Shown here in pieces: positions 1 to 64,000 of a DNA stretch of 64,000 nt (position 1 is the first letter of the stretch; the number at the start of each line of letters is the position of its first letter). This DNA comes from Nocardia crassostreae. GTDB lineage: Bacteria; Actinomycetota; Actinomycetes; Mycobacteriales; Mycobacteriaceae. The stretch spans positions 124,001-188,000 of the forward strand of contig NZ_BDCH01000028.1 of NCBI RefSeq assembly GCF_001613405.1, read 5' to 3'. Both the position numbers and the translations under genes were made by a program. The notes under the pieces were generated by a model. It was not told the DNA's origin. It worked only from the letters and a program-made list of their open reading frames with translations, and searched no databases.

Positions 1-264
1 AGGGACATTCAGCGGCACACGCGGCGCCCCACGTCCGGACCAGGTAACGCTCGCTCGATCATCGAGCCAGCTGGATTCCCGCCGCTGGACCTCAGGGACA
101 GAGGCTCGGGTGTCGAGATCCCCGGCGGCGCAAGTGACATGTGAAGCATCGCCGACCGGGAACTGGTGGCGGTGACACGCCGAAGAATGCCGCCATCAGT
201 TCCCGGTCGATGCTGTTTCAGATCGGCGTTTGCGTCCTGGAGTGGGCGGGTATGAAGGTGATCT
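1..264. other. gene-free left edge with a long hairpin
   Basis: No coding sequence is supported here. The only structure is the long imperfect inverted repeat listed separately at 141-218. The stretch probably holds the 3' end signal of a gene outside the window and the promoter of the small gene that starts at 265. Confidence 0.5.
141..218. repeat. long imperfect inverted repeat (hairpin)
   Basis: The left arm around 145-172 (AGCATC, then GACCGGGAACTG, then TGGCGG) pairs with the right arm around 190-214 (CCGCC, CAGTTCCCGGTC, GATGCT). Pairing is about 25 bp with one 3-nt bulge and one mismatch, and the loop is about 17 nt. TGAA/TTCA extends the base of the stem. It could be a terminator for a gene to the left, although no T-run follows, or a small palindromic element. 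There is no second copy in this window. Confidence 0.6.
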
Positions 265-783
265 GTGACAGTTGAGCTGATTGTGTTCTCGGATTATGAG
301 CAGATTTACCTTCTCGACAGCGAATCGTCGACCGAATTGGCGGACCATTGGCTGGATTCCGAACTGATCGATTATTTGGCGTTGGCGGAGGACGGGGTTG
401 GGATCCGGACCGGGTTCAATGGTGATGTCGCCGTCGGTATCGAGGTGATCGGCGGACCGCCGGACGGTGACCTGGAGGGTTTCGACACCGTGACCGAGTG
501 CAGTCTTCGCGCGGATTCCGGTCTGTTGCGGCTCACGTCCCCGACCTACGGCCTGGAGGACGGGGATCTGGTGGCGGTTCCGCGCGGGTGGCTGCGGTTG
601 CGGGTGTCCTTGACGCGATCACCCGATGACGAGACCCCCGAATGGAGCGACGAATACCCGGAGGATCCCGCCGCTCGGCAGCACATCAGGGTGCAATGCT
701 GGAGCTCCGAGCAGGGCGGTGCCGTACTGCTAAAGGGCTGGAATCCGCAGACGGGTTCGTTCCACCCCGCCCCGGTGGACTGA
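265..783 (+). CDS. hypothetical protein, 172 aa
   Basis: This is an open frame with GTG start and coding-like GC3. The product is acidic, with many Asp and Glu, and is apparently soluble: no signal peptide, membrane segment or metal motif is visible. The N-terminal part (FSDYEQIYLLD) and the tail, rich in Trp, Gly and Pro, give it the look of a small beta-rich cytoplasmic protein. I do not recognise the family. It ends 45 nt before the convergent hydrolase-like gene, so the two 3' ends face each other. Function unknown. Confidence 0.6.
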   Translation: MTVELIVFSDYEQIYLLDSESSTELADHWLDSELIDYLALAEDGVGIRTGFNGDVAVGIEVIGGPPDGDLEGFDTVTECSLRADSGLLRLTSPTYGLEDGDLVAVPRGWLRLRVSLTRSPDDETPEWSDEYPEDPAARQHIRVQCWSSEQGGAVLLKGWNPQTGSFHPAPVD

Positions 784-827
784 ATTCCGTTGCGCCGGCG
801 CGCGGTATCCGCCGCAGGCGGACTCGG

Positions 828-1694
828 CTACTTGCGGAGGGCCTGGACCAGTTGCAGGAGGGGGAGTTTCTGGGGCTTTTCCTCCGGCTCTTCCTCCACT
901 GCGTCGGGGTCGACGAATTGGGTGTGGGGGATGAGGGCTTCGGGGTCGGCGAAGGCTTTGTATTTTTTGTCGCCGAGGACGGTGTAGTTGAGATAGCCGG
1001 TGAGGATGGCTCGGGTGAGGCGTTCGGTTTTGGGTTCGTGTTTGCCGGCGCCGAGGGCGGACAGGGCGCGACGGCCTTCTACCAGGCCATTATTGGTGGC
1101 TTTGTCGACCGAGCGGAGAAGGGCGTCGCCGCCCCAGGCGGCTGCGAGGGCGACGGCGTTGGAGGAGACCGAGGTCAGGTCGGTGGCGCCGGCCAGGATG
1201 AGGGCGGGGGATTCGATGGCGGGGGCCAAGGATTCGCCAGCGGGGGCGGTGGGGGCGGGGTAGAGGGCGGCTACGGCGGCTACCTCGCGTTGAGAGGCGG
1301 CGATGACGGCCGCACCGGCGCCCATGCCGTGGCCGGCCAGGGCCAGTTTGTCGGGGTGGACGCTGATGTCGCCGACGCCCAGGCGCACCCCGGTGCAGAT
1401 GTCCAGGGCGGTGAGCAGGTCGGTGGCGAGGTTGAGGTGGGAGGGGATGGGACCGCGCTCGGTGTCGGGGGCGGCGGCCACATAGCCCCAGGAGGCGAGG
1501 TGCTCCAGGAGTCGCCGGTAGTTCGCCGCACCGGCCAGCCAGCCGTGGCCGAAGGCGACCGCCGGTAGGTTGAGCCCCTTCTCGGGGGTGTAGACGACGC
1601 CGGGCTGCCCGGCGATGCCGAGGTTGCCGCGCAGCACCTGGTGCGGGCCACGCGCGGTCAGGGTGCTCAGGAGCGTTTTCACAGACGGCGACAC
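828..1694 (-). CDS. alpha/beta-hydrolase-fold protein lacking the nucleophile Ser
   Basis: The protein resembles the dienelactone hydrolase / PET-hydrolase / chlorophyllase-like group: HGW oxyanion segment (AFGHGWLAG), strand then 'elbow' (LALAGHGMGAGAAV), and a late PALILAGATD strand carrying the usual acid. At the elbow the expected G-x-S-x-G reads G-H-G-M-G, so the nucleophilic serine is glycine. The C-terminal 25 residues are a Glu/Pro-rich tail. I chose the GTG at 1694 (288 aa) because a TATAAG box lies just upstream and a longer frame back to 1796 would overlap the divergent glmS start. The gene is divergent from glmS. If the Ser is truly absent it is a non-catalytic member; its role is unknown. 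Confidence 0.75.
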   Translation of the reverse strand: MSPSVKTLLSTLTARGPHQVLRGNLGIAGQPGVVYTPEKGLNLPAVAFGHGWLAGAANYRRLLEHLASWGYVAAAPDTERGPIPSHLNLATDLLTALDICTGVRLGVGDISVHPDKLALAGHGMGAGAAVIAASQREVAAVAALYPAPTAPAGESLAPAIESPALILAGATDLTSVSSNAVALAAAWGGDALLRSVDKATNNGLVEGRRALSALGAGKHEPKTERLTRAILTGYLNYTVLGDKKYKAFADPEALIPHTQFVDPDAVEEEPEEKPQKLPLLQLVQALRK

Positions 1695-1795
1695 GACGTT
1701 GAACTTATAGGATGCCCGCGACCTTGGGGCGTTTCGCCCGGTCCCCGTCACATCCGGATTCGCGTGTCGAGCCTGCCCCGTTAGGCTGGTGACCA

Positions 1796-3664
1796 ATGTG
1801 CGGAATCGTGGGGTACGTGGGGTACCGGGATGCCCTCGGCGTAGTAGTGGACGCGTTGCGCCGCATGGAGTATCGAGGCTACGACTCCGCCGGAGTCGCC
1901 ATTCTGGACGGCGCGGGCGGACTCGCCGTCGAGCGCAAGGCGGGCCGCCTGGCGAATCTGGAAGCCGAACTAGGCGAATCGGGCACGGAGCGTTTCGCGG
2001 GTTCCACCGGTATGGGCCACACCCGCTGGGCCACCCACGGCGCCCCCACCGACCCCAATGCCCACCCGCACCGTGACTCCACCGGCCGGGTCGCGGTGGT
2101 GCACAACGGCATCATCGAGAATTTCGCGCCGCTGCGCCGCGAACTCGAGGAGGCCGGTGTCGAACTCGGCAGCGATACCGATACCGAGGTGGCCGTGCAC
2201 TTGGTGGCCCGCGCCTACGCCAAGGGCGAGACCGCCGGTGATTTCTTCGCCTCCGCCCTGTCGGTGCTGCGCCGCCTGGAGGGCGCCTTCACCCTGGTCT
2301 TCACCCACGCCGACCATCCCGGCACCATTATCGCCGCCCGCCGCAATACCCCGCTGGTGGTCGGCGTCGGCAAGGGCGAGATGTTCATCGCCTCCGATGT
2401 CACCGCCTTCATCGAGCACACCCGCGAGGCCGTGGAACTCGGCCAGGACCAGGCCGTCGTCATTACCGCCGACAGTTATGCCGTCACCGATTTCCACGGC
2501 GCGACCGACGGCGTCCGCACCCGCCCGTTCACCATCGACTGGGATCTCGCCGCCGCCGAGAAGGGCGGCCACGACTACTTCATGCTCAAGGAGATCGAGG
2601 AGCAGCCCGCCGGTGTGGCGGACACGCTGATCGGCCATTTCGCCGACGGCAAGATCATTCTCGACGAGCAGCGCCTGGCCGATCAGGAACTGCGCGAATT
2701 CGACAAGGTCTTCGTGGTCGCCTGCGGCAGCTCGTATCACGCGGGCCTGCTCGCCAAGTACGCCATCGAGCATTGGACCCGCCTGCCCGTCGAGGTCGAA
2801 CTGGCCAGCGAATTCCGTTACCGCGACCCGGTTCTGGACCGTTCCACCCTCGTCGTGGCCATCTCGCAGTCCGGCGAGACGGCCGACACCCTGGAGGCCG
2901 TGCGCCACGCCAAGGAGCAGAAGGCGCGAGTCCTGGCCATCTGCAATACCAATGGCGCGCAGATCCCCCGCGAGTCCGACGCCGTCGTCTATACCCGCAC
3001 CGGTCCGGAGATCGGCGTCGCCTCCACCAAGGCGTTCCTGGCGCAGATCACCGCCAACTACCTGGTCGGCCTGGCCTTGGCCCAGGCCCGTGGCACCAAG
3101 TATCCGGATGAGGTCGCCCGCGAATTCGCCGAACTGGAGGGCATGCCCAAGCTCGTCGCGCGCGTGCTGGAATCCGCGCCGCAGGTGCGGGAACTGGCCC
3201 GGCAGCTCGCGCACGTTCCGACCGTGCTGTTCCTCGGCCGCCATGTCGGGTATCCGGTGGCGCTCGAAGGCGCCTTGAAGCTCAAGGAATTGGCGTACAT
3301 GCACGCCGAGGGCTTCGCGGCGGGCGAGCTCAAGCACGGTCCCATCGCGTTGATCGAGGACGGGCTGCCGGTCATCGTGGTGATGCCCTCGCCGAAGGGG
3401 CGCGCGGTCCTGCATTCCAAGCTGCTCAGCAATATTCGGGAGATTCAGGCGCGCGGTGCTCGCACCATTGTCATTGCCGAGGAAGGCGATGACACCGTGC
3501 GGCCCTTCGCCGACCATCTCATCGAAATCCCCGCGGCGCCGACGCTGTTCCAGCCGCTGTTGTCGACCGTCCCCTTGCAGATCTTCGCCGCCGAGGTCGC
3601 GCAGGCCCGGGGGTACGATGTCGACAAGCCGCGCAATCTCGCGAAATCCGTGACCGTCGAATAG
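1796..3664 (+). CDS. glmS: glutamine--fructose-6-phosphate aminotransferase (isomerizing)
   Basis: GlmS makes glucosamine-6-phosphate from fructose-6-phosphate and glutamine, the first committed step to UDP-GlcNAc and so to peptidoglycan and mycothiol. The 622-aa frame begins MCGIVGYVG, exposing Cys2 as the Ntn-glutaminase nucleophile. Residues 1 to about 220 form the glutaminase domain (GHTRWATHG, HNGIIEN). Two SIS sugar-isomerase domains follow, with CGSSYHAG, SQSGETADT and a late HAEGFAAGELKHGP. The ending LAKSVTVE is the normal GlmS C-terminus. A TTAGGCT -10-like box lies close before the ATG. No glmS ribozyme is seen, as expected outside Firmicutes. Confidence 0.97.
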   Translation: MCGIVGYVGYRDALGVVVDALRRMEYRGYDSAGVAILDGAGGLAVERKAGRLANLEAELGESGTERFAGSTGMGHTRWATHGAPTDPNAHPHRDSTGRVAVVHNGIIENFAPLRRELEEAGVELGSDTDTEVAVHLVARAYAKGETAGDFFASALSVLRRLEGAFTLVFTHADHPGTIIAARRNTPLVVGVGKGEMFIASDVTAFIEHTREAVELGQDQAVVITADSYAVTDFHGATDGVRTRPFTIDWDLAAAEKGGHDYFMLKEIEEQPAGVADTLIGHFADGKIILDEQRLADQELREFDKVFVVACGSSYHAGLLAKYAIEHWTRLPVEVELASEFRYRDPVLDRSTLVVAISQSGETADTLEAVRHAKEQKARVLAICNTNGAQIPRESDAVVYTRTGPEIGVASTKAFLAQITANYLVGLALAQARGTKYPDEVAREFAELEGMPKLVARVLESAPQVRELARQLAHVPTVLFLGRHVGYPVALEGALKLKELAYMHAEGFAAGELKHGPIALIEDGLPVIVVMPSPKGRAVLHSKLLSNIREIQARGARTIVIAEEGDDTVRPFADHLIEIPAAPTLFQPLLSTVPLQIFAAEVAQARGYDVDKPRNLAKSVTVE

Positions 3665-3678
3665 GTTTCGAGGGCGGC

Positions 3679-4095
3679 CTACTCGACCGTCACGGTGCCC
3701 TTCATATCCGGATGCAGTGGGCACAGATAGCGATAGGTTCCCGGCACCGTGAACGTATAACTCCACTCACCCTTGTGAATGATCGGGCTGTTGATCCCCA
3801 TGGCCACATCCCCGATCCCCTGCACCGCGTGCGGCGCCTTGTCCTCGAACTTCCAGGTCACCGTATCCCCGGCCTTGACCGTGATGCTGGCGGGCGAGAA
3901 CTTCATATCCGTGACATCCACCGTCACCGCGGTGGGCGTCCGCGGGCCCGATGTGGTGGTCGCCGACGTACTCGCCGCGGTCGAGGTCGCCGCGGATTTC
4001 GACGAATCGGACCCGCATCCACCGAGGGCCAGCGCACCGGCCACCACGGTCACGAGGAACAGGGCACGCGCGGACGAGTAGTGGCGGATAGGCAT
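3679..4095 (-). CDS. cupredoxin-domain (plastocyanin-like) lipoprotein
   Basis: A 138-aa exported copper protein. The N-terminus is a lipoprotein signal ending in ALALGGC, which predicts lipidation at Cys27. A Ser/Thr/Ala-rich linker leads to a cupredoxin fold: FSPASITVKAGDTVTWKF, then the type-1 copper ligands His (APHAV) and Cys-x-x-x-His-x-x-Met (CPLHPDM). The ligand set is complete, so blue-copper electron transfer or copper buffering at the outer face of the membrane is likely. The gene is convergent with glmS, with only 14 nt between stops, and divergent from nnr. The redox partner is unknown. Confidence 0.9.
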   Translation of the reverse strand: MPIRHYSSARALFLVTVVAGALALGGCGSDSSKSAATSTAASTSATTTSGPRTPTAVTVDVTDMKFSPASITVKAGDTVTWKFEDKAPHAVQGIGDVAMGINSPIIHKGEWSYTFTVPGTYRYLCPLHPDMKGTVTVE

Positions 4096-4232
4096 GCGGC
4101 CAGCCTAACCCGCATGGTTAACCGGTTATTCGCAGGTGGCCGCTCCATCCGGTGCGTCGGCTGGGCGTAGTCTGGCGTCGTCGCAGGCAGGCGGGCGTCG
4201 GCCCGCGAATTCCTCGTCGTGGGAGGCGAACG

Positions 4233-5690
4233 ATGACCACATCGGCGGTACGCGGGTATTACACGGCTGATGAGGTTCGGGCGGCGGAGGCCGAGTTGTT
4301 CACCCGGGTCCCGGCGGGGATGCCCATGCGCCGGGCCGCTTTCGGGCTGGCCGAGGTGGTGGCGCGGGAGCTGCGGGAACGGACCGGGGGAGTGGCGGGT
4401 CGTGTGGTCACCTTGCTGGTCGGGTCCGGCGACAACGGGGGTGACGCGCTGTGGGCCGGGTCGTTCTTGCGGCGTCGCGGTGTCGCGGTGAATGCTGTGC
4501 TGCTGGCGCCGGAGCGCGCTCACGTCGAAGGGCTCGCCGCGCTGCGGCGGACCGGCGGACGGGTGCGTGACGATCTCGGCGATCCGGATCTTGTCATCGA
4601 TGGGATTGTCGGGATCTCGGGGCGGGGTGCGCTGCGTCCTCGGGTCGCGGAACTGTTTGCGGCGGTTACTGTTCCGATTATTGCCGCTGATCTGCCCAGC
4701 GGGGTGGATCCTGATACCGGAGCGGTCACCGGTCCGGCGGTTCGGGCTGATGTCACTGTTGCCTTCGGGGCGTACAAGCCGGTGCACGCGCTGGCGGTGC
4801 CGTATTGCGGGCTAATCGACCTGGTGCCTATCGGATTGCGGCTGCCGGAGCCGAATCTCGCTGCGCTGGAACCGGGTTCGATCGGTGCGGCCTGGCCTGT
4901 CCCGGGGGCGGCCGACGACAAGTACAGTCAGGGCGTCACCGGGGTTTGTGCGGGGAGCTCCACCTATCCGGGCGCGGCGATTCTGTGCACCGGCGGTGCG
5001 GTTGCCGCTACGTCCGGGATGGTCCGGTATGCGGGTAGCGGGGCGGAACAGGTCCTTGCGCAGTTACCCGAAGTTATTGCGGCACCGTCGATCTCGGAGA
5101 CGGGGCGAGTTCAGGCCTGGGTGTTCGGCCCGGGCGCGGGGACCGATGCCGCCGCCCGCGAACGGCTTGTGGAGATCCTCGCCACTGATCTGCCCGTGGT
5201 TGTCGACGCGGACGGGCTTACTGTGCTCGCCGCCGATCCCGCGCTGCTCACCGGCCGTACTGCGCCTACGGTTCTCACTCCGCATGCTGGTGAGTTCGCT
5301 CGGCTCACGGGTGATGAAGCCGGGCCGGACCGGGTGGCCGCCGTTCGCAAGCTGGCCGACTCCTGGCAGGTGACAGTGCTGTTGAAAGGGCGAGCCACGC
5401 TGGTCGCCTCGCCGGGGCGGCCGACTCTGGTGAACGATGCGGGCGCGTCCTGGGCCGCTACGGCGGGGTCGGGTGATGTGTTGTCGGGGGTGATTGCCGC
5501 ACTTCTGGCTGCGGGGCGCGACGCGGCCTGGTCGGCTGCGGCTGCTGCTCGCGTGCACGCGTTGGCTGCCAATATTGCTGCCCATACCGATACGGCGGCC
5601 GGTGCCCCGATCTCGGCTTCGCCGTTGTCGGCTCACATTCGGGCCGCGATCGGTGTGCTTCGTGAGCTACCTGTCTCGGCACCCGCGTGA
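4233..5690 (+). CDS. nnr: bifunctional NAD(P)HX epimerase / ADP-dependent dehydratase
   Basis: Nnr repairs hydrated NADH and NADPH. The N-terminal half is the YjeF_N epimerase (GSGDNGGDALWAG, then DLPSGVDPDTG). The C-terminal half is the ribokinase-like ADP-dependent dehydratase (VCAGSSTYPGAA, LTPHAGEFARL, LLKGRATLV, NDAGASWAATAGSGDVLSG). I chose the ATG at 4233 because GGGAGG lies 6 nt upstream; this gives 485 aa. The gene sits in the same glmS-nnr-alr order as M. tuberculosis Rv3433c. Both active-site regions look intact. Confidence 0.95.
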   Translation: MTTSAVRGYYTADEVRAAEAELFTRVPAGMPMRRAAFGLAEVVARELRERTGGVAGRVVTLLVGSGDNGGDALWAGSFLRRRGVAVNAVLLAPERAHVEGLAALRRTGGRVRDDLGDPDLVIDGIVGISGRGALRPRVAELFAAVTVPIIAADLPSGVDPDTGAVTGPAVRADVTVAFGAYKPVHALAVPYCGLIDLVPIGLRLPEPNLAALEPGSIGAAWPVPGAADDKYSQGVTGVCAGSSTYPGAAILCTGGAVAATSGMVRYAGSGAEQVLAQLPEVIAAPSISETGRVQAWVFGPGAGTDAAARERLVEILATDLPVVVDADGLTVLAADPALLTGRTAPTVLTPHAGEFARLTGDEAGPDRVAAVRKLADSWQVTVLLKGRATLVASPGRPTLVNDAGASWAATAGSGDVLSGVIAALLAAGRDAAWSAAAAARVHALAANIAAHTDTAAGAPISASPLSAHIRAAIGVLRELPVSAPA

Positions 5691-5703
5691 GAGCGGTTCC
5701 GCT

Positions 5704-6579
5704 TCAACGGTTCTCGGCGTGGGCGGCTTCGTGCAGGGCGGCGCGGGCCGCGGCGATGATGGGGTGGTCGGCGGTGCCGCGGCGGTAGGCGAGGTGGGTG
5801 CGGCGGTGTGTGGGGAGGGGGGTGAGGGTGACGCCCGGCGGTACGGACTGTGCGCCCAGTTCGGGGACGAGGGCTACGCCTTGGCCTGCGGCGAACAGTG
5901 CCAGGACGGTGCCGAAGTCGTCGGCTTGGTGGCGGATTCGGGGGGTGAAGCCCGCGGCCAGGCAGGCGCGGACCGTCATGGCGTGGCAGAGGGTTCCGGG
6001 GGTGGCGGCGATCCAGGGGGAATCGATGTGGGTTGCGAGGGGGCCGGGGGTTGGTGCGGCCAGGTGCACGGTTTCGGTGAGGAGGGGTTCTGTGTCGAGT
6101 CCGGGAGTGGGGTTCATGGGGACGTAGTCGTCTTCCTGGACCAGGGCGATATCCAGGCTCTCCGCGCGTAGGGCGGCGGGGACATCCACCGGATCCAGTT
6201 CGGTGACGAGGAGTTCCAGGTGTGGGTGTTCGCGGCTCAGGGTGACCAGTGCCGGGGACAGGATGGTGCGAATCGCGGTGGTGAATGCGCCGATTCGCAG
6301 GGCGCCGGTGAGTTCGTTTCGGGCCATTGCCAGTTCCGCGCCCGCTTGCTCCATGATGGCGAGCATGGATTCGGCGTGCTCGACCAGGCGTGCGGCGGCG
6401 GGGGTGAGCGTGACGCTGCGTCCGGTGCGTTCCAGCAGCGGCACACCGGCTTCGCGTTCCAGGGCGGTGAGTTGCTGGGAGACCGCCGAGGGGGTGTACG
6501 ACATGGCTTCGGCGAAGGCCGCGATCGTCTGGTGGTGAGCGAGTTCGCGGAGCAGGCGCAGGCGCCGGAGGTCGAGCAT
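5704..6579 (-). CDS. LysR-family transcriptional regulator
   Basis: A 291-aa LTTR. Residues 1 to about 65 form the winged HTH (LRRLRLLRELAHHQTIAAFAEA, PSAVSQQLTALE, LLERTGRSVTLTPA), followed by a linker helix and a periplasmic-binding-protein-like effector domain (LRIGAF ... VALVPELGA). The gene is divergent from the DapA-like gene with about 70 nt between the two starts, the classic layout of an LTTR controlling its neighbour. The inducer is unknown. Confidence 0.9.
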   Translation of the reverse strand: MLDLRRLRLLRELAHHQTIAAFAEAMSYTPSAVSQQLTALEREAGVPLLERTGRSVTLTPAAARLVEHAESMLAIMEQAGAELAMARNELTGALRIGAFTTAIRTILSPALVTLSREHPHLELLVTELDPVDVPAALRAESLDIALVQEDDYVPMNPTPGLDTEPLLTETVHLAAPTPGPLATHIDSPWIAATPGTLCHAMTVRACLAAGFTPRIRHQADDFGTVLALFAAGQGVALVPELGAQSVPPGVTLTPLPTHRRTHLAYRRGTADHPIIAAARAALHEAAHAENR

Positions 6580-6592
6580 TAGTTCAGCTTAT

Positions 6593-6601
6593 GCTCGGAG
6601 C
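6593..6601. promoter_or_regulatory. candidate LysR operator
   Basis: A GCTC-G-GAGC palindrome lies in the 70-nt divergent region, 14 nt upstream of the LysR start. The core is short and AT-rich on its flanks (CTTAT on the left, AAGAA on the right). Assignment rests on position and symmetry only. Confidence 0.35.
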
Positions 6602-6649
6602 AAGAAACGTGAAATAGACCTGATGGGATTTGGCATTCACGCTGAACGC

Positions 6650-7537
6650 ATGACGTTCACAGGTTTGTTCGTGCCCCTCGTCACCCCGTTCACCGCCACG
6701 GGCGCGGTGGCCGCGGCGGCCTTGGAGACCCTTGCCCACGAAGTTCTCGAGGCCGGTGCGCGCGGGATTGTCGCGCTCGGCACCACGGCGGAACCTGTGA
6801 CCCTCACGGGCGCGGAACGCCGCTTGGTCCTCGATATCTGCGGCGCGGTGTGCCGGGAACGGCAGGCGCCCTTGATTGTTGCCGCCGGTTCGAATGTGAC
6901 CGCCGATTCGGTGCGCTCGCTCGCCGCCTTCGACGACCGGGTCGCGGCGGCGCTGACCGTCGTCCCCTACTACAACCGCCCCTCCGAAGACGTTGTCCTC
7001 GAACACTTTCGGCGGCTGGCGGCCGTCAGTCCGGTGCCATTGCTGGTCTATCACGTTCCCTACCGCACCGGCCGTCCGCTCAGCGCCGAAACACTGTGCC
7101 GCTTGGCCGAATTGCCGAATGTCGCCGGACTCAAATATGCGGCGGGTGGTATCGACGACTCCACCATCGAGTTCATGAGCCGGGTTCCGAGCGACACCGC
7201 GGTCCTGGCGGGCGACGATCTGCACGCCGCGCCCCTGCTCGCACTCGGAGCCCAGGGCGGGATTCTGGCCTGCGCGAATGTCGCACCGGCCGGATACGCC
7301 GAACTCATCGCCGCCTGGCAGTCCGGCCCGCTCGATCGCGCCAGGACCATCGGCAACCGGCTGGCTCCGCTCGCTACGGCGCTGTTCGCCGAGCCCAACC
7401 CGACCGTCTTGAAAGGGGTCCTCGCCGCACAGGGCCGCATCCCCACCGCCGATGTCCGGCTGCCCCTGCTTCCGGCGCACGAGAGTTCGGTGGCCGCGGC
7501 GCTCACCGCCCTCGAGAGCACCTACGCGGTGGTGTGA
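6650..7537 (+). CDS. dihydrodipicolinate synthase / N-acetylneuraminate lyase family protein
   Basis: A class I pyruvate-dependent aldolase of the DapA superfamily. It has the GTTAEP loop (GTTGE in true DapA), YHVPYRTG with the catalytic Tyr and the Arg, and Schiff-base Lys in VAGLKYAAGG. I take ATG 6650 (MTFTGLFVPLVTPF, 295 aa) over the in-frame ATG 9 codons upstream, because it fits the family N-terminus. Several substitutions relative to essential DapA (GTTAEP, LKY), the placement outside any lysine cluster and the divergent LysR suggest a catabolic or specialised aldolase rather than the housekeeping DapA. The 133-bp repeat begins 2 nt after its stop. Confidence 0.85.
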   Translation: MTFTGLFVPLVTPFTATGAVAAAALETLAHEVLEAGARGIVALGTTAEPVTLTGAERRLVLDICGAVCRERQAPLIVAAGSNVTADSVRSLAAFDDRVAAALTVVPYYNRPSEDVVLEHFRRLAAVSPVPLLVYHVPYRTGRPLSAETLCRLAELPNVAGLKYAAGGIDDSTIEFMSRVPSDTAVLAGDDLHAAPLLALGAQGGILACANVAPAGYAELIAAWQSGPLDRARTIGNRLAPLATALFAEPNPTVLKGVLAAQGRIPTADVRLPLLPAHESSVAAALTALESTYAVV

Positions 7538-7539
7538 AA

Positions 7540-7672
7540 GGTGACCCACATATCTCGTGCGGGCCGGGTAACTCGTCGGGTACGACCGAAATTGGGTTGG
7601 CTCTCGACCGGCGGCACGCGTTGCCAATGGTGAGCGGCTCTTAGCCGGGCGCCAAAGTCGCGGGGAGGCGGG
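7540..7672 (+). repeat. 133-bp intergenic repeat, copy A
   Basis: The element begins GGTGAC, contains GGGTAACTC, GGGTACG, CCGAAAT, GGGTTGGCTC and GGCACGCGTTGCC, and ends GGGGAGGCGGG. It fills the space between the DapA-like stop and alr. Copies B (9314-9446, +) and C (25691-25823, -) have the same length and block order. Copy A's tail lies 17 nt upstream of the alr start and points toward it. Confidence 0.85.
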
Positions 7673-7676
7673 ACCG

Positions 7677-7682
7677 TAGGAT
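7677..7682 (+). promoter_or_regulatory. -10 box for leaderless alr
   Basis: TAGGAT lies 7 nt before the GTG start of alr, with no Shine-Dalgarno, as in leaderless actinobacterial transcripts. It sits just after the 133-bp repeat, so the repeat would occupy the -35 and upstream region. Confidence 0.55.
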
Positions 7683-7689
7683 CGATGGT

Positions 7690-8826
7690 GTGAACAGCCC
7701 CGAACCGCAGGTGGAGACCCTCGTAGATCTGGATGCCATTGCCCACAACGTCCGCATTCTCATCCGGCATGCCGGTGAGGCGGCGGTCATGGTGGTGGTG
7801 AAGGCCGATGGGTACAACCACGGGGCAGCCGAGGTCGCCAAGGCGGCATTGGCGGCGGGGGCGCGCGAGATCGGGGTGACCACGGTCGCGGAGGCGGTGG
7901 CCTTGCGTCAGGCGGGCATTACCGCGCCGATTCTGTGCTGGCTCAACACATCCGATGTCGACTACGCGAATGCCGTCGCGCACGATATCGAGATCGCGGT
8001 GTCCTCGGTGGCGCATCTGGAAGCTGTCGCCGCCGCGGCGCGCGCGACCGGTCGCACGGCCATCGTGACGCTCAAGGTGGATACCGGCCTGAATCGCAAT
8101 GGCGCCTCGCCGACCGAATATCCGCAGGTGCTGGACCTGTTGAAGCAGCTCGTCGAGGCGGGGACCGTACGCTTCCGGGCGATCTTCTCCCATCTCGCGC
8201 TCGCCGACGAGCCGCAGCATCCGGCCAATGACATGCAGCGCGCCCGATTCCTCGAATACGTCGCCACTGCCAAGGAATACGGCCTGGAACCGGAGTTGGT
8301 GCACCTGGCCAATTCGGCGGCCGCCCTGACCCGCCCGGATCTGGCCTTCGACATGGTGCGCCCGGGTATCGCCGTCTACGGGCTGTCGCCGGTCCCGGAG
8401 ATCTCCGATTTCGGCCTGCGCCCGGCCATGACCTTCCGCGCCCGCGTGGTGCTGGTGAAGCGGGTCGCCGCCGGGGAGGGCGTGTCCTACGGCCACGAAT
8501 GGGTCGCGGAGCGTGACACCACCGTCGCGCTGGTCCCGGCCGGATACGCCGACGGCGTGCTGCGCCCGCTGAGCGGCCGGATCGATATCGGCCTGCGCGG
8601 CAAGCGGTATCCCAATGTCGGCCGGGTGTGCATGGATCAGCTCGTGGTGGATCTCGGCGAGAATCCGGACGATATTCGTGAGGGTGATCACGCAGTCCTG
8701 TTCGGCGGCAACGAGGGCGATCCGCATCCGCAGGAGTGGGCAGATCTGCTGGGCACCATCCACTACGAGGTGGTGTGCTCCCCGCACGGCCGGACGGTGC
8801 GCACCCACATCGGCGGTGCCGCATGA
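7690..8826 (+). CDS. alr: alanine racemase
   Basis: Alr interconverts L- and D-alanine for peptidoglycan using PLP. The 378-aa frame has the N-terminal barrel (TLVDLDAIAHNVR) with the PLP-lysine motif VVKADGYNHGA, and the C-terminal beta domain with the catalytic Tyr segment (GEGVSYGHEW) and NVGRVCMDQ. GTG at 7690 follows a -10 box by 7 nt. The stop codon overlaps the tsaE ATG (ATGA), so translation is probably coupled to tsaE, as in the mycobacterial alr-tsaE pair. Confidence 0.96.
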   Translation: MNSPEPQVETLVDLDAIAHNVRILIRHAGEAAVMVVVKADGYNHGAAEVAKAALAAGAREIGVTTVAEAVALRQAGITAPILCWLNTSDVDYANAVAHDIEIAVSSVAHLEAVAAAARATGRTAIVTLKVDTGLNRNGASPTEYPQVLDLLKQLVEAGTVRFRAIFSHLALADEPQHPANDMQRARFLEYVATAKEYGLEPELVHLANSAAALTRPDLAFDMVRPGIAVYGLSPVPEISDFGLRPAMTFRARVVLVKRVAAGEGVSYGHEWVAERDTTVALVPAGYADGVLRPLSGRIDIGLRGKRYPNVGRVCMDQLVVDLGENPDDIREGDHAVLFGGNEGDPHPQEWADLLGTIHYEVVCSPHGRTVRTHIGGAA

Positions 8827-9281
8827 TGACCGACAGCCGCGGCCACCGCATGCTGCCGACCGTCGAGGACACCGAGAAGCTCGGACAGGAACTCGCCGCC
8901 CAATTGCAGGCCGGTGATCTCGTCATCCTCGACGGCCCCTTGGGCGCGGGCAAGACCGCCCTCACCCGCGGCATCGCCGCCGGTCTCGGCGTCCAAGGCC
9001 GGGTCAGCTCACCGACTTTCATCATTGCCCGCCAGCATCGCGCCGGAACCGAACCGGGCGCCGTCGGCCTGGTCCACGTGGACGCCTACCGCCTCGGCGG
9101 CGACCTCGACGAACTGGACGCCCTGGACCTGGACACCGATCTCGACGACGCCGTCGTGGTCGTGGAATGGGGTCTCGGCGTGGCCGAGCACCTGGCCGAC
9201 CGGCACCTGCGGGTCGTGCTGCGCCGCGAACCCGACTCCGATGTGCGCACCGCCGAATGGGAGTGGGTGGCACCGAGCTAG
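8823..9281 (+). CDS. tsaE: tRNA t6A biosynthesis ATPase TsaE
   Basis: TsaE is the ATPase that recycles the TsaB-TsaD complex in synthesis of threonylcarbamoyl-adenosine at tRNA position 37. The Walker A is GPLGAGKTAL, followed by SSPTFIIAR, HVDAYRLGG and the late VVVEWGLG, all family marks. ATG 8823 overlaps the alr stop (152 aa); a second ATG at 8826 is possible. Repeat copy B separates it from tsaB, so tsaB-rimI-tsaD may have their own promoter. Confidence 0.93.
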   Translation: MMTDSRGHRMLPTVEDTEKLGQELAAQLQAGDLVILDGPLGAGKTALTRGIAAGLGVQGRVSSPTFIIARQHRAGTEPGAVGLVHVDAYRLGGDLDELDALDLDTDLDDAVVVVEWGLGVAEHLADRHLRVVLRREPDSDVRTAEWEWVAPS

Positions 9282-9313
9282 CAGATGGATCGCAGGCCGT
9301 GTCTGCTCGTAAT

Positions 9314-9446
9314 GGTGACAACTGATCTCGTTCGGTCCGGGTAACTCACCGGGTACGTCCGAAATCGGGTTGGCTCCCCACCGCTGGCACGCGTTGCCGA
9401 CGGTCAACGGCTGTCAGTTGGGCGCTGAAGTGGCGGGGAGGCGGGG
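9314..9446 (+). repeat. 133-bp intergenic repeat, copy B
   Basis: Same start (GGTGACAACTGAT), internal blocks (CCGGGTAACTC, CGGGTACG, CCGAAATCGGGTTGGCTC, GGCACGCGTTGCC, AACGGC) and end (GGGGAGGCGGGG) as copy A, and by eye about four fifths identical to it. It sits between tsaE and tsaB, with its tail pointing to tsaB 50 nt away. Confidence 0.88.
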
Positions 9447-9496
9447 GAGCCCGACCTGCGGGAGAGCCGCTACCACCCGGTATTGTTGAGCCAATC

Positions 9497-10261
9497 ATGC
9501 TTGTACTGGCTGTCGACACCTCGACCCCGGCCGTGACGGCGGGACTGGTGGAACTGGAACCGGCGGACGCCGAGACAACCGCACCTCGAATCACCACGAT
9601 CGCCGCGAAGGTGACCGTGGATGCTCGCGCGCACAACGAGGTGCTGACCCCGCAGATCCTGGCCTGCCTCGCCGAATCCGGCCGGTCCCGCGCCGATATC
9701 GCCGCGGTGGTGGCCGGTGTCGGCCCCGGCCCGTTCACCGGTCTGCGCGTCGGCATGGCCACCGCGGCCGCCTTCGGCGACGCTCTGGGCGTGCCGGTTT
9801 ACGGCGTGTGCAGCCTCGACGCCATTGCCGCCGACACCGAGAGCTACCTGCGCGACCAGGCCGATCCGGTCGAATTGCTGGTGGTCACCGATGCCCGCCG
9901 CCGCGAGGTCTACTGGGCCCGCTACCGCGCTGTGCCCAATGTGGCGCTCGCTGGGCCCTCCGTGGTTACGCAAGCTGCCGCCTCCGGGCCTGAGGCTCAC
10001 GCCATGGGCCGCATCGAAGGCCCCGAGGTGGGCAAGCCCGCCGATCTGGATCCGGCCGCCGCGACCGTCATCGCCGGTTCCGCGTCGCATGTCGACGACT
10101 TCGATCTGCCGGTGCTGCCGGTGGAGACCCCGTCCCCGTCCGGTCTGGTGCGCTGCGCCGCCGCCGACGTACTCGCGGGCGTCACCCCCGAACCGCTGGT
10201 CCCGCTCTATCTGCGCCGTCCGGATGCGGTGGAGCGCAGCTACGCGCAGGTGGGCCGATGA
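9497..10261 (+). CDS. tsaB: tRNA t6A biosynthesis protein TsaB
   Basis: A non-catalytic ASKHA-fold partner of TsaD. It has the N-terminal [14 protein letters not shown] phosphate-like loop and [13 protein letters not shown], the TsaB signature. At 254 aa it is longer than the mycobacterial form, with extra residues in the middle and C-terminal third (roughly 150-200). A TATTGT box 10 nt before the ATG suggests a promoter just after repeat B. The TGA overlaps the rimI ATG. Confidence 0.93.
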
Positions 10262-10797
10262 CCATCCGCATCGAAGCGATGCGGCCGTCGGATGTCGTCC
10301 GCTGCGCCGAACTGGAACAGCTGCTGTTCCCGGAAGACGATCCCTGGCACGAGGTTTCGTTCCTGTCCGAGCTGGTCGGTCCGCACAACCGCTACATCAC
10401 CGCCCGCGACGACGAGGACCGCATGGTCGGCTACGCCGGTATCGCGCTGCTCGGCACGCTCGAGCATCCCGAGGCCGAAATCCACACCATCGGCGTGGAT
10501 CCCACGCTGCATCGCGGCGGTATCGGCACCCTGCTGCTGGAGGCGCTGCTGGCCGAGGCCGCCCGCCGCGGCGGTCCGGTCTTCCTCGAGGTGCGCACCG
10601 ACAACACGCCCGCCATCGCGCTGTACGAGAAGTACGGCTTCCACATCATCGGCCTGCGCAAGAACTACTACCAGCCCAGCGGCGCCGACGCGTACACCAT
10701 GCGCCGCCCCGAGTTGACCGGTTTCCCGCAGGACGCGGGGCTCGTGCGGGAGGCCGGATCCACTCAGCACCCGAACGACACCGAGGTCCTGTCATGA
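10258..10797 (+). CDS. rimI: ribosomal protein bS18-alanine N-acetyltransferase
   Basis: A 179-aa GNAT acetyltransferase. The acetyl-CoA loop is [19 protein letters not shown], followed by the RimI-type C-terminus [13 protein letters not shown] and [12 protein letters not shown]. The position between tsaB and tsaD, with ATGA overlaps on both sides, is the conserved place of RimI in this phylum. A 27-residue tail after the core is poorly structured. Confidence 0.93.
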
Positions 10798-11825
10798 TCG
10801 TCATGGGTATCGAAAGCTCCTGCGACGAAACCGGAGTCGGCATCGTCCGCCGCCTGCCCGACGGCAGCTGCGAACTGCTCGCCGACGAGGTGGCCTCCAG
10901 CGTCGACCAGCACGCCCGCTTCGGCGGGGTGGTCCCCGAGATCGCCTCGCGCGCCCACCTCGAGGCCATCGTCCCCGCCAAGCGCCGGGCCCTGGCCGCC
11001 GCGAACATCGACCGGCCCGACGCCCTCGCCGTCACCATCGGTCCGGGTCTGGCGGGCGCCCTGCTGGTCGGCGTGGCCGCCGCGAAAGCCTATGCGGCAG
11101 CCTGGGATATCCCCTTCTACGCCCTCAATCACCTCGGCGGGCACGTCGCGGTGGACACCCTCGAACACGGCCCCATGCCACCCGCGGTGGCGCTGCTGGT
11201 CTCCGGCGGCCACACCCATCTGCTGCACGTCACCGATCTGGCCCGCCCCATCGTCGAATTGGGCAGCACCGTCGACGATGCCGCCGGTGAGGCCTTCGAC
11301 AAGGTGGCCCGCCTGCTCGGCCTCGGCTATCCGGGTGGCCCGGTGCTGGATTCCATTGCCGCCGAAGGCGATCCGCACGCCATCGCCTTCCCTCGCGGTA
11401 TGACCGGCCCCCGCGACCCGCGCTACGACTTCTCCTTCTCCGGTCTGAAGACCGCCGTGGCCCGCTATGTCGAGGCGGCCCAGCGCGACAACCGCGAACT
11501 CCCCATTCCGGATATCGCCGCATCCTTCCAGGAGGCCGTGGCCGATGCCCTCACCATGAAGGCCCTCCGCGCCGCCGAAGATGTGGGCGTGGACACGCTG
11601 GTGCTGGGCGGCGGCGCCACCGCCAACTCCCGCATCCGCTCCCTGGCCGAGGAACGCTGCACCGCGGCCGGTCTCACGCTCCGGGTCCCCAAGCCCCGCC
11701 TGTGCACCGACAACGGCGTCATGATCGCCACCCTGGGCGCGCACGTGATCGCGGGCGGCGCAAGCCCTTCCGCGCTCACCGTGGCGACCGAGCCCGGGCT
11801 GGCCGTGTCGACCAGTCAGCTCTGA
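10794..11825 (+). CDS. tsaD: tRNA N6-adenosine threonylcarbamoyltransferase TsaD
   Basis: TsaD transfers the threonylcarbamoyl group to A37 of ANN-decoding tRNAs. The 343-aa frame starts [13 protein letters not shown]. It has [16 protein letters not shown], the metal-binding [11 protein letters not shown] histidines, the SGGHTHLL loop and the late VLGGGATAN. The ATG overlaps the rimI stop. It is the last gene of the alr/tsa block and is convergent with the Hsp70-like gene. Confidence 0.96.
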
Positions 11826-11827
11826 CT

Positions 11828-13260
11828 TCAATCGGTGGGGCGCACCAACGTGGTGACGCCTGCCCCGCCGGAGCCGGAGTTCGTGCGCGGGAGAACCGGG
11901 ACGGTGGTGCCGGGGTTGTCCTGCTTCTCCAAGGTGTTCGGGTCGGGGGTCGACGGCAGGGTGGTGCCGAGCAGAGGGCCCAGGATTCGGGGTAGGTCCG
12001 CGGGGAAGGGGATTTGGGGTAGGCCCGTGTCGGGGCGCAGGGGTGGCTGGTTGGCCGTGGTGGTGGGGGCGGGTGGGGTGGTGCCGCCGTTCTGGTTCGC
12101 CGGGGTGCTGGCGCCCGTGGTGGGGGCGGTGCTGGGGACCGTGGTGGGGACGACCTGTTGGGAATTGCCCGTGGTGGTGGGGGAGTAGTTGGTGTCGCGG
12201 GGTTCGGGGACCAGTTCCTTGACGCCGTAGCCGACGATCAGGCCGACCACCACGATGGCGCCCGCGAGGGTGCCCGCCAGTTTGGTGAAGGTGCCGACGG
12301 GGGCGTCCGAGCCCAGGCTGATGACCGGGAAGGCGGCCGTGGAGGTGGCGGAATCCGCGACCAGGGCAGCGCCTTTGGCAATGGCGGCCTCGGGTTCGGG
12401 GAGGGGACGTCGAGGCGGTTCTCCAGATTGGCGATGACCGCGGGGCTGTTGGCGCCGCCGCCGATGACCGCGCCCGCTTCGGGGAACTTGGGCGCTCGGG
12501 CGAAGACGCCGCGGGCGAATACCGCAAGCTCGCGCAGCAGGTCCGAGATGAGCTCCTCGAAGTCCACCCGGGTCAGTTTGAGCGGTTGTCCGGCCACGTG
12601 GTCGATGGTCACCGCCGGTGCGATGGACAGGTGCTCCTTGGCGGCGCGGCTGCGGTTGAGCAGCATGCCGCGATTGGGTCTGGTGCCGCGGCGGGCCAGG
12701 TGGCAGTCCAGCAGGTGCTGCAGGATGAGCTCGTCGACGGCATTGCCGCTGATGGCCGTGGTCCGTTCGGAGCGCAGCACGGTGTCGTCGGCGTGATCGG
12801 CCACCGTGACGGTGGTGCCGGTGGCGCCCAGATCGATGACGGAGACCGTTTCGTAGCGGTCCAGCAAACCGGTGTCGCGCAGGAAGGCCAGGGCCGCCGT
12901 GGCCTCCGGAATGAGCCGCACATCGCGGCGTTGCCTGCCGATGGCCGAGCGGATGATCTGAGCCTGCTCACGGTCGCGGTAGGCGACCGCGATATCGCCG
13001 GGCGGGGTGGGGTCGGAATCGCCGTTGCCATTGGTCGACGCGGCCGGATGGGAGCCGACGGGGTGCACGATGTCGCGGGGGATCTGGGTGGTCATCAACT
13101 CGATCGAGGACGCCACCAGATCGCCGAGATCTGAGTGGGCCGTATCCGCGGTGACGACGCGGTAGTCGAAGTTCTGGGCGCCATTGGGCGCGGTGGCGAC
13201 CGTCGCCGAGCACACCACCTCGCTCCCGGCGGAGATGCCGAGGGATGTTCGCATGTTCAC
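11828..13260 (-). pseudogene. Hsp70/DnaK-like membrane protein, split by a 1-nt frameshift
   Basis: The frame from 13260 (SLGISAGSEVVCSATV) reads as an ASKHA/Hsp70-like ATPase: SVIDLGATGTTVTV, AISGNAVDELI, and late GAVIGGGANSPAVIANLENRLDV. At 12398-12406, in a GGGGAGGGG stretch, the frame is lost. Restoring one base continues as PEPEAAIAKGAALVADSAT, a transmembrane helix (LAGTLAGAIVVVGLIVGYG) and a Pro/Thr/Asn-rich exported tail that ends at 11828, about 477 aa in all. The intact form would be a cytoplasmic actin-fold domain anchored in the membrane with an outside tail. It lies next to groES, which may hint at a folding or envelope-stress role. The lesion may be a sequence error, a real mutation, or a slippery site. 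Confidence 0.8.
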
Positions 13261-13660
13261 CTCCCTTCGAGCGGATGGTCCTGCTGTAACCGACCATCTC
13301 GAACGGACTGCGGGATCGCCGTGTTGTCGACGAACGGTCCCGAGCTACGGATCCGGCCGGGCCCCCGTCCGATGGGGCGTCGGGACCAGCCAACGATCAC
13401 TTGCGGTATTGCTCTCGTCTCAGCGCTGTGCGGGCAGGCCGCGCAGTGGGGTGAAGCACTCTGTAACTTTCGACGGCGTTCGTGACGGGCTTGATGTCGA
13501 GCTGCCACGCGGCCGTCGTCAATGGTGTCACAATCCGTTATCCGAACGTTATAGATTTTCTTTTTTCTTTGGAAGCCCTCAGATTCCCCGCCCGTTCCCT
13601 CAGCGAGTCGCGCTGCCTGGACGTATGCCCGGAAACCGCGGCCGCCGTAGCAGACCCTCC
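13261..13660. other. gene-free region upstream of groES
   Basis: About 400 nt with no supportable gene. The interval includes a local AT-rich patch at 13540-13575 (ending TTTTCTTTTTTCTTT), which could be an upstream promoter element for either the divergent Hsp70-like gene or groES. Confidence 0.4.
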
Positions 13661-13669
13661 CCTTGAGCG

Positions 13670-13696
13670 CTGGCACTCCCCTGTATAGAGTGCTAG
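13670..13696 (+). promoter_or_regulatory. CIRCE element (HrcA operator) of groES-groEL1
   Basis: CTGGCACTC, a 9-nt spacer, then GAGTGCTAG match the CIRCE consensus TTAGCACTC-N9-GAGTGCTAA except at the outermost bases. A second looser inverted repeat (TTGGCAC at 13697, GTGCCA at 13720) follows at once. The site is about 160 nt upstream of the groES start, implying heat-inducible, HrcA-repressed transcription with a long leader. Confidence 0.88.
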
Positions 13697-13854
13697 TTGG
13701 CACTGGTTGTTGTGCTCAGGTGCCAGCTATGACTACTGAGCAGGGGTCCCGGCACCCGCGACGACGGGGCTATGCGCAGGGTCAGCATGACCGAAACCGT
13801 GAGTCCGGGGAACAGCCCCGGGCGCGAAGATCCCCTGAAAGTGGAGGGCTCAAC

Positions 13855-14157
13855 GTGGCGAGCGTGAACATCAAGCCGCTCGAGGACAAGATCCTCGTCC
13901 AGGCCAACGAGGCCGAGACGACGACCGCCTCCGGCCTGGTCATCCCCGACACGGCGAAGGAGAAGCCCCAGGAGGGCACCGTCATCGCCGTCGGCCCCGG
14001 CCGCTGGGACGATGAGGGCGAGAAGCGGATTCCGCTGGACGTCAAGGAAGGCGACGTCGTCATCTACAGCAAGTACGGCGGCACCGAGATCAAGTACGAC
14101 GGCTCGGAGTACCTGATCCTGTCGGCTCGCGACCTGCTGGCTGTCGTCACCAAGTAA
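13855..14157 (+). CDS. groES: co-chaperonin GroES
   Basis: The 10-kDa lid of the GroEL folding chamber. The 100-aa product starts at GTG 13855 ([14 protein letters not shown]) behind GTGGAGGG. It has the mobile loop ([19 protein letters not shown]), [22 protein letters not shown] and the terminal [11 protein letters not shown]. It is transcribed with groEL1, and a terminator-like repeated hairpin lies between the two genes. Confidence 0.97.
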
Positions 14158-14164
14158 GCGAACG

Positions 14165-14210
14165 CCCAACTCTCCGGGGCCTCTCAGGGGCTTCACCCCT
14201 GAACCCCCGG
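14165..14210 (+). repeat. repeated hairpin element, copy 1 (after groES)
   Basis: CCCAACTCTC, G-rich block, CTCTCAGGGG, TTCACCCCTGAA and CCCC follow the groES stop after 7 nt. The stem is TCAGGGG / CCCCTGA with loop CTTCA. A near-identical block follows icd at 61037-61082. A degenerate third piece (GGGGGTTCGGGGGTGAAACCC, 14270-14292) lies before groEL1. It may attenuate groEL1 relative to groES. Confidence 0.7.
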
Positions 14211-14238
14211 CCCTCCGCCCCGGTGTCGCTCTTCGTGA

Positions 14239-15939
<1,701 letters not shown>

Positions 15940-15955
15940 TTCATCGCTGAATCAC

Positions 15956-15992
15956 CAAGGCCCCCGAACACATTTCGTGTTCGGGGGCCTTG
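15956..15992. terminator. terminator after groEL1
   Basis: CAAGGCCCCCGAACAC, loop ATTTC, GTGTTCGGGGGCCTTG: a perfect 16-bp stem, 16 nt after the groEL1 stop. It also faces the 3' end of the rskA-like gene 100 nt to the right, so it can act in both directions. Confidence 0.92.
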
Positions 15993-16091
15993 TCGTTGTC
16001 GGGAGTGTTGCGGCGTGTCGTTCGCAATCCTTGCAATTGGTACGTAACCAACTGGGCGGGCGCCCTGAATTGCGGAGCTGCGAAAAGGCCT

Positions 16092-16403
16092 TCAGTCGTG
16101 GCGGACCGGATGGCTGCTGCGCCCGTTTCCGGGATGCAGGGCCGGTCGGTGGATCGGGGTTGCCGGCGCCGGGTCGGTGGCAATGGCGGCGAGAAGGCGC
16201 TCACGTAAGGCGGGCGGCGGCTCGGTGGCCGACACGGCCGCCGCGGCGGCGAGCGCATCTCGGGTTTGCTGCACTTCCTGGGTGAAGTCCGCGCGCAGTA
16301 CCGGATCGTCGGTATCCAGTAGTTCCGCCACTGCGCGCTGATCCTCGTCGCCGATCGATCCGAGCGCGACAGTGTGCGCGAGATCGATCTGGCTTTCGTT
16401 CAT
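16092..16403 (-). CDS. truncated RskA-like anti-sigma factor (cytoplasmic domain only)
   Basis: Residues 1 to about 80 match the N-terminal anti-sigma domain of RskA: MNESQIDLAHTVALGSI, then a DPVLRADFTQEVQQTRDAL helix and EPPPALRERLLAAI. Normal RskA (about 230 aa) continues with a membrane helix and an extracytoplasmic domain. This frame instead stops at 103 aa after a short Pro/His-rich tail, and only 100 nt remain before the groEL1 terminator, so the missing parts have no room. It starts 1 nt after the sigK stop, so the two are co-translated. As a soluble protein it could not be switched by membrane proteolysis. Confidence 0.8.
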   Translation of the reverse strand: MNESQIDLAHTVALGSIGDEDQRAVAELLDTDDPVLRADFTQEVQQTRDALAAAAAVSATEPPPALRERLLAAIATDPAPATPIHRPALHPGNGRSSHPVRHD

Positions 16404-16404
16404 C

Positions 16405-17076
16405 TCACGTCACTCCCAAACTTTTCTTGAGTCGTGTCAGTCCATCCCGTATACGGGACTTAACGGTAGGTAACCCTACGCCCAGATATGCCACTACCTC
16501 GGCATATGTCCGTCCACCGAAATAGGCGAGGGAGATGGCCTCCCGCTGCGTCTCCGTGAGTGTCGCCAGGCCCGCCAGCACCGCCTGCTGTTCCAGACGC
16601 CGCCCGACTTCTTCGGTCACCTCATCGAATTCGTTACCGAGCGTGCTGGTTCCGTAGGCGACCTCACGCAGCGCGTGTGCCTGTTCGGCTCGCACGCGAT
16701 CGACCGCGCGTCTATGGGCAAGCGTCATCAACCAGGTCACCGCCGACCCCTTGGCGGGATCGAAATTGGCTGCGGTGCGCCAGATCTGGAGGTAGACCTC
16801 CTGGGTGGTCTCCTCCGCGTAGCCGGGATCGTGTAGCACGCGTAGGACCAGGCCGAAGACCCGCGCGCTGGTGCGGTCGTACAGCTCGGCGAAGGCCTGC
16901 TGATCCGACTGCCCGCAGCGTTCGAGAAGTGCGGCGAGTTCGAGACTTTCGGCTGCGCGTGCCGTCACCGCAGAGTCAGGTGTCCCCACCTGCCCGTCCC
17001 TCGAACTCTGGAACGAGTTGCCCTCTGCGGCCGGCGGCCGCGTTGTCACAACGCTCCGTTCTGTGTCATCGGCCAC
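16405..17076 (-). CDS. sigK: ECF sigma factor, SigK-like
   Basis: A 223-aa group 4 sigma factor. Region 2 is QAFAELYDRTSARVFGLVLRVL, YAEETTQEVYLQIWR and a KGSAVTWLMTLAHRRAVDRVR core. Region 4 is LTETQREAISLAYFGGRTYAEV followed by VKSRIRDGL. Spacing and key words agree with mycobacterial SigK, and the RskA-like neighbour supports the name. The GTG start (MADDTERS) has a 40-residue extension before region 2, so a later start is possible. A SigK-type promoter about 195 nt upstream suggests autoregulation. Confidence 0.85.
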   Translation of the reverse strand: MADDTERSVVTTRPPAAEGNSFQSSRDGQVGTPDSAVTARAAESLELAALLERCGQSDQQAFAELYDRTSARVFGLVLRVLHDPGYAEETTQEVYLQIWRTAANFDPAKGSAVTWLMTLAHRRAVDRVRAEQAHALREVAYGTSTLGNEFDEVTEEVGRRLEQQAVLAGLATLTETQREAISLAYFGGRTYAEVVAYLGVGLPTVKSRIRDGLTRLKKSLGVT

Positions 17077-17393
17077 GAGGGTAGCCTGCCGCTCTTACCT
17101 CCTTTCGGTGGGGGTATCGGTAAAGCGATTGTCGCGCAGTGGATTTCCGATTTGTACGGACTCGCCGTTTTGTGCCCTTTTGGGGACACGCCGAGACACG
17201 CCGGGGCCTTGCGAGGTCTTGCCATGCCGCAATCGACCCCCGCCGGAGCAGTGGCCGGTTGTTTGCTAGGCATTCGGCGCGCCGCGCCGCGCGGATGGGA
17301 AAAATCTTGCGCTTAAACCGCTGTGGTCTGCGCTTACGGTCATCGTGCGCCCCGCCCGCACCGTTGGTGTGCAGCAGTCACAGACGAGCCGGA
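17077..17393 (-). other. gene-free sigK leader region
   Basis: No gene is supported between whiB3 and sigK. The interval holds the SigK-type promoter at 17271-17298 and a strong AGGAGG 16-25 nt upstream of the sigK GTG. The predicted leader is about 190 nt. Confidence 0.5.
17271..17298 (-). promoter_or_regulatory. SigK-type promoter
   Basis: Read on the minus strand: CCATCC, a 15-nt spacer of alternating G/C, then CCGAATG. The mycobacterial SigK consensus as I know it is CCATCC-N15/16-CCGAAT. It points toward the SigK-like gene at 17076, which is the expected self-activation layout. Confidence 0.7.
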
Positions 17394-17687
17394 TCAGGCC
17401 ACCACGCGACGGCGGTTGCGGCGAGCGTGCATCTCGCGCTCGGTCTCCGACATGCCGCCCCAGATTCCGTAGGGCTCGCTCACCTTCAGGGCGTGCGAAC
17501 GGCACTGCAGCAGCACCGGGCACTGGCGGCAGATCTCCTTGGCGCGCATCTCGCGCTGGGACCGGGCGCGGCCGCGTTCGCCGTCCGGGTGGAAGAAGAC
17601 TGACGAGTCCTGACCGCGGCAGGACCCGCGCATCTGCCAATCCCAGACGTCGGCGTTCGGACCAGGGAGGTGGGTCGGCATGGGCAT
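17394..17687 (-). CDS. whiB3: WhiB-family redox regulator WhiB3
   Basis: A 97-aa [4Fe-4S] regulator starting MPMPTHLPGPNADVWDWQM. The four cysteines are in GSC, CRQC and LLQC. The tryptophan turn is GIWGG, and a basic tail (RRNRRRVVA) binds DNA. The N-terminus and the FFHPDGERGRAR segment fit WhiB3 (Rv3416), as does the position between groEL1 and the Rv3415c-like gene. ATG 17687 is preferred because GAGGAG lies 8 nt upstream. In mycobacteria WhiB3 senses redox and NO and binds sigma-A. Confidence 0.93.
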   Translation of the reverse strand: MPMPTHLPGPNADVWDWQMRGSCRGQDSSVFFHPDGERGRARSQREMRAKEICRQCPVLLQCRSHALKVSEPYGIWGGMSETEREMHARRNRRRVVA

Positions 17688-18302
17688 GGTGAACTCCTCA
17701 TGGTGCGAGCTCGTCGGCATTGTCGAGCGGTGCTGGTGGCAAACAGTGGGCCGCATCGCCGGTGCGTGGCGATCACACTTCGCCGGCCCCGCAATTTCGA
17801 GCGGCGCCGATGACGGCGATGTCGTACGTTAGGTCGGACAACGAAATCGAGTCAATAGCTTCGTTCCCACGGATTCAAATTCCAGCGTATTTGAGAATTT
17901 ACATCCTCTCTATTTACAACTCGGCCCATCTCTGGGGATACTGATCGGTTGCCCAGTCGCTCGCGAGTGCTCTGATAGCCCATCCGACTTGTCAAACCCG
18001 CTGGTAGTAGCTGATTTTCAGTCGCGAATGCGAGCAATCCGAGCTATGTACGAGTAGCGATGTGAGTGATCTCAGGCATTGCGCTAGTGTCGGTGAGTAC
18101 GGTAGAGATGGCCTACTCGAGGCGCACAGGTTAATAGCGCGAAACGCCATACGAATTCCTAACGCACGTGCTAAGGGGTAGCGAGGACAGATTTACGGAG
18201 TGGAAACACAATTACGACCGTGAATGCTGAAAGGTAGCTGTACTCCTGTGCTATGGCGGATGCCGCCGGTCCGGTCCGGGCCGGGCTGGTTACAGTGCGG
18301 CG
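17688..18302. other. gene-free, lower-GC divergent region between whiB3 and the Rv3415c-like gene
   Basis: About 615 nt with no convincing gene. From roughly 17830 to 18240 base composition is visibly more AT-rich than anywhere else nearby (for example ATTTACATCCTCTCTATTTA). A long whiB3 leader with several regulator sites is the simplest reading. No clear palindrome or RNA fold was recognised by eye. Confidence 0.5.
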
Positions 18303-19211
18303 GTGCCTGTGCTCGAAGTGAACTCCGCGCTCGCCGATACCGCCTTCGGCCCCACTCCGGGCCGCGCTGCCATCGGGTTGCCGGTAGCCGCGGACGCCGC
18401 CGAATCCTGGCTGCGCGCCGTCGCGCTCGGGGGCGTCGGGCACTACGCCGCCGCCCATGCCGAACTGCACCGCGTCCACCGCCGCACGACCGATCCCGTC
18501 CTGCGCTCGCTCGCGCACAGCACCGCCGGTTCGCTACTGCGCCAACTGGGCTGGCACGCGCGCGCCGCCGTCGCCGACGGCCGCGCCGCCGCCCTCGTCC
18601 TGCCCACCGCCGCGACCGCGGCGCCCCGCCCCGCCGCCCCCGCGTCGGAAGCCGCTCGCATCGAAGCGGTTTGCGATGCGTTGACCGGACTGGCCGCCGA
18701 TGCGCTCGGCACCGCCCGTCCCGCACTCGCCGCCCGGCTGCTCGGCCGTTGCCGCCATCTCCTGGAATCTCCGGCGATCGCCGCCGAGGGTGCTTGGCGG
18801 CAGCGGATCCGCCTGCACTGGGTGTCTGCCGAAACGGCGTTGGCGGCCCCTGGCGCCGGTTTGATCACCCCGCCCGGACAGGACGGCACGATTCCGCTGC
18901 TGTCCGATCCGGCCGTGGCCCATGCCGAGGCGGCATGGGCCTTGGCCGAGCGGACGCCGTCCGTTCGGCATCGAGTTAAGTCTCAGCTACTTGTCGCCGC
19001 CGCCTCCGCGGCCGCCGGAGACTTCGACCGCGCCCGCGCCCTGGCGGAAAAAACCGCCTCGGATTGTCGGGATTTCGAGCTGCTTCCCCTGCGCTGGGCG
19101 TGTGCCATGCTGCGCTCCGGTGTGGACCCGGCCGGGGGACACGCCGCCGAGGCCGCCCATTGCGCGGATTTGCTGGGCACTCGTGGCGGGCGATTCCGTT
19201 CGGCGGATTAG
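18303..19211 (+). CDS. conserved hypothetical, TPR-like (Rv3415c-like)
   Basis: A 302-aa Ala/Arg-rich helical protein: WLRAVALGGVGHYAAAHAEL, SLAHSTAGSLLRQLGWHARA, LLVAAASAAAGDFDRA. This is the pattern of degenerate TPR repeats. The location next to whiB3 and sigD matches Rv3415c, a conserved protein of unknown function. GTG 18303 follows TACAGT by 6 nt, so the transcript is probably leaderless. It is divergent from whiB3 and lies upstream of sigD on the same strand. Confidence 0.8.
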   Translation: MPVLEVNSALADTAFGPTPGRAAIGLPVAADAAESWLRAVALGGVGHYAAAHAELHRVHRRTTDPVLRSLAHSTAGSLLRQLGWHARAAVADGRAAALVLPTAATAAPRPAAPASEAARIEAVCDALTGLAADALGTARPALAARLLGRCRHLLESPAIAAEGAWRQRIRLHWVSAETALAAPGAGLITPPGQDGTIPLLSDPAVAHAEAAWALAERTPSVRHRVKSQLLVAAASAAAGDFDRARALAEKTASDCRDFELLPLRWACAMLRSGVDPAGGHAAEAAHCADLLGTRGGRFRSAD

Positions 19212-19352
19212 CTTCTCGTGTCACCGTAGAGTCCCCCCGTAACAGCTGGCGCGGATGCGACAGCCGCTATTGTTGGGACCGTTCCGCCCCTCCGCGGAAG
19301 CACGCGCCCTCTCGCCGCCGTGCCACTCGTAACGCCAGGAACAGCTCTGACG

Positions 19353-19934
19353 ATGAACAACACGGGTGAGGAGTTGGACCCAGCCGTCGTCGCTGCCGCA
19401 GCGCAGGGCGACCGGTCTGCTCTCTCCCAGGTACTGGAGAGCATCCGCCCACTGGTGGTGCGGTATTGCCGTGCGCGAATCGGATCTGCCGAGCGGGGCC
19501 AGCTCTCTGCGGACGACGTCGCGCAGGAGGTATGTCTGGCCGTCATGACAGCCCTCCCTCGATACCAGGACCAGGGCCGACCGTTCATGGCGTTCGTGTA
19601 CGGCATCGCTTCCCACAAAGTCGCCGACGCTCATCGCAATGCCGCCCGTAACAAAGCGGATGCCATGGCCGAAGTACCGGACGTCATATCCACCGACCAG
19701 GGGCCGGAACAGCGGGCTCTCGAAAGCGAAACCAGCCGCCAGATGAACAGTCTGCTGGCGACATTGCCGGAAAAGCATCGAGAGATCCTCATCCTGCGCT
19801 TGGTCATGGGTTTGTCAGCCGAAGAAACCGCAGTCGCCGTGGGCAGTACGGCGGGTGCTATACGAGTCGCCCAGCACAGGGCACTCGCGAAACTCAAGTC
19901 TCAAGTGGCGAGGGCAGGTGAAATGTATGGCTAG
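19353..19934 (+). CDS. sigD: ECF sigma factor SigD
   Basis: A 193-aa sigma factor (from ATG 19353; an in-frame GTG at 19320 would add 11 residues). Region 2 includes LSADDVAQEVCLAVMTALPRY and FMAFVYGIASHKVADAHR. Region 4 includes LLATLPEKHREILILRLVMGL, SAEETAVAVG and GAIRVAQHRALAKLK. The RsdA-like gene overlaps its end (ATGTATGGCTAG holds both the rsdA start and the sigD stop), which secures the SigD assignment (Rv3414c). SigD is linked to RelA/ppGpp and starvation in mycobacteria. Confidence 0.93.
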   Translation: MNNTGEELDPAVVAAAAQGDRSALSQVLESIRPLVVRYCRARIGSAERGQLSADDVAQEVCLAVMTALPRYQDQGRPFMAFVYGIASHKVADAHRNAARNKADAMAEVPDVISTDQGPEQRALESETSRQMNSLLATLPEKHREILILRLVMGLSAEETAVAVGSTAGAIRVAQHRALAKLKSQVARAGEMYG

Positions 19935-21072
19935 GGTTGGCGAGCGCGGTCGGGGCGACTGGAAGCGGCTTGGATCGCAGAACAGCGGTCCCTACGCCGA
20001 GGCGTCCGGTGAAACCGGGCCGGTGGACATTGCGGCGGTACGCCGTGATGACGCGCTGATCGATGCCATAGCCGGCGATGGTCCCGTGCAGACGGGCACC
20101 GCCGAGGAATATCAGCTCGCGGCTCTGCTCGCGGACTGGCGCGCGGAGATCTTGGCCGAGCCGATGCCGGCCGGCCCGGACCTGGACACCATCGTCGCAG
20201 CGGTCAATCAGGAAGTCGGAGCGCGGCAGGCGCGCAGCGGTGCGCGGGCCAGCGGGCGACTACGGCTGCTGCGCCCCATTGCCGGTGCTGCGGCGGCCCT
20301 GGCCCTCGTATTCGGCGGCCTGACCGCCTTCTCCTACAGCGCCGAACCCGGTGATCCACTGTGGCGGGTCAGGGAGGTCGTGTTCAGCGAACAGGCTCAG
20401 ACCACGGTGGTGCAGCGTGCCGATGCCGATATGGCCCAGGCGCAGCAGCTGATTCAGCAGGGCAAGCCGGAGCAGGCAGCGCAACTGCTGGAGAGCGCGT
20501 CGGTGAGCGCTGGTCAGGTCAACGACACCGGTAAGAAGGACAATCTGCTGGAGCGCTGGCAGCAGCTGGTGACCCAGTTGCAGCAGGTGGCGCCCGAGGT
20601 GGCCGCGACGCTGGTGCCGACCACCACGGACAAGCCGGATACCACCCAGCCGCAGGTGACCACCAAGCCGGATGTCACGACCGGTCCCACGACCGAGCCG
20701 AACACCGGTGGCGGCAGCAGCGACACCACCACGGTCGATCCGCGGATTCTGCAGACGCCGGGTCCGGGGACCGAGAACCCGACCACCGGCGGTCCGACCA
20801 CCGGGCCGGGCACGCCCGATACCCAGCCGACCACCGAACCGGGTGTCGAACCGTCCACGGCTCCGACCAATGGCGGTGGCCAGGTCACGACCACCACGGC
20901 GGCACTGCCGCAGCCGGGCGTTCCCGGCGGCACGGTGCCCCCGGGTGGCGGTCAGATCACCGAGCAGACGCTGGAGCAGCCGACGCTGCCCGTGGTGCCG
21001 ACGCAGCAGAACACGGTGCCGAACGGCGGCGCGGTGGTGCCGACGCTACCGATTCCCGGAGGCGCGCGGTGA
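19927..21072 (+). CDS. rsdA: anti-sigma-D factor RsdA
   Basis: A 381-aa single-pass membrane protein. The cytoplasmic N-terminus holds the sigma-D binding region (DIAAVRRDDALIDAIAGDG, EYQLAALLADWRAEIL). One helix at about residues 117-137 (IAGAAAALALVFGGL) crosses the membrane. Outside there is a coiled helical part (QAQQLIQQGKPEQAAQLL, like the DUF5667-type region), then about 190 residues of Thr/Pro/Gly-rich low complexity, which would span the envelope. In M. tuberculosis RsdA is released by Clp proteolysis. It overlaps sigD by 8 nt. Confidence 0.92.
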   Translation: MARVGERGRGDWKRLGSQNSGPYAEASGETGPVDIAAVRRDDALIDAIAGDGPVQTGTAEEYQLAALLADWRAEILAEPMPAGPDLDTIVAAVNQEVGARQARSGARASGRLRLLRPIAGAAAALALVFGGLTAFSYSAEPGDPLWRVREVVFSEQAQTTVVQRADADMAQAQQLIQQGKPEQAAQLLESASVSAGQVNDTGKKDNLLERWQQLVTQLQQVAPEVAATLVPTTTDKPDTTQPQVTTKPDVTTGPTTEPNTGGGSSDTTTVDPRILQTPGPGTENPTTGGPTTGPGTPDTQPTTEPGVEPSTAPTNGGGQVTTTTAALPQPGVPGGTVPPGGGQITEQTLEQPTLPVVPTQQNTVPNGGAVVPTLPIPGGAR

Positions 21073-21098
21073 TCCGGCAGACGGACGCGTGACTCGAC

Positions 21099-21121
21099 AG
21101 CCGGCCCAGGGTCGGCTTTTT
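21099..21121 (+). terminator. intrinsic terminator after rsdA
   Basis: AGCCGGCC, loop CAG, GGTCGGCT followed by TTTT: an 8-bp stem with one G-T pair and a T-run, 26 nt after the rsdA stop. Confidence 0.8.
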
Positions 21122-21130
21122 CGATGAACA

Positions 21131-21164
21131 AATGGGCCTGCATCCCCGGGGATGCAGGCCCATT
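21131..21164. terminator. perfect 34-nt palindrome between convergent genes
   Basis: AATGGGCCTGCATCCCC is followed directly by its exact reverse complement. The palindrome lies between rsdA and the convergent DUF5319 gene (stop 21174). It is probably a bidirectional terminator acting as a backup to the one at 21099; the complete lack of loop bases is unusual. Confidence 0.8.
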
Positions 21165-21173
21165 GTCATGAGA

Positions 21174-21587
21174 TCAGACGTCGAACCCGTCGAATCCGTC
21201 GCCGTGCAATGCCTCGTTCATCGAGGCATCGGCGTACCCACGACAGTAATCCCAGGTGACATACGCCTCGGGAGTCGGATCGTAGGCGGGCTCGTGCGGG
21301 CGCACCGTGCCGTCCACCAATAGCTGGAGGAGGTTGGCGCGCAACATATCCCAATCGTGGTAGTGATCCTGTCGGCAGTCCTCGCAGCTGACCACCAGAC
21401 CGCGGATACCGCGGTGGGCCAGCAACGCCTCGTACACCGCGAGGTCGGCGAGATCCTCCTCGACCGCTAGGCGCTCGTGAGGATCCAGCGGTTCGCCCGG
21501 CTCGATGGCATCGAGCGCGGCCGACGGGTCGGAGGGATCTCCGGCGAATGGATCCGGCGGCAAGCCAGGTGGTAGATGGTCACGCAC
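21174..21587 (-). CDS. DUF5319 family protein (Rv3412-like)
   Basis: A 137-aa conserved actinobacterial protein of unknown function. Key segments are RDHLPPGLPPDPFAGDP, LAVYEALLAHRGIRGLVV, CEDCRQDHYHDWDMLR and YVTWDYCRGYADAS. The Cys-x-x-Cys and His cluster in the centre could bind a metal. GTG 21587 matches the family N-terminus and follows a TACCGT box by 6 nt, suggesting a leaderless message. Divergent from guaB2, as in mycobacteria. Confidence 0.9.
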   Translation of the reverse strand: MRDHLPPGLPPDPFAGDPSDPSAALDAIEPGEPLDPHERLAVEEDLADLAVYEALLAHRGIRGLVVSCEDCRQDHYHDWDMLRANLLQLLVDGTVRPHEPAYDPTPEAYVTWDYCRGYADASMNEALHGDGFDGFDV

Positions 21588-23465
<1,878 letters not shown>

Positions 23466-23539
23466 CCGCTCCGAGCCGGATCGCCCCCTGGGCGCGATCC
23501 GGCCTGCGCGGCAATCGAACCCAGAAAGGAACGGAATCA

Positions 23540-24673
23540 ATGCGGGACATGGTCGAGATCGGCATGGGCCGGACCGCCAGGCGCACCTACGAATTGGACG
23601 ATATCGATATCGTGCCGTCGCGGCGGACGCGGTCGTCCAAGCAGGTGTCGCTGGGCTGGCAGCTGGACGCCTACCGTTTCGAGATTCCGTTCCTGGCTCA
23701 TCCCACCGATGCGCTGGTCTCGCCGCAGTTCGCCATCGAACTGGGCAAGGCCGGTGGCCTGGGTGTCATCAATGGTGAGGGGCTGTGGGCCCGGCACGCC
23801 GATGTCGAGTCCAAGATCCAGCAGCTGACCGAGGTCGCGGAGAAGGAAGGCACCGAGGCGGCGGTCGCGCTGCTGCAGGAGCTGCACGCCGCGCCCATGC
23901 AGGCCGATCTGCTGGCCGCCGCGGTCGGGCAGGTGCGCGCCGCCGGGGTCACCACCGCGGTGCGGGTCAGCCCGCAGAACGCCCGCGCGCTCGCCCCGAG
24001 CCTGGTGCAGGCCGGTATCGACCTGTTGGTGGTGCACGGCACCATCATCTCCGCCGAGCATGTGGGCGACGGCGAGCCGCTGAACCTCAAGACCTTCATC
24101 GCGGAGCTGGATGTGCCGGTGGTGGCGGGCGGCGTGTCCGATCACCGCACCGCGCTGCACCTCATGCGCACCGGCGCGGCCGGTGTCATCGTCGGCTACG
24201 GCTCGCTGCAGGGCGCCACCACCACCGGTGAGGTGCTCGGCATCGGCGTGCCCATGGCGACCGCCATTGCCGATGCCGCCGCCGCGCGCCGGGACTACCT
24301 GGACGAGACCGGTGGCCGGTACGTGCACGTCATAGCCGACGGCGACATCCTGACCTCCGGCCATATCGCCAAGGCCATTGCCTGCGGCGCGGACGCGGTC
24401 ATGCTGGGCGTGCCGCTCACCCTCGCCGCCGAAGCGCCCGGCCAGGGCTGGTACTGGCCCTCGGCCGCCGCCCATCCGTCGGTGCCGCGCGGCGCGGTGC
24501 TGCCCTACGGCATCGACGAGGAGCGCGTCCCGCTGGAGCAGGTCCTCAACGGCCCCTCCAACGATCCGTTCGGCTCGCTGAATCTGGTTGGCGGACTGCG
24601 CCGCTCGATGGCCAAGACCGGCTACTGCGATCTGAAGGAGTTCCAGAAGGTCGGACTGAACATCCGCGCCTGA
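23540..24673 (+). CDS. guaB3: IMP dehydrogenase-family protein GuaB3
   Basis: A 377-aa IMPDH/GMPR-fold protein without CBS domains: ARRTYELDDIDIVPSRRTR, DLLVVHGTIISAEHV, AARRDYLDETGGRYVHVIADG, GLRRSMAKTGYCDLKEFQKVG. At the position of the IMPDH catalytic Cys loop it reads GSLQGATTTGEVLG, so no equivalent cysteine is visible, as in mycobacterial GuaB3 (Rv3410c). The true reaction in actinobacteria is not settled. It follows guaB2 on the same strand with AAAGGA before the ATG. Confidence 0.93.
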   Translation: MRDMVEIGMGRTARRTYELDDIDIVPSRRTRSSKQVSLGWQLDAYRFEIPFLAHPTDALVSPQFAIELGKAGGLGVINGEGLWARHADVESKIQQLTEVAEKEGTEAAVALLQELHAAPMQADLLAAAVGQVRAAGVTTAVRVSPQNARALAPSLVQAGIDLLVVHGTIISAEHVGDGEPLNLKTFIAELDVPVVAGGVSDHRTALHLMRTGAAGVIVGYGSLQGATTTGEVLGIGVPMATAIADAAAARRDYLDETGGRYVHVIADGDILTSGHIAKAIACGADAVMLGVPLTLAAEAPGQGWYWPSAAAHPSVPRGAVLPYGIDEERVPLEQVLNGPSNDPFGSLNLVGGLRRSMAKTGYCDLKEFQKVGLNIRA

Positions 24674-24737
24674 GCGCCGTCTCGCACTTCGCGCCCTCCT
24701 CCGGATCGGAGGAGGGCGCGAAGTCGTCTCCGGGGGC

Positions 24738-25607
24738 TCACCGTTCGGGGCGGAGGGGGAGATCTCCTGTCCGGACCGGGAGTTCGCCGGTGCGGAATCT
24801 GGGCGATGTGCTCAGGGCGCGGGAAACCGCGGGCTCGCGCAGGAATTCGCGGATAGCGGTATTGACGGCGACCGGGTGGGTCATATTGGCGGTTTGGCGG
24901 GCGCCGTCGATTTCCAGATAGCGCGAGTCGGGCAGGCGGTCGGCGAGTTCGCGGGCGTGGGAGCGGGGGACGCCGGAGCGGGTCGGGTGGATCACCAAAG
25001 CGGGGCAGGTGATTTCGGGTAGTCGATCGAGGATGGAGTCGCGGGTCAGCAGGGCCACGGCGGCGACCTCGGTGGCGCGCGGATCCCGGGCCAGCCAGCG
25101 CTTCACCCAGAAGGCGCGATACCAGTCGTCCGCGCCGAAGAGCCAGTGCGCCAGGTGTTCGGCCAGGGCCGGACGGGGGCCTTCCTCGTACCACTTGTCC
25201 AGGAAGCGGCGGGCATTGGAGAGTTCGGTGGGGGTGGGCTCGCGCGCCTCGGTGCTGATGAGGACAAGGGCCGCAATGCGTTCCGGGGCGAGCAGCGCGG
25301 TGCGCAGGGCAATGAACCCGCCCTGCGAAATCCCGCCCGCCACGGCGCGTTCCACGCCCAGCTGATCCAGTACCGCCAGCGCGTCCCGGGCACAGGTCCA
25401 GAAGGTGAAGGGCAGCCCCTTGTCCCGGGTCCTGCCGTGGCCGCGCGCATCCCAGGCCAGCAGCCGGAACTCGGGGGTCAGTGCGGCCAGCTGCGACGCG
25501 AACATTGTTCGGTCCATGAGGAATTCGTGCCCCAGCAGCACTACCGGACCGTCGCCCCCGCTGTCCTCGTAATGGACTTCGGCATCGATCGCACGGGCGA
25601 ATGGCAC
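24738..25607 (-). CDS. alpha/beta hydrolase, catalytic His replaced
   Basis: A 289-aa alpha/beta-hydrolase fold: VVLLGHEFLMDRTMF oxyanion region, LAWDARGHGRT, nucleophile elbow AGGISQGGFIAL (Ser intact) and CPALVIHPTRSG. Where the family has G-A-x-H before the last helix, this protein reads DGARQTANMTHP, so Gln stands at the usual histidine and a His lies six residues later. GTG 25607 is chosen because TATCCT lies 7 nt upstream (leaderless); a frame back to 25664 is open. It lies downstream of repeat copy C and convergent with guaB3. Confidence 0.75.
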   Translation of the reverse strand: MPFARAIDAEVHYEDSGGDGPVVLLGHEFLMDRTMFASQLAALTPEFRLLAWDARGHGRTRDKGLPFTFWTCARDALAVLDQLGVERAVAGGISQGGFIALRTALLAPERIAALVLISTEAREPTPTELSNARRFLDKWYEEGPRPALAEHLAHWLFGADDWYRAFWVKRWLARDPRATEVAAVALLTRDSILDRLPEITCPALVIHPTRSGVPRSHARELADRLPDSRYLEIDGARQTANMTHPVAVNTAIREFLREPAVSRALSTSPRFRTGELPVRTGDLPLRPER

Positions 25608-25690
25608 GAAATAGAGGATAGCCAGCACCGGTGACAATCCGAGCGGCTTTGCCACCCACCGCACAGAGTGTGTCGGTTCCGCCTCTCTGT

Positions 25691-25823
25691 TCCGCCTCTC
25701 CGAGACTTCAGCGCATGGCTGGGGTGCCGTTGGCTGTCGCGCACGCGTGCCGTCGGTTGGGTGCCGAACCGATTTCGGGGGTCCCCGGGGAGTTACCCGG
25801 CCCTTGCGAAATCAGTTGTCACC
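25691..25823 (-). repeat. 133-bp intergenic repeat, copy C
   Basis: On the minus strand it begins GGTGACAACTGATTTCG, continues GGGCCGGGTAACTCC, CCGAAATCGG, GGCACGCGTGC, CCAACGGC and GCTGAAGTC, and ends GGAGAGGCGGA. It has exactly the length of copies A and B. It lies in the divergent space between the hydrolase and guaA, co-oriented with the hydrolase, whose start is 26-84 nt past its tail. Confidence 0.88.
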
Positions 25824-25884
25824 TTCGTAGAACCCATGGTGGGCAGGCCACCCGCCCGAGGTCATTGTGTTCCGCGTCGCTCAC

Positions 25885-25890
25885 TAGACT
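25885..25890 (+). promoter_or_regulatory. -10 box for leaderless guaA
   Basis: TAGACT lies 6 nt before GTG 25897, the spacing of leaderless initiation. This decides between the two in-frame GTG codons at 25891 and 25897. Confidence 0.6.
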
Positions 25891-25896
25891 GTGCGG

Positions 25897-27456
25897 GTGG
25901 CAGAAACCCAGCGACCAGTCATTGTCGTCGACTTCGGGGCGCAGTATGCGCAGTTGATCGCGCGCCGGGTGCGCGAGGCCAGCGTCTACTCCGAGGTGGT
26001 GCCGCATACGGCCACCGTGGAGGAGATCAAGGAGAAGAATCCGCTCGCGGTGATCCTCTCCGGCGGCCCGTCCAGCGTGTACGCCGACGGCGCACCGCAA
26101 CTGGATCCGCGGCTGTTCGATCTGGAGCTGCCGGTCTTCGGCATCTGCTATGGCTTCCAGGCCATGGCGCAGGCGCTCGGCGGCACCGTGGCGCACACCG
26201 GAACCCGTGAATACGGGCGCACCGAACTGAGCATCGACGGCGGCATCCTGCACGGCGGCCTGCCCACCCGGCAGCCGGTGTGGATGAGCCACGGCGACGC
26301 CGTCACCGACGCACCCGCTGGCTTCGAGGTGACCGGCACCTCCGCCGGTGCGCCGGTCGCGGCCTTCGAGGATCGGGCCCGCAAGCTCGCCGGTGTGCAG
26401 TACCACCCGGAGGTGCTGCACTCGCCGCACGGTCAGCAGGTGCTGAGCCGGTTCCTGCACGAGATGGCCGGGATTCCGCCGGTGTGGACGGCGTCCAATA
26501 TCGCCGAGGCGCTCATCGCGCAGGTGCGCGAGCAGGTCGGGGACGGGCACGCCATCTGCGGTCTGTCCGGCGGCGTCGACTCGGCCGTGGCCGCCGCGCT
26601 GGTGCAGCGGGCCATCGGCGACAAGCTGACCTGTGTGTTCGTCGATCACGGGCTGTTGCGCGCGGGTGAGCGCGAGCAGGTGCAGCGCGACTTCGTCGCC
26701 GCGACCGGGGCCAAGCTGGTGACCGTGGACGCGGTGGACAAGTTCCTGGGTGAGCTGAAGGGCGTCACCGATCCGGAGGAGAAGCGCAAGATCATCGGCC
26801 GGGAGTTCATCCGGTCGTTCGAGGACGCGGTCGCCGAGGTCGTGGGTGAACAGGGTGAGACCAAGGTCGAATACCTGGTGCAGGGCACGCTGTACCCGGA
26901 CGTGGTCGAGTCCGGCGGTGGTGCGGGTACCACGAATATCAAGAGCCACCACAATGTCGGCGGTCTGCCCGACGATCTGGAGTTCTCGCTCGTCGAGCCG
27001 CTGCGCCTGCTGTTCAAGGACGAGGTGCGCGCGGTCGGCCGCGAACTGGGTCTGCCCGAGGAAATCGTTGCGCGCCAGCCGTTCCCGGGTCCGGGTCTGG
27101 CCATCCGCATTGTCGGCGAGGTGACCGCCGATCGGCTCGATACGCTGCGCCAGGCCGATGCCATCGCGCGCGAGGAGCTCACCGCCGCGGGTCTGGACAA
27201 GCAGATCTGGCAGTGCCCGGTGGTGCTGCTGGCCGATGTGCGCAGTGTCGGCGTGCAGGGTGACGGGCGCACCTACGGGCATCCCATCGTGTTGCGGCCG
27301 GTGTCCTCCGAGGACGCCATGACCGCGGACTGGACCCGTCTGCCCTACGAGGTGCTGGAGCGCATCTCGACGCGGATCACCAATGAGGTGGCCGAGGTCA
27401 ATCGCGTGGTGCTCGATGTGACGAGCAAGCCGCCGGGGACCATCGAATGGGAGTGA
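25897..27456 (+). CDS. guaA: GMP synthase (glutamine-hydrolysing)
   Basis: Converts XMP to GMP with ATP and glutamine-derived ammonia. The 519-aa protein has a class I glutamine amidotransferase domain ([28 protein letters not shown] with Cys, YHPEV with His), the ATP-pyrophosphatase P-loop [14 protein letters not shown], and the dimerisation domain with [12 protein letters not shown] and the end KPPGTIEWE. It completes the guaB2-guaB3-guaA set, but has its own promoter. A strong terminator follows. Confidence 0.97.
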
Positions 27457-27471
27457 GCGCGCGAGCGTGAC

Positions 27472-27508
27472 GAAGGGCCCTCGATCCGAATCGGATCGAG
27501 GGCCCTTC
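27472..27508. terminator. terminator after guaA
   Basis: GAAGGGCCCTCGATCCGA, one base, then TCGGATCGAGGGCCCTTC: an 18-bp perfect stem, 15 nt after the guaA stop. It also serves the convergent small membrane gene. Confidence 0.92.
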
Positions 27509-27567
27509 TCTTCTGTGGCCGGAGATCATTCCCGGTGATCTCCGGCCGGTCCGCGCGCTCCCGGCCA

Positions 27568-27765
27568 CTACTCCTTGTGTTTGCGCGGGGACAGCACCAG
27601 GACGATTCCGACAATGATGGAGGCGACGACCACGATCCAGCCGAAGGACAGTCCGCCCGATACCGGCCAGGACGGTCCGATGAAGGCCCAGACGTTCACG
27701 GCCAGGCCGAGCAGGCCCGCGAGCAACAGGGAGAAGGACGGTCGGCGAGTCTTCTTGTCAGCCAC
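27568..27765 (-). CDS. small membrane protein, 65 aa
   Basis: Two predicted membrane helices (SLLLAGLLGLAVNVWAFIG and FGWIVVVASIIVGIVLVL) with basic ends (KKTRR, PRKHKE). GTG 27765 overlaps the last 8 nt of the PspC/LiaF-like gene, so the two are co-translated. A small two-helix protein beside PspC genes is common in this order; the function is unknown, possibly a membrane-stress partner. Confidence 0.75.
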   Translation of the reverse strand: MADKKTRRPSFSLLLAGLLGLAVNVWAFIGPSWPVSGGLSFGWIVVVASIIVGIVLVLSPRKHKE

Positions 27766-29497
27766 GGTTCACCTCGGCGGATCCCATCTGGACATTGACG
27801 GTCAGGTTGAGGACGGGGCCGGTGGCGGGACCGGACATTCCGTTCACGCAGTTCGAATCACCCATGCGCACAGTGCAGGTGGTGTTCACGCGCAGGTTCT
27901 CCGGCAGCAGCACCCGGGCATCGCCCATGCGCACGGTCAACTCCACCGAGCGATCGGCGTCCAGTGTCAGATTGCGCAGATCGAGCGTGCCGGAGCCCAT
28001 GGTCATGTGGTAGGCGGGTAGCAGTTCCGCGCCGGTGGCCGCCTGCCAGGACTGATCGCCCATGGCGCCGCGATCGAATTCGATCGGGCCGATGAGGGAG
28101 GACAGGATCACGAAACCGGCCAGCGGGGCCAGGATCACCATGAGGCCGTAACCGCGGCGCAGGAAGGCGCCGATGATGAGGCCGAGCCCGACCACCGCCA
28201 GGGCGGCCGCGCCGATCCGGCCCGGCGTCATCCAGTCCACGCCGGAGGCGGCCGCCGAACCCGCCGCCGCGGCGGCCAGCAGGGCGAAGCCGATGATCAC
28301 CGGCGTGAAGCGGGAGCGCGGGCGGCGCGTGGGCGCCGGTACCGGATGCTGCGAGGTGGCCGGGGCGGGTTCGGGCAGGTCCCACGCCATCGGGGCGACA
28401 CCCAGCGGATCCCAGCCCGGCGGGGTCGGACCGAACTCCGGGGATATCGGGGCCGGGCCATAGGCGGCGTACGGGCGTTCGCCGGTGGGTGGAATGCGGT
28501 GCAAGACAGGGGGTTTATCGCTCAGCGGGGTGAGATCCCGAGGGGCCGCGAGCTGCTCGGTCTCGGCATCCGGCGATTCGGGGTCGTCCGGCTCGGATGC
28601 GGTGGCGGCGGCCGGAGCGGCGGACCCGGCCTTGACGAGTGAGGTGGCGGCGGCCGGGACATCCTCGCCCGCACCGGATTCCGAATCCTGCGCGACCGGC
28701 TCCTTGCGGAGCACTGCCGTCGCGGTATCGGAATCGCCAATGGATGGTGGAGTATCGGGTTTCTGCAGCACGACGGTCTCCTGTACATCGCTGTCGGCAG
28801 CCGCCGTCTCGTTCGCGCTCGGCGGCACAGGCGGAACGCTCTGCTGCGCAAGCACTTCGGTCGGAGCCTCGGCGGTGCGCCGCGATTCCGGGTCCGGCTC
28901 GTAGTGATCCGGCAGCTTGGTGTACGGACCGTAGGTTTCGAACGGCGCGGTGGTGCCCGGATATCCGGTCCAGTAAGGCGAATTGGCGATCGGGTAACCC
29001 GTGACGAGCGGGTCACCCGCATAGCCGAGATATCCGGCGGGCGGCTGCGGCTGCCGCTGATGCAGCAGCCACCATCCGGCCAGCATGAGCAGCATGCTGA
29101 TGGCTCCGGACCCACCGAGCCCGACCCCGACCGGTCCCATCGTGCTCACGGCGATCCCCAACGCCACCATGAGCACGATGGTCTTCGACGAGTGCTGCGA
29201 ACTCTGCCCCTTGCCGAAGAGGGACTCCGCGGCTGAAGTCCGATCCCCCTCCTGACTCAACAGCAGCCACGCCAGCAGATAGAGCACGATCCCGGCCCCG
29301 CCGAACAGCGCCGACACCACGAACGCGACCCGCACCAGCACCGGATCCACGTCGTACCGGCGCCCGAACCCGGCGGCCACCCCCGCGATCGGACCCTGAT
29401 GCGGCAACCGCACCGGCCGAGTCCGCCACATGTCATGAACCTGGTCCGCGAACCTGGCACGCCCGGTGCCCGTGGACCCGTCGCTCGTTCTCGTCAT
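27758..29497 (-). CDS. PspC-domain / LiaF-like envelope-stress protein
   Basis: A 579-aa membrane protein. A PspC domain at about residues 35-85 (GPIAGVAAGFGRRYDVDPVLVRVAFVV, LYLLAWLLL) is followed by further helices, a long acidic Pro/Thr/Ala-rich cytoplasmic region, four more helices at about 415-500, and a C-terminal beta domain with repeated VRMGDARVLLPE / VRMGDSNC motifs, like the LiaF / DUF2154 sensor domain. ATG 29497 is the likely start, but one 3 codons earlier is possible. In related genomes such genes sit beside a PspC-kinase and LuxR regulator, here found 6 kb away at 35494-37548. Confidence 0.85.
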   Translation of the reverse strand: MTRTSDGSTGTGRARFADQVHDMWRTRPVRLPHQGPIAGVAAGFGRRYDVDPVLVRVAFVVSALFGGAGIVLYLLAWLLLSQEGDRTSAAESLFGKGQSSQHSSKTIVLMVALGIAVSTMGPVGVGLGGSGAISMLLMLAGWWLLHQRQPQPPAGYLGYAGDPLVTGYPIANSPYWTGYPGTTAPFETYGPYTKLPDHYEPDPESRRTAEAPTEVLAQQSVPPVPPSANETAAADSDVQETVVLQKPDTPPSIGDSDTATAVLRKEPVAQDSESGAGEDVPAAATSLVKAGSAAPAAATASEPDDPESPDAETEQLAAPRDLTPLSDKPPVLHRIPPTGERPYAAYGPAPISPEFGPTPPGWDPLGVAPMAWDLPEPAPATSQHPVPAPTRRPRSRFTPVIIGFALLAAAAAGSAAASGVDWMTPGRIGAAALAVVGLGLIIGAFLRRGYGLMVILAPLAGFVILSSLIGPIEFDRGAMGDQSWQAATGAELLPAYHMTMGSGTLDLRNLTLDADRSVELTVRMGDARVLLPENLRVNTTCTVRMGDSNCVNGMSGPATGPVLNLTVNVQMGSAEVNRG

Positions 29498-29578
29498 GAC
29501 CTCCATCGTGGCGGCGCACACTCCCCGGCCGCATCGGGGATCACCCTGAATCGGCACCTGAAGTTGGCGGGCGCGAGA

Positions 29579-32500
29579 TCAGTTGCAGGGCGGATCGAAG
29601 GGGAACTGCGGGAGGTAGCGCCGCCACAGTTCTTCGGTCCACATGTTCCCGGTGACGGCGCAGATGCGGTCTGCGGCATGCTGTTCATCCCAGTCCCACA
29701 AGCGAATTGCGCCCGCGACACTGGCTCCGGCCGCGAACCGGCCGCTGGGATGGAAGGCCAGGCTCCAGGACCCGTCGGGTTCGATCAACGGGCCGTTGAT
29801 CGGTCGCGGCGCGGCCGAGTCCGAGAAATCCCAGCGCTGCACGGCCCCGTCCAGATCCGATGTCAACACGGTTCGACTGTCGGGGGCGAACCGAAATGTC
29901 ACGATCCGCCGCGTGTTCATCGCGATCGGATCGCCGAGCGCGATCGGTTCGGCCGGATCGCTGATATCCCAGCTCTGCACCATCTCACCGTCGATGACGG
30001 CCATGGTCCGGTGATCGGGGGAGAATTCCGCCCGCCCCGGCACGCCGATCCCCGGTGCACGCAGCAGTTCGGCCACCTTGCGCGGGCGGTTCGGGATGGT
30101 CAGTTCCCACCGGCTGACGATGAGTGTTGGTTCGCGTCCAGTGTCGTAGCTCCATTCCTGTGTGAAGAGCGTCCGGCTGTCGGAGCCGAAACTCTGCTCC
30201 GCCATCGTTGTTCCGAGCTTCGCCTCGATATCGATCGGTACCGGACGGGACGGATCCGAAAAATCCCAGAGCCGAAGACTGCCGTCGAATGCGCGACCGA
30301 CGAGCAATCGCCAGTCCGGGCTGACCCGCACCCCTAGACTGACCGGAAGCGACCATTCGGCGAACTGGCGAATACGCGCGGGATCGGATAAATCTAATAT
30401 CCGGCCGACGACTTCGGTGCGATGGGTCGCAATGAACATTAGGTAGCGCCCGTCCGGTGACAGCGCCGAGCCGTAATGATATGGCGGCAGCTGAAACTCA
30501 CCGCCACGCCGAGGCGCCAGCGGATCGCGGAGGTCCCATACTGTGATCCGCCCGTCCGCGGATTGAGTCACCAGACGCTCACCCGTGGCATCGAACAGGG
30601 GCGCCGCCACGTCCCCGGCGTGTCCGTTGAGTATCGACGGCGGCAGTGACCAGGTTCGAATCTCACCTCCGCCTCCGGCGGCCAGCAGCGTGCGGTCGTC
30701 CGAGGTGAATACCGCGGTGTGGGAAAGGCCCGCGCAGGGATATTCGGATCTACCGTCGCGACACGTCGACGAGCTGACCGACAACTCGTTCGTGACAAGT
30801 GTCGGAAACTCAGGCTCGGCGATGTTCCACAGAGAGATGCCTTCGCTACCGGCAATCGCCAGTACCCGCCCGCTCGGGCTGAATGTCAGCGAGTTCGCTT
30901 CGAGCGAGCCGGTGTCGAGCGATGCGCCGAGTTTGCGCGGAGCCGCGGGCGCGGTGACGTCCCAGAGGTTGACGACCGCTCTGTCGTTATTGATTTTCCT
31001 TGTCGCGTCCGACAGGGTGGCGGCGAGTGTTCTGCCGTCGGGGCTGAAAGCCAGATCGGTCACCACGCCGTTGATTCCGGCGATCCGGGTCAGGGGTACA
31101 AGGGTGGTGTCCGCCGCTATTTCGAATAGTTCGACGGCATTACCCAGGATTAGTTCGCCGCTATCGCCGTAGGTGCGGAGGACAGCCAACAGCCGCCCAT
31201 CGGGACTGGCCGCGAGAAGCGGGAGGGGGATACCGAGGGGTTCGTTCCGATAGAGCTGGTACCTCGCCCCGGCCGCTGGTGCTGCCGGATCGCTGAGATC
31301 CCACAGGGTCACATGTGTTCCGTCCATCACGGCGAGAGTCCGGCCATTGCCGACGAACGCCGCCCGCACCAGCCGCCAGGAGTTCTCCGTGGAAACGGTT
31401 CCCAGTTTGCGAGGGGCGGCAAGGTCGCGCACATCCCAGATCTGCGTGCTCATCCGCTCCGACTGGGAGGCTATCTCTCCGGTGGCCATCAGGGTGCGGT
31501 CGCGGCTGAAGGAGACGTAATCGGTATCGGGGATGAATCGGCCCAGTTGCCGCGGTCGGTATGGGTCCTGGACGTCCCACAGACCCAGCTCGCTGCCCTT
31601 GTCGATTGTCGCGAGGATGCCGTCGGCCGGGTAGGTCATATGCGAAATATCCACGGCATGAACGGGATTGGCTCGCATCAGCGGGAGCCCCTGCGTCCGC
31701 AAGAGCCGGGAATTCACGCCCTCGTCCCGCGGATGTAGTCCCCGCGCGACCAGGTACAGCTGTGCGGCCAGCGACGGGTCGGTCGGGCGCAGCTGATCGG
31801 CGGTGGCGAGCAGCGCGGTGAAGTTCCGGTCGTCGCGTCGCTGCTGGGCCAGTTCCGTTTGGGTATAGGCCGCGAAGCTGAGGGCCAATAGCGCCGCACC
31901 CAGCAGGGCCAGTACCGCCCTTGCCTGGGCCGAGCGGCGGCGCGTTCGGGTGCGAGCCGTGGTCGCGGCGGTGAGGAAGTCGGCGGCAACAGGGCCGACC
32001 GGGGGGCGGATTCGCGTTGTCGAGGGCGGTGCGCAGTCGAGTACCGCGGTACAGGAGCGACGAATCGCGGTCCTGGGCAGCCCATTCCGCGGCGTCGGTT
32101 TCCAGGCGCTGGCGAACCAGGTAGCCGACGCGGTCCTCGTCTATCCAGGTGCGCAGGCGAGGCCAGGCGGTGAGGACTATTTCGTGGGTGAGGGTGACGG
32201 CGTCGGCGTCGAGGGTGATGAGGCGGGTGCGGGCCAGTAGTTCCAGTGCGGCGGTGGCGTCTTCGGGGGCGGCGTTGCGGCGCAGAAGGTCCGGGCGTTG
32301 GGCGATGCGGCGGGTGTCGTGGGAGTCCTGGCCGACGGTGACGAGCCCGAGCAGGATTTCCTTGGCGGCGGCCTGCTGAGTGGAAGACAGTTCGGTCCAG
32401 GCGTGCTCGGCGGTTTCGGCGACCGAGCCGACCACGCCGCCCGCCTTGCGGTAGCCGGTGATGGTGAGGCGGCGCCCTTCCCGGTGCTGCCAGGTGGCGG

Positions 32501-33683
32501 CCATGACGTGGGAGAGCAGGGGGAGGGCGCCCGGGTCGTAGGTGCGGCGGCCGGGATGGCCGCCCGCACCGCACAATTCGGTGATCACCAGCTCTTCGAG
32601 GCCGGATTCCAGGTCCAGGCCGACCGCGCGGGCCGGGCACGAGATCGCTTGCGCCAGTTCGTCCGTGCGCATGGGGCCGAGCAGGTAGGCGCGGTGTTCG
32701 AGCGCCTCCTGGAGGATCAGGTAGTTCAGGCAGTGGGCGTAGAAGTCGGCGCGCAGGGCGATGACGACGGTGATCGGATCGTCGGTGCGGGTGGCGCAGC
32801 GGTCCAGGGCGGTGAGGAAGTCCTCGCGGGCGCGCTCGTCGGCGCAGGCGGTGAAGAGCTCCTCGAACTGATCGATGATCAGCAGGCGGCGGGGTAGATC
32901 CCGGCGCGGGGCCAGCGCGCTGAGCGTATCCGCCGGTGTCGGCTCGGACGCCGCCGGTCGGCCCGGCACGGCGCCGGAGTCGGGCACGGTGCCAGGGTTG
33001 GAAGAGCTTGCGGGCGTGTCCTGGTCCGTCGAGCCGGATTCTTGTTCGGTGCTGGGCGTGGGACGGGTCGCGTTCAGGAGCGCGCGGAGGGGGTGGCGGC
33101 CGGGGGTGAGGGTGATGATCTCGCGATCGTCGAAGGCCGGGGTGAGGCCTGCTGCCAGTAGGGAGGACTTTCCGGCTCCGGAGGCTCCGACCACGGCGAC
33201 TATGCCGGTGGCGTCGTGGACCAGGGCGGTGAGTTCGGTGGTGGCGCGGGTGCGGCCGAAGAAGAGGGACCGGTTGTGCGGGCGGTAGGAGTTCAGGCCC
33301 GGGTAGGGGCAGGCGGCGTCGGCTTCGTCCTCGGGATTCCAGGTGGTGGCGGCTTGCCAGAGGCGTTGCCATTCGCGGGGTTCGGCGAGTTCTCGGGTGA
33401 GTGGGCGGCCGGATTTGCGGGCCAGGTCCGCCAGGGTGAGGACGACCGGTAGTAGGGATTCGAAGCGGGCAGGGACATTTCGGCCCGCTTTCCAGTCGCT
33501 GATGCGCTGGGCGGACGCGCCGCCCGGGCGGGTGCCCTGGGCGGCGCGCATACGGGTTTCGGCGGCCGCGGCCACGCGACGCAGGGTCGGGTTGCCCGCT
33601 GCTTCATAGAGTTCGGTGAAGCGGATGGTGAAAAGTGCGCGCGGTGAACGGGTTTGCTCCCCCGTGGTGATGTCCCCCGTCAC
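29579..33683 (-). pseudogene. HTH - STAND NTPase - WD40 protein, interrupted by a 1-nt frameshift
   Basis: The frame from GTG 33683 encodes an XRE-like HTH (AQRISDWKAGRNVP), a STAND/AAA NTPase with Walker A VVGASGAGKSSLLAAG and Walker B RRLLIIDQFEELF, a winged-helix part (LTHEIVLTAWPRL) and ends its sense at DNANPPP. A run of six G (32001-32006, forward) carries one base too many. Past it the sense continues in another frame as a membrane helix (AVLALLGAALLALSFAAY) and about ten WD40-like blades marked LWDxxDPxxP. The restored protein is about 1,365 aa: cytoplasmic signalling NTPase, one helix, and a propeller after it. TACAGG lies 7 nt before the GTG. Family members act in signalling or immunity; the ligand is unknown. 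Confidence 0.82.
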
Positions 33684-33817
33684 GATCGGCCCTGTATTCG
33701 ATTGTTCCCCTCCGGCATGGGGATAACCTATCGGCCCGGTCCGCGGATTGCCGGGGCGGCGGCCGAACAATTCGCCCAGCCGCCGACCGGCATCGAGACC
33801 GCCTCTGCGAGAGCAGA

Positions 33818-34465
33818 TCACAGCACCACCGGGTCGCCGATGACCCAATCCGCCGCATCCGTCTCGGGCGAGGTGGCCTCGATGATCGTGTACGCCTGCA
33901 CCGTCAGCGGACCGCCGCAGCCTTCGACGGTGAGGCGGTAGTCCCGATTGACGATGTAGCCGCTGCCGCCCGGCGGCAGCTCCTTCTCCGCCAGCGCGAT
34001 ATCGGTGATCTTGCCGGGCGTGATCGCCAGGTCGAAGCCGATGCCCGCACCGAAACGCGGGCTGATATCGGCGCTCGCCATCGGGGTCACGCCGGTGATA
34101 TCCACGCCGACACCGATATTGGCGCCGATATCGATGCCGATATCGGCGTCGATGCTGAAGGTGACGTCCAGATCGACGGCGCAGGCCACGAAGTAGCCGG
34201 TGCGGATGGTGCCGGTGCCGCCGGTGACCGTTCCGTAGGACGTGTTGTCCAGGTACACCTCTCGGCTGGTCGGCATTCCGTTCAACGGTGCGACCGGGCG
34301 GGCCGCATTGTTCGTGTGGCCGACGGTGACGACCATGCCGTTGGGCGCGTCCAGGGTCTTCTCGTGCGGTGCCAGCGCCCAGGCGTCGGCGGTGGCGGCG
34401 AACGGTGCGCCTGCTATCAGTCCCGCCGCGGTGACGGCGGCGGCGAGAGCGGTCTTGCTGATCAT
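33818..34465 (-). CDS. MspA-family porin / secreted protein
   Basis: A 215-aa exported protein. Signal peptide: MISKTALAAAVTAAGLIAG ending near ADA. The mature part has the MspA-family pattern found in Nocardia: YLDNTSYGTVTGGTGTIRTGY, a central stretch of alternating IDADIGIDIGANIGVGVDITG strands, PGKITDIALAEKEL, GYIVNRDYRLTVEGCGGP and a terminal GDPVVL. MspA proteins form channels in the mycolate outer membrane. It ends 134 nt before the STAND gene on the same strand; its promoter region carries the twin palindromes described below. Confidence 0.82.
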   Translation of the reverse strand: MISKTALAAAVTAAGLIAGAPFAATADAWALAPHEKTLDAPNGMVVTVGHTNNAARPVAPLNGMPTSREVYLDNTSYGTVTGGTGTIRTGYFVACAVDLDVTFSIDADIGIDIGANIGVGVDITGVTPMASADISPRFGAGIGFDLAITPGKITDIALAEKELPPGGSGYIVNRDYRLTVEGCGGPLTVQAYTIIEATSPETDAADWVIGDPVVL

Positions 34466-34650
34466 GGGTGGTTCCTCCCCGAACCTCTATGCGAACCGCT
34501 GCGGTAGCGGCCTCGATGAGAAAGGTAGGGACGGCGCCGGGGTCCGGCCGAGTGTGCAAGCGGCCGGAGCACGGCGAATCCGCTGATGGGAGGGGGTGCC
34601 GCCGGATTTCCGGTCCGGTCGGGCCGGATTCGGGGTGGGCCGGGCCTGCC

Positions 34651-34663
34651 GTCCGGTCCGGAC
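34651..34663. promoter_or_regulatory. candidate TetR operator 1
   Basis: GTCCGG-T-CCGGAC, a perfect 13-nt palindrome. Flanking A on the right (GACA) mirrors the second copy at 34734. Confidence 0.55.
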
Positions 34664-34733
34664 AGGCCGGATGCGTGACCGGATTCGGCCGATATCCGCA
34701 CGGTGCGACTGCCGTGCAGGTCAGGTCAGGTTT

Positions 34734-34750
34734 TTGTCCGGACCGGACAA
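34734..34750. promoter_or_regulatory. candidate TetR operator 2
   Basis: TTGTCCGG-A-CCGGACAA, a perfect 17-nt palindrome 50 nt before the TetR start, with the same 13-nt core as operator 1, 85 nt away. This is the typical placement for TetR autoregulation; operator 1 is nearer the porin side. Confidence 0.65.
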
Positions 34751-34800
34751 GCGCGCCCGCGTAATGCCCTGGGCGGCTGTCCAGTCAGTACAGTTTCGGT

Positions 34801-35409
34801 GTGCCGACCCAGCGGGAACGACGTGAGGCGACCATTGCCAAGCTGCTCGACGCGAGTATCGCGACCATCGACGAGATCGGGTACTCGCGTGCCTCGGTGA
34901 AAACCATCGCCACGCGGGCGGGGCTGTCGTACGGGGCGCTGTTCCGGCACTTTCCGACCATGAGCGACTTCATGGCCGCCACCGCGCGGGAGGCGGTGCG
35001 GCGGCAGATGGAGGCCGTGGCCACACGTTTCCTCGAACTGACGGCCGCGGGCGGAAGCACCGATATCGGCAATGGATTCCGGGTGCTGCGCGAAGTGTCC
35101 GGGACTCCGGCGTATCACGCCATTCTGGAACTCACCATGGCCGCGCGCACGGATCTGTTCCTGCGCAGCGCGATGCAGCAGGCCATGCTCGACACGGTCC
35201 CGCTCATGATCGGGCTGCTGCGCGAAGTGTCCGGGCGCGAACTGGATCTCACCGACGAGGACCTGGTGGCGCTCACCTTCCTCGTCGCCGACGTCTTCGA
35301 CAGCGAGGTCTTCCAGCATCCGCTGCGCGAGCATCATCCGGAGATCAGCGAACGCCGGATTCCGGTGATGACGCGAATGCTCGGACAGTTCCGGCGGGCC
35401 GTCGAGTAG
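34801..35409 (+). CDS. TetR-family transcriptional regulator
   Basis: A 202-aa repressor. HTH: ATIAKLLDASIATIDEIGYSRAS, VKTIATRAGLSYGALFRHF. The C-terminal ligand domain is all-helical. GTG 34801 follows TACAGT by 6 nt. It is divergent from the porin gene and flanked by twin palindromes, so it probably represses itself and perhaps the porin. It lies upstream of, but apparently unrelated to, the PspC kinase. Confidence 0.88.
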   Translation: MPTQRERREATIAKLLDASIATIDEIGYSRASVKTIATRAGLSYGALFRHFPTMSDFMAATAREAVRRQMEAVATRFLELTAAGGSTDIGNGFRVLREVSGTPAYHAILELTMAARTDLFLRSAMQQAMLDTVPLMIGLLREVSGRELDLTDEDLVALTFLVADVFDSEVFQHPLREHHPEISERRIPVMTRMLGQFRRAVE

Positions 35410-35493
35410 CGATGTGTTCCCCGTCCGCATCAGGGACGGAATCGGGGTTGTACCTGATGCCGCCGGTCGGGGTGGCGTGCCAGTATCGAAGGC

Positions 35494-36804
35494 ATGTATC
35501 CGTCTGCGCCCTTCATGGACCCTGCCCGCGGGGTGGCCGTGCCGCCGCCGCGGTTGGCACGGCGGTCCGGGGGGCGGGTCGTGGGCGGGGTGGCCGGTGG
35601 GGTGGCCGACCATTTCGGCATCGACGCGTTCAAGGTGCGGATGGCGTTCGTGCTGCTGTCCGCGCTGGCGGGGGCCGGGATCGTCGCCTACGGCCTGTTG
35701 TGGATCTTCACGCCGAGCGGTGAGGACAAGGCCGCGCCGTCGGCGGCCGAGCGGCGGCAGGCCTTCGGGCTGGCGCTGCTCGGGTTGTCGCTGGCGGTGG
35801 CCACGGCGTGGTTGTTCAACGGATCGGCCGCGCATGTGGTGGGGCCGATCATCGTGGTGGCCATCGGTGCGGCGCTGGTGTGGCGCGAATTCGACGCGGA
35901 GGGGCCGCGGTCGGTGTTCGGACTGCCGGCGCGGCCGTCGGTGGTCACCTGGGCGCGGATCGTCGGCGGGGCGACGCTCATCGTGGTCGGGCTGGGTGTG
36001 GTGGTGCTGGCGCGCATCGATCTGAGTTCGCTGGGGTCGGCGCTGCTGGCCGTGGCGGTCACCTTGATCGGGGCCGGGCTGCTCACCGTGCCGCTGTGGT
36101 TGCGCATGGTGCGGGCGCTGAACGATGAGCGGGCGGCACGGATCCGGAACGAGGAGCGCGAGGAGATCGCCTCGCATCTGCACGATTCGGTGCTGCAGAC
36201 CCTCGCGTTGATCCAGCGCCAGGCCGAGGATCCGCAGGAAGTGGTGCGGCTGGCGCGCAGTCAGGAACGCGAGCTACGCAAATGGCTGTTCGACGACACC
36301 GGCCCGGCGCAATCCAGCCTGGCGGCGGCGCTGCGCACCATTGCCGGTGAGGTGGAGGATCAGCACGGGGTGAAGGTGACGCCGGTGACCGTGGGCGATG
36401 TGTCCATGGATATCGACGACAGCGGAACCGGCCTGCCCAAGGAACATTTCACCGCCCTACTGGGCGCGAGCCGCGAAGCCCTGGTCAATGCGGCCAAGCA
36501 CGCCGGGGTGCCGTCCATCGACCTGTTCGCCGAGGCCGAACCGCACCTGGTGAGCATTTTCGTCCGCGACCGCGGCAAGGGCTTCGACCCGAACGCCGTC
36601 GACGACGACCGCCAGGGCCTGGCCAGATCCATCCGCGCCCGCATCGAACGCCGCGGCGGCCACGTGGAAATCCAATCCGCCCCCGGCCGCGGCACCGAGG
36701 TCCGAATCACCATGCCGCGCAAGGACGGCGCCGACGACCGGATCGTGGTGCAGCAGGACGAACCGGCGGCCCCGCTGGCCGAGGAATCGTCGTTGCCGAG
36801 CTGA
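35494..36804 (+). CDS. PspC-domain sensor histidine kinase
   Basis: A 436-aa kinase. A PspC domain at residues about 20-75 (RVVGGVAGGVADHFGIDAFKVRM) is followed by four or more helices to about residue 210, a HisKA_3-type dimer region with EEIASHLHDSVLQTL (phospho-His) and an HATPase_c domain with REALVNAAKHAG and DRGKGFDPNAV. This is the MacS/LiaS-like type. It pairs with the LuxR-type regulator 102 nt downstream. Envelope stress or cell-wall antibiotics is the usual kind of signal. Confidence 0.9.
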   Translation: MYPSAPFMDPARGVAVPPPRLARRSGGRVVGGVAGGVADHFGIDAFKVRMAFVLLSALAGAGIVAYGLLWIFTPSGEDKAAPSAAERRQAFGLALLGLSLAVATAWLFNGSAAHVVGPIIVVAIGAALVWREFDAEGPRSVFGLPARPSVVTWARIVGGATLIVVGLGVVVLARIDLSSLGSALLAVAVTLIGAGLLTVPLWLRMVRALNDERAARIRNEEREEIASHLHDSVLQTLALIQRQAEDPQEVVRLARSQERELRKWLFDDTGPAQSSLAAALRTIAGEVEDQHGVKVTPVTVGDVSMDIDDSGTGLPKEHFTALLGASREALVNAAKHAGVPSIDLFAEAEPHLVSIFVRDRGKGFDPNAVDDDRQGLARSIRARIERRGGHVEIQSAPGRGTEVRITMPRKDGADDRIVVQQDEPAAPLAEESSLPS

Positions 36805-36906
36805 GCCCGGCCGTGAATGCGCCGCCGCGCGTGCGAGTCCGGGGAACAGGGCGTTGGATGTGGTACCGATGAAGGTGGATTCGGTCCGTCAATCGAGGAG
36901 TCTCAA

Positions 36907-37548
36907 GTGAGTGTCCGGGTGTTTCTGGTCGACGACCATGCCGTGTTCCGGTCCGGGGTGCGGGCCGAGTTGAGCCGGGAATCCGATATGGAAGTGGTCG
37001 GCGAGGCGGGCGGGGTGGCCGAGGCCATTGCCGGGATCAAGGCGACGGCGCCGGATGTGGTGTTGTTGGATGTGCATATGCCCGATGGTGGCGGGGTGGC
37101 GGTTTTGCAGGGTATCGAGTCCGGGCCGGTGTGCTTGGCGCTCAGTGTGTCCGATGCCGCCGAGGATGTGATCGCGGTGATCCGGGCGGGGGCGCGGGGG
37201 TGTGTCACCAAGACCATTTCCGGGCCGGAGCTGGCCGACGGCATACGGCGGGTGTCCGGTGGCGATGCGGTGTTCAGCCCGCGCTTGGCCGGGTTCGTGC
37301 TTGACTCCTTCACGGGCAAGTCTCCGGTGCCGGAGCCGCCGCTCGATCCGGAGCTCGACTCCCTCACGCCGCGCGAGCTCGAGGTGTTGCGCCTCCTCGC
37401 ACGCGGCTACACCTACCGCGAGATCGCCGAATCCCTGTTCATCTCGGTGAAAACCGTGGAAACCCACGCCTCCAACGTGCTGCGCAAGACCCAGCAGTCC
37501 AACCGGAACGCCCTCACTCGCTGGGCGCATCGCCGCCGCATCGACTGA
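36907..37548 (+). CDS. LuxR/NarL-type response regulator
   Basis: A 213-aa regulator: receiver domain (VRVFLVDDHAVFRSGVRAEL, phospho-Asp in VVLLDVHMPDGGG, Lys in VTKTISG) and C-terminal LuxR HTH (LTPRELEVLRLLARGYTYREIAE, ISVKTVETHASNVLRK). GTG 36907 lies behind GAGGAG. It is the partner of the kinase immediately upstream. Confidence 0.93.
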   Translation: MSVRVFLVDDHAVFRSGVRAELSRESDMEVVGEAGGVAEAIAGIKATAPDVVLLDVHMPDGGGVAVLQGIESGPVCLALSVSDAAEDVIAVIRAGARGCVTKTISGPELADGIRRVSGGDAVFSPRLAGFVLDSFTGKSPVPEPPLDPELDSLTPRELEVLRLLARGYTYREIAESLFISVKTVETHASNVLRKTQQSNRNALTRWAHRRRID

Positions 37549-37610
37549 CGGAATACTCGCGCCGATTCGCGGGTTCCACAGGCGGTTTCACTCGATCCAG
37601 GAGGCTTGCA

Positions 37611-37904
37611 ATGTCGAACACCGTGGAATTGACCCGCTTCAAGGTGTCCCCGGCCGATACCGAGGCCATGCTGGCGGCTCGCCCCGCCATGGTCGCCGAC
37701 TTCCGCGCCGACCGAGCGGGTTTCGTCGAGGCCCGCCTGGTGCGGCTCGCCGATGACGAGTGGCTCGACATCGTGGAGTGGCGCACGGCGGAGGACTTCG
37801 CCGCCTCCCGCGCCAAGGGGCCGAACCTCCCCGGTATCGCCGCCTTCTTCGCCACGCTCGGCGATCTGGTCAGCGATGAACTGGGGACGCTGGCAACGAG
37901 TTAG
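37611..37904 (+). CDS. antibiotic biosynthesis monooxygenase-like (ABM) protein
   Basis: A 97-aa dimeric alpha/beta-barrel protein: ELTRFKVSPADTEAMLAARPAMVADFR, FVEARLVRL, DIVEWRTAEDF. ATG follows CAGGAGG. The family covers quinone-forming monooxygenases and non-enzymatic relatives; the substrate cannot be told. It is convergent with the kinase gene, with a 4-nt overlap of the ends. Confidence 0.75.
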   Translation: MSNTVELTRFKVSPADTEAMLAARPAMVADFRADRAGFVEARLVRLADDEWLDIVEWRTAEDFAASRAKGPNLPGIAAFFATLGDLVSDELGTLATS

Positions 37905-39031
37905 AGCGCCACCAGGATCACGATAATGATCAGCAGGCCGATGAGCAGGCCGATCGCCACCGCCAGGGGACCGGCGTTGGGGCCGAGACCCGACAGGTCG
38001 AAGCCCTTCGACTTCGGTTGCGGGGCAACGGGTGCCGCGGCGGGCTGGCGCTGGGGGCGGGGGAGCGGGCTGGAATTCGGACTGCGCAGCCCGGCGGCGG
38101 AATTGCGGGCCGCCCAGGCGGGGATGGTGCCGTCCTCGGTGCGGACGGGTGCGCCCAGGATGTAGGGGGCGGTGCCGGGACCGAATGCGGCGGTGAGGAT
38201 TTCATTGCGCGCCTCGGTCATGGTGGGGCGGCGCTGGGGTGCGGGCTCCATCATGTGCAGCAGGGCTGAGGTGAGGGCGCCGGTGCGCTCCGGGGGAATG
38301 ATCTGGGCCATGGCGGCGCGTTCCACGATCACATTGCTGTCTTCGTCGAAACCGTAGGGCGGTTGACCCTCGATGGCGGTGTACAGCGTTGCGCCGAGCG
38401 AGAATACGTCGCTGGCGGTGGTCGGCTGGGCGCCGCGCGCCACCTCCGGCGGGAGATAGGCGGGGGTGCCGGTGATGATGTCGCCGATCTCGTCGGAGGG
38501 TTCACCGGTGGCGCTGGAAATGCCGAAGTCGCTGAGCTTCACCATGCCGACCTCGTCGCCGCGGTCGGCGACGAGAATATTGCCGGGCTTGATATCCCGG
38601 TGCACGATGCCCGCGGCGTGCGCGGTGGCCAGGGCGTCGGCGACCTGCGCGCCGATCTGCGCGACCTCGATGGGCGAGAGCATGTCCACCAGCGACAGCG
38701 CCTTGGCGACGCTGCGCGAGGGCAGGTACTCCATGACCAGCCAGGGTTCCCCGGCCTCGAGCACCACGTCGTATACGGCGATGGCGTGCTCGTGTGAGAG
38801 TTTGGCCGCGACCCGGTCTTCGCGCATGACCTGGCGGCGGACCTGATCGGCCTCCTGCTCGGTCAGCCCGGCAATGGAAAGCACCTGCTTGATGGCCACA
38901 TCGCGCTTGAGCATGCGGTCGTGTGCCAGCCACACCGCGCCCATGCCGCCGCCACCGATCTTCGACTGGAGGCGATAACGGCCGACGACCAAATAATCGG
39001 GGCCGACGATGGGGCGGGCGAGTTCGGTCAC
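37901..39031 (-). CDS. membrane Ser/Thr protein kinase
   Basis: A 376-aa Hanks-type kinase. Gly loop GGGGMGAVWLA, VAIK lysine, HRDIKPGNIL catalytic loop, DFG (LSDFGISSA) and GTPAYLPPE. After the kinase domain there is a Pro/Gln-rich linker and one C-terminal helix (AVAIGLLIGLLIIIVILVAL) with almost nothing outside, so there is no PASTA or other sensor domain. GTG 39031 follows TACCCT by 6 nt (leaderless). Substrates unknown. Confidence 0.9.
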   Translation of the reverse strand: MTELARPIVGPDYLVVGRYRLQSKIGGGGMGAVWLAHDRMLKRDVAIKQVLSIAGLTEQEADQVRRQVMREDRVAAKLSHEHAIAVYDVVLEAGEPWLVMEYLPSRSVAKALSLVDMLSPIEVAQIGAQVADALATAHAAGIVHRDIKPGNILVADRGDEVGMVKLSDFGISSATGEPSDEIGDIITGTPAYLPPEVARGAQPTTASDVFSLGATLYTAIEGQPPYGFDEDSNVIVERAAMAQIIPPERTGALTSALLHMMEPAPQRRPTMTEARNEILTAAFGPGTAPYILGAPVRTEDGTIPAWAARNSAAGLRSPNSSPLPRPQRQPAAAPVAPQPKSKGFDLSGLGPNAGPLAVAIGLLIGLLIIIVILVAL

Positions 39032-39137
39032 GGGTGCAGGGTAGCGGAAAACCATCCTGACTGGCCTGGTTCGCTGCCCGAGGTTTGCACCACTGCCCCT
39101 TGACGCGCGTCCAGGCTCGAGTTCTACTATGCGTGAA

Positions 39138-39153
39138 TCGAACATATATTCGA
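39138..39153. promoter_or_regulatory. LexA box upstream of imuA'
   Basis: TCGAAC-ATAT-ATTCGA, one base away from the actinobacterial SOS box TCGAAC-N4-GTTCGA. It lies 60 nt before the imuA' ATG and implies LexA-repressed, damage-inducible expression. Confidence 0.88.
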
Positions 39154-39213
39154 TTACGGTAAGTAGCTGAATTGGTGCTGGGGTTCCCGTCGGTTGAGAG
39201 AGGTGGTCGATAG

Positions 39214-39951
39214 ATGGGTGCGGCTGAGGAAGCGAAACGGCGGCAACTGGACGAGTTGCGGCGGCGCATGGCCGCCATTCCGCCGCGCGGGGCGGAGCGG
39301 TCCGAGCAGGTGCCGACGGCGGTGCGGTCGCGGCGCGAGTCGCTGCCTGTACCGGCCGCACTCGAAAGCCTGCTACCGGACGGCGGTTTGGCGAAGGGGT
39401 CGGTGGTCGCCTACACCGGCGCCAGTTCCCTACTGTCCGGTTTGCTGGCTGCCGTCACGGCCTCCGGCGCGCACGCCGCCGTCGTCGGGCTACCGCGCCT
39501 GGGCTTGCTGGCAGCAGCGGAAATGGGTGCTCGCCTGGACCGGCTGGCCGTCGTCACCAGCCCCGGACCCGAGGCCCTGGAAATCGCCTCGGTGTTGCTG
39601 GACGGCCTCGACCTGGTCGTCCTCGACCTGAACGGCGCCTCCATCCCCCGCACCCGCACCCGCGTGCTCACCGCCAAGGCCCGCAGCAAGAACTCCACTC
39701 TGCTGGTGACCGGCGGCACCTGGTCCGGCCCGGCCCTGCGCATCGACACCCGCATCGCCGGTTACACCGGCCTCGGCCGCGGCTGCGGCCGCCTGCGCAC
39801 CGTCAGTCTCGACGTGAAAGTCCATAGCCGCTCCGCCCAGCCCCGCAGCGGCCACCTGGCCCTGTGCCCGGACAATGGCCGACTCGAATGGGTCGAGACG
39901 AATCTCCCCACCACCGAGCCGATGCGGCCCGCCCGCCATGCGGTGTCCTGA
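39214..39951 (+). CDS. imuA': mutasome protein ImuA'
   Basis: A 245-aa RecA-like accessory protein of translesion synthesis. The N-terminal helix (EEAKRRQLDELRRRMAAIP) leads to SLPVPAALESLLPDGGLAKGSVVAYTG and VVGLPRLGLLAAAEMGARLDR; the ATP-binding P-loop is degenerate, as usual in ImuA'. It acts with ImuB and DnaE2 in damage-induced mutagenesis and has a LexA box upstream. imuB begins 348 nt downstream instead of overlapping. Confidence 0.92.
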   Translation: MGAAEEAKRRQLDELRRRMAAIPPRGAERSEQVPTAVRSRRESLPVPAALESLLPDGGLAKGSVVAYTGASSLLSGLLAAVTASGAHAAVVGLPRLGLLAAAEMGARLDRLAVVTSPGPEALEIASVLLDGLDLVVLDLNGASIPRTRTRVLTAKARSKNSTLLVTGGTWSGPALRIDTRIAGYTGLGRGCGRLRTVSLDVKVHSRSAQPRSGHLALCPDNGRLEWVETNLPTTEPMRPARHAVS

Positions 39952-40299
39952 TCGCCGGGCGGGTTCTGCCCGCCAGCTCGTCGCGGCGGTGCCGCCACGA
40001 CCCCGTTGCCGATCGGCCGCGATGGCCGGTTGCTCCTGGGCGGCGCTACGGCCTGCGTCTTGTCGGCGAGCCGTGGCGTGCACACCGGCTCTGCGATTCG
40101 CGCCGGTGGTGCTCGAAGCGGTCCGGGACGCGCCGCCACCGGAGTGTTGCGGCCGTTCGTCGGCGCGGGTGGACGCCGTGTTGCGCCGTAGCGGTCTCGG
40201 CGCTGTGTGTTGTAGACGCGGGATCGGTTGCCTGGTCTGCGGATCGGCAGCGGGTCTTCGGTGTGACGGTTGCGGGAGCGCCGCTTCGATGAGGCTCGG
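39952..40299 (+). other. 348-nt gap between imuA' and imuB
   Basis: No reading frame here looks like either neighbour or a known protein; the plus-strand frames are Cys/Arg/Ala-rich and read like shadows. In mycobacteria these two genes lie close together. It may be an insertion or decayed sequence. Confidence 0.45.
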
Positions 40300-41943
40300 G
40301 TGAGCGCGCGGCGGGTGCTGGCGGTGTGGTGCCTGGATTGGCCCGCGGTGGCGGCGGCCGCGGAGGCCGGATCGCCGGCGACGCGGGCGGTGGCGGTATT
40401 CGCGAACGGGCGGGTGGTGGCGTGTTCGGCGACGGCGCGGGCCGAGGGGATCCGGCGCGGGGCGCGGAAGCGGGAGGCACAGGCGTGCTGTCCGGATCTG
40501 CTGGTGGCGCAGGAGGATTCGGATCGGGACGGGCGGTTGTTCGAACCGGTGGTGGCGGCGGTCGATGCGACGGTGTCGGGGGTGGAGGTGCTGCGACCGG
40601 GGCTGCTGGTACTGGGGGCGCGCGGCGCGGCGCGGTTCTTCGGATCGGAGGAGGCGGCGGCCGAGCGGCTGGTGGACGCGGTGGCGGCGGCCGGGGTGGA
40701 ATGCCAGATCGGCATTGCCGACGAATTGTCCACGGCGGTGCTCGCCGCTCGGCACGACGCCATTGTGCCGCCGGGCAGGGGCGCGGAATTCCTTGCACCG
40801 CTGCCGGTTTCCGAGCTGTCGGTGGAGCCGACACTGGCCGCGCCGGAACGCGGCGAGCTGGTTGATCTGTTGCACCGCTTGGGATTACGCAGGATCGGTG
40901 ACTTCGCCGCGCTCACTCCCGCGGAGGTGTCCTCCCGCTTCGGGAAGGATGCCATCACGGCGCATCGCTGCGCCCGCGCGGAACCGGAGCGGCCGCCCGC
41001 CTCGCGCCCGCCCGCCGCGGATCTGGTGGTGGAGCAACGCTGCGATCCGCCGATCGAGCGCGTCGATACGGCGGCCTTCGCCGGGCGCATGCTCGCCGCC
41101 GAACTGCACACCAGACTGTCCGCGGCCGCGGTGGCCTGCACCCGGCTGGCGATTCATGCGGAAACCGAAGCGGGCGAGCAGCTCTCCCGCATCTGGCGGT
41201 GCGCCGAACCGCTGACCCCGGACACCACGGCGGACCGGATTCGCTGGCAGCTGGACGGCTGGCTCACCCGCCGCGCACTGCGGCAGGGCGGCCCGACCGC
41301 GCCGATCACGCTGCTACGGCTCGATCCGGTCGAAGTGGTGTCGGCCGGGGCGCTGCAACTGGGGCTCTGGGGCGGCGTCGGCGAGGACGAGGAGCGGGCG
41401 CGCCGCGCCCTGGCCCGGGTACAGGGCCTGCTCGGCGGGGATGCGGTGCGCATGGGCGTGCTCAGCGGCGGGCGCGGACCCGCCGAGCGGATCACCCTGG
41501 TCCCATTGGGCGATGAACCCGTGCCCGCGGCCGATCCGGCCCAGCCGTGGCCGGGCCGCCTCCCGGAACCCGCACCCGCCGTGGTGCTGCGGAACCGGCC
41601 CGAGGTGCGCCTGGATGCCGCGGACGGTTCTCCGGTGTGGGTCACCGACCGCGGCCTGTTCACCGCCGATCCGGCGCGCCTGCACTGGGGGCGCAGCTCC
41701 TGGCCGGTGCTCGGCTGGGCGGGCCCGTGGCCGCTGGACGACCGCTGGTGGACCCACCAGCCCCAGCCCGGTTTCGCCGCCCGCGCGCAGGTCCTGATCG
41801 ACACCGTCGCCCGCGATCGCGTCCTGATCGACGCCGTGCACCGCGACCCGAACGGCCGCGACCCGAACGGCAAGGCCTACCGGGCGCTGCTGCTGCTGCT
41901 CGGCCACGACCACACCTGGCGGGTGGAGGGCCTGTACGAGTGA
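40300..41943 (+). CDS. imuB: mutasome Y-family-like protein ImuB
   Basis: A 547-aa inactive Y-family polymerase homologue that links the mutasome to the sliding clamp. It has the N-terminal AVWCLDWPAVAAA start, RPGLLVLGARGAARFFG, the little-finger region, and the clamp-binding motif QLGLWG near residue 355, the ImuB hallmark. Polymerase acidic residues are absent, as in other ImuB. GTG 40300 is preferred, with GAGG upstream; an in-frame start 10 codons earlier is possible. Confidence 0.92.
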   Translation: MSARRVLAVWCLDWPAVAAAAEAGSPATRAVAVFANGRVVACSATARAEGIRRGARKREAQACCPDLLVAQEDSDRDGRLFEPVVAAVDATVSGVEVLRPGLLVLGARGAARFFGSEEAAAERLVDAVAAAGVECQIGIADELSTAVLAARHDAIVPPGRGAEFLAPLPVSELSVEPTLAAPERGELVDLLHRLGLRRIGDFAALTPAEVSSRFGKDAITAHRCARAEPERPPASRPPAADLVVEQRCDPPIERVDTAAFAGRMLAAELHTRLSAAAVACTRLAIHAETEAGEQLSRIWRCAEPLTPDTTADRIRWQLDGWLTRRALRQGGPTAPITLLRLDPVEVVSAGALQLGLWGGVGEDEERARRALARVQGLLGGDAVRMGVLSGGRGPAERITLVPLGDEPVPAADPAQPWPGRLPEPAPAVVLRNRPEVRLDAADGSPVWVTDRGLFTADPARLHWGRSSWPVLGWAGPWPLDDRWWTHQPQPGFAARAQVLIDTVARDRVLIDAVHRDPNGRDPNGKAYRALLLLLGHDHTWRVEGLYE

Positions 41944-42060
41944 GGTCCGCGCGGCGTGCGCCCGGGCTCATCCGCACCAGGACTCTCCCTGGTCACAGCG
42001 GTTATGGTGATGGGCACAACTTGCGGCGGCGCATCCGCGCGATCCGTACCCTGGTTGATC

Positions 42061-42819
42061 GTGACGCTTACCCGGGACTCGTTCGACGATGTGCGGATCG
42101 CCTATCGGGACACCGGGGCGGCCGCCGGTCATCCGTCGAGTGACATCCCCGTCGTGCTCGTGCACGGCATGGGCGGTGACGGTCACACCTGGGACGGTTT
42201 CGCGGCGCGGCTGGTGCGGCGCGGGCGGCGGGTGATCATTCCGGATCTGCGCGGGCACGGCCGCAGCGCGCACACCGATTCGTATCTCTTTCCGGAGTTC
42301 GGCTCGGACGTGCTGAACCTGTGCGACCGGCTCGGGCTGGAGTCCGTCTATCTGGTCGGGCATTCGCTCGGCGGGTACGCGGTGTCCTGGGTGGCCATGC
42401 AGCGGCCCGGGCTGGTGCGCCGGTTGGTCATCGAGGAGCAGCCGCTGCCGCTGCGTTCCGGTGACGAGCAGGTGAAGCTGACGCGGCGGTTGCCGTCGGC
42501 GCCGGAACTCTGGCACGCCACCACGAGCCTGCTGCGGCATCCGCGTGCGGTGCTGGCCTTCGACCGGTCCATGACGGGCACGGCGCTCGAACAGTTCCGC
42601 AAACCGTATCCGGAATGGTGGGAAGGCTTGTCCGAGATCACCGCGCCGACGCTGTTCCTGCGCGGCGGGCCGGGCGGCATGGTCGATCCCGAGAAGCTGG
42701 CGCAGGTGTCGGCCTCGGTGCCCGACTGCACCGTGCGCGCGTTCACCTGCGGCCACAGCATCCACCGCGACCGGCATCGCGAATTCGAGGCCGCCGTCCT
42801 CCCCTTTCTCGGGCACTGA
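42061..42819 (+). CDS. alpha/beta hydrolase
   Basis: A 252-aa hydrolase: VVLVHGMGGDGHTWDGFAARL oxyanion region, IPDLRGHGRS, nucleophile elbow VGHSLGGYAV, LFLRGGPGGMVDPEKL with the acid and CGHSIHRDRH with His, so the triad is complete. GTG 42061 follows TACCCT by 8 nt. Substrate unknown. It is followed on the same strand by the YdeI-like gene. Confidence 0.85.
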   Translation: MTLTRDSFDDVRIAYRDTGAAAGHPSSDIPVVLVHGMGGDGHTWDGFAARLVRRGRRVIIPDLRGHGRSAHTDSYLFPEFGSDVLNLCDRLGLESVYLVGHSLGGYAVSWVAMQRPGLVRRLVIEEQPLPLRSGDEQVKLTRRLPSAPELWHATTSLLRHPRAVLAFDRSMTGTALEQFRKPYPEWWEGLSEITAPTLFLRGGPGGMVDPEKLAQVSASVPDCTVRAFTCGHSIHRDRHREFEAAVLPFLGH

Positions 42820-42842
42820 GCACCGGAATCTAGAGTGAAGCC

Positions 42843-43403
42843 GTGTCCGGACTCGAGCGTCCTACGCTGTTCTTCGCCGACGAGCAGTCGTTTCGGGAGT
42901 GGTTGGCGGCCAATCACGCCGCGGTGGACGGTATCTGGGTGAAATTCGCCAAGAAGGGTTCGGGGCACGTCTCGCTCGATTACGACGGCGCGCTGCGGCA
43001 GGCGCTGTGCTTCGGCTGGATCGACGGGCAGTCGCGACGGGTGGACGACGAGTTCTATCTGCAGGGATTCACCCCGCGGCGGCGGCGCAGCCCGTGGTCG
43101 CAGCGCAATGTCGGCATTGTCGAGGAGTTGATCGCGCAGGGTCTCATGCACGCCGCCGGTCGGGCCGAGATCGATCGCGCCAAGGCGGACGGCCGCTGGG
43201 ACAGCGCCTACGGCCGGGATCTGCCGCAGGACTTCCTCGATGCGCTGGCCGCCAATCCGGAGGCCGCCGCCTTCTTCGAAACTCTGCCCGCGCAATCGCG
43301 TGTCGTGGTCGGCTACCATCTGGGCAGTGCCGTGCGCCCGGAAACCCGTGCCCGCCGCCTGGATCAATTGATTCGCAAGCTGATCGACGGTCAACCGTTA
43401 TGA
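42843..43403 (+). CDS. YdeI/OmpD-associated family protein
   Basis: A 186-aa protein: TLFFADEQSFREWLAANH, IWVKFAKKGSG, ALCFGWIDGQSRRVDDEFYLQGFTPRR, and a C-terminal helical part. The family is widespread and tied to stress or polymyxin tolerance in some enterobacteria; its activity is unclear. Its TGA overlaps the ATG of the next gene. Confidence 0.88.
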   Translation: MSGLERPTLFFADEQSFREWLAANHAAVDGIWVKFAKKGSGHVSLDYDGALRQALCFGWIDGQSRRVDDEFYLQGFTPRRRRSPWSQRNVGIVEELIAQGLMHAAGRAEIDRAKADGRWDSAYGRDLPQDFLDALAANPEAAAFFETLPAQSRVVVGYHLGSAVRPETRARRLDQLIRKLIDGQPL

Positions 43404-44372
43404 CAGCATCGCGCAGCGATTCCGTGGGGGGTGGTGGCCGGGCGGCGGGTGGGCACGATTTCGACGGTCTATTGTGTTCGGCTGCCGCCCGGGAGATTCC
43501 GCTGATCGGCAGCGCCACCCACGTCACCAGCTGGCTGTGTATCGAACAACCCGGCGCGTGGGGCCGCGACGTCATCGCCGATGAGGTCCTCGGCCCGGAG
43601 ATCACCGCCGAGCTGGCCGCCCGCACCACGGCGTCGCATGCCCGCCCCACCCTCATCCGCCGCCCCGGCCGCCACGAATTCACCGGCGTCCGAACGGTTC
43701 TCATAGCGAACACCCGACCCGGCGCCTCCTGGTGCGAACGCTTCGAGATCACCGACCCGAAACAACTCCTGGACCTGGACCTGACCCTCCTCGACGGCCC
43801 CGCCCCCGGAATCGGCTCTCCCGTAACCGATCCCCTGGTCCTGGTCTGCGCCCACGGCAAACGCGACCAATGCTGCGCCCTCCTCGGCCGCCCCATCGCC
43901 GCCCACCTCGCCCACTTCTACCCCGGCCAGGTCTGGGAGTGCTCCCACACCGGCGGCCACCGCTTCGCCCCCGCCGTGGTCCTGCTCCCCACCGGCCTGA
44001 CCTACGGCCGCCTGAACCCTGATTCCGCCACCGCCATTGTCGAATCGGCCCACCGCGGTGAAGTCCCCCTCACCGGCTTCCGCGGCCGCAGCTACTACAC
44101 CCCCGTCGAACAAGTCGCGGAAATCGCCGTCCGCCAACACCTCGACGATCCCGCCACCCCGATCGACGCCCTGACCGTCCACCCAGCCGACCCCGAAACC
44201 CACTCCGAATCAACGACTTTCGCCGGTGCGGCCGTAGTGACCCACCGCGACGGCCGCCGCTGGCTCGTCACCACCCGCACCGTCACCCACGCCCCCCCGC
44301 CAAGCCAGCTGCGGCGTCGCCCCCAAACCCGCCACCGCCCTCGTCGCCGACACCATCAGCCCGTTCGCCTGA
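43400..44372 (+). CDS. sucrase/ferredoxin-like family protein with a C-terminal frameshift
   Basis: A thioredoxin-fold [2Fe-2S] protein of the sucrase/ferredoxin-like (Aim32-like) family, about 323 aa when restored. It shows CSAAAREIPLIGSA, SWLCIEQPGAWG, LVCAHGKRDQCCALLGRP and ECSHTGGHRFAPAVVLLPTG. A run of seven C at 44292-44298 throws the frame into an Arg/Pro-rich tail. Removing one C gives RQASCGVAPKPATALVADTI and a stop at 44372, the family's normal end. As read, the frame runs on to 44623 over the convergent SDR gene. The ATG overlaps the YdeI-like stop. Confidence 0.82.
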
Positions 44373-44391
44373 CGCGCACCCCGCGAAGTAG

Positions 44392-44425
44392 AACCGGCCC
44401 CGCACCTGAAGATGCGGGGCCGGTT
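44392..44425. terminator. bidirectional terminator
   Basis: AACCGGCCCCGCA, loop CCTGAAGA, TGCGGGGCCGGTT: a 13-bp perfect stem between the convergent ferredoxin-like and SDR genes. It lies just after the corrected stop at 44372, which supports that correction. Confidence 0.88.
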
Positions 44426-44445
44426 GGCTTTCGGGCCGGATCAGC

Positions 44446-45426
44446 TCACCAGTGTGTGCCGGGGACCAGGCGGGCGGCGCGGCGGAGGGCGGTGCCGGTG
44501 ACGCGGATGGCGGGTGGGACAGGGCGTCGGCGGCGCTGGGGGGTGACTATCTCGACGTCGGTGGTTTCCGGTGCGGTGACTGTTTCGCCCTTGGCGGCGG
44601 GGGAGTCCGGGATGGCGCGGTAATAGCGGTGCAGGACACGTTCTTTGATACCGGGGGCCACGAGGTTGCCGTATTCGGCGAGGGTGCCGAGGGGGATGTC
44701 GATGCGGCGGGGGCGTTCGCTGAGGGCGCGGACGATGAGGGCGGCGGCCCATTCGGGGGATTGGGCGGGGGCGCCCTGGTCGCCGCTGGGGGTGATCATG
44801 GGGGTGCTCACCAGGGGCATGTGGATGGTGGTGAAAGTGATGTTGTCGGCGCGCATTTCGGCCGCCGTCACCTCGGCGAACTTGTCCAGCGCCGCCTTGC
44901 TGGCCAGATACGCCGCGAACCGCGGCGTCGCCACCTGCACACCGGCGCTCGAAATGTTCACGATGTGGCCGGATTTGCGTTCGCGCATCTGGGGGAGCAG
45001 GGCGAGGGTCATGCGGACCGCGCCGAAGTAGTTGACCGCCATGGTGCGTTCGAAGTCGTGCATGCGGTCGGTGGAGCGGTGCACGGCGCGGCGAATGGAG
45101 CGACCGGCATTGTTGACCAGCATGTTGACATGGCCGTGCTCGGCGAGGAGGAGGGTGACGGCCTGCTCGACGGAATCGGCGTCGGTGACGTCGCACTGAT
45201 AGCCGTGCGCGTTCCCGCCCCGATCCTTGATCTCGTCGACCACGGCGGCCAGTTCGTCCCCGCGCCGCGCCAGCAGCAGCACCACCGCGCCCTTCTCGGC
45301 CGCGGCAATGGCCGCCGAACGCCCGATCCCGGAGGAGGCGCCGGTAATGACCACGTGCTTGCCGGTCAGATCGCGGCGGGCGCGCCGACGGGCGCGGTAG
45401 CCGTCACCGGCGGAGGTATCGGACAT
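44446..45426 (-). CDS. short-chain dehydrogenase/reductase
   Basis: A 326-aa SDR: NAD(P) loop VVITGASSGIGRSAA, NNAGRS, NISSAGVQ (Ser) and YLASK (Tyr-x-x-x-Lys). After the fold there is about a 60-residue Arg/Pro-rich tail. Basic residues after the first strand (LARRGDE) favour NADPH. The sequence style resembles the SDR part of mycobacterial fatty-acyl reductases, but this is a stand-alone protein. A strong palindrome lies 30 nt upstream. Confidence 0.88.
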   Translation of the reverse strand: MSDTSAGDGYRARRRARRDLTGKHVVITGASSGIGRSAAIAAAEKGAVVLLLARRGDELAAVVDEIKDRGGNAHGYQCDVTDADSVEQAVTLLLAEHGHVNMLVNNAGRSIRRAVHRSTDRMHDFERTMAVNYFGAVRMTLALLPQMRERKSGHIVNISSAGVQVATPRFAAYLASKAALDKFAEVTAAEMRADNITFTTIHMPLVSTPMITPSGDQGAPAQSPEWAAALIVRALSERPRRIDIPLGTLAEYGNLVAPGIKERVLHRYYRAIPDSPAAKGETVTAPETTDVEIVTPQRRRRPVPPAIRVTGTALRRAARLVPGTHW

Positions 45427-45455
45427 CGCTGCTCCCTTGCAGATCGAAGTGCTTC

Positions 45456-45477
45456 GAACTTACTTTATAGTAAGTTC
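45456..45477. promoter_or_regulatory. operator-like palindrome upstream of SDR gene
   Basis: GAACTTACT-TTAT-AGTAAGTTC, 9-bp perfect arms, 30 nt before the SDR start, overlapping the expected promoter. The size and symmetry fit a TetR-family site. No regulator gene is adjacent. The TTACT/AGTAA half-sites recur in a palindrome at 59581. Confidence 0.6.
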
Positions 45478-45547
45478 TCGCGCCACCGATTGTGAGCAGC
45501 ACGATTCGGGCCGGTGGGGAAGTCCGGCCCGAATCCGGGGACGGGGT

Positions 45548-46066
45548 TCAGGCGACCGCGCCGATGAAGGCGCCGATGGCCGCGCCGACCGCGCAACCGA
45601 CAATCGCTCCGACCAGGAAGAACCAGATCCCGATCACGATGCCGATGAGGCAGCCGATCACCGCGCCGGCGACGATGGCGCCGCCGTCGGAGTGCACGGT
45701 GTAGACGAAGGGCAGGTCCTGGGCGCTGGTGGCTTCGGGCGCCGGGCCGCCGACCGGGGTGAGGGTCAGCGACGTGTCACTGGTGAGTGTCGGTGTGACG
45801 GCGAAGGTTTGGCCGGTTTCCATGCGCAGTGTGGTGGGAATGACATCCACCACCGCGCCATTGGCGGCTATGACCTGGACGCCGTCGGGGGCGAGTACGA
45901 ATGTGCCGGAGTCCAAGGTGATGACGGCACTGGAGTGATCGGCGGCGAGAGCTGCCGTGAATCCGACCGGTCCGGCGAGCTGGGCCTCGCCGTGTGCGGT
46001 TGCCATGGAGATTCCGGTGGCCGCGATGGCGATGACAGCTGTCGCCAGCAGCTTCCTGATAAACAT
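45548..46066 (-). CDS. exported protein with glycine-zipper C-terminus
   Basis: A 172-aa protein. Signal peptide MFIRKLLATAVIAIAATGIS ending near AHG; a beta-rich middle part (AAALAADHSSAVITLDSGTF, TFAVTPTLTSD); and a C-terminal hydrophobic glycine-zipper region (VAGAVIGCLIGIVIGIWFF, VGAAIGAFIGAVA) that likely inserts in a membrane. ATG 46066 has GGAAAG upstream. Similar small exported proteins are frequent in Nocardia; function unknown. Confidence 0.7.
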   Translation of the reverse strand: MFIRKLLATAVIAIAATGISMATAHGEAQLAGPVGFTAALAADHSSAVITLDSGTFVLAPDGVQVIAANGAVVDVIPTTLRMETGQTFAVTPTLTSDTSLTLTPVGGPAPEATSAQDLPFVYTVHSDGGAIVAGAVIGCLIGIVIGIWFFLVGAIVGCAVGAAIGAFIGAVA

Positions 46067-46250
46067 GATTTCTTTCCATCCGCTCGGGTTTCCTTTGACG
46101 TTCCCCCGACGAACGGCACCGGATGTAGTACTCATCCTCCACTTGCGCCACATTTACTGTCCAGTGAAAAAAGCAGCTCAGTGCGGTGTTTTCCAAGTTG
46201 CAACCTAGATCAGCGGGCAATTTCCCACCCTCTGTAGAGACCAGTCGGTA

Positions 46251-46266
46251 TCGAATGTATGTTCGA
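46251..46266. promoter_or_regulatory. LexA box upstream of dnaE2
   Basis: TCGAAT-GTAT-GTTCGA, within a larger perfect inverted repeat GTATCGAA-N6-TTCGATAC (46248-46269). It lies 35 nt before the dnaE2 start. It matches the SOS box except one base in the left half-site. Confidence 0.9.
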
Positions 46267-46301
46267 TACACCGAGTGGTAGGCGCAGCGAAGGAGGGTGC
46301 C

Positions 46302-49300
46302 GTGGGCTGGGACAACGGTCTGCCGTCATGGTCGGAGATGGAGCGTGTGCTCTCCGGCCGTCCGGTCCCGGTCCGGCCCATGATCGACGGCGACGGCGGC
46401 GACAGTCCGGCCTGGTCGCGGAAGCGGGAGAAGTACGAGGCGGGTGCGACGGCCCGGCCCGAGGGGCCGGTGGTGCCCTACGCGGAGCTGCACACGCACT
46501 CCGCCTACAGCTTTCTGGACGGGGCGAGCCAGCCCGAGGAGCTGGTCGAGGAGGCGGTGCGGCTCGGGCTCGAAGCGCTCGCGCTCACCGATCACGACGG
46601 GTTCTACGGCGTGGTGCGATTCGCGGAGGCGGCCCGGGAGTGGGGGATGCCGACCATCTTCGGCGCGGAACTCTCCCTCGGCACGGCCGCTCGACCCGGA
46701 GCCCATCTGCGGCCGCGTGGTCGGCGGCCCCGCGGAGCCACGGGTGCGGGGGCGACGGTCGCGGCGCGGCCGGACTCCGATGCGGCCGGTCGCGGCGGTG
46801 CGGCCGACCTGATGGGCGAATTCGGTTCGGAGGTGGTCGATTCCGCGCCGCGCACCGGTGCACCGGATCCGGTGGGGCCGCATCTGCTGATCCTCGCGCG
46901 CGGTCAGGAGGGATATCGGCGGCTGTCGCGGGAGATGGCGGCGGCGCATATGGCGGCGGGGGAGAAGGGGATTCTGCGCTACGACCTGGACCGGCTCACC
47001 GCGGCGGCGGGCGGGCACTGGCAGGTGCTCACCGGATGCCGGAAAGGGCATGTGCGGCAGGCGCTCACGCAGAGCTACGCGGCCGCCGAGGCAGCTCTGC
47101 GGGAGCTGGTGGAGCGATTCGGGCGCGAGCACGTGAGCGTGGAGCTCACCCACCACGGGATTCCCGAGGACGATGAGCGCAACGCACGGCTGGTCGCACT
47201 GGCCGATCGGGTGGGATTGCCGGTAGTCGCCACCACCGGAGCGCATTTCGCGGCCCCGCCGCAGCGGCGGCGCGCCATGGCGCTGGCCGCCGTGCGGGCG
47301 CGGTCGAGTCTGGACGAAATGGCCGGATGGCTCGCGCCCACCGGTGGCGCGCATCTGCGATCCGGGTCGGAGGTGGCGCGATTGTTCGCGCAGTGCCCGG
47401 GTGCGGTGGCGAATGCCGTTGCGCTGGCGCGGGAATGCGCATTCGATCTGCGGTTGATCGCGCCGCGGCTGCCGCCGTTCGACGTACCGGAGGGGCACGA
47501 CGAGAACCCGTGGCTGCGGGAGCTCACCTTCGAGGGCGCGGCGCGGCGGTACGGGCCGCGGGCCGGGAACGCGAAGGCGTACCGGCAGCTCGAGCACGAA
47601 CTGGCGGTGATCGAGCAGCTCGGGTTCCCGGGCTACTTCCTGGTGGTGCACGACATCGTCAGCTTCTGCCGGGACAACGACATCCTGTGCCAGGGCAGGG
47701 GTTCGGCGGCCAACTCGGCCGTCTGCTTCGCCATCGGCATCACCAATGTGGATCCGGTCGCGAACAAGCTGCTGTTCGAGCGGTTCCTGTCGCCGGAGCG
47801 GGACGGGCCGCCCGATATCGACGTGGATATCGAATCCGATCGGCGCGAAGAGGCGATTCAGCACGTCTACGCCAAATACGGGCGGGAGTACGCGGCGCAG
47901 GTGGCCAATGTGATCACCTATCGCGGGCGCTCGGCGGTGCGGGATGCGGCCAAGGCACTCGGCTTTTCGCCGGGGCAGCAGGACGCGTGGAGCAAACAGG
48001 TGAGCCGCTGGACCGGGGTGTCGCAGGAGGAGCACACCGACATCCCGGTGGACGTACTCGGCCTGGCCGGTGAATTGGAGGGCCTGCCACGGCATTTGGG
48101 CATTCACTCCGGCGGCATGGTGATCTGTGACCGGCCCATTGCCGATGTGTGCCCCACCGAATGGGCGCGCATGGCCGATCGCAGCGTCCTGCAATGGGAC
48201 AAGGACGACTGTGCCGCAGCGGGTTTGGTGAAATTCGATCTGCTCGGCCTCGGTATGCTCTCGGCGCTGCACTACATGATCGATCTGGTGCGCGAGCACA
48301 AGGGCGAGACCGTCGAACTGCACGCGCTGGATCTCACCGAGGCCGCCGTCTACGACATGCTGTGCCGTGCCGACTCGGTGGGCGTCTTCCAGGTGGAGTC
48401 GCGCGCCCAGATGGCGACGCTGCCGCGCCTGAAGCCGCGCAATTTCCACGATCTGGTGGTCGAGGTCGCGCTGATCCGCCCCGGCCCCATTCAGTGCGGC
48501 TCGGTGCACCCCTATATTCGCCGCCGCAACAAACAGGAGAAGGCCGTCGCCGATCACCCGGCGCTGGAGAACGCCCTGGCGCGCACCCTGGGCATTCCGC
48601 TGTTCCAGGAACAGCTCATGCAAATGGCCATCGACGTCGCCGGATTCACCCCCGCCGAGGCCGACGAACTGCGCCGGGCCATGGGCTCCAAACGTTCCAC
48701 CGAGAAGATGGAACGCCTGCGCGCCCGCTTCTACCAGGGCATGTCCGATCTGCACGGCATTACCGGCGAGCTCGCCGACCGCATCTACGAGAAGGTGCAC
48801 GCCTTCGCGAATCTCGGCTTCCCGGAAAGCCATTCGCAGAGCTTCGCCTCGCTGGTGTTCTACTCCTCGTGGTTCGAGCTGCACCATCCGGCGGCCTTCT
48901 GCGCGGGCCTGCTGCGGGCCCAGCCGATGGGCTTCTACTCCCCGCAATCGCTGGTCGCCGATGCCCGCAGGCACGGGGTCGCGGTGCACGGCCCGGATAT
49001 CAATCACAGCCTGGCCGAGGCGACGCTGGAGCAGCGCGGGATGGAGATCCGGCTCGGCCTGGCCGCGGTCCGCGGCATTGGAATCGATCTGGCCGAACAG
49101 ATCGTCGCCGCCCGTGAATCCGGCCCCTACCGTTCGTTCCTGGATCTCACCGGCCGCGTGGAGTTGACTGTCCCACAGGCGGAATCGCTGGCCACGGCGG
49201 GTGCGCTCGGCAGTCTCGGCATTACCCGCCGCCAAGCGCTCTGGGCGGCCGGGGCCGCCGCGGGCGAACGCCCCGACCGCATTCCCGGCACTGGCGCGGT

Positions 49301-49739
49301 CACCGAAGCCCCGGCCCTGCCCGGTATGAGCGCGCTGGAACTTGCCGCCGCCGACGTGTGGGCCACCGGCGTCTCGCCCACCAGCTATCCGACCGAATTC
49401 CTGCGCGACCGCCTCGACGCCCTCGGCGTGGTCCCCGCCCGCCATCTGCTCGATATCCGGGACGGCACAAGGGTGCTCGTCGGTGGCGCGGTCACCCATC
49501 GCCAGCGCCCCGCCACCGCGGGCGGCGTCACCTTCCTCAATCTCGAGGACGAAACAGGCATGGTCAATGTCGTCTGCTCGGTCGGTCTGTGGGCGCGTTA
49601 CCGCCGCCTCGCCCAATCCGCCCCCGCGCTGCTGATCCGTGGTCGCGTGCAGAACGCCGAGGGCGCGGTCACCATTGTCGCCGAGCACCTGCAGCGCATG
49701 GATCTGCGCATCGAAGGTCGCTCCCGCGACTTCCGCTGA
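46302..49739 (+). CDS. dnaE2: error-prone DNA polymerase DnaE2
   Basis: The polymerase of the SOS mutasome, 1145 aa. The start (GWDNGLPSWSEMERVL) at GTG 46302 is preceded by AAGGAGGG. PHP domain: YAELHTHSAYSFLDGAS, LALTDHDGFYG. Polymerase core: FPGYFLVVHDIV, CQGRGSAANSAVC, PDIDVDIESDRREEAI with the catalytic Asp residues. The C-terminal OB-fold ends the protein. Residues about 132-186 are an Arg/Gly/Ala-rich insert in the PHP domain that mycobacterial DnaE2 lacks. It acts with ImuA' and ImuB, encoded 6 kb upstream under the same type of LexA box. Confidence 0.96.
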   Translation: MGWDNGLPSWSEMERVLSGRPVPVRPMIDGDGGDSPAWSRKREKYEAGATARPEGPVVPYAELHTHSAYSFLDGASQPEELVEEAVRLGLEALALTDHDGFYGVVRFAEAAREWGMPTIFGAELSLGTAARPGAHLRPRGRRPRGATGAGATVAARPDSDAAGRGGAADLMGEFGSEVVDSAPRTGAPDPVGPHLLILARGQEGYRRLSREMAAAHMAAGEKGILRYDLDRLTAAAGGHWQVLTGCRKGHVRQALTQSYAAAEAALRELVERFGREHVSVELTHHGIPEDDERNARLVALADRVGLPVVATTGAHFAAPPQRRRAMALAAVRARSSLDEMAGWLAPTGGAHLRSGSEVARLFAQCPGAVANAVALARECAFDLRLIAPRLPPFDVPEGHDENPWLRELTFEGAARRYGPRAGNAKAYRQLEHELAVIEQLGFPGYFLVVHDIVSFCRDNDILCQGRGSAANSAVCFAIGITNVDPVANKLLFERFLSPERDGPPDIDVDIESDRREEAIQHVYAKYGREYAAQVANVITYRGRSAVRDAAKALGFSPGQQDAWSKQVSRWTGVSQEEHTDIPVDVLGLAGELEGLPRHLGIHSGGMVICDRPIADVCPTEWARMADRSVLQWDKDDCAAAGLVKFDLLGLGMLSALHYMIDLVREHKGETVELHALDLTEAAVYDMLCRADSVGVFQVESRAQMATLPRLKPRNFHDLVVEVALIRPGPIQCGSVHPYIRRRNKQEKAVADHPALENALARTLGIPLFQEQLMQMAIDVAGFTPAEADELRRAMGSKRSTEKMERLRARFYQGMSDLHGITGELADRIYEKVHAFANLGFPESHSQSFASLVFYSSWFELHHPAAFCAGLLRAQPMGFYSPQSLVADARRHGVAVHGPDINHSLAEATLEQRGMEIRLGLAAVRGIGIDLAEQIVAARESGPYRSFLDLTGRVELTVPQAESLATAGALGSLGITRRQALWAAGAAAGERPDRIPGTGAVTEAPALPGMSALELAAADVWATGVSPTSYPTEFLRDRLDALGVVPARHLLDIRDGTRVLVGGAVTHRQRPATAGGVTFLNLEDETGMVNVVCSVGLWARYRRLAQSAPALLIRGRVQNAEGAVTIVAEHLQRMDLRIEGRSRDFR

Positions 49740-49793
49740 GATGCGGACGGCCGCCCCGGCATTGCCGGGACGGCCACTCGAATCGGTACGCGC

Positions 49794-50906
49794 TCAGCGC
49801 TCTTCGGCGAAGAAGGCGCGAATGTCGGCGACCAGCAGATCGGGCTGCTCGAGCGCGATATAGGCGCCGCCCGAGCGGAATTCGGTCCAGCGGGCCACAG
49901 TGGTGTCGCGGTCGGCGAACCGGCGAACCGTGACATCACCGGCGGCGACCACGAACGCGGTCGGCACGCTCACCCGCGGCTTGGGCGCCCAGGCGGTCGG
50001 GTCGTGCGCCAGGTCGTTGTAGCTCTGTGCGATGGAACCCGAAGTGCCGGTGAACCATTGGACGCTCACATCGGTGAGCATCCGATCCTTGGCGATCGCG
50101 TCCTCGGGCAGCTCGGCCGCCGGATCGCTCCACTCCTTGAACTTCTCCACCACCCAGGCCAGCAGCCCGATCGGCGAATCGTTGAGGCCGTGCGCAATGG
50201 TCTGCGGCCGGGTGGACATCATGATGTTGAAGCCCATGCCGTCCCGCATGAACGTATCGATGGTCGCCGTCCGCTGCTGCTCGGCCTCGGTCAGCCCGTC
50301 GAGGTTCTCGTCCGGGAAGGCGACATAGGCGTTGACGTGCAACCCGATCATCCGCTCCGGCACCTGGCGGCCCAGTTCGATGGACAGATTCGCGCCGCCA
50401 CCGCCGCCGTGCGCGCCGAAGCGCTCGTAACCCAACCGGGTCATCAGCTCGGCGAACGCCGCCGCGGTGCGCGGCACGGTCCAGCCGGTCTCGGCCAGCG
50501 GGGCCGAGAAACCGAATCCGGGCATGAACGGGACGACCAGGTGGAAGTCGCGCGACAGCGGTTCGATCACCTCGAGCAGGCCCATGGCGCTACCCGGATT
50601 GTCGTGCAGGAGCAGCAGGGCCTTCGCATCCTCCCGCTCGCTGCGGATGTGCTTGAAGTGGATGCGCTGCCCGTCGATCTCGGTGGTAAACTGCGGCCAC
50701 CGATTGAGCTCGGCTTCGGCCTTGCGCCAATCGAATTCACCGGCCCAGTACTCGGCCAGCCCGCGCAGATAGTCCACCGGAACGCCGCGCCCCCGGTTGG
50801 CCCCGGGCAGTGCGGGCGTCCAGCGCGCCTTGGCCAGTCGATCCCGCAGGTCGTCCACGTCGGTCTGGGGAATGTCGACTCGGAAGGTCTGGAAGGTCAT
50901 GGCCAT
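49794..50906 (-). CDS. epoxide hydrolase-family pseudoenzyme
   Basis: A 370-aa protein with the epoxide hydrolase N-terminal domain (FRVDIPQTDVDDLRDRLAKARW, DYLRGLAEYWAGEFDWRKAEAELN) and an alpha/beta-hydrolase core. All hallmark sites differ: HGWPGS is HDNPGS, the nucleophile motif GGDWG is GGGGG (GAHGGGGGANL), and the catalytic-His motif GGHF is GGAY. It is otherwise full-length and well kept, so a binding or regulatory role is likelier than decay. ATG 50906 is the probable start. The upstream region has palindromic GGAATG words. Confidence 0.85.
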   Translation of the reverse strand: MAMTFQTFRVDIPQTDVDDLRDRLAKARWTPALPGANRGRGVPVDYLRGLAEYWAGEFDWRKAEAELNRWPQFTTEIDGQRIHFKHIRSEREDAKALLLLHDNPGSAMGLLEVIEPLSRDFHLVVPFMPGFGFSAPLAETGWTVPRTAAAFAELMTRLGYERFGAHGGGGGANLSIELGRQVPERMIGLHVNAYVAFPDENLDGLTEAEQQRTATIDTFMRDGMGFNIMMSTRPQTIAHGLNDSPIGLLAWVVEKFKEWSDPAAELPEDAIAKDRMLTDVSVQWFTGTSGSIAQSYNDLAHDPTAWAPKPRVSVPTAFVVAAGDVTVRRFADRDTTVARWTEFRSGGAYIALEQPDLLVADIRAFFAEER

Positions 50907-50946
50907 CTCATTGGAACGGAATGCTTTGTTCTGTTCCGGATTAGCA

Positions 50947-50959
50947 GAATGATTCATTC
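50947..50959. promoter_or_regulatory. palindrome upstream of epoxide hydrolase-like gene
   Basis: GAATGA-T-TCATTC, perfect, in the 82-nt divergent space with the DUF167 gene. A second GGAATG and a GGAAC...GTTCC pair lie next to it at about 50913-50937. Probably a repressor site; no regulator gene is adjacent. Confidence 0.45.
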
Positions 50960-50988
50960 CGTTTCAACCCCTGGGGGAGAATCGACGA

Positions 50989-51219
50989 ATGCCGACCGTG
51001 GTGCGAGCGACGATCAAGCCGAACAGCAAGAAGGGTCCCCTCGTCGAGACCCTCGACGACGGGACCCTCCAGCTCTACGTTCGCGCCCCGGCCGTCGAAG
51101 GCAAAGCCAACAAGGCCGCCATCGAACTCCTCGCCGCGCACTACGGCGTCGCGAAGACCTCGGTCCGCCTCACCGTCGGCGCCACCTCCCGCTTCAAACG
51201 CTTCGAGATCGGCGACTGA
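50989..51219 (+). CDS. DUF167 (YggU-family) protein
   Basis: A 76-aa protein with the full family pattern: TIKPNSKKGPLVE, LQLYVRAPAVEGKANKAAIELLA, VRLTVGATSRFKRFEI. Conserved across life, function unknown. Divergent from the epoxide hydrolase-like gene, convergent with the EamA transporter. Confidence 0.9.
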   Translation: MPTVVRATIKPNSKKGPLVETLDDGTLQLYVRAPAVEGKANKAAIELLAAHYGVAKTSVRLTVGATSRFKRFEIGD

Positions 51220-51282
51220 CCCGGGCCGACGGCCGGTCTGCGGAATCCACCGGCCGAGGCGGAGATTCGAGTGGCGCCGGAA

Positions 51283-52254
51283 TCACCCCACCGCGGCCGG
51301 GACTCGATCGGTGGCGGGGGCTCGGTCCGCGGCGGGTGCGGTCTCCTCACCGGGTGCGGTCTCGGTTCCGGCCGGGGCCGAGGCGAGGGTGGACCCCGCG
51401 GTGGCCAGGACGACCAGTGCAATGCCCGCCCATTGGCCGACTTCCAGCGCTTCGCCGAGCAGCAGCAGTCCGGCGGCGGCCGCGATGGCGGGCTCGACGC
51501 TCATCATCACCCCGAAGGTGGACGTCGGCATGCGGCGCAGCGCTTCGAGTTCGGCGGCGTGCGGCACCAGCGAGGCGAGGACGGCCACGGTCAGAGCGCC
51601 CAGTGGAATCCAGGCATTCGATAGGATTGCCCCCGCATCGGCCAGCACCACGGGCAGGGCGAGCAATCCGCCGAAACCCATGGCGAGCGCGAGCCCGTCG
51701 CTGCCCGAGGTGCGTTGTCCCAGTATCGAACTGCACGCAATGTAGCTGCCCCAGCCGATCCCGGCCGCCACCGCGAAGCCCACGCCCGTCCACGACACCG
51801 GCCCGCCGGTGCGCATGAGCAGGAGGACACCGCCCGCGGCCAGCGCCACCCAGAGCGCGTCCAGCCGCCGCGAGGTCAGCAGCGCCACGGTGAGCGGCCC
51901 CAGGAATTCGATGGTCACGGCCATGCCCAGCGGAATGCGGTCGATCGCCGCGTAGAAGCAGAGATTCATGCCCGCGATGGCCGCGCCGAATCCGGCGATG
52001 GCCGGTAGCGCGCGCCGTTCGATGCGCAGCGACGGCCGCCACAGCAGGAGTGCGATGGCCCCGGCGAAGACCAGTCGCGTACAGGCCGCGGTTACCGATC
52101 CCGCCATCTCCAGTAGCTGTTTGGCCAGCACTGATCCGAGCTGAATGCTGACCATCGCTCCGAGTACGAGGGTGGGGGCGGGTGCGGCGTCGATGAGTCG
52201 CCGCACGCCCGCCCATGCTCCGGCGCCCGGGATATCGACCGAGGTGTCGGCCAC
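51283..52254 (-). CDS. EamA/RhtA-type drug/metabolite transporter
   Basis: A 323-aa inner-membrane protein with about ten helices in two EamA halves: VLGAMVSIQLGSVLAKQLLE, RLVFAGAIALLLW, IPLGMAVTIEFLGPLTVALL, WGSYIACSSILGQRTSG, LRRMPTSTFGVMMSVEPAIAA. The IEFLGPL and VEPA motifs point to the RhtA (threonine/homoserine efflux) branch. The last 35 residues are a Pro/Ala/Thr-rich tail. No adjacent regulator. Confidence 0.9.
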   Translation of the reverse strand: MADTSVDIPGAGAWAGVRRLIDAAPAPTLVLGAMVSIQLGSVLAKQLLEMAGSVTAACTRLVFAGAIALLLWRPSLRIERRALPAIAGFGAAIAGMNLCFYAAIDRIPLGMAVTIEFLGPLTVALLTSRRLDALWVALAAGGVLLLMRTGGPVSWTGVGFAVAAGIGWGSYIACSSILGQRTSGSDGLALAMGFGGLLALPVVLADAGAILSNAWIPLGALTVAVLASLVPHAAELEALRRMPTSTFGVMMSVEPAIAAAAGLLLLGEALEVGQWAGIALVVLATAGSTLASAPAGTETAPGEETAPAADRAPATDRVPAAVG

Positions 52255-52631
52255 GGGTATTGCTCCGTTCCGGCGGCACGTCGAAATCGCCGGACGTTTG
52301 CGCCCGACGTCGTGCTGCCCTATGAAATGTGGTGAACTACAGGTGGATTGGTGGATTCGAATGAAGTCGGCAGGTATCGCCTGCGCGTCCGGGACGGATC
52401 ATTCGATGCCGTCGTCGGCCATCACCGACTGATGAGGGTGTGTAGGAAGGGATTTCGCGGTACGGAGCGCGGTCTTCGACACTCCGCGGGCTCGCGACCC
52501 GCAGCGGAACCGTATCTCACGAATAAAAGCTAGGCCCGCTAAGTAACCATGCGATAACCGTAACATGACCGAATGCCGTTCAGCGCATGGCGATTACGAA
52601 ATCACAACACCCACGCCGATGACCGGAGGGT
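52255..52631. other. gene-free region between EamA and Uma2 genes
   Basis: 377 nt. A 61-codon frame at 52348-52533 has no family look and no ribosome site. The right half (52510-52610) is AT-rich. It should hold the EamA promoter and the 3' end of the Uma2 gene; no clear hairpin was seen. Confidence 0.4.
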
Positions 52632-53306
52632 TCAGAACGCGAGTTCGTCCCATGGGACGTGGATCGGGAAGGGCCAGTCGAACTCGACGCCGCCGGCATC
52701 GGCAGGTGTCCACTCGCCCGCGACGATGTAGTTGACCGGGCGCAGCGGGCGGACACCCTCTGCGAGGTGACCGGGTTCGATTTCGAGTGCGAAGGCGCGA
52801 ACCACGGCGATCGCACTGCGGCTCGGGTCCAGGAGAACCTCCCAGTACCAGGGAATTCCAGCGCTCGCGTAGCGGGCCTTCTTCGCCTCTATATCGGACT
52901 GCTTGTTCGACGGGGACATCACTTCGCCCACCAGAAACGTGTCGGCAGCACGGACGTCCTGGTAGGGCTTTTCGAGACACCGATGGACGAGGAAATCGGG
53001 TGTGAGGAAGTTGGATTTTCCGCTGGCGCCGAGAAAGATATTCGTCTCGAGGTTCGTGCGCCAGCAGCGGTCCGGATCTGCTGAGATGGCTTTGCGCATG
53101 CAACGCTCGATGGCGGCCCACAAACGTGCCGTGAAGATCTGATGTTCGCTGGGTCCGCGTCGCAGCCACACCGCCCGCCCGTCCCAGAGCTCGATCTGCT
53201 CGGCGATCTCTTCGGGAAGCTGCTCGAGCTCCTCCCAAGTCATGTACTTGGGGAGGTCCGGCTGCTCGATCTGTGGAATGGACACGTCATCAGGGTATTT
53301 CGCCAT
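52632..53306 (-). CDS. Uma2-family (DUF820) endonuclease-like protein
   Basis: A 224-aa PD-(D/E)XK-fold protein: YMTWEELEQLPEEIAEQIELWDG, PSEHQIFTARL, FLTPDFLVHR (Asp), VGEVMSPSNKQSDIEAKKARYASAG (Glu ... Lys). The catalytic D ... E-x-x pattern is present. ATG 53306 lies behind AGGAGG. Common in Streptomyces, Nocardia and cyanobacteria in many copies; the biological role is unknown. Confidence 0.85.
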   Translation of the reverse strand: MAKYPDDVSIPQIEQPDLPKYMTWEELEQLPEEIAEQIELWDGRAVWLRRGPSEHQIFTARLWAAIERCMRKAISADPDRCWRTNLETNIFLGASGKSNFLTPDFLVHRCLEKPYQDVRAADTFLVGEVMSPSNKQSDIEAKKARYASAGIPWYWEVLLDPSRSAIAVVRAFALEIEPGHLAEGVRPLRPVNYIVAGEWTPADAGGVEFDWPFPIHVPWDELAF

Positions 53307-53358
53307 GGCCCGCAGCCTCCTGTCTTCGCGCAGAGCGGACGGCTTCGTCCGTATTGTC

Positions 53359-53835
53359 CTACACCGCGCCCGGGAATCCCTGCTGCCGCCAGGCTTCGTA
53401 GACGGCGACGGCGGCGGCATTGGAGAGGTTCATGGAGCGGCGGCCGGGGAGCATGGGGATACGGAGCTGGGTGGTGATGCGGGGGTCGGCGAGGACGTGG
53501 TCGGGGAGGCCGGTGGGTTCGGGGCCGAAGAGGAGGACGTCGCCGGATCGGTAGGCGATGTCCGTATTGCGGGGGGTGGCGGCGGAGGTGAAGGCGAAAA
53601 CGCGGCCGGGTTCGATGGCATCCCAGGCGGCCGCGAGGTTTTCGTGCACCGTCACGGAGGCGAGGTCGTGGTAGTCCAGGCCGGCGCGGCGGAGTTTGGG
53701 CTCGGATAGGTCGAAGCCGAGGGGCTCGATCAGGTGTAGGTGGCAGCCGGTGCCCGCGGCAAGGCGGATGGCATTACCGGTATTGGGCGGGATGCGTGGT
53801 TCGAAGAACACCAAATGGAACACGCGGATCAGCAT
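53359..53835 (-). CDS. trmL: tRNA (cytidine(34)-2'-O)-methyltransferase TrmL-like
   Basis: A 158-aa SPOUT methyltransferase: VFFEPRIPPNTGNAIRLAAGTG, HLIEPLGFDLSEPKLRRAGLDY, LLFGPEPTGLP, IPMLPGRRSMNLSNAAAVAVYEA, which forms the trefoil-knot SAM site. It methylates the wobble 2'-OH of tRNA-Leu in characterised members. ATG 53835 gives the family's standard N-terminus. It is divergent from the DUF3017 gene. Confidence 0.92.
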   Translation of the reverse strand: MLIRVFHLVFFEPRIPPNTGNAIRLAAGTGCHLHLIEPLGFDLSEPKLRRAGLDYHDLASVTVHENLAAAWDAIEPGRVFAFTSAATPRNTDIAYRSGDVLLFGPEPTGLPDHVLADPRITTQLRIPMLPGRRSMNLSNAAAVAVYEAWRQQGFPGAV

Positions 53836-53913
53836 CGCAGAACATGGGGACCGTTCTGTTCGTGACCCGGTGGTCGGCACGTCGCGATCGGCGTATCCGG
53901 TTAAGCTCGCGGG

Positions 53914-54228
53914 GTGAGTGCCCATGCCGCCCCCGAGGATCGCAGCAGCCGCGCCGGTGCTTTCGTGCGGGATAATCTGCCGATCATTCTGATCGCGCTG
54001 GTGATGATCGTTGCCGTGGTCTTCCTGGCCTGGGATCGCTGGAGGCGCGGGACCTATATCTTCGGCGGCGCGACGCTGCTGGCGGCGGCCTTCCGGATGT
54101 TGCTGCCGACCGAGAAGGTGGGCGTGCTGGCGGTGCGCAGCAAGGGCTTCGATGTGGCGTGGCTGACCGCCTTGGGTGCGACGATCATCGCGCTGGCGGT
54201 GACCATCAGCCCGCTGGGGATCACGTAG
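53914..54228 (+). CDS. DUF3017 membrane protein
   Basis: A 104-aa protein with three helices (NLPIILIALVMIVAVVFLAW; GTYIFGGATLLAAAFRMLL; DVAWLTALGATIIALAVTI). GTG start; TTAAGCT-like -10 sequence just upstream. Conserved in Mycobacteriales, often near folD and methionine genes; function unknown. Confidence 0.88.
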   Translation: MSAHAAPEDRSSRAGAFVRDNLPIILIALVMIVAVVFLAWDRWRRGTYIFGGATLLAAAFRMLLPTEKVGVLAVRSKGFDVAWLTALGATIIALAVTISPLGIT

Positions 54229-54281
54229 AGGTGGGTCGGTCCGGGGCTGGGTGAGCCCCGGGTGTTCGGACTTCGGGCTGG

Positions 54282-54443
54282 TTAGACTTTGGTCATGCGG
54301 CGGCCGAGCTCACGGCGCAGGATCTCCTGCGACGGGAGCCGGTGTAACACGCGGAGGATATCGGGGCGAAGCTCGAGCTGCTCCTCCTCGGAGAGCAGAT
54401 CGACGAGATCACGAAGATCCATGTCATCGAAGGCTGCCGTCAT
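54282..54443 (-). CDS. small acidic protein, 53 aa
   Basis: A short acidic-to-basic helical protein (FDDMDLRDLVDLLSEEEQLEL, then ILRVLHRLPSQEILRREL). ATG 54443 is chosen because a TGTTAT -10-like box lies 5 nt upstream; earlier in-frame starts exist. No family recognised; coding is likely but not certain. Confidence 0.5.
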   Translation of the reverse strand: MTAAFDDMDLRDLVDLLSEEEQLELRPDILRVLHRLPSQEILRRELGRRMTKV

Positions 54444-54567
54444 GCTGGATAACATTAGCGGCACGGCGGCCGGATTGGATCGCGATCCGATCACGGTTAC
54501 CGACGTGTCACCCGCCTGAAACCGGCAGCGCCTCAGCGTAATTCGCGCGAAACGGGCGCGACTCGAA

Positions 54568-55725
54568 TTAGCGCTCGCGGGCCGCGCGTGCCAGCTCCAT
54601 GGTCTCCACCATGAGCTTGCCGATCGCCTCGGTCTCGGTGAGGAATCCGTCGTGGCCGTCGCGCGAACGCACGATCTCCAGTCCGCGACAGCCGGGCAGC
54701 AGATCGGCCAGTTCCTGCTGCGTGCGCAGCGGGTACAGCCGATCGGAGTCCACGCCGCCCACGACGCACGGCACCGGGGTGGCCGCCAGCGCCGCCTCGA
54801 CCTCGCCGCGCCCGCGCCCCACGTCGTGGCGGTTCATGGCCTCCGACAGCAGCACGTAGGTGGCCGGATCGAACCGCGCGATGAGCTTGTCGGCCTGATA
54901 CTCCAGATAGCTCTGCACCGCGTACCGCCCACCGGCCCAAGGGTTTTCGGTGCCCTGGGCGTGGTTCTCGAAGCGATGGTCGAGCTCGAACTCGGTGCGG
55001 TAGGTCAGATGCGCGATGCGCCGCGCCAGGCTCATACCGGTCATGGGCGCGCGCCCGCTGCCGTGATAGTTCCCGCCCTGCCAGTCCGGATCGGAGGTGA
55101 TGGCGGCGATCTGCGTGGTCTGGGTGCCGATCTGATCGGCGGTGGCGCGCGCGCCGACGGCCAGCACCAGCGCGGAACCCACCCGCTCCGGATGCCCGAC
55201 CATCCACTCCAGCACCCGCATACCGCCCATGGACCCGCCCACCACGCCGGCCAGCCGGTCGATGCCGAGCAGATCGAACAGCCGCACCTCGGCGGTCACC
55301 TGATCGCGAATGGAGATTTCGGGAAACCGCGCGCCCCAGGGCTTTCCGTCCGCCGCCAGGGAGGCGGGCCCGGTGCTGCCCTTGCAGCCGCCGAGCACAT
55401 TGGTGGCGATGACACACCATTCGCCGGTATCGATGGCCGCGCCGGGTCCGACAATGCCGTCCCACCAGCCGGGCTGGGCGTGATGCACATCGGCCGGGCC
55501 GACCACGTGCGAATCGCCGGTCAGCGCATGCTCGACCAGAATCACGTTGTCGGCGTTCGCGGAAAGTTCGCCCCACCGTTGCACGGCCAGCGTCACGTCC
55601 GGAATGACGGCGCCGTTCTCCAGCCGGAGATCCCCGATGGCAAGGCTGGCGAGCGTGCCGTCCGACGGCGGAAGCAGTGCCTCCGCCGTCTCGCGCGCCG
55701 TGCTCGATTCGATGTTCACGATCAC
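54568..55725 (-). CDS. metX: homoserine O-acetyltransferase
   Basis: Acetylates homoserine in methionine synthesis. The 385-aa alpha/beta-hydrolase protein has [38 protein letters not shown], nucleophile motif [13 protein letters not shown], and the end with Asp and His ([11 protein letters not shown]). Its GTG overlaps the metY stop by 4 nt, so it is co-translated and shares the SAM-IV riboswitch. Confidence 0.95.
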
Positions 55726-57059
55726 CGTGCCGCCGCCGTCAGTCCGGCGCGCAGATCCGCCAGGATGTCCGCGATCCCCTCGATGCCCACGGCCAAACGC
55801 ACCAGACCAGGCGTGACGCCCGAAGCGAGCTGCTCGTCGGGAGTCAGCTGGGAATGGTTCGTCGACGCCGGATGGATCACGAGCGAGCGCACATCCCCGA
55901 TGTTAGCGACATGGCTGTGCAGTACCAGCGCCTCAACGAACTTCTTGCCCGCATCCACGCCACCGGCCAGCTCGAAGGAGACAATCGCGCCCACGCCCTT
56001 GGGAGCCAGTTGTTTGCCACGCTCGAACCAGGGTGAGCTCGGCAGGCCCGCGTAGAACACCTTGTCCACACCCGGCTGCGCGGTCAGGAACTCCGCCACC
56101 GCCTGGGCATTGGCCACGTGCCGCTCCACCCGCAGGCTCAGCGTCTCGATGCCCTGGCTGATCAGGAAGGCGTTGAACGGCGAGACCGCCGACCCCAGAT
56201 CGCGCAGCAGCTGCACGCGCGCCTTGAGCGCGAACGCCGGTGCGCCGAGATCGGCGAAGACCACGCCGTTGTAGGACGGGTCCGGGGTGGTGAACCCCGG
56301 GAACCGCGGCTGCCCCTCGGCATCGCGCACGGTCCAGTCGAAGGCGCCGCCGTCCACGATCACACCGGCGACCGCCGAACCGTGCCCGCCCAGGTACTTG
56401 GTGGCCGAGTGCACCACGATGTCCGCGCCGTGCCGCAGTGGCTGGATCAGGTACGGGGTGGCCACGGTGTTGTCCACGATCAACGGCACCCCGGCCGCGT
56501 GCGCGACCTCGGCAATGCCCGGGATATCCAGAATCGAACTGCTCGGATTCGCGACCGTCTCGCCGTAGAACGCCTTGGTATTCGGCCGGACGGCCGCCTG
56601 CCACTGCTCGAGATCGTCCGGATCCTCCACGAAACTCACCTCGATGCCCAGCTTGGGCAGCGAGTAGTGGAAGAGGTTGTAGGTCCCGCCGTACAGATGC
56701 GGGCTCGACACGATGTGGTCGCCCGCCTCGGCCAGATTCAAGATCGCGAAGGTCTCCGCGGCCTGTCCGGAGGCCACCAGCAGCGCCGCCACACCGCCCT
56801 CCAGGGCGGCGATGCGCTGCTCCACCACGTCCTGGGTGGGATTCATGATGCGGGTGTAGATATTGCCCGGTTCGGCGAGCCCGAACAGCGCGGCGGCGTG
56901 GTCGGTATCGCGGAAGGCATAGGAAGTCGTCTGATAGATCGGCAGCGCGCGGGCCCCGGTGGCGGTGTCGGGGGCCTGCCCGGCGTGGATCTGCTTGGTG
57001 TCGAAAGACCAGTCGGCCGGATCAACCGGGGCGGCCGCGGGCGCGGTCGAGTCACTCAT
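55722..57059 (-). CDS. metY: O-acetylhomoserine sulfhydrylase
   Basis: A 445-aa PLP enzyme of the Cys/Met metabolism family that makes homocysteine from O-acetylhomoserine and sulfide. Key segments: [62 protein letters not shown], and PLP-Lys in [16 protein letters not shown] 57059 has GGAGCAGG upstream. First gene of the metY-metX operon under a SAM-IV riboswitch, as for mycobacterial Rv3340-Rv3341. Confidence 0.95.
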
Positions 57060-57149
57060 GTCCTGCTCCAAGAAAAAGGTCGCCGAAAGGCGGAAGTCTG
57101 ACGCTATCGAGAAACGAACAGGGTTCGACAACAACACATTTCGGGTGGC

Positions 57150-57265
57150 CTCCTACGTTGCGCTTGCGCTCGACCATCGAGCGCCCGGTCCTCACCCGGA
57201 GCACCCCACCGCAGCTGGAGGGTTGCCGATCAGCGAGCCGGGGCTTATCGCTGATGCTCTTGACC
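57150..57265 (-). ncRNA. SAM-IV riboswitch
   Basis: On the minus strand it opens GGTCAAGAGCATCAGCG, continues AAGCCCCGGCTCGCTGATC, GGCAACCCTCC, GCGGTGGGGTGC, and closes CCGGGTGAGGACC, followed by a GCGCTCGA/TCGAGCGC hairpin. These are the conserved blocks of the actinobacterial SAM-IV class. It sits about 90 nt before metY and should shut off metY-metX when S-adenosylmethionine is plentiful. Confidence 0.92.
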
Positions 57266-57276
57266 TGAGGGGGATT

Positions 57277-57969
57277 CTAACGGCCGGAGTCGGAACTTCC
57301 CGCAGTGGGGCCGGACACATTCGGAACGGCGCACACCCGGACGAATTCGGTGTAGGCGGTATTCATGTGATTCACGCAGTGCTCGGCAATGGCGTTCAGA
57401 TCATTGCCGTCGAGCAGCTGCCGCAGGCCGTCCTCCTTGCCGGAATGGCAGATGACCTGCCAAATCGACAGCACCAGCTGCACAGCGAGGGCATCGGGTT
57501 CGGTCTCCAGGCGGTCGGCCAGCGCTTGGGCCAGGGCGGCCCGCTCGAAGTTGACGTACTCGAAACTGCGGGCCCGCACGGTCGGGTTGTCCAGCATGAG
57601 CCGCTGCATCTGCTTGAACTGATCGAAGGAGATGGGCTCGCCGTCGGTGAGGATGCTGTCGATCACCGCGAGGAAGCTGGCGCGTAGCGCTTCCAGCTCA
57701 TTGCCGGTGCGCGGCTGGTCGGCGAGAAATGCGGCCTGCGCGCCGTCGAAGTCCTCGATGAGGCCCAGGACGATGGCCTCCTTCGAATCGAAGTACCGGT
57801 TCACGGTGCGTGGGGACACATCGGCCGCATCGGCGATCTGTTCCACGGTGGTGGCGTCGAAGCCCTGCCGGTCGCACAGCGTCAGGGCGACCTCGATGAT
57901 CCGCGATCGGGTCAGCTGCTTCTTGCGCTCCCGAAGTCCGGTCCGGGTGGTCGTCGACAAACCGAGCAT
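57277..57969 (-). CDS. TetR-family regulator
   Basis: A 230-aa repressor: RSRIIEVALTLCDRQGFDATT, VEQIADAADVSPRTVNRYFDSKEAIVLG. ATG 57969 follows TAGACT by 6 nt. Two strong palindromes lie in the divergent space toward a truncated MFS exporter gene, so it most likely controlled that pump. Its stop lies 12 nt before the riboswitch. Confidence 0.9.
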   Translation of the reverse strand: MLGLSTTTRTGLRERKKQLTRSRIIEVALTLCDRQGFDATTVEQIADAADVSPRTVNRYFDSKEAIVLGLIEDFDGAQAAFLADQPRTGNELEALRASFLAVIDSILTDGEPISFDQFKQMQRLMLDNPTVRARSFEYVNFERAALAQALADRLETEPDALAVQLVLSIWQVICHSGKEDGLRQLLDGNDLNAIAEHCVNHMNTAYTEFVRVCAVPNVSGPTAGSSDSGR

Positions 57970-58017
57970 CGGTCCAGTCTATCGGCGGGGTGGCGAATAG
58001 CGCCGCAATACGACAAC

Positions 58018-58057
58018 TGTCGCACTGCGACAGATTTTTCTGGGCGACATTTGTCGC
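58018..58057. promoter_or_regulatory. paired TetR operators
   Basis: TGTCGC-ACT-GCGACA (58018-58032) and GCGACA-TT-TGTCGC (58044-58057), plus CGACA-AC-TGTCG overlapping the first. They share the TGTCGC half-site and lie between the divergent TetR and MFS starts, so they are probably its binding sites. Confidence 0.75.
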
Positions 58058-58097
58058 TTGATGACACGATGGCGGTGTCCGGAACCGAGGAGATGAC

Positions 58098-58271
58098 ATG
58101 ACCGGTGGGACTCTGGCTCTCGATGCCGACGGAAAGCCAACTACGACAAGAAATTCCGCACGCTGGAGGGCGCTGGCCGTGCTCGCGCTGGCGCAGCTGA
58201 TGGTGGTGCTGGATGACACTCGCTCGGCCAATAATCGCAGAACCGCACAATCTCACAATTTGGCGTATTAG
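58098..58271 (+). pseudogene. 5' remnant of an MFS (DHA2-type) exporter gene
   Basis: From ATG 58098 (behind GAGGAG) the frame reads MTGGTLALDADGKP and then ARWRALAVLALAQLMVVLD, which is the first helix of an EmrB/QacA-type exporter. After codon 39 (about 58214) homology stops and the frame enters transposon sequence, ending at 58271. No downstream part of the pump remains in the window, so the insertion came with a deletion. The divergent TetR and its operators still stand. Confidence 0.8.
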
Positions 58272-59486
58272 TTTGTGAGGCGTGAAACCGCCGCGTGAGA
58301 AGCGGGCCTACAAGTACCGCTTCTACCCGACCGTCGGCCAGGCGGCCGAGTTGTCGCGCACGTTCGGATGCGTCCGCAAGGTCTACAACCTGGCTCTCGC
58401 TGCTCGTACCGAAGCGTGGGTGCTGCGGGCAGAGCGGATCAACTACAACACGACCTCGGCGATGCTGACTGCGTGGAAGAAGACTGAGGACCTGGCATAT
58501 CTGAACGAGGTGTCGTCGGTGCCGTTGCAGCAGGCGCTTCGGCACTTGCAGGCCGCGTTCACCGCGTTCTGGGACATGCGAGCCCGCTATCCACGGTTCA
58601 AGTCGCGTAAGAAGTCTCGTGCCTCGGCAGAATTCACCAAGTCTGGTTTCCGATGGCGCGACGGTTGTCTGACGTTGGCGAAGATGAGCGAACCGCTCGC
58701 CATCGTGTGGTCGCGGCCGTTGTCGCAGGGGGCTGAGCCGTCCACGGTAACTGTGTCCCGAGATGCTGCTGGGCGCTGGTTTGTATCCATCCTCGTTGAG
58801 GAGCGGATCGCCAGGCTCCCTATCGCCGACACTGCTGTGGGTATCGATGCTGGCTTGGAGTACTTGGTGACCCTGTCGACGGGGGAGAAGATCGCTAATC
58901 TGCGGCATGAGCGGCGCGATCGCGTTCGGCTCGCGAAGGCACAACGAAACTTGGCCCGCAAAGTGAAGGGGTCAGCAAACCGGGAAAAGGCTCGTCGCGG
59001 GGTTGCTCGCGTCCATGCCCGAATCAACGACCGTCGCCGCGACTACTTGCATAAGCTCACCACTCGGCTCGTGCGTGAAAACCAAACGCTCGTGATCGAG
59101 GATCTGACCGTGCGCAACATGGTCAAAAACGCGCGCCTGGCACGCGCGATCAGTGACGCGGCGTGGGCCACATTCCGGGGAATGCTGGAGTACAAGTGTG
59201 CTTGGTACGGGCGCGAACTGGTGGTTGTAGACCGCTGGTTCCCGTCGTCGAAGCTGTGCTCGAGCTGTGGCGCTCTGCAGGACGGGATGCCGCTTGAACT
59301 CCGTACGTGGACGTGCGGGTGCGGTGTGATCCACGATCGGGATGTGAACGCCGCGAAGAACCTTTTGGCCGCTGGCCGGGCGGTGACGGTCTGTGGAGCC
59401 GGTGTAAGACCTCAAAGGAGTACTCCTGGCGGGCGGTCGGCGATGAAGCAGAAAGACCCGACTGCGAAGTCGGGGTTCTCGCCAAC
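58216..59486 (+). mobile_element. IS200/IS605-type element with tnpB only
   Basis: A tnpB gene without tnpA. The left end has a CTCACAA / TTGTGAG hairpin (58252-58279) near the tnpB start. The right end has a CCCGACT-GCGA-AGTCGGG hairpin (59457-59474) followed by GTTCTCGCCAAC. Outer limits are inferred from where the MFS gene is lost on the left and where a foreign gene tail begins on the right. Confidence 0.75.
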
Positions 59487-59532
59487 CAGGCGTGGACGAC
59501 GGCAACTGGTTGATGATTCGCGACAAGCCTGA
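58282..59532 (+). CDS. tnpB: RNA-guided endonuclease TnpB
   Basis: A 416-aa TnpB. The N-terminal HTH-like part (RAYKYRFYPTVGQAAELSRTF) leads to the RuvC nuclease: Asp in AVGIDAGLEYLVTLS, Glu in LVIEDLTVRNM, and Asp in DRDVNAAKNLLAAG. The zinc finger has Cys in LCSSCG and CGCG. All three catalytic acids are present, so it may be active. GTG start. The 3' end, through VRPQRSTPGG, overlaps the likely omegaRNA. The frame runs past the right-end hairpin into flanking DNA. Confidence 0.92.
   Translation: MKPPREKRAYKYRFYPTVGQAAELSRTFGCVRKVYNLALAARTEAWVLRAERINYNTTSAMLTAWKKTEDLAYLNEVSSVPLQQALRHLQAAFTAFWDMRARYPRFKSRKKSRASAEFTKSGFRWRDGCLTLAKMSEPLAIVWSRPLSQGAEPSTVTVSRDAAGRWFVSILVEERIARLPIADTAVGIDAGLEYLVTLSTGEKIANLRHERRDRVRLAKAQRNLARKVKGSANREKARRGVARVHARINDRRRDYLHKLTTRLVRENQTLVIEDLTVRNMVKNARLARAISDAAWATFRGMLEYKCAWYGRELVVVDRWFPSSKLCSSCGALQDGMPLELRTWTCGCGVIHDRDVNAAKNLLAAGRAVTVCGAGVRPQRSTPGGRSAMKQKDPTAKSGFSPTRRGRRQLVDDSRQA
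59350..59506 (+). ncRNA. candidate omegaRNA (reRNA) with guide
   Basis: In characterised TnpB systems the guide RNA covers the 3' end of tnpB and the right end, with the guide being the flanking bases just outside. Here the right-end hairpin ends at 59474, the element probably at 59486, and the first outside bases (59487-59506, beginning CAGGCGTGG) would be the guide. Limits are inferred. Confidence 0.45.
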
Positions 59533-59574
59533 GAACCTGCTGGAAGGCGCCGGACACACGCACGTGGGAGTCTG
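59492..59574 (+). pseudogene. 3' remnant of an unidentified gene
   Basis: To the right of the transposon a second frame reads VDDGNWLMIRDKPENLLEG and ends AGHTHVGV at TGA 59574. It looks like the natural C-terminus of a protein whose body is gone, not like an MFS pump. The family was not recognised. It marks the right boundary of the deletion. Confidence 0.5.
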
Positions 59575-59580
59575 AAAATC

Positions 59581-59594
59581 TTACTCGCGAGTAA
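59581..59594. promoter_or_regulatory. perfect palindrome TTACTCG-CGAGTAA
   Basis: A 14-nt perfect palindrome 6 nt after the remnant stop and about 225 nt before icd. It has the look of a TetR-type operator and shares the TTACT/AGTAA half-site with the SDR palindrome at 45456. A possible icd control site or a leftover of the deleted gene. Confidence 0.4.
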
Positions 59595-59818
59595 CTGAGG
59601 GCAGCTTCCCGCACAGTGGGGGCTGCCCGCGCGGTGAGGTTCATAGCAGCAGTACGCTTGTCTTGCTTGACGCCACAGCGTACGTGGACCTGGCACCACA
59701 GGCCCCGTGCCGCGCGCCATGCGTATACGTTGTCTGTTGAACAGCTGGAGTCCGCTACAAGCGGCGCCCTTCGGCCGTGCAATGGGAGCACCACCTTCCT
59801 AGGAGGACACGAAGATCC

Positions 59819-61036
59819 ATGTCCAAGATCAAGGTTGAAGGCACCGTCGTCGAACTTGACGGCGACGAGATGACCCGGATTATCTGGCAGTTCATCAAGG
59901 ACAAGCTGATCAATCCGTATCTCGATGTGAACCTCGAGTACTACGACCTCGGCATCGAGGCCCGCGACAAGACCGACGATCAGATCACGATCGACGCGGC
60001 CAATGCCATCAAGAAGCACGGCGTCGGCGTCAAGTGCGCGACGATCACCCCCGACGAGGCCCGCGTCGAGGAGTTCGGCCTGAAGAAGATGTGGCGGTCG
60101 CCCAACGGCACCATCCGCAACATCCTCGGCGGCACGATCTTCCGCGCGCCGATCATCATCTCCAATGTTCCGCGATTGGTTCCGGGCTGGACCAAGCCGA
60201 TCATCATCGGCCGTCACGCCTTCGGTGACCAGTACCGCGCCACCGATTTCAAGGTGCACCAGGCGGGCACCGTCACCCTGACCTTCACGCCGGAGGACGG
60301 CTCCGAGCCGATCCAGCACGAGGTCGTGCGCATGCCGGAGGACGGCGGCGTGGTGATGGGCATGTACAACTTCCAGGAGTCCATCCGGGACTTCGCGCGG
60401 GCCTCGCTGAACTACGGCCTGCAGCAGAACTACCCGGTGTACATGTCGACCAAGAACACCATCCTCAAGGCCTACGACGGCATGTTCAAGGACACCTTCG
60501 AAGAGGTGTACCAGACCGAGTTCAAGGACGAGTTCGACGCGGCCGGTCTGACCTACGAGCACCGCCTCATCGACGATATGGTCGCCTCCGCGCTCAAGTG
60601 GGAGGGCGGCTACGTCTGGGCCTGTAAGAACTACGACGGCGACGTGCAGTCCGACACCGTGGCGCAGGGCTTCGGCTCGCTGGGTCTGATGACCTCCGTG
60701 CTGCTGACCCCGGACGGCCGCACCTGTGAGGCCGAGGCCGCGCACGGCACCGTCACCCGGCACTACCGCCAGCACCAGCAGGGCAAGCCCACCTCCACCA
60801 ACCCGATCGCCTCGATCTTCGCGTGGACCCGTGGCCTGGCGCATCGCGGCAAGCTGGACAACACCCCCGAGGTCATCGGCTTCGCCCAGACCCTCGAGGA
60901 CGTCGTCATCAAGACCGTCGAGGACGGCCAGATGACCAAGGACCTCGCACTGCTGGTCGGCGGGGACCAGGGCTACCTGACCACCGAGGAATTCCTGGGT
61001 GTGCTGGACGCCAACCTGGCGCGCGAACTGCGATAG
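59819..61036 (+). CDS. icd: NADP-dependent isocitrate dehydrogenase (dimeric, eukaryote-like)
   Basis: Oxidative decarboxylation of isocitrate to 2-oxoglutarate in the TCA cycle. The 405-aa protein has [86 protein letters not shown], and [19 protein letters not shown], the Icd1 type (Rv3339c). ATG 59819 has AGGAGGA upstream. It is followed by the second copy of the repeated hairpin. Confidence 0.96.
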
Positions 61037-61082
61037 CCCAACTCTCGGGGGCTCTCAGGGGTTTCACCCCTGAAACCCCAGG
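61037..61082 (+). repeat. repeated hairpin element, copy 2 (after icd)
   Basis: CCCAACTCTC, GGGGG, CTCTCAGGGG, TTTCACCCCTGAA, ACCCC directly follow the icd stop. The stem is TCAGGGG / CCCCTGA with loop TTTCA. It is nearly base-for-base the block after groES (14165-14210). Probably a terminator, spread as a repeat. Confidence 0.75.
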
Positions 61083-61344
61083 AGCGGATCTCGAGGGTTT
61101 CCCTCCCGCGCATCCTCGGCGGGTGCGCAAGCGCTGATTGCACGTGAACAGCGCCGCAGCGGCGAATGATGGCGGCCGGGACCGATCGTCCCGGCCGGGA
61201 CCATCCCGCCGCACACATTCCGGGCACCTGCCCTCACCGAATCGGTGAGCGGGCGGGTGCCCGAACTGTTTTCCGAGGTTGTCGTGAGTGGGATCACCGT
61301 GCCGCGGGGTATCGCGGGGGATCGCTGGAGTGTTGCGATTGGTC
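61083..61344 (+). other. gene-free region before MFS gene
   Basis: Together with the hairpin, 308 nt separate icd from the MFS gene. No gene or strong regulatory palindrome was recognised. Confidence 0.4.
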
Positions 61345-62586
61345 GTGGTGAAATCCGGGTCCGAAGCTGCTGTCGTGTCCGCGCCCGTCGAGGGCGCGTC
61401 GAGCGCTGCCCCGGTGCGGGACAGCTGGCATGTGCCCGCCATGTTGGCGCTGGCGCTGGGTGGATTCGGGATCGGGACGACCGAATTCGTGACCATGGGG
61501 TTGCTGCCGGATATCGCGGCCGCCATGAAGGTGTCCGAACCTACTGCGGGGCATGCTGTTTCGGCGTACGCGCTGGGTGTGGTCGTGGGTGCGCCGGTGA
61601 TCGCGGCGCTGTGCGCGCGGGTGCCGCGCAAGCGGCTGCTGATGGCGTTGATGGTGGCGTTCACGCTGGGTAATGCGGCCACGGTGGTGGCGCCCACCTT
61701 CGCGACGCTGACGGTTGCGCGGTTCGTCGCCGGGCTGCCGCACGGTGCGTACTTCGGTGTGGCCTCGCTGGCGGCGGCGACGCTGGCTCCGGTGGGCCAG
61801 CGGGCCAAGGCGGTTGCCGCCGTTATGCTGGGGCTGAGCGCCGCCAATGTCGTCGGCGTTCCCGCGGCCACCTGGCTGGGCCAGCATCTGGGCTGGCGGG
61901 ACGCTTTCGTGGTGGTCGCCGTTATCGGTATCGCGACCGTCGCGGCCATTGCCCGATTCGTTCCGGAGTTGCACGGGATTCGCCTCACCGATCCGCGGAC
62001 CGAACTGGGCGCGCTGCGCCGCTCGCAGGTGCTGCTGACCCTGCTCGTGGGAGCGGTGGGCTTCGGCGGCATGTTCGCCGTCTACACCTACATCACCACG
62101 ACCCTGACCGATGTGGCCGGGATGAGGTTGGGCCTGGTGCCGATCGTGCTCATGCTGTTCGGCCTGGGCATGGTGGCGGGCAATATCCTCGGCGGCGTGC
62201 TCGCCGATCGCGGCGTGGATCGCGCCATCTTCATCGCCATGATCTCGATGATCGTGATTCTGGCGGGATTCGTTGCGGCGGCGCACAATCCGTACACCGC
62301 GGCCGTGGGCGCCTTCCTGATCGGCGCGTCCGGCGCGGCGCTGGCGCCCGGCCTGCAAACCCGGCTCATGGATGTCGCGCACGATGCCCAGACGCTCGCA
62401 GCCGCCCTCAACCACGCCGCATTGAACATTGCCAATGCGGCGGGCGCCTGGCTCGGTGGCGTGGTGATCGCGGCGGGGCTCGGCTACACCGCGCCCGCGG
62501 CGGTGGGCGCGGTGCTGGCAGTGGTGGGCACCGCGCTGTTCACCGTCACCGTCGCGATCGCCCGGCGGGGGAGTGCTCGCGCCTAG
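61345..62586 (+). CDS. MFS transporter, AraJ/YdhP-like DHA1 exporter
   Basis: A 12-helix major facilitator: MLALALGGFGIGTTEFVTMGLLPDIA, AVSAYALGVVVGAP with motif A (ARVPRKRLL), ARFVAGLPHGAYFGVASL, and a second half LVGAVGFGGMFAVYTYI. The GTTEFV and LPHG words fit sugar- or drug-exporting DHA1 proteins. The start is uncertain: I take GTG 61345 (413 aa), GTG 61375 being equally possible. No adjacent regulator. Confidence 0.85.
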   Translation: MVKSGSEAAVVSAPVEGASSAAPVRDSWHVPAMLALALGGFGIGTTEFVTMGLLPDIAAAMKVSEPTAGHAVSAYALGVVVGAPVIAALCARVPRKRLLMALMVAFTLGNAATVVAPTFATLTVARFVAGLPHGAYFGVASLAAATLAPVGQRAKAVAAVMLGLSAANVVGVPAATWLGQHLGWRDAFVVVAVIGIATVAAIARFVPELHGIRLTDPRTELGALRRSQVLLTLLVGAVGFGGMFAVYTYITTTLTDVAGMRLGLVPIVLMLFGLGMVAGNILGGVLADRGVDRAIFIAMISMIVILAGFVAAAHNPYTAAVGAFLIGASGAALAPGLQTRLMDVAHDAQTLAAALNHAALNIANAAGAWLGGVVIAAGLGYTAPAAVGAVLAVVGTALFTVTVAIARRGSARA

Positions 62587-62595
62587 CGCGCGGCG

Positions 62596-62832
62596 CTAGA
62601 TGCAGAACTTCGCACCGGCGGACAGCGTGGCCACCAGGCAGGACAGGGCTTTGGCGGAGCCCGTCTCGGGGTAGACGCCGACGATGGGAGCCGGTTGCGC
62701 GCCAACGGGATCGGCCTGGGCGCTCGGCGCGAGTTCGAGCGGGACCCCGCCCGGCGCGGCCTGCGCGGAACCTACCCCGGCTGCAAGGCTGATACCAACG
62801 GCGGCAATGACTTTCAGCGTCGAACGGCGCAT
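62596..62832 (-). CDS. small exported protein, 78 aa
   Basis: Signal peptide MRRSTLKVIAAVGISLAAGV ending SAQA, then a short Pro/Ala-rich mature part with two cysteines (LSCLVATL, KFCI) that could form a disulfide. It is of the kind common in Nocardia secretomes; function unknown. Convergent with the MFS gene. Confidence 0.7.
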   Translation of the reverse strand: MRRSTLKVIAAVGISLAAGVGSAQAAPGGVPLELAPSAQADPVGAQPAPIVGVYPETGSAKALSCLVATLSAGAKFCI

Positions 62833-62927
62833 TCGGCAACTCCTGGTTCGTGTTTCGGATCAGCCGACACGCTAATCGGGACCCGGGCGCGGGGCACGCC
62901 CCCAATCTTGTTGCCCGTAGTTTCCGG

Positions 62928-63582
62928 TCAGGACCGTTCCTGCCAGGTGCACAGGCAGACGTGGTTGCCTTCCGGATCGGCCAGCACCCAGAAACTCGGC
63001 GCCGACTCGGTGCTGACGACTCTGCCTCCCGCCGCGATCGCGGCGGCAATGCGCGGCTCGACCTGGGCGGGCTCGATCCAGATGTCCGGATGCCAGCGCT
63101 GGCGCGGCTCCTCGCTGCCCGAGGGCTGGAACCACACGGTCGGCAGTGCGTCGCTCGGGTCGCGGATTTCATCGCTCTCGTCCTGCCCCGAGGGGGCCGA
63201 GGACTGCGGCCCAGAAGGGGAGAACGGACTCCGGTGACGGTGTGTCCAGGGCGAGTTCGAGCCGGGTCGCGGCGGCGGATCCGAGCACCGCACCGGCTTC
63301 GGCCGCGAGCGCGGAAATGGTTCGGGCGAAACGAATGTCGAGCTCGGTGACGCCGCCTTCGTCGTGGGTGGTGAGCCGTACGTCGAGGTGGCCGTAGCGG
63401 AGGTTCAGATCGGGGTGGTGGTTCATCTCCTCGGCGGCCGCGCCGATGGTATCGACGAGGGCCAGCCCGGTGGCGAAATTCCCTGTGCGGATGCGGGTTT
63501 GCAGTCCGTCGAGCAGATGGGCCCAGCCCTTCAGTCCTTCGTCCGCGATCTGCTTTCCGGTCAGTTTGGTCATGCGGCTCAT
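62928..63582 (-). pseudogene. pterin-4a-carbinolamine dehydratase - VOC fusion, split by a 1-nt frameshift
   Basis: The frame from 63582 is a PCD/DCoH domain (KLTGKQIADEGLKGWAHLLDG, EEMNHHPDLNLRYGHLDVRL, THDEGGVTELD) continuing into a VOC/glyoxalase-like half (LELALDTPSPESVLPFWAAVLG). There, in a GGGGG run (63192-63196, forward; CCCC at 63186-63189 is an alternative), one extra base breaks it. The other frame resumes as GQDESDEIRDPSDALP, WHPDIWIEPAQVEPRI, WVLADPEGNHVCLCTW and stops at 62928. The intact fusion (about 217 aa) is known in actinobacteria as a pterin dehydratase with a C-terminal VOC domain. Confidence 0.83.
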
Positions 63583-63592
63583 CCTCGCAGGA

Positions 63593-64000
63593 TCAGCTAC
63601 GGGTCTCGTGTGATTCCCGGTATCGGCTCAGGAAGGTGTCCACGCCCTCGGTGAGCAGTCGATCGGCCAGCTCCGGGGGCAGGGCGGAGCCGAGCGAACC
63701 CACGATCAGATGGGGGTAGATGGTCAGGCTGAAGAATTGCAGGATGGCCACTTCCATATCGGGAATGGTCAGCTGGCCGCGCCTGCGCAGATCGTCGAGC
63801 AGTTCTCCCAGGGCCGCGCCGGATTCCGCGGGACCGCGCCGCAAATAGGCGGGCCCCAGGGCCGGAAAGCGGTGCAGCTCACCGGTGACGAGGTTGCGCA
63901 GGGCCAGGCGGCCCGGGTCGGTGGCGGTGGCGATCAGGGTGCGGGCGGTGCGCATCAGGGCGGTGCGCGGGTCGGTGTGCGCGGTGAATTCGGCGCGGAC
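63593..64000 (-). CDS. TetR-family regulator, C-terminal part (runs off the window)
   Basis: Only the last 135 or so codons are in view; the HTH would lie beyond 64000. The helical ligand domain reads LIATATDPGRLALRNLVTGE, FPALGPAYLRRGP, LGELLDDLRRRGQLTIPDME and ends FLSRYRESHETRS. This is the AefR/AcrR-type C-terminal pattern (lipid or drug responsive). Confidence 0.75.
   Translation of the reverse strand, partial: VRAEFTAHTDPRTALMRTARTLIATATDPGRLALRNLVTGELHRFPALGPAYLRRGPAESGAALGELLDDLRRRGQLTIPDMEVAILQFFSLTIYPHLIVGSLGSALPPELADRLLTEGVDTFLSRYRESHETRS

Follow-up and report, generated by a model that had tools for sequence, protein, structure and literature searches.

The gap between the two halves of an EsrISR-like stress system in Nocardia crassostreae was found to hold a gene for an MspA-family porin followed by a gene for an HTH-STAND-WD40 protein. 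On balance, we favor the reading that these form a two-gene operon in which a membrane-spanning STAND transcription regulator controls its own operon, porin included. A palindrome before mspA has its core before sibling STAND genes as well, and this shared DNA signature suggests, at the level of sequence, that both the pore gene and the STAND gene itself are under the control of the STAND protein. The window (the whole stretch of DNA that was analyzed) is 64,000 nt of N. crassostreae, NZ_BDCH01000028.1 positions 124,001-188,000, forward strand, and its features are listed in Table 1. Gap content was compared in 115 Nocardia loci and gene presence in 118 genomes of the genus.

Table 1. Features of the locus, in window positions
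Feature	Position	Strand	Details
65-aa membrane-like ORF	27568..27765	-	overlaps the PspC gene stop by 8 bp
EsrI-like PspC protein ("LiaF-like" half)	27758..29497	-	PF04024, 64 bits
Candidate Esr operator before PspC gene	29532..29550	-	GGGTNNNNCCNGATG
STAND gene, second half: membrane helix and WD40 repeats	29579..32008	-	displaced frame
Predicted membrane helix	31862..31918	-	behind a basic stretch (N-in, C-out)
C-run where the frames part	32001..32006	-	
STAND gene, first half: HTH-like domain and nSTAND1	32004..33683	-	GTG start 33683; PF20703, 379 bits, E 4.3e-113
nSTAND1 domain	32061..33308	-	residues 126-541; PF20703
HTH-like N-terminal domain	33411..33644	-	residues 14-91
mspA-family gene	33818..34465	-	first of predicted operon; PF09203
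Second palindrome copy	34650..34664	.	one mismatch
Palindrome, candidate operator	34735..34749	.	TGTCCGGWCCGGACA, 15 bp
TetR regulator	34801..35409	+	private to this genome at this site
Candidate Esr operator before kinase gene	35441..35459	+	
EsrS-like PspC-domain histidine kinase	35494..36804	+	PF04024 and HATPase_c above cut-off; HisKA_3 below
EsrR-like LuxR-type response regulator	36817..37548	+	PF00072, PF00196; start may be 36907

Gene order and descent of the mspA-STAND pair

The gene order in the first-pass annotation was confirmed: PspC/LiaF-like (-), WD40, MspA (-), TetR (+), then PspC-kinase and LuxR (+). Its statement that the PspC pair is divergent and close in relatives also held, with a gap of at most 600 bp in 65/115 Nocardia loci and of 113-326 bp, measured from our own gene starts, in 9/9 loci hand-chosen from other genera. 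In the window, this otherwise adjacent pair is parted by an insert. Among the Nocardia loci, 24 have mspA and STAND in the gap, 19 have mspA alone and 72 have neither; the same order in all relatives, which the annotation had listed as evidence against its proposed module, is therefore false. Order and strand between the PspC halves were constant in all 24 loci, the STAND gene coming after the porin gene on one strand as had been described. The gap holds an HTH domain at 25 loci, including one relic, and at all of them mspA was on the same strand with its stop 99-237 bp before that domain. Other genes also occupy the gap in some loci, including a second LuxR-type regulator and another kind of mspA.

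A three-gene module that includes TetR is unsupported, since TetR is private to this genome here and the palindrome is missing beside its relatives in other places. No TetR match above 50 bits was seen in any other locus examined, and the 7 relatives (48-59% identity) are scattered over 7/117 other genomes. The reading of HTH-STAND-WD40 as one protein also needed correction because the window codes it in two reading frames, parted at a C-run. The gene is unbroken in 21/24 loci bearing STAND at this site, and the genes of relatives read through with no frame change. Being split in this genome, STAND may be dead here, unless a sequencing error accounts for the frame change.

The STAND copies at the site are one old lineage, lost repeatedly. 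The hypothesis that the 25 site rows form one strict clade was rejected (AU p 0.0006) because the 28-row clade around them also holds two copies located between guaA and the PspC gene and one relocated copy in G069. Of nine independent pairs on the species tree, mspA goes with STAND in a mean of 5.7, goes against it in 0 and shows no difference in the other 3.3 (median p 0.03). A travelling mspA-STAND cassette was rejected: in the 17 stretches examined around related STAND genes at other places, one of which (L140) yielded only two called ORFs, no called gene was an MspA, and there was none near the six other nSTAND1 loci of the N. crassostreae genome. The other observation listed against the module, that porin and STAND never co-occur elsewhere, has thus been true so far. 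Insertion of a mobile element was also rejected: the flanks of the filled locus G073 and the empty locus G011 are 94% alike in alignment on either side, no target duplication is visible by eye, and the empty junction has 14 unmatched bases relative to G073. Since the order occurs in only 24/115 loci and co-occurrence was not found elsewhere, the pairing is a habit of one lineage at one site and not a mobile cassette. The earlier observation was thus confirmed with corrections and its interpretation supported in part.

Domains and predicted topology of the STAND protein

The predicted architecture is an HTH, nSTAND1, a membrane helix and an exported, cysteine-paired WD40 domain. The nSTAND1 domain scored 379.2 bits with PF20703 (Pfam cut-off 27.1), and its sequence contains the P-loop GASGAGKSS as well as LLIIDQFEELF. 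A model of the HTH-nSTAND1 half (pLDDT 84.6) matched plant NLR resistosome and AAA+ chains in Foldseek, 76 of them at E 0.001 or better, and the C-terminal part matches WD40 models.

The HTH-like domain of the window is without a Pfam family. By profile comparison, it matched other nSTAND1 proteins at their XRE-type (HTH_31-type) N-termini, with a probability of 95 and E 2.7e-8. The domain model (pLDDT 86) matched the lambda-repressor-like domains of HigA, DdrO and the lambda and P22 repressors by VIA at Z 6-7, in a middling list (Z <8) whose top two rows are MPnS and which also includes neuroglobins. Foldseek with the domain alone gave no match at E <3, and when the HTH profile was searched against PDB sequences, the only hits were gp41 coiled coils with E values no better than 0.009, which we judged to be chance. 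Going by sequence and model, the N-terminal domain looks DNA-binding, not like an effector.

In each of the 38 copies that reach 900 aa, a hydrophobic helix follows a net charge of +4 to +8. Of these copies, 9 carry extra hydrophobic segments, which fall in the HTH/NTPase part in 8 and in the WD40 part in the other. Four cysteines on the predicted outside make up two conserved pairs in 21/24 site copies. Based on hydropathy, charge bias and paired cysteines, the helix is predicted to part the HTH from an outside sensor, with the two parts in different frames in the window. The WD40 part diverges fast, with a mean identity of 0.36 vs 0.68 for nSTAND1.

Immune sensing and cytosolic regulation are the established roles of STAND switches. 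MalT is cytosolic and has a C-terminal LuxR-type HTH, and ToxR and CadC are examples of transmembrane transcription regulators (TTRs). As in the MalT-type STAND transcription regulators (PMC4381067, PMC6468293, PMC10427625), a sensor-coupled NTPase switch would serve transcription control. Unlike MalT, the HTH here is N-terminal and XRE-like, no GerE is found in the C-terminal part where MalT-type proteins have their LuxR-type HTH, and the membrane helix is predicted to put the WD40 sensor outside. A DNA-binding domain inside, a membrane helix and outside sensing, all predicted here, are shared with the TTRs (PMC10269533); those differ in having no STAND NTPase between HTH and membrane, and the main text of that paper is without the words WD40, NTPase and propeller. 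The NTPase family is also that of nSTAND1 proteins in putative conflict systems, which PMC10907252 presents with CLec and effector-associated domains, whereas here it comes with an HTH, a membrane helix and WD40. Among the open-access papers searched, we found none on the HTH-nSTAND1-helix-WD40 architecture or the palindrome.

The palindrome and the proposed regulation

The palindrome before mspA, TGTCCGGWCCGGACA, occurs in exact form nowhere else in the 8.29-Mb draft genome. With up to one mismatch, it was found upstream of mspA in 23/24 STAND-bearing loci and in the gap of 9/19 mspA-only loci, but in only 1/72 loci with neither gene (G011, the empty sister of G073). It is a conserved island with little conservation in its flanks, and 1.74 Mb of flanking sequence held 0 exact and 2 one-mismatch copies. 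Exact palindromes elsewhere occurred once each in 16 genomes, beside varied genes, none of them MspA. A second promoter-like block after the palindrome seemed conserved by eye but was not separable from background; its strict pattern was present in 7/26 site rows and 8/29 other rows (with one site copy, L276, tallied as other) vs 10/98 background.

The core TCCGGWCCGGA lies within 600 bp upstream of 17/27 sibling HTH-STAND genes from Nocardia and two other genera, vs 5/929 control ORFs (Fisher p 2e-25, although rows are not independent). It was upstream of 0/58 nSTAND1 genes from other genera in which the HTH domain was not found, and it was missing within 600 bp at 10/27 sibling genes, some with a similar HTH (L132, L139, L272). 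The N. crassostreae genome has 29 core sites and only 2 sites of the reversed pattern, which served as a control although its dinucleotides differ; 11 of the 15 contexts viewed were inside called genes. The candidate operator is short, is rare in its exact form and recurs among siblings.

The porin gene belongs to the MspA family (PF09203, 114.9 bits vs a cut-off of 22.9, E 5e-33), and its product has a signal-like N-terminus by eye. It is of the same family as the mycolata porins (PMC9233653), the difference being that this putative channel is under a STAND-linked palindrome. The mspA genes fall into two clades, one of 36 rows that hold every STAND-adjacent copy and every palindrome and one of 12 rows with neither. 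A lone palindrome-bearing mspA, by the core test, was seen in 10 genomes, of which 6 hold a close match to STAND at another place (a fragment in G107) and the other 4 have no STAND match at E 1e-100.

We propose that the mspA-STAND operon was seated early in Nocardia between the divergent EsrISR-like halves and then lost many times. The N-terminal lambda-repressor-like HTH and the nSTAND1 NTPase would lie in the cytoplasm, joined by the membrane helix to a large WD40 propeller outside, held by its paired cysteines. The propeller would read a ligand or an envelope change and relay it to the NTPase, which might change its assembly or its NTP state in the manner of MalT-type STANDs. The resulting switch would alter HTH binding to TCCGGWCCGGA before mspA, with an effect of either sign, so that the STAND protein would control its own operon and the porin. 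If true, the porin content of the mycolic-acid envelope would be tied to a dedicated sensor. More tentatively, Nocardia and neighboring genera could possess a whole family of STAND transcription factors that span the membrane, the first STANDs known to pass a signal through it. Their exported WD40 sensor would evolve fast, their HTH would be N-terminal and their operator would be TCCGGWCCGGA, and one lineage of them would have gained control of an outer-membrane porin. A membrane-spanning STAND would then be a new route from outside signal to promoter.

Another explanation, which we consider unlikely, is that mspA and STAND entered a permissive intergenic site and were co-inherited with no joint function, the palindrome being an ordinary STAND promoter site. 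Confinement of the pairing to one descent and one site, the other genes hosted by the gap and the many STAND losses and broken copies would all fit passengers. Against this explanation stand the order and strand retained at 24/24 loci, the position of the palindrome, which stays in front of mspA and not in front of STAND, the survival of the mspA form with the palindrome at 10 loci that have no STAND, and the independent pairs described above.

It is rather improbable that some regulator other than STAND reads the palindrome, whether the Esr response regulator, the TetR encoded nearby or a factor not linked to the locus. In the window, 51 bp separate the palindrome from the start of the TetR gene, yet TetR is absent from the other loci examined and no palindrome copy with fewer than 3 mismatches lies near its 7 relatives. 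Survival of the palindrome at some STAND-less loci could point to another reader, while recurrence of the core before STAND genes at other places speaks for STAND. The Esr genes bear a different box, and in 59 short gaps lacking mspA, degenerate palindrome copies were about as frequent as in shuffles, apart from G011 and one two-mismatch copy.

An antiviral STAND, whose propeller recognizes a phage protein and whose NTPase drives cell death or shutdown, is very improbable: the STAND proteins of Avs systems do sense phage, and fast WD40 divergence and patchy loss would agree, but the propeller is predicted to be extracytoplasmic, the N-terminal domain is HTH-like with no effector look, and when the four proteins of the block were scanned with PADLOC, nothing beyond weak ATPase fragments came up (mad3, E 9.5e-5, 27 residues; mad8, E 7.6e-4, 39 residues), with no real match. 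Of the two roles offered by the first-pass annotation, envelope surveillance fits the predicted exported WD40 domain and antiviral defense finds no support in PADLOC or the N-terminus.

The flanking EsrISR-like system

The two PspC genes are the halves of an EsrISR-like system, in that a PspC protein goes with a PspC-kinase and a LuxR-type regulator. The EsrISR system of Corynebacterium glutamicum includes a PspC partner, and its kinase EsrS is presumably CgtS7. Both EsrISR of C. glutamicum (PMC9960051) and CgtS7 (Cg0707), a kinase with a PspC domain (PMC3353115), have been described. The likeness extends to the PspC-domain kinase, the LuxR-type regulator and the PspC partner, and the difference is that the halves here are parted by mspA-STAND. 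NCBIfam equivalog cut-offs were not reached (LiaS 41 of 450, MacS 109 of 300 and MadR 147 of 300 bits), and the LiaF C-terminal model gave 16.6 bits on the EsrI-like protein, under the cut-off of 29.

The EsrI-like gene was present in 118/118 genus genomes searched and the EsrS-like kinase gene in 117/118. With 0-1 mismatch, GGGTNNNNCCNGATG, a pattern drawn by eye from the same loci, was found in 108/113 loci, 107 of them at 47-49 bp before the ATG of the PspC gene, where shuffles expect 0.7. Both halves in the window retain a candidate operator. The 65-aa ORF next to the PspC gene has no Pfam match; it clustered in 101 loci and its 8-bp overlap is kept in 99/101.

Gene order at the site and the split STAND gene

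The genome with the window is an 8.29-Mb draft in 57 contigs, and its near relatives in the named collection include N. jejuensis, N. uniformis, N. otitidiscaviarum and N. acididurans. The first-pass annotation had described a STAND, MspA and TetR block parting a Lia-like stress system. This observation stood in part; the STAND gene is not a single frame here. The HTH and nSTAND1 domains are in one frame, the membrane helix and WD40 repeats are in another, and the frames diverge inside a run of C. In relatives, a single open frame crosses the split point with similar residues on both sides. By our gene calls, STAND is unbroken in 21 of the 24 loci bearing it at the site, the gap between the PspC and kinase genes; the exceptions are L017, L092 and the window. 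The frame change in the window may be a sequencing error.

Features of the window around the site
Feature	Position	Strand	Remark
guaA	25891-27456	+	leftmost of the described genes
65-aa membrane-like ORF	27568-27765	-	8-bp overlap with PspC gene
PspC protein gene	27758-29497	-	right of 65-aa ORF
Box, PspC side	29532-29550
WD40 half of STAND gene	ends 29579	-
Run of C	32001-32006		frames diverge
HTH-nSTAND1 half of STAND gene	starts 33683	-	GTG start
mspA	33818-34465	-	right of HTH-nSTAND1 half
Palindrome	34735-34749		before mspA
tetR		+	between mspA and kinase
Box, kinase side	35441-35459
PspC-domain kinase, then LuxR-type regulator	35494-37548	+ (both)	right of tetR

The Esr-like system and the history of the insert

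The kinase resembles Cg0707 of Corynebacterium glutamicum, which we take to be EsrS; EsrI is presumably its PspC partner, and the esr genes of that species presumably lie near guaA. None of the NCBIfam equivalog cut-offs for LiaS, MacS and MadR was reached and, therefore, the system is termed Esr-like. The PspC domain of Cg0707 precedes HisKA_3, according to PMC3353115.

A box, GGGTNNNNCCNGATG, was drawn by eye from the same loci in which it was then counted, with up to one mismatch. Of 113 loci, 108 have it upstream of the PspC gene (at 47-49 bp in 107; shuffles, 0.7) and 66 upstream of the kinase (at 49-51 bp in 61; shuffles, 0.9). Every one of the 24 STAND-bearing loci has the box before PspC, and 16 have the one before the kinase; the lack of a box within 110 bp of the kinase in the other eight may stem from kinase start calls. 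Both boxes are kept in the window, about 50 bp before their genes, and the STAND stop lies 82 bp upstream of the PspC ATG. In the window, the Esr halves are parted rather than broken. The boxes are candidate operators that the Esr-like regulator would read. The 65-aa ORF comes after the PspC gene with the 8-bp overlap in 99 of 101 loci and is a possible further, unnamed component of the Esr-like system.

The genus set held 118 genomes, the window's and 117 others. The kinase is present in 117 (G031 lacks it), and DNA upstream of it was taken from all 116 other positive genomes (L015-L131, with G071 as two pieces). We scored 115 loci, including the window, with the PspC gene and kinase on one piece; G071 (L059, L112) and G100 (L131) were unscorable. 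In G071, the kinase match ends at residue 298 with an internal stop, and some 19 kb separate it from the PspC gene.

STAND and mspA occur together in 24 loci, mspA alone in 19 and neither in 72; the module has two genes rather than the three proposed. The claim that the PspC halves are close and divergent in relatives was borne out. The gap is at most 600 bp in 65 of the 115 loci (longer in 7 of the 72 with neither gene), and it is short and divergent in nine of nine loci hand-picked among matches from other genera (L277-L285, six genera of the family; guaA labelled in eight). Hence, the uninterrupted form is probably older and the insert derived within Nocardia.

When 41 STAND N-parts were placed in a tree, the 25 site rows all lay inside a 28-row clade (support 95/87) that also holds two copies from the guaA-PspC gap and one relocated copy; strict monophyly of the site rows alone was rejected by a tree test. 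A 106-locus tree requires at least 13 state changes for STAND and at least 14 for mspA which, with descent from a single lineage, implies many losses. Relics persist in L100 and L021. Between the sister genomes G073, where the gap is filled, and G011, where it is empty, the sequence on either side aligns at 94%.

Other contents were also seen. G069 has three STAND-WD40 genes around the PspC gene, on both sides (L022), and one more elsewhere (L132), a local amplification. In L040, L045, L051 and L055, the gap is occupied by a different LuxR-type regulator together with an ORF of about 400 aa, so it is a recurrent insertion place. The 14-kb gap of G052 (L041) has a lone mspA followed by 13 unclustered ORFs.

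The palindrome and the two kinds of mspA

The palindrome before mspA, TGTCCGGWCCGGACA, has one exact copy in the window's genome, and a reversed-pattern control gave 0. When up to one mismatch is allowed, 23 of the 24 STAND-bearing loci carry it in the gap (all within 420 bp upstream of mspA), as do 9 of the 19 with mspA alone and 1 of the 72 with neither, the emptied sister G011. Flanking sequence of 1.74 Mb gave no exact match and two with one mismatch, and an exact copy occurs somewhere in 40 of the 118 genomes. The palindrome columns are near-invariant and those outside little conserved, an island that is partly selected, since the best match in each row was used to align the rows.

Sibling STAND genes mostly have other surroundings, without mspA. 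The core TCCGGWCCGGA lies 55-436 bp before the HTH in 17 of 27 siblings, about nine of which are one clade and thus not independent, versus 5 of the 929 remaining ORFs with 150 aa or more from the same stretches (Fisher p = 2e-25). A second control, nSTAND1 genes of other genera in which the HTH domain was not detected, gave 0 of 58; many are from other phyla and differ in base composition. The siblings include L023 (same gap, opposite strand, with core) and L022 (guaA-PspC gap, without), and leave out L166 (without) and the named duplicates L149-L165 and L183. The 17 include two other genera (L273-L275) and L271, a paralogue in the window's genome with an HTH 38% identical. By this sequence association, the palindrome goes with the STAND gene. 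In L271 (G000:C19:138000-142000), the core is 197 bp upstream of the HTH.

The 48 site MspA proteins over 150 aa form groups of 36 and 12 (split support 85). The larger holds every STAND-adjacent copy and every palindrome (core: 22 adjacent, 10 lone), and the smaller has neither. A close STAND match elsewhere (E 1e-100, which misses diverged STANDs such as that of G071) was found in 6 of the 10 genomes where mspA stands alone with the palindrome, one being a fragment (G107), versus 4 of 84 others without STAND at the site (Fisher p = 5e-5, uncorrected for relatedness). This fits action in trans, with the same caveat of relatedness. On its kinase piece, G071 also has an HTH-STAND gene that bears a core palindrome of its own.

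The STAND protein as a putative regulator

Mean pairwise identity among 22 unbroken copies is 0.83 in the N-terminal domain, 0.68 in nSTAND1 and 0.36 in the WD40 part. Pfam has no family for the N-terminal domain. Its model (pLDDT 86) aligned mostly with lambda-repressor-like structures among the top rows (HigA, DdrO, P22 c2 and lambda cI; Z 6-7.3), with MPnS at equal Z and neuroglobins slightly lower, and profile comparison matched it to XRE-type N-termini of other nSTAND1 proteins (probability 95, E 2.7e-8).

In each of the 38 copies of at least 900 aa, the best hydrophobic window around the end of the NTPase falls between nSTAND1 and WD40, following a net charge of +4 to +8. It is the sole segment over 1.6 in 29; eight have others in the HTH/NTPase part and one (L142) in the WD40 part. 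Past the predicted helix, exactly four cysteines are present in 21 of the 24 site copies; of the rest, L107 carries five, and L017 and L092 are broken. Among 26 site rows, a set that takes in one copy from the guaA-PspC gap as well as the half in the window, pair one is conserved in 24 and pair two in 26, and among 13 others in 13 and 4, respectively. The even pairing fits a predicted exported domain with disulfides.

Our best reading, one we lean towards somewhat, is that the STAND protein is a transmembrane regulator of a porin operon; the further hydrophobic segments in some copies lower this confidence slightly. The suggested defence role was unsupported. In the most likely mechanism, the exported propeller would sense a ligand or the state of the envelope, the NTPase would switch in the manner of MalT-like STANDs, and the HTH would grip the palindrome differently, so that mspA and STAND would be set together. 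MalT-type STANDs are transcription regulators (PMC4381067, PMC6468293 and PMC10427625), and transmembrane transcription regulators (TTRs) have their DNA-binding domain and sensor on opposite membrane sides (PMC10269533). A MalT-like STAND in a TTR layout with an outside WD40 was not found in the open-access literature searched, where the term nSTAND1 is seldom used. Since MspA and the propeller are both predicted to be outside, MspA could be the propeller's partner.
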